NCBI GenBank assembly: GCA_030613225.1
Contig: JAUWMJ010000125.1
Location: 1 to 7,863 of the forward strand
From: Desulfobacterales bacterium
Lineage (GTDB): Bacteria; Desulfobacterota; Desulfobacteria; Desulfobacterales; JAUWMJ01
Length of the DNA stretch: 7,863 nucleotides
Direction: 5' to 3'
Every line of letters starts with the position of its first letter. Position 1 is the first letter of the stretch. This document shows, one piece after another, positions 1 through 7,863 of this stretch. The translations under genes and the position numbers were made by a program. The notes beneath the pieces are model-generated. The model did no database searches, had not been told where the DNA came from, and saw only the letters and a program-made list of their open reading frames with translations.

Positions 1-150
1 AAGCTTAAAAGTGCCTAAAGTGAGCTAAAGTGACTAAAATGCCTAAAGTTGAGGTGTCGCTTCGCTCTATCTTTTTTATAAGAATACAATAGACAGAATT
101 CCTTAACTTTAGACACTTTAGTTCACTTTAGGCACTTTAGATCACTTGTA
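1..150. repeat. Large imperfect inverted repeat of phased CTAAAGTG-like units
   Basis: The left arm (about 11-54) reads as repeated CTAAAGTG-like units spaced 9-11 bases apart. The right arm (101-147) is their reverse complement (CACTTTAG units). The outer block GTGCCTAAAGTGA at 11-23 matches 123-135 exactly in inverted orientation, and the inner block CCTAAAGTTGAGG at 42-54 pairs with 101-113 with few mismatches. The left arm has roughly one extra unit. The spacer (55-100) is AT-rich and holds a weak TCTAT/ATAGA inner pair. The element probably continues past the left edge of the window. No protein-coding signal is visible in 1-194. It resembles dispersed intergenic repeats rather than an insertion sequence, since no transposase is present; a regulatory role on the downstream fusion gene is possible but not shown. 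Confidence 0.8.
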
Positions 151-230
151 ACTTTCCAGTTTATCCGAGTTATGGTATCAACTTTAATACGGCGATGATG
201 GTTAAAACAGACCGGCAGGACATTTATAAT

Positions 231-2513
231 ATGAGTCATTCAATTCTGGATGCCATCGGCAATACACCTATTGTTGAAATAAGAAATCTGAATCCTAACC
301 CAAAAGTGAAAATTCTGGCAAAACTGGAATATTTCAACCCCAGCGGTTCGATCAAGGACAGGGCGGCTCTGTTTATGATTGAGGAGGGTGAAAAATCGGG
401 GCAGCTTACGCCCGATAAAACTGTAATTGAAGCCACAAGTGGAAATACCGGAATAGGTCTAGCCCTTGTTTGTTCTGTTAAGGGATATAAGCTTTTGCTT
501 GCAATGTCCGAGGCGGTAAGTGTTGAACGACAGAAGATTTTAAAGGCCCGTGGTGCAGATATCCTTCTAACTCCGGGTCACCTGGGTACGGATGGCGCCA
601 TTGAAGAGGTTTACAGGCTTGTGCGGGAAAATCCCGAGACCTATTTTTTGACGGATCAATATAATAATGAAGCCAACTGGAAGGCGCACTATTTGACAAC
701 AGCCGTGGAGGTCTGGGAACAGACAGATAGAAAAGTTTCAGTTCTGGTTGCCACAATGGGCACATCCGGAACACTCATGGGCGTATCGAGGAAGCTGAAA
801 GAATACAACCCTGATATACAAATTGTCGGTGTCGAGCCATATCTGGGCCATAAGATCCAGGGTTTAAAGAATATGAAAGAGGCATACTGCCCTGAGATTT
901 TTGAAAAAAGCCGCCTGGATAAAAAAGTAAATATTGATGATGAAGAAGCTTTTGAGATGACAAGACGCCTTGCAAAAGAAGAGGGCATCTTTGTGGGAAT
1001 GAGCAGCGGAGCGGCTATGGTTGTGGCACTGAAAGAAGCTGAAACCATGACTGAAGGCACCATTGTTGTAATCTTGCCGGATAGTGGTGAACGATATTTG
1101 AGCACACCGCTTTTTACTGTAAGGGATAAGACTAAACTGCAGTTGTTTAATACCATGAGCAGGCGCAAGGAGCCTTTTGAGCCGCATCTGCCGGGTAAGG
1201 TTTCCATGTATTCATGCGGTCCCACGGCGCACGCAAGGATGCATGTAGGGGAGATACGGCGGTTTGTATTTTCAGATTTTCTCTGTCGATATCTTGAATA
1301 CAGAGGCTATGAAGTAAAACATATACTTAACATCACAGACCTGGACGATAAAACCATAAACGGCTCTGAAAAGGCGGGTAAAAAGCTTTCAGAATTTACA
1401 GAAAAACACATACAATCTTTTAAAGAGGATCTGGCCGTACTTGGAATCAAGCCTGCGGAAAAATATCCAAGGGCGAGTGAACATATCAACGATATGGTTT
1501 CCCTTGCTGAAAGGCTGACTAAAAAGGGGTTTGCATACGAAAAGCTCCGCAGTTTATATTTTGATATTTCCCGATTTTCCGAATACGGCAGGCTGTCGGG
1601 TATTGACCTAAATAAGATCAAACTGGGCGCAACCGTTGACCTTGATGAATATGAAAAAGATAACCCGCGGGATTTTACGCTTTTTAAAAGATCCAGGCTT
1701 TCAGAGCTGAAAAGGGGAATATATACAAAAACAGACTGGGGCAATGTACGTCCTTCATGGCATATTCAGTGTGCGGCCATAACCATGAAATATCTTGGAG
1801 AAAGCTATGATATTCATACCAGCAGCCGTGAGCTTGTATTTCCCCATCATGAAAACATAATTGCAATTGCCGGTGCAGCAGCCGGAAAATCTCCGGCAAA
1901 ATACTGGGTACATTGTGACCGGGTGCTGGTTGACGGCAAAAAGGTGGATGCAAGAGGCGCCGGTCTTACCCTTAAAGATTTGACGGAGATGGGCTATGGG
2001 GGAAGACAAATCAGGTACTGGCTGTGTTCAAGCCATTATCGAAAGCATGTAATTTTTTCGAAAGAAAGGCTCGAAGATGCCGGGCGATCACTGAAAAGGC
2101 TTGATACATTCATCCGTAGCCTGCATAACGTTAATAAAGGCCGGCATTATTCTGAACTTCAGCAGCTTCTTTACGATATTAAAAATGGTTTTGCCGGTGC
2201 CATGGATGATGATTTGAATATTTCTGCGGCCATGGCCTCTATTTTTAAAGCTGTAAAACGTGTCAACATTCTGATCTCGGAAAAGAAAATAGATACTGAT
2301 GATGCATCAAAGATTGAAGACGCATTCCGTAAAATAGATTCGGTACTGAAAATATTTGATTTTCAGGATGAATATTCCGATTCAAAGGTAGAACAGCTCG
2401 TAGCAAAGAGGGAAAAAGCAAGGTCGGATAAGAACTGGGAACTTGCTGATAAATTGCGTGACAAACTGAAATCCCTGGGGATTTTAGTTCAGGACCGGAG
2501 ATTAAACAAATGA
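231..2513 (+). CDS. Cysteine synthase (CysM/CysK-like) fused to a degenerate cysteinyl-tRNA synthetase-like module
   Basis: Two complete enzymes lie in one 760-aa frame (numbered from ATG 231). Residues 1 to about 295 are a fold-type II PLP cysteine synthase: PLP lysine K42 in PSGSIKDR, TSGNTG 69-74, phosphate loop GTSGT 177-181, SSGAA 258-262 and PDSGERYLS 283-291. The IQGLKNMKEAYCPEIF stretch looks nearer to CysM than to classical CysK. This half should form cysteine from an activated serine and sulfide or a sulfide donor. Residues from about 303 to 760 align along the length of CysRS: zinc cysteine C329 in CGPT, TDLDDK 369-374, WHIQC with W510 and C514, FPHHEN near 537-542, DDDLN 659-663 and the C-terminal LADKLRDKLKSLGI. 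Departures: HVGE 338-341 for HIGH/HIGN, KVDAR 571-575 for KMSKS, I543 for the fourth zinc ligand Glu, TSSREL for GGGSDL, and no terminal GTxWR tail. ATG 231 has AGGA ten bases upstream and matches the usual SILDAIGNTP start; ATG 195 (772 aa) lacks a Shine-Dalgarno. The tRNA-charging role is uncertain. Confidence 0.9.
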   Translation: MSHSILDAIGNTPIVEIRNLNPNPKVKILAKLEYFNPSGSIKDRAALFMIEEGEKSGQLTPDKTVIEATSGNTGIGLALVCSVKGYKLLLAMSEAVSVERQKILKARGADILLTPGHLGTDGAIEEVYRLVRENPETYFLTDQYNNEANWKAHYLTTAVEVWEQTDRKVSVLVATMGTSGTLMGVSRKLKEYNPDIQIVGVEPYLGHKIQGLKNMKEAYCPEIFEKSRLDKKVNIDDEEAFEMTRRLAKEEGIFVGMSSGAAMVVALKEAETMTEGTIVVILPDSGERYLSTPLFTVRDKTKLQLFNTMSRRKEPFEPHLPGKVSMYSCGPTAHARMHVGEIRRFVFSDFLCRYLEYRGYEVKHILNITDLDDKTINGSEKAGKKLSEFTEKHIQSFKEDLAVLGIKPAEKYPRASEHINDMVSLAERLTKKGFAYEKLRSLYFDISRFSEYGRLSGIDLNKIKLGATVDLDEYEKDNPRDFTLFKRSRLSELKRGIYTKTDWGNVRPSWHIQCAAITMKYLGESYDIHTSSRELVFPHHENIIAIAGAAAGKSPAKYWVHCDRVLVDGKKVDARGAGLTLKDLTEMGYGGRQIRYWLCSSHYRKHVIFSKERLEDAGRSLKRLDTFIRSLHNVNKGRHYSELQQLLYDIKNGFAGAMDDDLNISAAMASIFKAVKRVNILISEKKIDTDDASKIEDAFRKIDSVLKIFDFQDEYSDSKVEQLVAKREKARSDKNWELADKLRDKLKSLGILVQDRRLNK

Positions 2514-3547
2514 AGCCGATATATTTCCCATTTACATATATTTCAAAACCGATTGCCGAAGCCCTGCATACCTGCTTTGGAAAGACCATTGTTTATCAGC
2601 CTTCGAGTAAGAACATACCTGAAGAAATTCACAAACTGGCCGAGCGTGGTGTGCTGGACATCCGAATTTCGGGAAAGCCGGAAAAAAAAGACGAGGAAAA
2701 ACTGTCGGCGCTTTTAAAAGATTATAATGCATGGGCAAACCTGCACCAGGGAAGCAGGGGTATTCAACTCGACTTTTTCAAAGCCCGGAAAAATAAAATT
2801 CCCTTTTTTGATGATACATCTACGTCTCAACTCAAGGCTGATATCAAAGATATTGCAGGTGAAAACCCGGCTAGAAAAGAACCTGACCCTTTTTTTAATG
2901 CCAGGATATTTTTGAGTATTGCCCAGAATTTTGATATGCAAAACGATAAGATCGACCTGGATATGGCATCATTTGAAACCGCCCGGATGGATTTAATAAA
3001 AAATTTGAATGGGGAAGATGAGACTTCACCTGTAGTGCCCGGCTACGGAGATGAATTTAAAACCGGCAATTTGGCTGATCATGATCATATGATACCAGAA
3101 CGTATAGAGGCATGGGCCTTATTGATGTGCTGCGATCCGATGCAATGCAGGGATGAAATGTCCGGGCTTTTTGTTACAAGCAGCCGGCAGGCAATCGACT
3201 ATCTTTTGGAAAAAACTCCTGAAACTGAAAATGTGTTTTCAATTGACGCAATACCAATGGTGGAAAATCAGGTTGAAAAAACGGCAAAATGGCCCAAGGA
3301 CCTGATGAAATATCTTGAAATTGTTGCGGAAAGTTCCAGGCCTTTGAAGTGCGATAATTTCACCATAGTTCCTGATGATTTAAAATACGAAACAAAAGTT
3401 TCATTATCTTTATATCTTGTGCCCGGAGTATCGCCTTTGGAGTATTTTTCCCGTTTTACCAGGTTTGATTCTACCTGTGGCGAAATTGAAAAAGATCGAG
3501 TTAAATTTAAAAACACTTTAATCGGACATATTGGTTTTGCTGCTTGA
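2510..3547 (+). CDS. Conserved-looking hypothetical protein, coupled to the cysteine synthase/CysRS fusion
   Basis: I do not recognise a characterised family. The 345-aa protein overlaps the fusion gene by four bases (ATGA at 2510-2513) and has CGGAG nine bases upstream of its ATG, so it is probably co-translated with the fusion. There is no signal peptide and no membrane segment, so it should be cytosolic. The N-terminus (PIYFPFTYISKPIAEAL, then IVYQPSSKNIPEEI) looks like an ordered alpha/beta start. Residues about 56-72 are charged and helical, and 100-130 is polar and probably a linker. A mid-region has DHDH at 190-193 followed by MCCDPMQC (C207, C208, C213). Other cysteines are C22, C281 and C323. 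The Cys/His cluster could bind metal or be redox active, but no standard zinc or Fe-S spacing is present. Codon use looks like its neighbours. It is a real gene by length, coupling and composition; the function is unknown. Confidence 0.85.
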   Translation: MKPIYFPFTYISKPIAEALHTCFGKTIVYQPSSKNIPEEIHKLAERGVLDIRISGKPEKKDEEKLSALLKDYNAWANLHQGSRGIQLDFFKARKNKIPFFDDTSTSQLKADIKDIAGENPARKEPDPFFNARIFLSIAQNFDMQNDKIDLDMASFETARMDLIKNLNGEDETSPVVPGYGDEFKTGNLADHDHMIPERIEAWALLMCCDPMQCRDEMSGLFVTSSRQAIDYLLEKTPETENVFSIDAIPMVENQVEKTAKWPKDLMKYLEIVAESSRPLKCDNFTIVPDDLKYETKVSLSLYLVPGVSPLEYFSRFTRFDSTCGEIEKDRVKFKNTLIGHIGFAA

Positions 3548-3735
3548 TAGTATGTAGCTTCTCAACAAGTTCGTTCATTCCGATAGCTTCCCCTTTGAAA
3601 AGGAAGAGCGAGAAGATTTTAAAGTTACCCGACTTTTTCGAAAAGATATGATGGTTCAAATTAACTTATTGTTATTTTTGTTTATTTTATTATTTACCCA
3701 ATTTTATTTTTCAGCAAAAAAAATCACAAGAAGGC
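3548..3735. other. AT-rich intergenic stretch with a possible small ORF
   Basis: This gap separates the 345-aa gene from the ferredoxin promoter. A weak hairpin (CTTCC/GGAAG, about 3587-3606) has no T-run, so it is a poor terminator candidate. One frame is open from 3558 to the TAG at 3741-3743. It contains ATG at 3648, which would give a 31-aa peptide starting MMVQINLLL, with one hydrophobic span of about 17 residues and a basic tail (KKITRRLD). There is no Shine-Dalgarno and the hydrophobicity partly reflects T-richness, so coding status is doubtful. Nothing else is recognisable. Confidence 0.35.
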
Positions 3736-3764
3736 TTGACTAGCTTTATTAATTAGTATATGGA
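3736..3764 (+). promoter_or_regulatory. Probable sigma-70 promoter for the ferredoxin gene
   Basis: TTGACT at 3736-3741 matches five of six -35 positions. Two overlapping -10 candidates follow: TATGGA at 3759-3764 with a 17-base spacer, or TATATG at 3757-3762 with 15. Transcription would begin about 70 bases upstream of the ferredoxin ATG, leaving a leader with a small TGGTT/AACCA hairpin (3787-3804). Position ahead of an isolated gene supports the call. Confidence 0.5.
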
Positions 3765-3824
3765 TTTTTTCCAATAGCGGATATAATGGTTGATTTTATA
3801 ACCATAGATTAATTTTATTTAAGA

Positions 3825-3831
3825 AAGGAGG
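3825..3831 (+). promoter_or_regulatory. Strong Shine-Dalgarno of the ferredoxin gene
   Basis: AAGGAGG ends eight bases before ATG 3840. It is a full match to the 16S anti-SD core and by far the best ribosome binding site in the window, which suggests high expression of the ferredoxin. Confidence 0.85.
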
Positions 3832-3839
3832 CTTATAAC

Positions 3840-4028
3840 ATGGCGTTTATCCCCACTGTTGATGCAGAAAAATGTGAAGGTTGCGAAGAATGTGTAGATG
3901 TTTGTCCTACTGAAGTATTTGAGATGGAGGATGACAAGTCGGTTCCTGTTAATCCTGACGAATGTCTGGGCTGTGAAAGTTGCGTTGAAGTTTGTGAACC
4001 AGGCGCAATTACAGTTGAAGAGATTTAA
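3840..4028 (+). CDS. Small acidic 2[4Fe-4S] ferredoxin
   Basis: The 62-aa protein has two bacterial ferredoxin cluster motifs: C12-x2-C15-x2-C18-x3-C22-P and C42-x2-C45-x2-C48-x3-C52. Each site contributes three cysteines to one [4Fe-4S] cluster and the fourth to the other, in the pseudo-twofold fold of clostridial-type ferredoxins. It should be a cytosolic low-potential one-electron carrier for oxidoreductases. It is strongly acidic (about 18 Asp/Glu against three Lys and no Arg). The second motif ends CE rather than the usual CP; C52 itself is kept. The 62-aa length is typical. The gene is flanked by its own promoter and a hairpin, so it appears monocistronic, and the perfect Shine-Dalgarno implies an abundant product. 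The physiological partner cannot be told from the context. Confidence 0.95.
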   Translation: MAFIPTVDAEKCEGCEECVDVCPTEVFEMEDDKSVPVNPDECLGCESCVEVCEPGAITVEEI

Positions 4029-4047
4029 TCATTTTTAAAACAATTTC

Positions 4048-4079
4048 CCCTGATTCTTTGTTAAAACAAAGAATCAGGG
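4048..4079 (+). terminator. Hairpin downstream of the ferredoxin gene, probable terminator
   Basis: A perfect 15-bp inverted repeat, CCCTGATTCTTTGTT at 4048-4062 and its complement at 4065-4079, lies 19 bases after the ferredoxin stop. On the + strand no T-run follows (GAGCCATACC), so intrinsic termination is not textbook. The structure may instead terminate with help or stabilise the 3' end of the ferredoxin mRNA. On the - strand the hairpin is followed by a weakly T-rich stretch. Confidence 0.65.
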
Positions 4080-4134
4080 AGCCATACCTCATTTGCTCCT
4101 TTCTTAGCAGCAATACCCGCCCAAAGATTTAATA

Positions 4135-4668
4135 ATGTTAAAAAACAGACAATCCTTTTATATTGTTTTTCCGACTCCTTTTGGTGATGCTGCCATAATA
4201 TATACTGATAAACCGTTTTTAATCTTAAAGGTATTCCTGCCGCAAAGACACAGAAAATATCTGGCTAAAACTATTGAGAAGGATTGGCAGGCGAAGGCCG
4301 GGGCGCATCCGAATGCCTTAAAAATTGCCGGAATAATCGAAGAATATTTTAAAGGAACAGCGGTTAAACCTCCCTGGGAATGGATGGATATGGCAGGGTT
4401 AACACAGCTTCAGCAGTTGGTTCTAAGGGCAACAACCGATATTCCGTACGGCTCTGTTCGTTCCTACAAGCAGATTGCCGACGCCATCCATCGGCCGCGG
4501 GCATATCGTTTTGTTGGGTCGACACTTGCAAAGAATCCTTTTCCGATTCTGATACCATGCCACAGGGTAATACGAAGCGATTCTTCGCTGGGACAGTTTG
4601 GGGGCGGGACAGATCTGAAAAGAGAATTGATTGAAATGGAAAGAAAATTTGCAACGAAAACATCTTAA
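4135..4668 (+). CDS. ogt: Methylated-DNA--protein-cysteine S-methyltransferase (O6-alkylguanine-DNA alkyltransferase)
   Basis: A suicide DNA-repair protein that transfers the alkyl group from O6-alkylguanine (and O4-alkylthymine) to its own cysteine. The 177-aa length suits single-domain Ogt/AGT with an N-terminal RNase H-like part (about 1-85) and a C-terminal DNA-binding and catalytic domain (about 88-172). The active site is C142 in PCHRV (141-145). Spacing to human AGT residues is kept throughout: Y111 (human Y114), arginine finger R125 (R128), N134 (N137), H143 (H146) and E169 (E172). IPYGSVRSYKQIA 103-115 is the usual helix-turn-helix lead. No Ada-type N-terminal zinc domain or AraC domain is present, so it is not the adaptive-response regulator. 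No clear Shine-Dalgarno precedes ATG 4135, and no promoter was identified between the hairpin and the gene, so expression may be low or depend on readthrough. Confidence 0.95.
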   Translation: MLKNRQSFYIVFPTPFGDAAIIYTDKPFLILKVFLPQRHRKYLAKTIEKDWQAKAGAHPNALKIAGIIEEYFKGTAVKPPWEWMDMAGLTQLQQLVLRATTDIPYGSVRSYKQIADAIHRPRAYRFVGSTLAKNPFPILIPCHRVIRSDSSLGQFGGGTDLKRELIEMERKFATKTS

Positions 4669-4798
4669 GCAACAGTTTCTCGTACCCGGTTACACCCATT
4701 CGGAACAAAAAGGTCGAACAATCTCCGTCCTGTAAGCCTTTGACTCTCCTTCAGTTTCGATTTTCGATATTCACAAATTGCTTGAAAATTAGGTTAAG

Positions 4799-4826
4799 TT
4801 AACGACATTGTCTTGTCAGTTACAAT
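4799..4826 (+). promoter_or_regulatory. Possible sigma-70 promoter for the 110-aa unknown gene
   Basis: TTAACG (4799-4804) and TACAAT (4821-4826, five of six to the -10 consensus) are separated by 16 bases. The start point would be near 4833, about 17 bases ahead of ATG 4850. The rest of the gap 4669-4798 shows no gene or clear structure. Confidence 0.4.
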
Positions 4827-4849
4827 GATCTGTGATAACAATATTGATT

Positions 4850-5182
4850 ATGAAACAATATGTAATTGATGAGCTAAGGCCTGATGATTATAAAAAGCTA
4901 AAGGCGTATCTGGATGAAAACTTCAATTCTTCCGATATAGACGGAATTTACTGGATACCTCTTGAGCAGGAGAACCTTACAGATATTCAGGCAGAGCATA
5001 CCGAATGTCAGCCGTTTTATTTTGCCATTGAGCTTAAGCCTGATATCATGGCCTGCGAGCTACTTATTCGTACAAAGAGCAGGTTGCGATGTGACTGCAT
5101 AAGTTATGCAACTGAAAAGCAGCTTAGCCGGCTTATCGGGTTTGTGGATGGCATATTTGATAAACTTAAAATAATAGCTTAA
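4850..5182 (+). CDS. Hypothetical protein of unknown function, 110 aa
   Basis: A small soluble protein with no signal peptide or membrane span. It opens with YVIDELRPDDYKKLKAYLDE (a predicted helix), then a glycine-containing YWIPL segment, a central acidic part (QENLTDIQAEHTECQPFYFAIEL), a strand-like ELLIRTKSRLRCDC with a C-x-C pair, and a C-terminal helix (LSRLIGFVDGIFDKL). The alternation of strands and helices and the good codon pattern indicate a genuine compact alpha/beta protein. It looks like a conserved uncharacterised protein of sulfate reducers, but I cannot name a family. ATG 4850 is chosen because the upstream GTG 4832 and TTG 4844 lie at or near the inferred transcription start. 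No start has a good Shine-Dalgarno. It has its own likely promoter and is separated from plsC by an inverted repeat. Confidence 0.75.
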   Translation: MKQYVIDELRPDDYKKLKAYLDENFNSSDIDGIYWIPLEQENLTDIQAEHTECQPFYFAIELKPDIMACELLIRTKSRLRCDCISYATEKQLSRLIGFVDGIFDKLKIIA

Positions 5183-5201
5183 GCTGGATAAACCAACAAA
5201 A

Positions 5202-5276
5202 TGCCACAAAGGCACAGAGACACAAAGCAAAATTGTTTGTAAAAATTTATCTTCGTGCCTTCGTGTCTTGGTGGCA
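5202..5276. repeat. Imperfect inverted repeat (CACAAAG / CTTCGTG family) upstream of plsC
   Basis: Arms at 5202-5227 and 5251-5276 match at 20 of 26 positions in inverted orientation, with two mismatches that would still be G-U pairs in RNA. The spacer of 23 bases is AT-rich. Each arm is itself made of short degenerate repeats (CTTCGTG, CTTCGTG, CTTGGTG in the right arm). The end lies 19 bases before the plsC ATG, so any transcript from upstream would carry this stem-loop next to the start. It resembles dispersed intergenic repeats seen in many delta-proteobacterial genomes. Confidence 0.75.
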
Positions 5277-5295
5277 ATAATCTTTTGCTAATAAA

Positions 5296-6012
5296 ATGAT
5301 AAGAACTCTGTTTATTCTTATATGGATAGTATTTGCCACAATCGTTTTGGGAATTATTGTGATAATATCATCCTTTTTCAGTAAAAAGGGAAATTTCCCC
5401 CATATCATTGCAAGATTCTGGGGCAGATCGATTCTCTTTGTGAGTCGGATAAAGGTCACAGTCAAAGGCGTTTTTAATATCGATCCTTCAAAGTCATACA
5501 TTTTCATGCCAAACCACCAGAGCAACTTTGATATACCTGTACTTTTAGGGTACCTTCCTGCCCAATTCAGGTGGCTGGCAAAGGCGGAGCTTTTTAGAAT
5601 ACCGCTTTTCGGGCGCGCCATGCGCGGATGCGGCTATATCAGCATAGATCGATCTAATCGGAAATCTGCATTTAGAAGCCTTAAGAAAGCGGCTGATACT
5701 ATCAGAAACGGAGTATCGGTTTTAATCTTTCCCGAAGGTACCAGGAGTCTTGACGGCAAAATCAGGAGCTTCAAAAAGGGAGGGTTTGTTTTAACCGTTG
5801 ATTCCGATATTCCGATTATCCCTGTAATACTTCATGGTACATGGTCGATCATGCCGAAAAGCGGTCTTAGAATCATGCCCGGAAATGTTACCCTTGAAAT
5901 ATTGCAGCCGATTGAAACTGCTGAATATACAAGAAAGACTAAAAACGATCTTATGGATAAAGTAAGAGACATCATATGTAAATCATTTTATGAAGGGAAA
6001 AAGGAAAAGTAG
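5296..6012 (+). CDS. plsC: 1-acyl-sn-glycerol-3-phosphate acyltransferase (PlsC/LPLAT family)
   Basis: Acylates lysophosphatidic acid to phosphatidic acid, the second acylation in membrane phospholipid synthesis. The 238-aa protein begins with a strong hydrophobic anchor (about 4-28). The family blocks follow in order: NHQSNFD with the catalytic H74 and D79 (block I, HxxxxD), GYISIDR 113-119 (block II), FPEGTRS 145-151 (block III, phosphate binding) and IPIIPV 172-177 (block IV). All key residues are present, and the length is normal. ATG 5296 is the only sensible start because it precedes the anchor, although no good Shine-Dalgarno is visible and an inverted repeat sits just upstream. The TAG stop shares one base with the GTG of the RNase J gene, so the two are an operon with probable translational coupling. 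Other lysophospholipid acyltransferase substrates cannot be excluded from sequence alone. Confidence 0.93.
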   Translation: MIRTLFILIWIVFATIVLGIIVIISSFFSKKGNFPHIIARFWGRSILFVSRIKVTVKGVFNIDPSKSYIFMPNHQSNFDIPVLLGYLPAQFRWLAKAELFRIPLFGRAMRGCGYISIDRSNRKSAFRSLKKAADTIRNGVSVLIFPEGTRSLDGKIRSFKKGGFVLTVDSDIPIIPVILHGTWSIMPKSGLRIMPGNVTLEILQPIETAEYTRKTKNDLMDKVRDIICKSFYEGKKEK

Positions 6013-7664
6013 TGTTGCTTAAAATTATTCCTCTTGGGGGCCTTGGTGAAATAGGCCTTAACATGATGGTTTTTGAATACGGGAAGACGCTTTTTGTAGT
6101 AGATGCAGGCCTGATGTTTCCCGAAGACTATATGCTGGGTATCGACTATGTAATCCCTGATATGGATTATTTAAAACAGAGCAAGCTCAAGGTTTCAGGT
6201 ATTATTTTAACCCATGCCCATGAAGATCACATAGGAGCGCTTTCCTATCTGCTGAAAGAGATTAATGCACCGGTTTTCGGGACTTCCTTTACCCTGGGAC
6301 TTGTACGCCACAAGCTTGAAGAAAAAAATATTCTTTCCTCTGCTGCATTGCATGAAATTTTTCCCGGTGAAAAACTTAAGCTCGGAGCCTTTGAGATTGA
6401 ATTCATCCGCGTAGGTCACAGCGTTGTGGACGGGGTCGGCCTTGCAATCAATACACCCATTGGGCTCATTGTTCATACAGGTGATTTTAAAATCAGCCAC
6501 AGCTCTATTAACGGCATGTTGACTGATGTTAACCGGTTTGCCCGGTGTGGAGAGGAAGGGGTGCTGGCGCTGCTTTCCGATTCTACAAACGTGGAAAAGG
6601 AAGGATATACTATTTCCGACAAAGAGATCAGTGATACTCTGGCAAGGATCATGGAAGGGAAAAAGGGGCGTATTATTATTGCGCTTTTTGCCTCCAATAT
6701 TACACGAATACAACATATTGTAAATATTGCCCGTGAAAGAGAAAAAAAGATTGTTATCAGCGGCAGAAGCATAGAGGTAAGCGTTAATATTGCAAGGGAA
6801 CTTGGATATCTTAGTCTCCCTGAAGAGATGGAAATAGGCATTGACCAGATCGGCGATTTCCCGGACGACGAAATCATAATGGTAACAACCGGAAGCCAGG
6901 GAGAACCCATGTCAGCCCTTGCACGTATGGCCTCTGGCACCCATAAGCAAATAAAAGTCAAGCAAGAAGACACGGTTATACTCTCTTCTAAGTTCATTCC
7001 CGGAAACGAGAAAGCCATAGCAAATATCATAAATAGATTATACAAACGCGGCGCTGACGTTATTTATGAGAAAATATCCAAGATACACGTGTCGGGTCAT
7101 GCATTTCAGGAAGAGCTGAAACTTATGATCAACCTGACAAAACCAAAATATTTTATTCCGATCCATGGCGAATACCGGCACCTGATACTGCATGCACGAT
7201 TGGCGGAGCAGGTCGGTATTTTGCATGAAAATGTTATTCTTGCTGAAAACGGTCAAACCATTACGTTTGATGAAAGTGGCGGAAGAATTGAAGAAAGTGT
7301 CACAACCGGTCGTGTGCTCGTAGATGGTAAGGGTATTGGAGATGTCGGCAGGAGTGTGCTTAAGGAAAGACGCCTTTTGTCCGAACACGGCCTGGTAGTA
7401 GTGAACATGGCTTTTGACGAAGAAACCGGAACCGTGGTTTATGGACCTGAAATTGTTTCCAGGGGCTTTGTCTTTGAAACGGAAACAGGACACCTTGTGG
7501 AAGATGCACAATGTGTTATCCTGGAAATTGTCGAAGAGATAGGCCCGGATGTTCCGGACAGGGTTGACAAAATCCGATCAAAAATGCAGTCAGACTTAAA
7601 GAAGTATTTTTTCTTTACCATAGGACGTCGCCCGGTTATACTCCCGTTTATTATTGAAGTGTAA
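6012..7664 (+). CDS. rnj: Ribonuclease J (metallo-beta-lactamase/beta-CASP)
   Basis: A cytosolic 5'-3' exoribonuclease and endoribonuclease for mRNA decay and rRNA maturation, working with two zinc ions. The 550-aa length is normal. The metallo-beta-lactamase core shows HAHEDH (H68, H70, D72, H73), H136 in GHS and D158 in HTGDF. The inserted beta-CASP domain carries SDSTN 189-193, FASNITRIQ 226-234 and TGSQGEPMSALARM 293-306. The core resumes with SGHA (H363) and PIHGEYRH (H385). The C-terminal domain ends in GRRPVILPFIIEV, as is usual for RNase J, which separates it from other beta-CASP enzymes. The start is GTG 6012 (TTG 6015 is the alternative), overlapping the plsC stop by one base, with AAAGGAA five bases or so upstream. 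No clear terminator follows; a 7-bp TTTAAAG/CTTTAAA repeat at 7692-7717 lacks a T-run. Confidence 0.97.
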   Translation: MLLKIIPLGGLGEIGLNMMVFEYGKTLFVVDAGLMFPEDYMLGIDYVIPDMDYLKQSKLKVSGIILTHAHEDHIGALSYLLKEINAPVFGTSFTLGLVRHKLEEKNILSSAALHEIFPGEKLKLGAFEIEFIRVGHSVVDGVGLAINTPIGLIVHTGDFKISHSSINGMLTDVNRFARCGEEGVLALLSDSTNVEKEGYTISDKEISDTLARIMEGKKGRIIIALFASNITRIQHIVNIAREREKKIVISGRSIEVSVNIARELGYLSLPEEMEIGIDQIGDFPDDEIIMVTTGSQGEPMSALARMASGTHKQIKVKQEDTVILSSKFIPGNEKAIANIINRLYKRGADVIYEKISKIHVSGHAFQEELKLMINLTKPKYFIPIHGEYRHLILHARLAEQVGILHENVILAENGQTITFDESGGRIEESVTTGRVLVDGKGIGDVGRSVLKERRLLSEHGLVVVNMAFDEETGTVVYGPEIVSRGFVFETETGHLVEDAQCVILEIVEEIGPDVPDRVDKIRSKMQSDLKKYFFFTIGRRPVILPFIIEV

Positions 7665-7754
7665 GCCGATTTCAAAGGTCTCGTTTCTATGTTTAAAGAT
7701 GATGCTACACCTTTAAATGATACGGGATTGCATGATATTTGGACATTTAAGATA

Positions 7755-7823
7755 CTGGTTGCTCGTTACTTGATACTCGTTACTTAATGCTCGATTATCC
7801 AGTATCCAGTAACGAGTAACCAG
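7755..7823. repeat. Imperfect inverted repeat (CTGGTTACTCGTTAC family) between rnj and the next gene
   Basis: The arm 7755-7777 pairs with 7801-7823 at all but two of 23 positions, around a 23-base loop. Each arm contains nested short repeats: CTCGTTACTT occurs twice at 7762-7785, and CCAGTAT/CCAGTAAC/CCAGAAA recur on the right up to 7830. The repeat lies about 22 bases upstream of the next start codon. It could fold in a readthrough transcript or act as a weak terminator, but no T-run follows. No transposase or target duplication is visible. Confidence 0.8.
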
Positions 7824-7845
7824 AAACCAGAAACTCGGAACGACT

Positions 7846-7863
7846 ATGCGTAAAGAAATTATC
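7846..7863 (+). CDS. Start of a gene running off the window
   Basis: ATG 7846 opens a frame reading MRKEII to the window end, with only a weak purine-rich site (CGGAA, 7836-7840) upstream. Six codons give no functional evidence. In many delta-proteobacteria an ftsK/spoIIIE DNA translocase gene neighbours RNase J, so ftsK is a reasonable guess from gene order only. Confidence 0.4.

Follow-up and report, generated by a model that had tools for sequence, protein, structure and literature searches.

A cysteine synthase fused to a candidate tRNA-Cys-reading pseudo-synthetase in Desulfobacterales

The window, a stretch of 7,863 nucleotides from a Desulfobacterales bacterium analysed here as a whole, encodes a 772-aa fusion protein (195..2513, + strand) that joins a cysteine synthase half to a half derived from cysteinyl-tRNA synthetase (CysRS). 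We favour, with roughly even confidence, the reading that a tRNA-Cys-reading pseudo-synthetase is attached here to a cysteine synthase, in a probably regulatory role resembling that of HisZ.

The coding features of the window described below all lie on the + strand. The cysteine synthase half is a fold-type II PLP domain of the PALP family (residues 17-308, 243..1118; PF00291, 242 bits) with the PLP lysine K54 in SIKDR (354..356) and an LKNM loop at 864..875. The CysRS-derived half covers residues 315-768 and comprises a CysRS-like catalytic region (residues 315-629, 1137..2081; PF01406, 267 bits; TIGR00435, 370 bits), a DALR_2 domain (2190..2357; PF09190, 38 bits) and CysS_C, the CysRS anticodon-binding domain (2385..2498; PF23493, 30.1 bits for a cut-off of 23). 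A 345-aa partner protein follows (2510..3547), its ATG overlapping the fusion stop codon by 4 bases. Immediately before the fusion gene, at 8-138, we observed a 31-nt inverted repeat with 94% complementary arms, 69 nt apart, composed of a recurring TAAAGTG-like word; perfect 15-nt hairpin arms at 4048-4079, directly after a ferredoxin gene, are terminator-like. No tRNA gene was found in the window.

We first consider the ATP site, with E. coli residues numbered according to the MG1655 cysS gene. The altered motifs occur exactly where the original prediction placed them: HVGE (residues 350-353, 1242..1253) replaces HIGH, TSSREL (residues 542-547, 1818..1835) replaces GGGSDL and KVDAR (residues 583-587, 1941..1955) replaces KMSKS. 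A close set of 201 fusions was assembled from the window protein, 80 genome loci and the 120 best-scoring database proteins among the matches listed. KMSKS was absent from all 201 and from all 91 fusions of a wider phylum set, against both lysines present in 20 of 20 stand-alone CysRS rows not selected by that motif; the loss is thus beyond chance. These 20 rows provide the fair comparison within the 40 CysRS rows used here (E. coli, 19 from the class of Desulfonema magnum (G002) and 20 of 29 fetched outside it), as a KM[SA]KS filter dropped 9 of the 29 outside sequences and the motif is present by construction in the 20 that remain. The predicted alteration of HIGH held in part: the canonical H-x-G-[H or N] was absent in 201/201 close fusions, with Glu at the fourth position in 187, but most close relatives retain its first His and its Gly. 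HIGH and GGGSD are altered in the window protein and most relatives. On these grounds adenylation has very probably been lost in the window protein.

Separate CysRS genes bear on the same question. The fusion is widespread among bacteria related to sulfate reducers: it was found at E = 0 in 166 of the 192 genomes of the class and, in a phylum search (E <= 1e-200), in 94 of 247 genomes, 40 of which were fetched. A second, canonical cysS, on which the original prediction turned, does exist in relatives: 19 of 20 fusion-bearing genomes encode a stand-alone CysRS (430-605 bits), the lone exception being a draft assembly (G007). Similarly, a stand-alone CysRS was detected in 185/192 class genomes (E <= 1e-122; some of the other seven may fall just below this line), while 30 of the 94 fusion-bearing phylum genomes gave 29 full-length stand-alone CysRS and one partial. 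These counts come from the genomes of relatives rather than the window's own. Since an ordinary CysRS is encoded separately in relatives, tRNA charging need not fall to the fused half; charging, foreseen as weak or absent, is probably absent. The overall pattern speaks against the window protein being an ordinary CysRS.

It seems improbable to us that weak tRNA-Cys charging persists and that the fused half is an auxiliary CysRS with an unusual ATP site. The protein does exceed the NCBI CysRS equivalog cut-off (TIGR00435, 370.2 versus 340 bits), its anticodon residues are intact, and eight of 90 relatives keep KMSR-; however, the window protein and most close relatives have changes at the second KMSKS lysine, in GGGSD and at the final residue of HIGH, and the separate enzyme is there in relatives. 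In the phylum set the picture is graded: the series runs from the near-intact L161 (HLGN, HHENE, KMSRS) to L179 and L190, which have no recognisable KMSKS, HIGH or zinc cysteines. Among fusions outside the class, some retain KMSRS, H-L-G-N survives in two, and one reaches 463 bits on the CysRS model, all of which counts against the favoured reading, as does the persistence in many fusions of Lys266 and the zinc set, which might allow amino-acid binding or weak activation.

The zinc ligands, which we take to be Cys28, Cys209, His234 and Glu238 of E. coli CysRS, are kept at three of four positions in the window protein, as is the WHIxC motif, in agreement with the earlier claim. By alignment, Cys341 (1215..1217) corresponds to Cys28; WHIQC (residues 522-526, 1758..1772) supplies Trp522 and Cys526 for Trp205 and Cys209; and HHENI (1845..1859) holds His551 for His234 and Ile555 (1857-1859) at the Glu238 position, so that the set reads C, C, H, Ile. 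Loss of the fourth ligand stands for the window but does not extend to the family, this position being Glu in 150/201 and Ile in 21/201 close fusions. Because Glu238 is so often kept, the window's Ile is, by sequence comparison, a local variant, and it is the KMSKS loss that is the family trait. Nor is a preserved cysteine pocket, proposed as the key to function, the common denominator of the family: Cys28 or Cys209 is lost in 19/89 fusions and both in 11/89. Several branches of the phylum fusions show decayed ATP, zinc and cysteine sites, and fusions without zinc cysteines sit on several separate branches of a 132-row tree.

These observations weigh on the suggestion that the half is an MshC-like cysteine ligase, or a low-molecular-weight thiol or persulfide enzyme, which we now regard as very unlikely. 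MshC is likewise CysRS-derived and non-translational, and all four zinc ligands are found in 141/201 close relatives. However, MshC retains KMSKS (289-293), which it employs together with the His of HIGH (PMC9736012), while the fusion has lost KMSKS and possesses an anticodon domain; zinc cysteines are lost on several branches; and the recurring neighbours with an assigned identity are not thiol-biosynthesis genes (the 345-aa partner is unassigned). An MshC-like ligase is not supported for the window protein, which has neither KMSKS nor HIGH and scores 182 bits on the MshC model for a cut-off of 485. Lys73 of the KIIK motif is retained in 43/48 class fusions, with KMSKS lost.

The anticodon-binding domain gave a contrasting profile. 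In E. coli CysRS, G34 of tRNA-Cys is hydrogen-bonded by Arg427 and Asp436 and stacked by Trp432 (PMC12684709, citing Hauenstein 2004), and a water network is formed at G34 via Asp436 and Arg423 (PMC12684709). The window protein carries the entire G34-contact set as R739, R743, W748 and D752 (2409..2450; E. coli R423, R427, W432 and D436), and Asp767 (2493..2495) aligns with Asp451. Counts were made on the 89 of 91 fusions showing the domain; L187, which like the outgroup fusion L122 appears to have no anticodon domain, and L189, cut by its contig, were dropped. The equivalents of R423, D436, Arg439 and Asp451 were conserved in 89/89, that of R427 was R in 86 and Lys in 3, and that of position 432 was W in 69, F in 14 and Y in 6. 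All of these positions were also retained in the 19 fusions that have lost Cys28 or Cys209, and the G34 contacts hold in the 11 of them that have lost both. The apparent lack of the domain in L187 and L122 weighs against the tRNA-reading view.

We then took the residues with at least 95% conservation across the 40 stand-alone CysRS rows and scored what fraction of them the fusions keep. Over all 89 fusions this was 0.81 for residues 1-74, 0.66 for the CP domain, 0.53 from WHIEC to KMSKS, 0.85 for residues 275-402 and 0.92 for the anticodon domain. For the 11 fusions without both zinc cysteines, the catalytic core fell to 0.44 (residues 1-74) and 0.34 (WHIEC to KMSKS), with 0.62 in the CP domain, 0.85 in residues 275-402 and 0.99 in the anticodon domain. 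From this pattern, binding of tRNA-Cys by the fused half appears likely. The equivalents of His234, Trp205, Trp254, Arg290 and Tyr298 persist among the core residues, and because they stay, part of the old active site presumably still matters. Of 3240 pairs, 172 had dS <1.5; among the 15 closest of these, dN/dS was 0.05-0.14 in the PLP half, 0.06-0.25 in the CysRS catalytic region and 0.07-0.42 in the DALR/anticodon part, consistent with purifying selection on the fusion halves.

The CysRS-derived half could be only a structural or oligomerisation scaffold in which anticodon-domain residues are kept for folding, a counterpoint to any tRNA-reading view. We consider this unlikely, yet several features are in its favour: in 45 fusions the PLP half is the most conserved, with a mean pairwise identity of 0.78, while the catalytic region reaches 0.70 and the DALR/anticodon part 0.51, and the CP segment is nearly invariant. 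On the other hand, the retained anticodon-domain residues include those touching G34, they sit where the protein is least conserved, and only W, F and Y occur at position 432.

A chemical action of the half on tRNA-Cys or aminoacyl-tRNA-Cys, whether removal of mischarged tRNA-Cys or the synthesis or transfer of cysteine on the tRNA, is doubtful. It would be compatible with the kept anticodon residues and with the His234, Trp254, Arg290 and Tyr298 equivalents, which remain even in the 11 most decayed fusions. The PLP half, however, keeps the [TS]SGNTG loop, which binds a free carboxylate, so that tRNA-bound substrates fit poorly, and SepRS was found in only 2/192 class genomes. The two SepRS homologs (L231 and L232, genomes G004 and G102) score above the curated cut-off; this bacterial group is not mentioned in the available text of two SepRS surveys (PMC5424206, PMC8762117).

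The PLP half has the sequence hallmarks of a cysteine synthase. It scores above the family cut-off (TIGR01136, 367.8 versus 344.15 bits) and under the equivalog cut-offs of CysM and CysK, and its catalytic motifs are retained: the PLP lysine is present in 91/91 fusions and 200/201 close relatives, and the [TS]SGNTG loop, as well as Lys225 and Asn226 of the LKNM loop, in 91/91. It differs from CysM and CysK in being joined to a pseudo-CysRS and in occurring in genomes devoid of CysE, and its LKNM loop is 3 residues longer than in 12/12 compared stand-alone CysK of the class. A stand-alone CysM-like protein whose QGLKN loop resembles the one in the fusion's PLP half was noted at L152 (1486-2391); no fusion was found in its genome (G095).

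CysE (E < 1e-40) was detected in 132/192 class genomes and missing from 60, and incompleteness alone is insufficient to explain this, since a strong stand-alone CysRS is missing in only 7/192. Both CysE and stand-alone CysK (E <= 1e-118) were lacking in 54/192; of these, 53 have a stand-alone CysRS, 45 a full fusion, three a divergent 819-880-aa fusion and two contig-end pieces, with no fusion found in four. Because weaker CysM-type proteins could fall short of this stringent CysK line, we limit the term sole cysteine synthase to G004, G013, G016 and G019, where complete match lists gave no CysE and the fusion as the only protein above the cysteine-synthase family cut-off; G007 has an additional 226-bit relative. 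In the sample outside the class, CysE was absent from 21/30 genomes, eight of them with one contig about genome-long. Fusion presence and CysE/CysK absence were not associated among class genomes (Fisher p 0.48); the fusion is therefore not simply a substitute for CysE/CysK. The absence of CysE from many fusion-bearing genomes suggests that the acceptor used by the fusion has a source other than CysE. A known alternative is O-phosphoserine, made by SerC and used by some CysM (PMC9855970, PMC12910592).

In the 132-row tree, one branch (support 86, under the starred level of 95) had all 90 fusions to one side, and a second branch (support 66) did so for the 40 stand-alone CysRS. The outgroup fusion L122 grouped beside the stand-alone enzymes, hence the tree does not establish one common origin for every such fusion. 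This 730-aa protein (3277-5466, the same gene in L110) has HLGL, a degenerate KMSKS (KMMSD) and no anticodon domain, and its genome (G014) also carries an ordinary fusion and a stand-alone CysRS. Other variants were observed. Two fusion paralogues in one 2.0-Mb genome (G070; L125 5117-7402 and L126 4623-6902) have Ser at both the Cys28 and Cys209 positions. The divergent 819-880-aa fusions L145, L148 and L149 have an unrecognisable KMSKS loop and Leu at the Trp205 position, and their genomes (G055, G047 and G175) are without CysE and without a strong stand-alone CysK.

Among known systems, ordinary CysRS shares with the fusion its domain order, anticodon domain and most zinc ligands, but not the attached cysteine synthase or the lost ATP motifs. 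A noncanonical second CysRS is already described in Desulfobacterales: CysRS*, found with selC*/selB*, has no anticodon domain and charges selC* tRNA (PMC9437257, PMC7609411); the window protein differs from it by the presence of CysS_C. A 423-aa CysRS*-like protein with KMSKS, no anticodon domain and no fused synthase was seen at L121 (4400-5668, - strand); its genome (G017) encodes the fusion and a full CysRS as well. Of the known systems, HisZ, the regulatory HisRS paralogue of the short-form ATP phosphoribosyltransferase, comes nearest; HisZ belongs to class II and the fusion's CysRS half to class I. HisZ is a catalytically inactive HisRS paralogue that senses histidine and regulates its synthesis (PMC10795190). 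In both cases a synthetase paralogue, catalytically inactive in HisZ and devoid of the adenylation motifs in the fusion, is joined to an enzyme that makes the amino acid in question. Unlike HisZ, a separate subunit, the fusion is covalently joined and keeps anticodon-reading residues.

A simple model of a tRNA-Cys-reading pseudo-synthetase would thus involve a CysM-like PLP half making cysteine, probably from O-phosphoserine or another non-CysE acceptor, and a C-terminal half which, having lost cysteine adenylation, would still dock tRNA-Cys and read its anticodon. As the anticodon contacts are retained, the docked tRNA-Cys, through its amount or charging state, would be the most likely signal setting the rate of cysteine synthesis; free cysteine may be an extra signal in fusions retaining the zinc site. 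For all four elements, namely loss of adenylation, tRNA binding, regulation and acceptor substrate, we infer from sequence. Regulation of cysteine synthesis by tRNA-Cys is, in our estimate, slightly short of an even chance, and a tRNA-gated synthase that reads the tRNA-Cys anticodon and couples cysteine production directly to tRNA-Cys charging is a somewhat more tentative proposal.

Throughout a large protein family, then, anticodon-reading residues appear to have been selectively kept after the catalytic motifs vanished, and some proteins annotated as cysteine--tRNA ligase, for example in Desulfonema magnum, are probably non-charging paralogues. The data also suggest that many bacteria with the fusion make cysteine without CysE. 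If binding is confirmed, the fusion would be a protein that connects tRNA-Cys directly to cysteine synthesis; if the model is true, it would match tRNA-sensing regulators at the level of the enzyme itself, in a form that is widespread in one phylum but concealed by the name cysteine--tRNA ligase.
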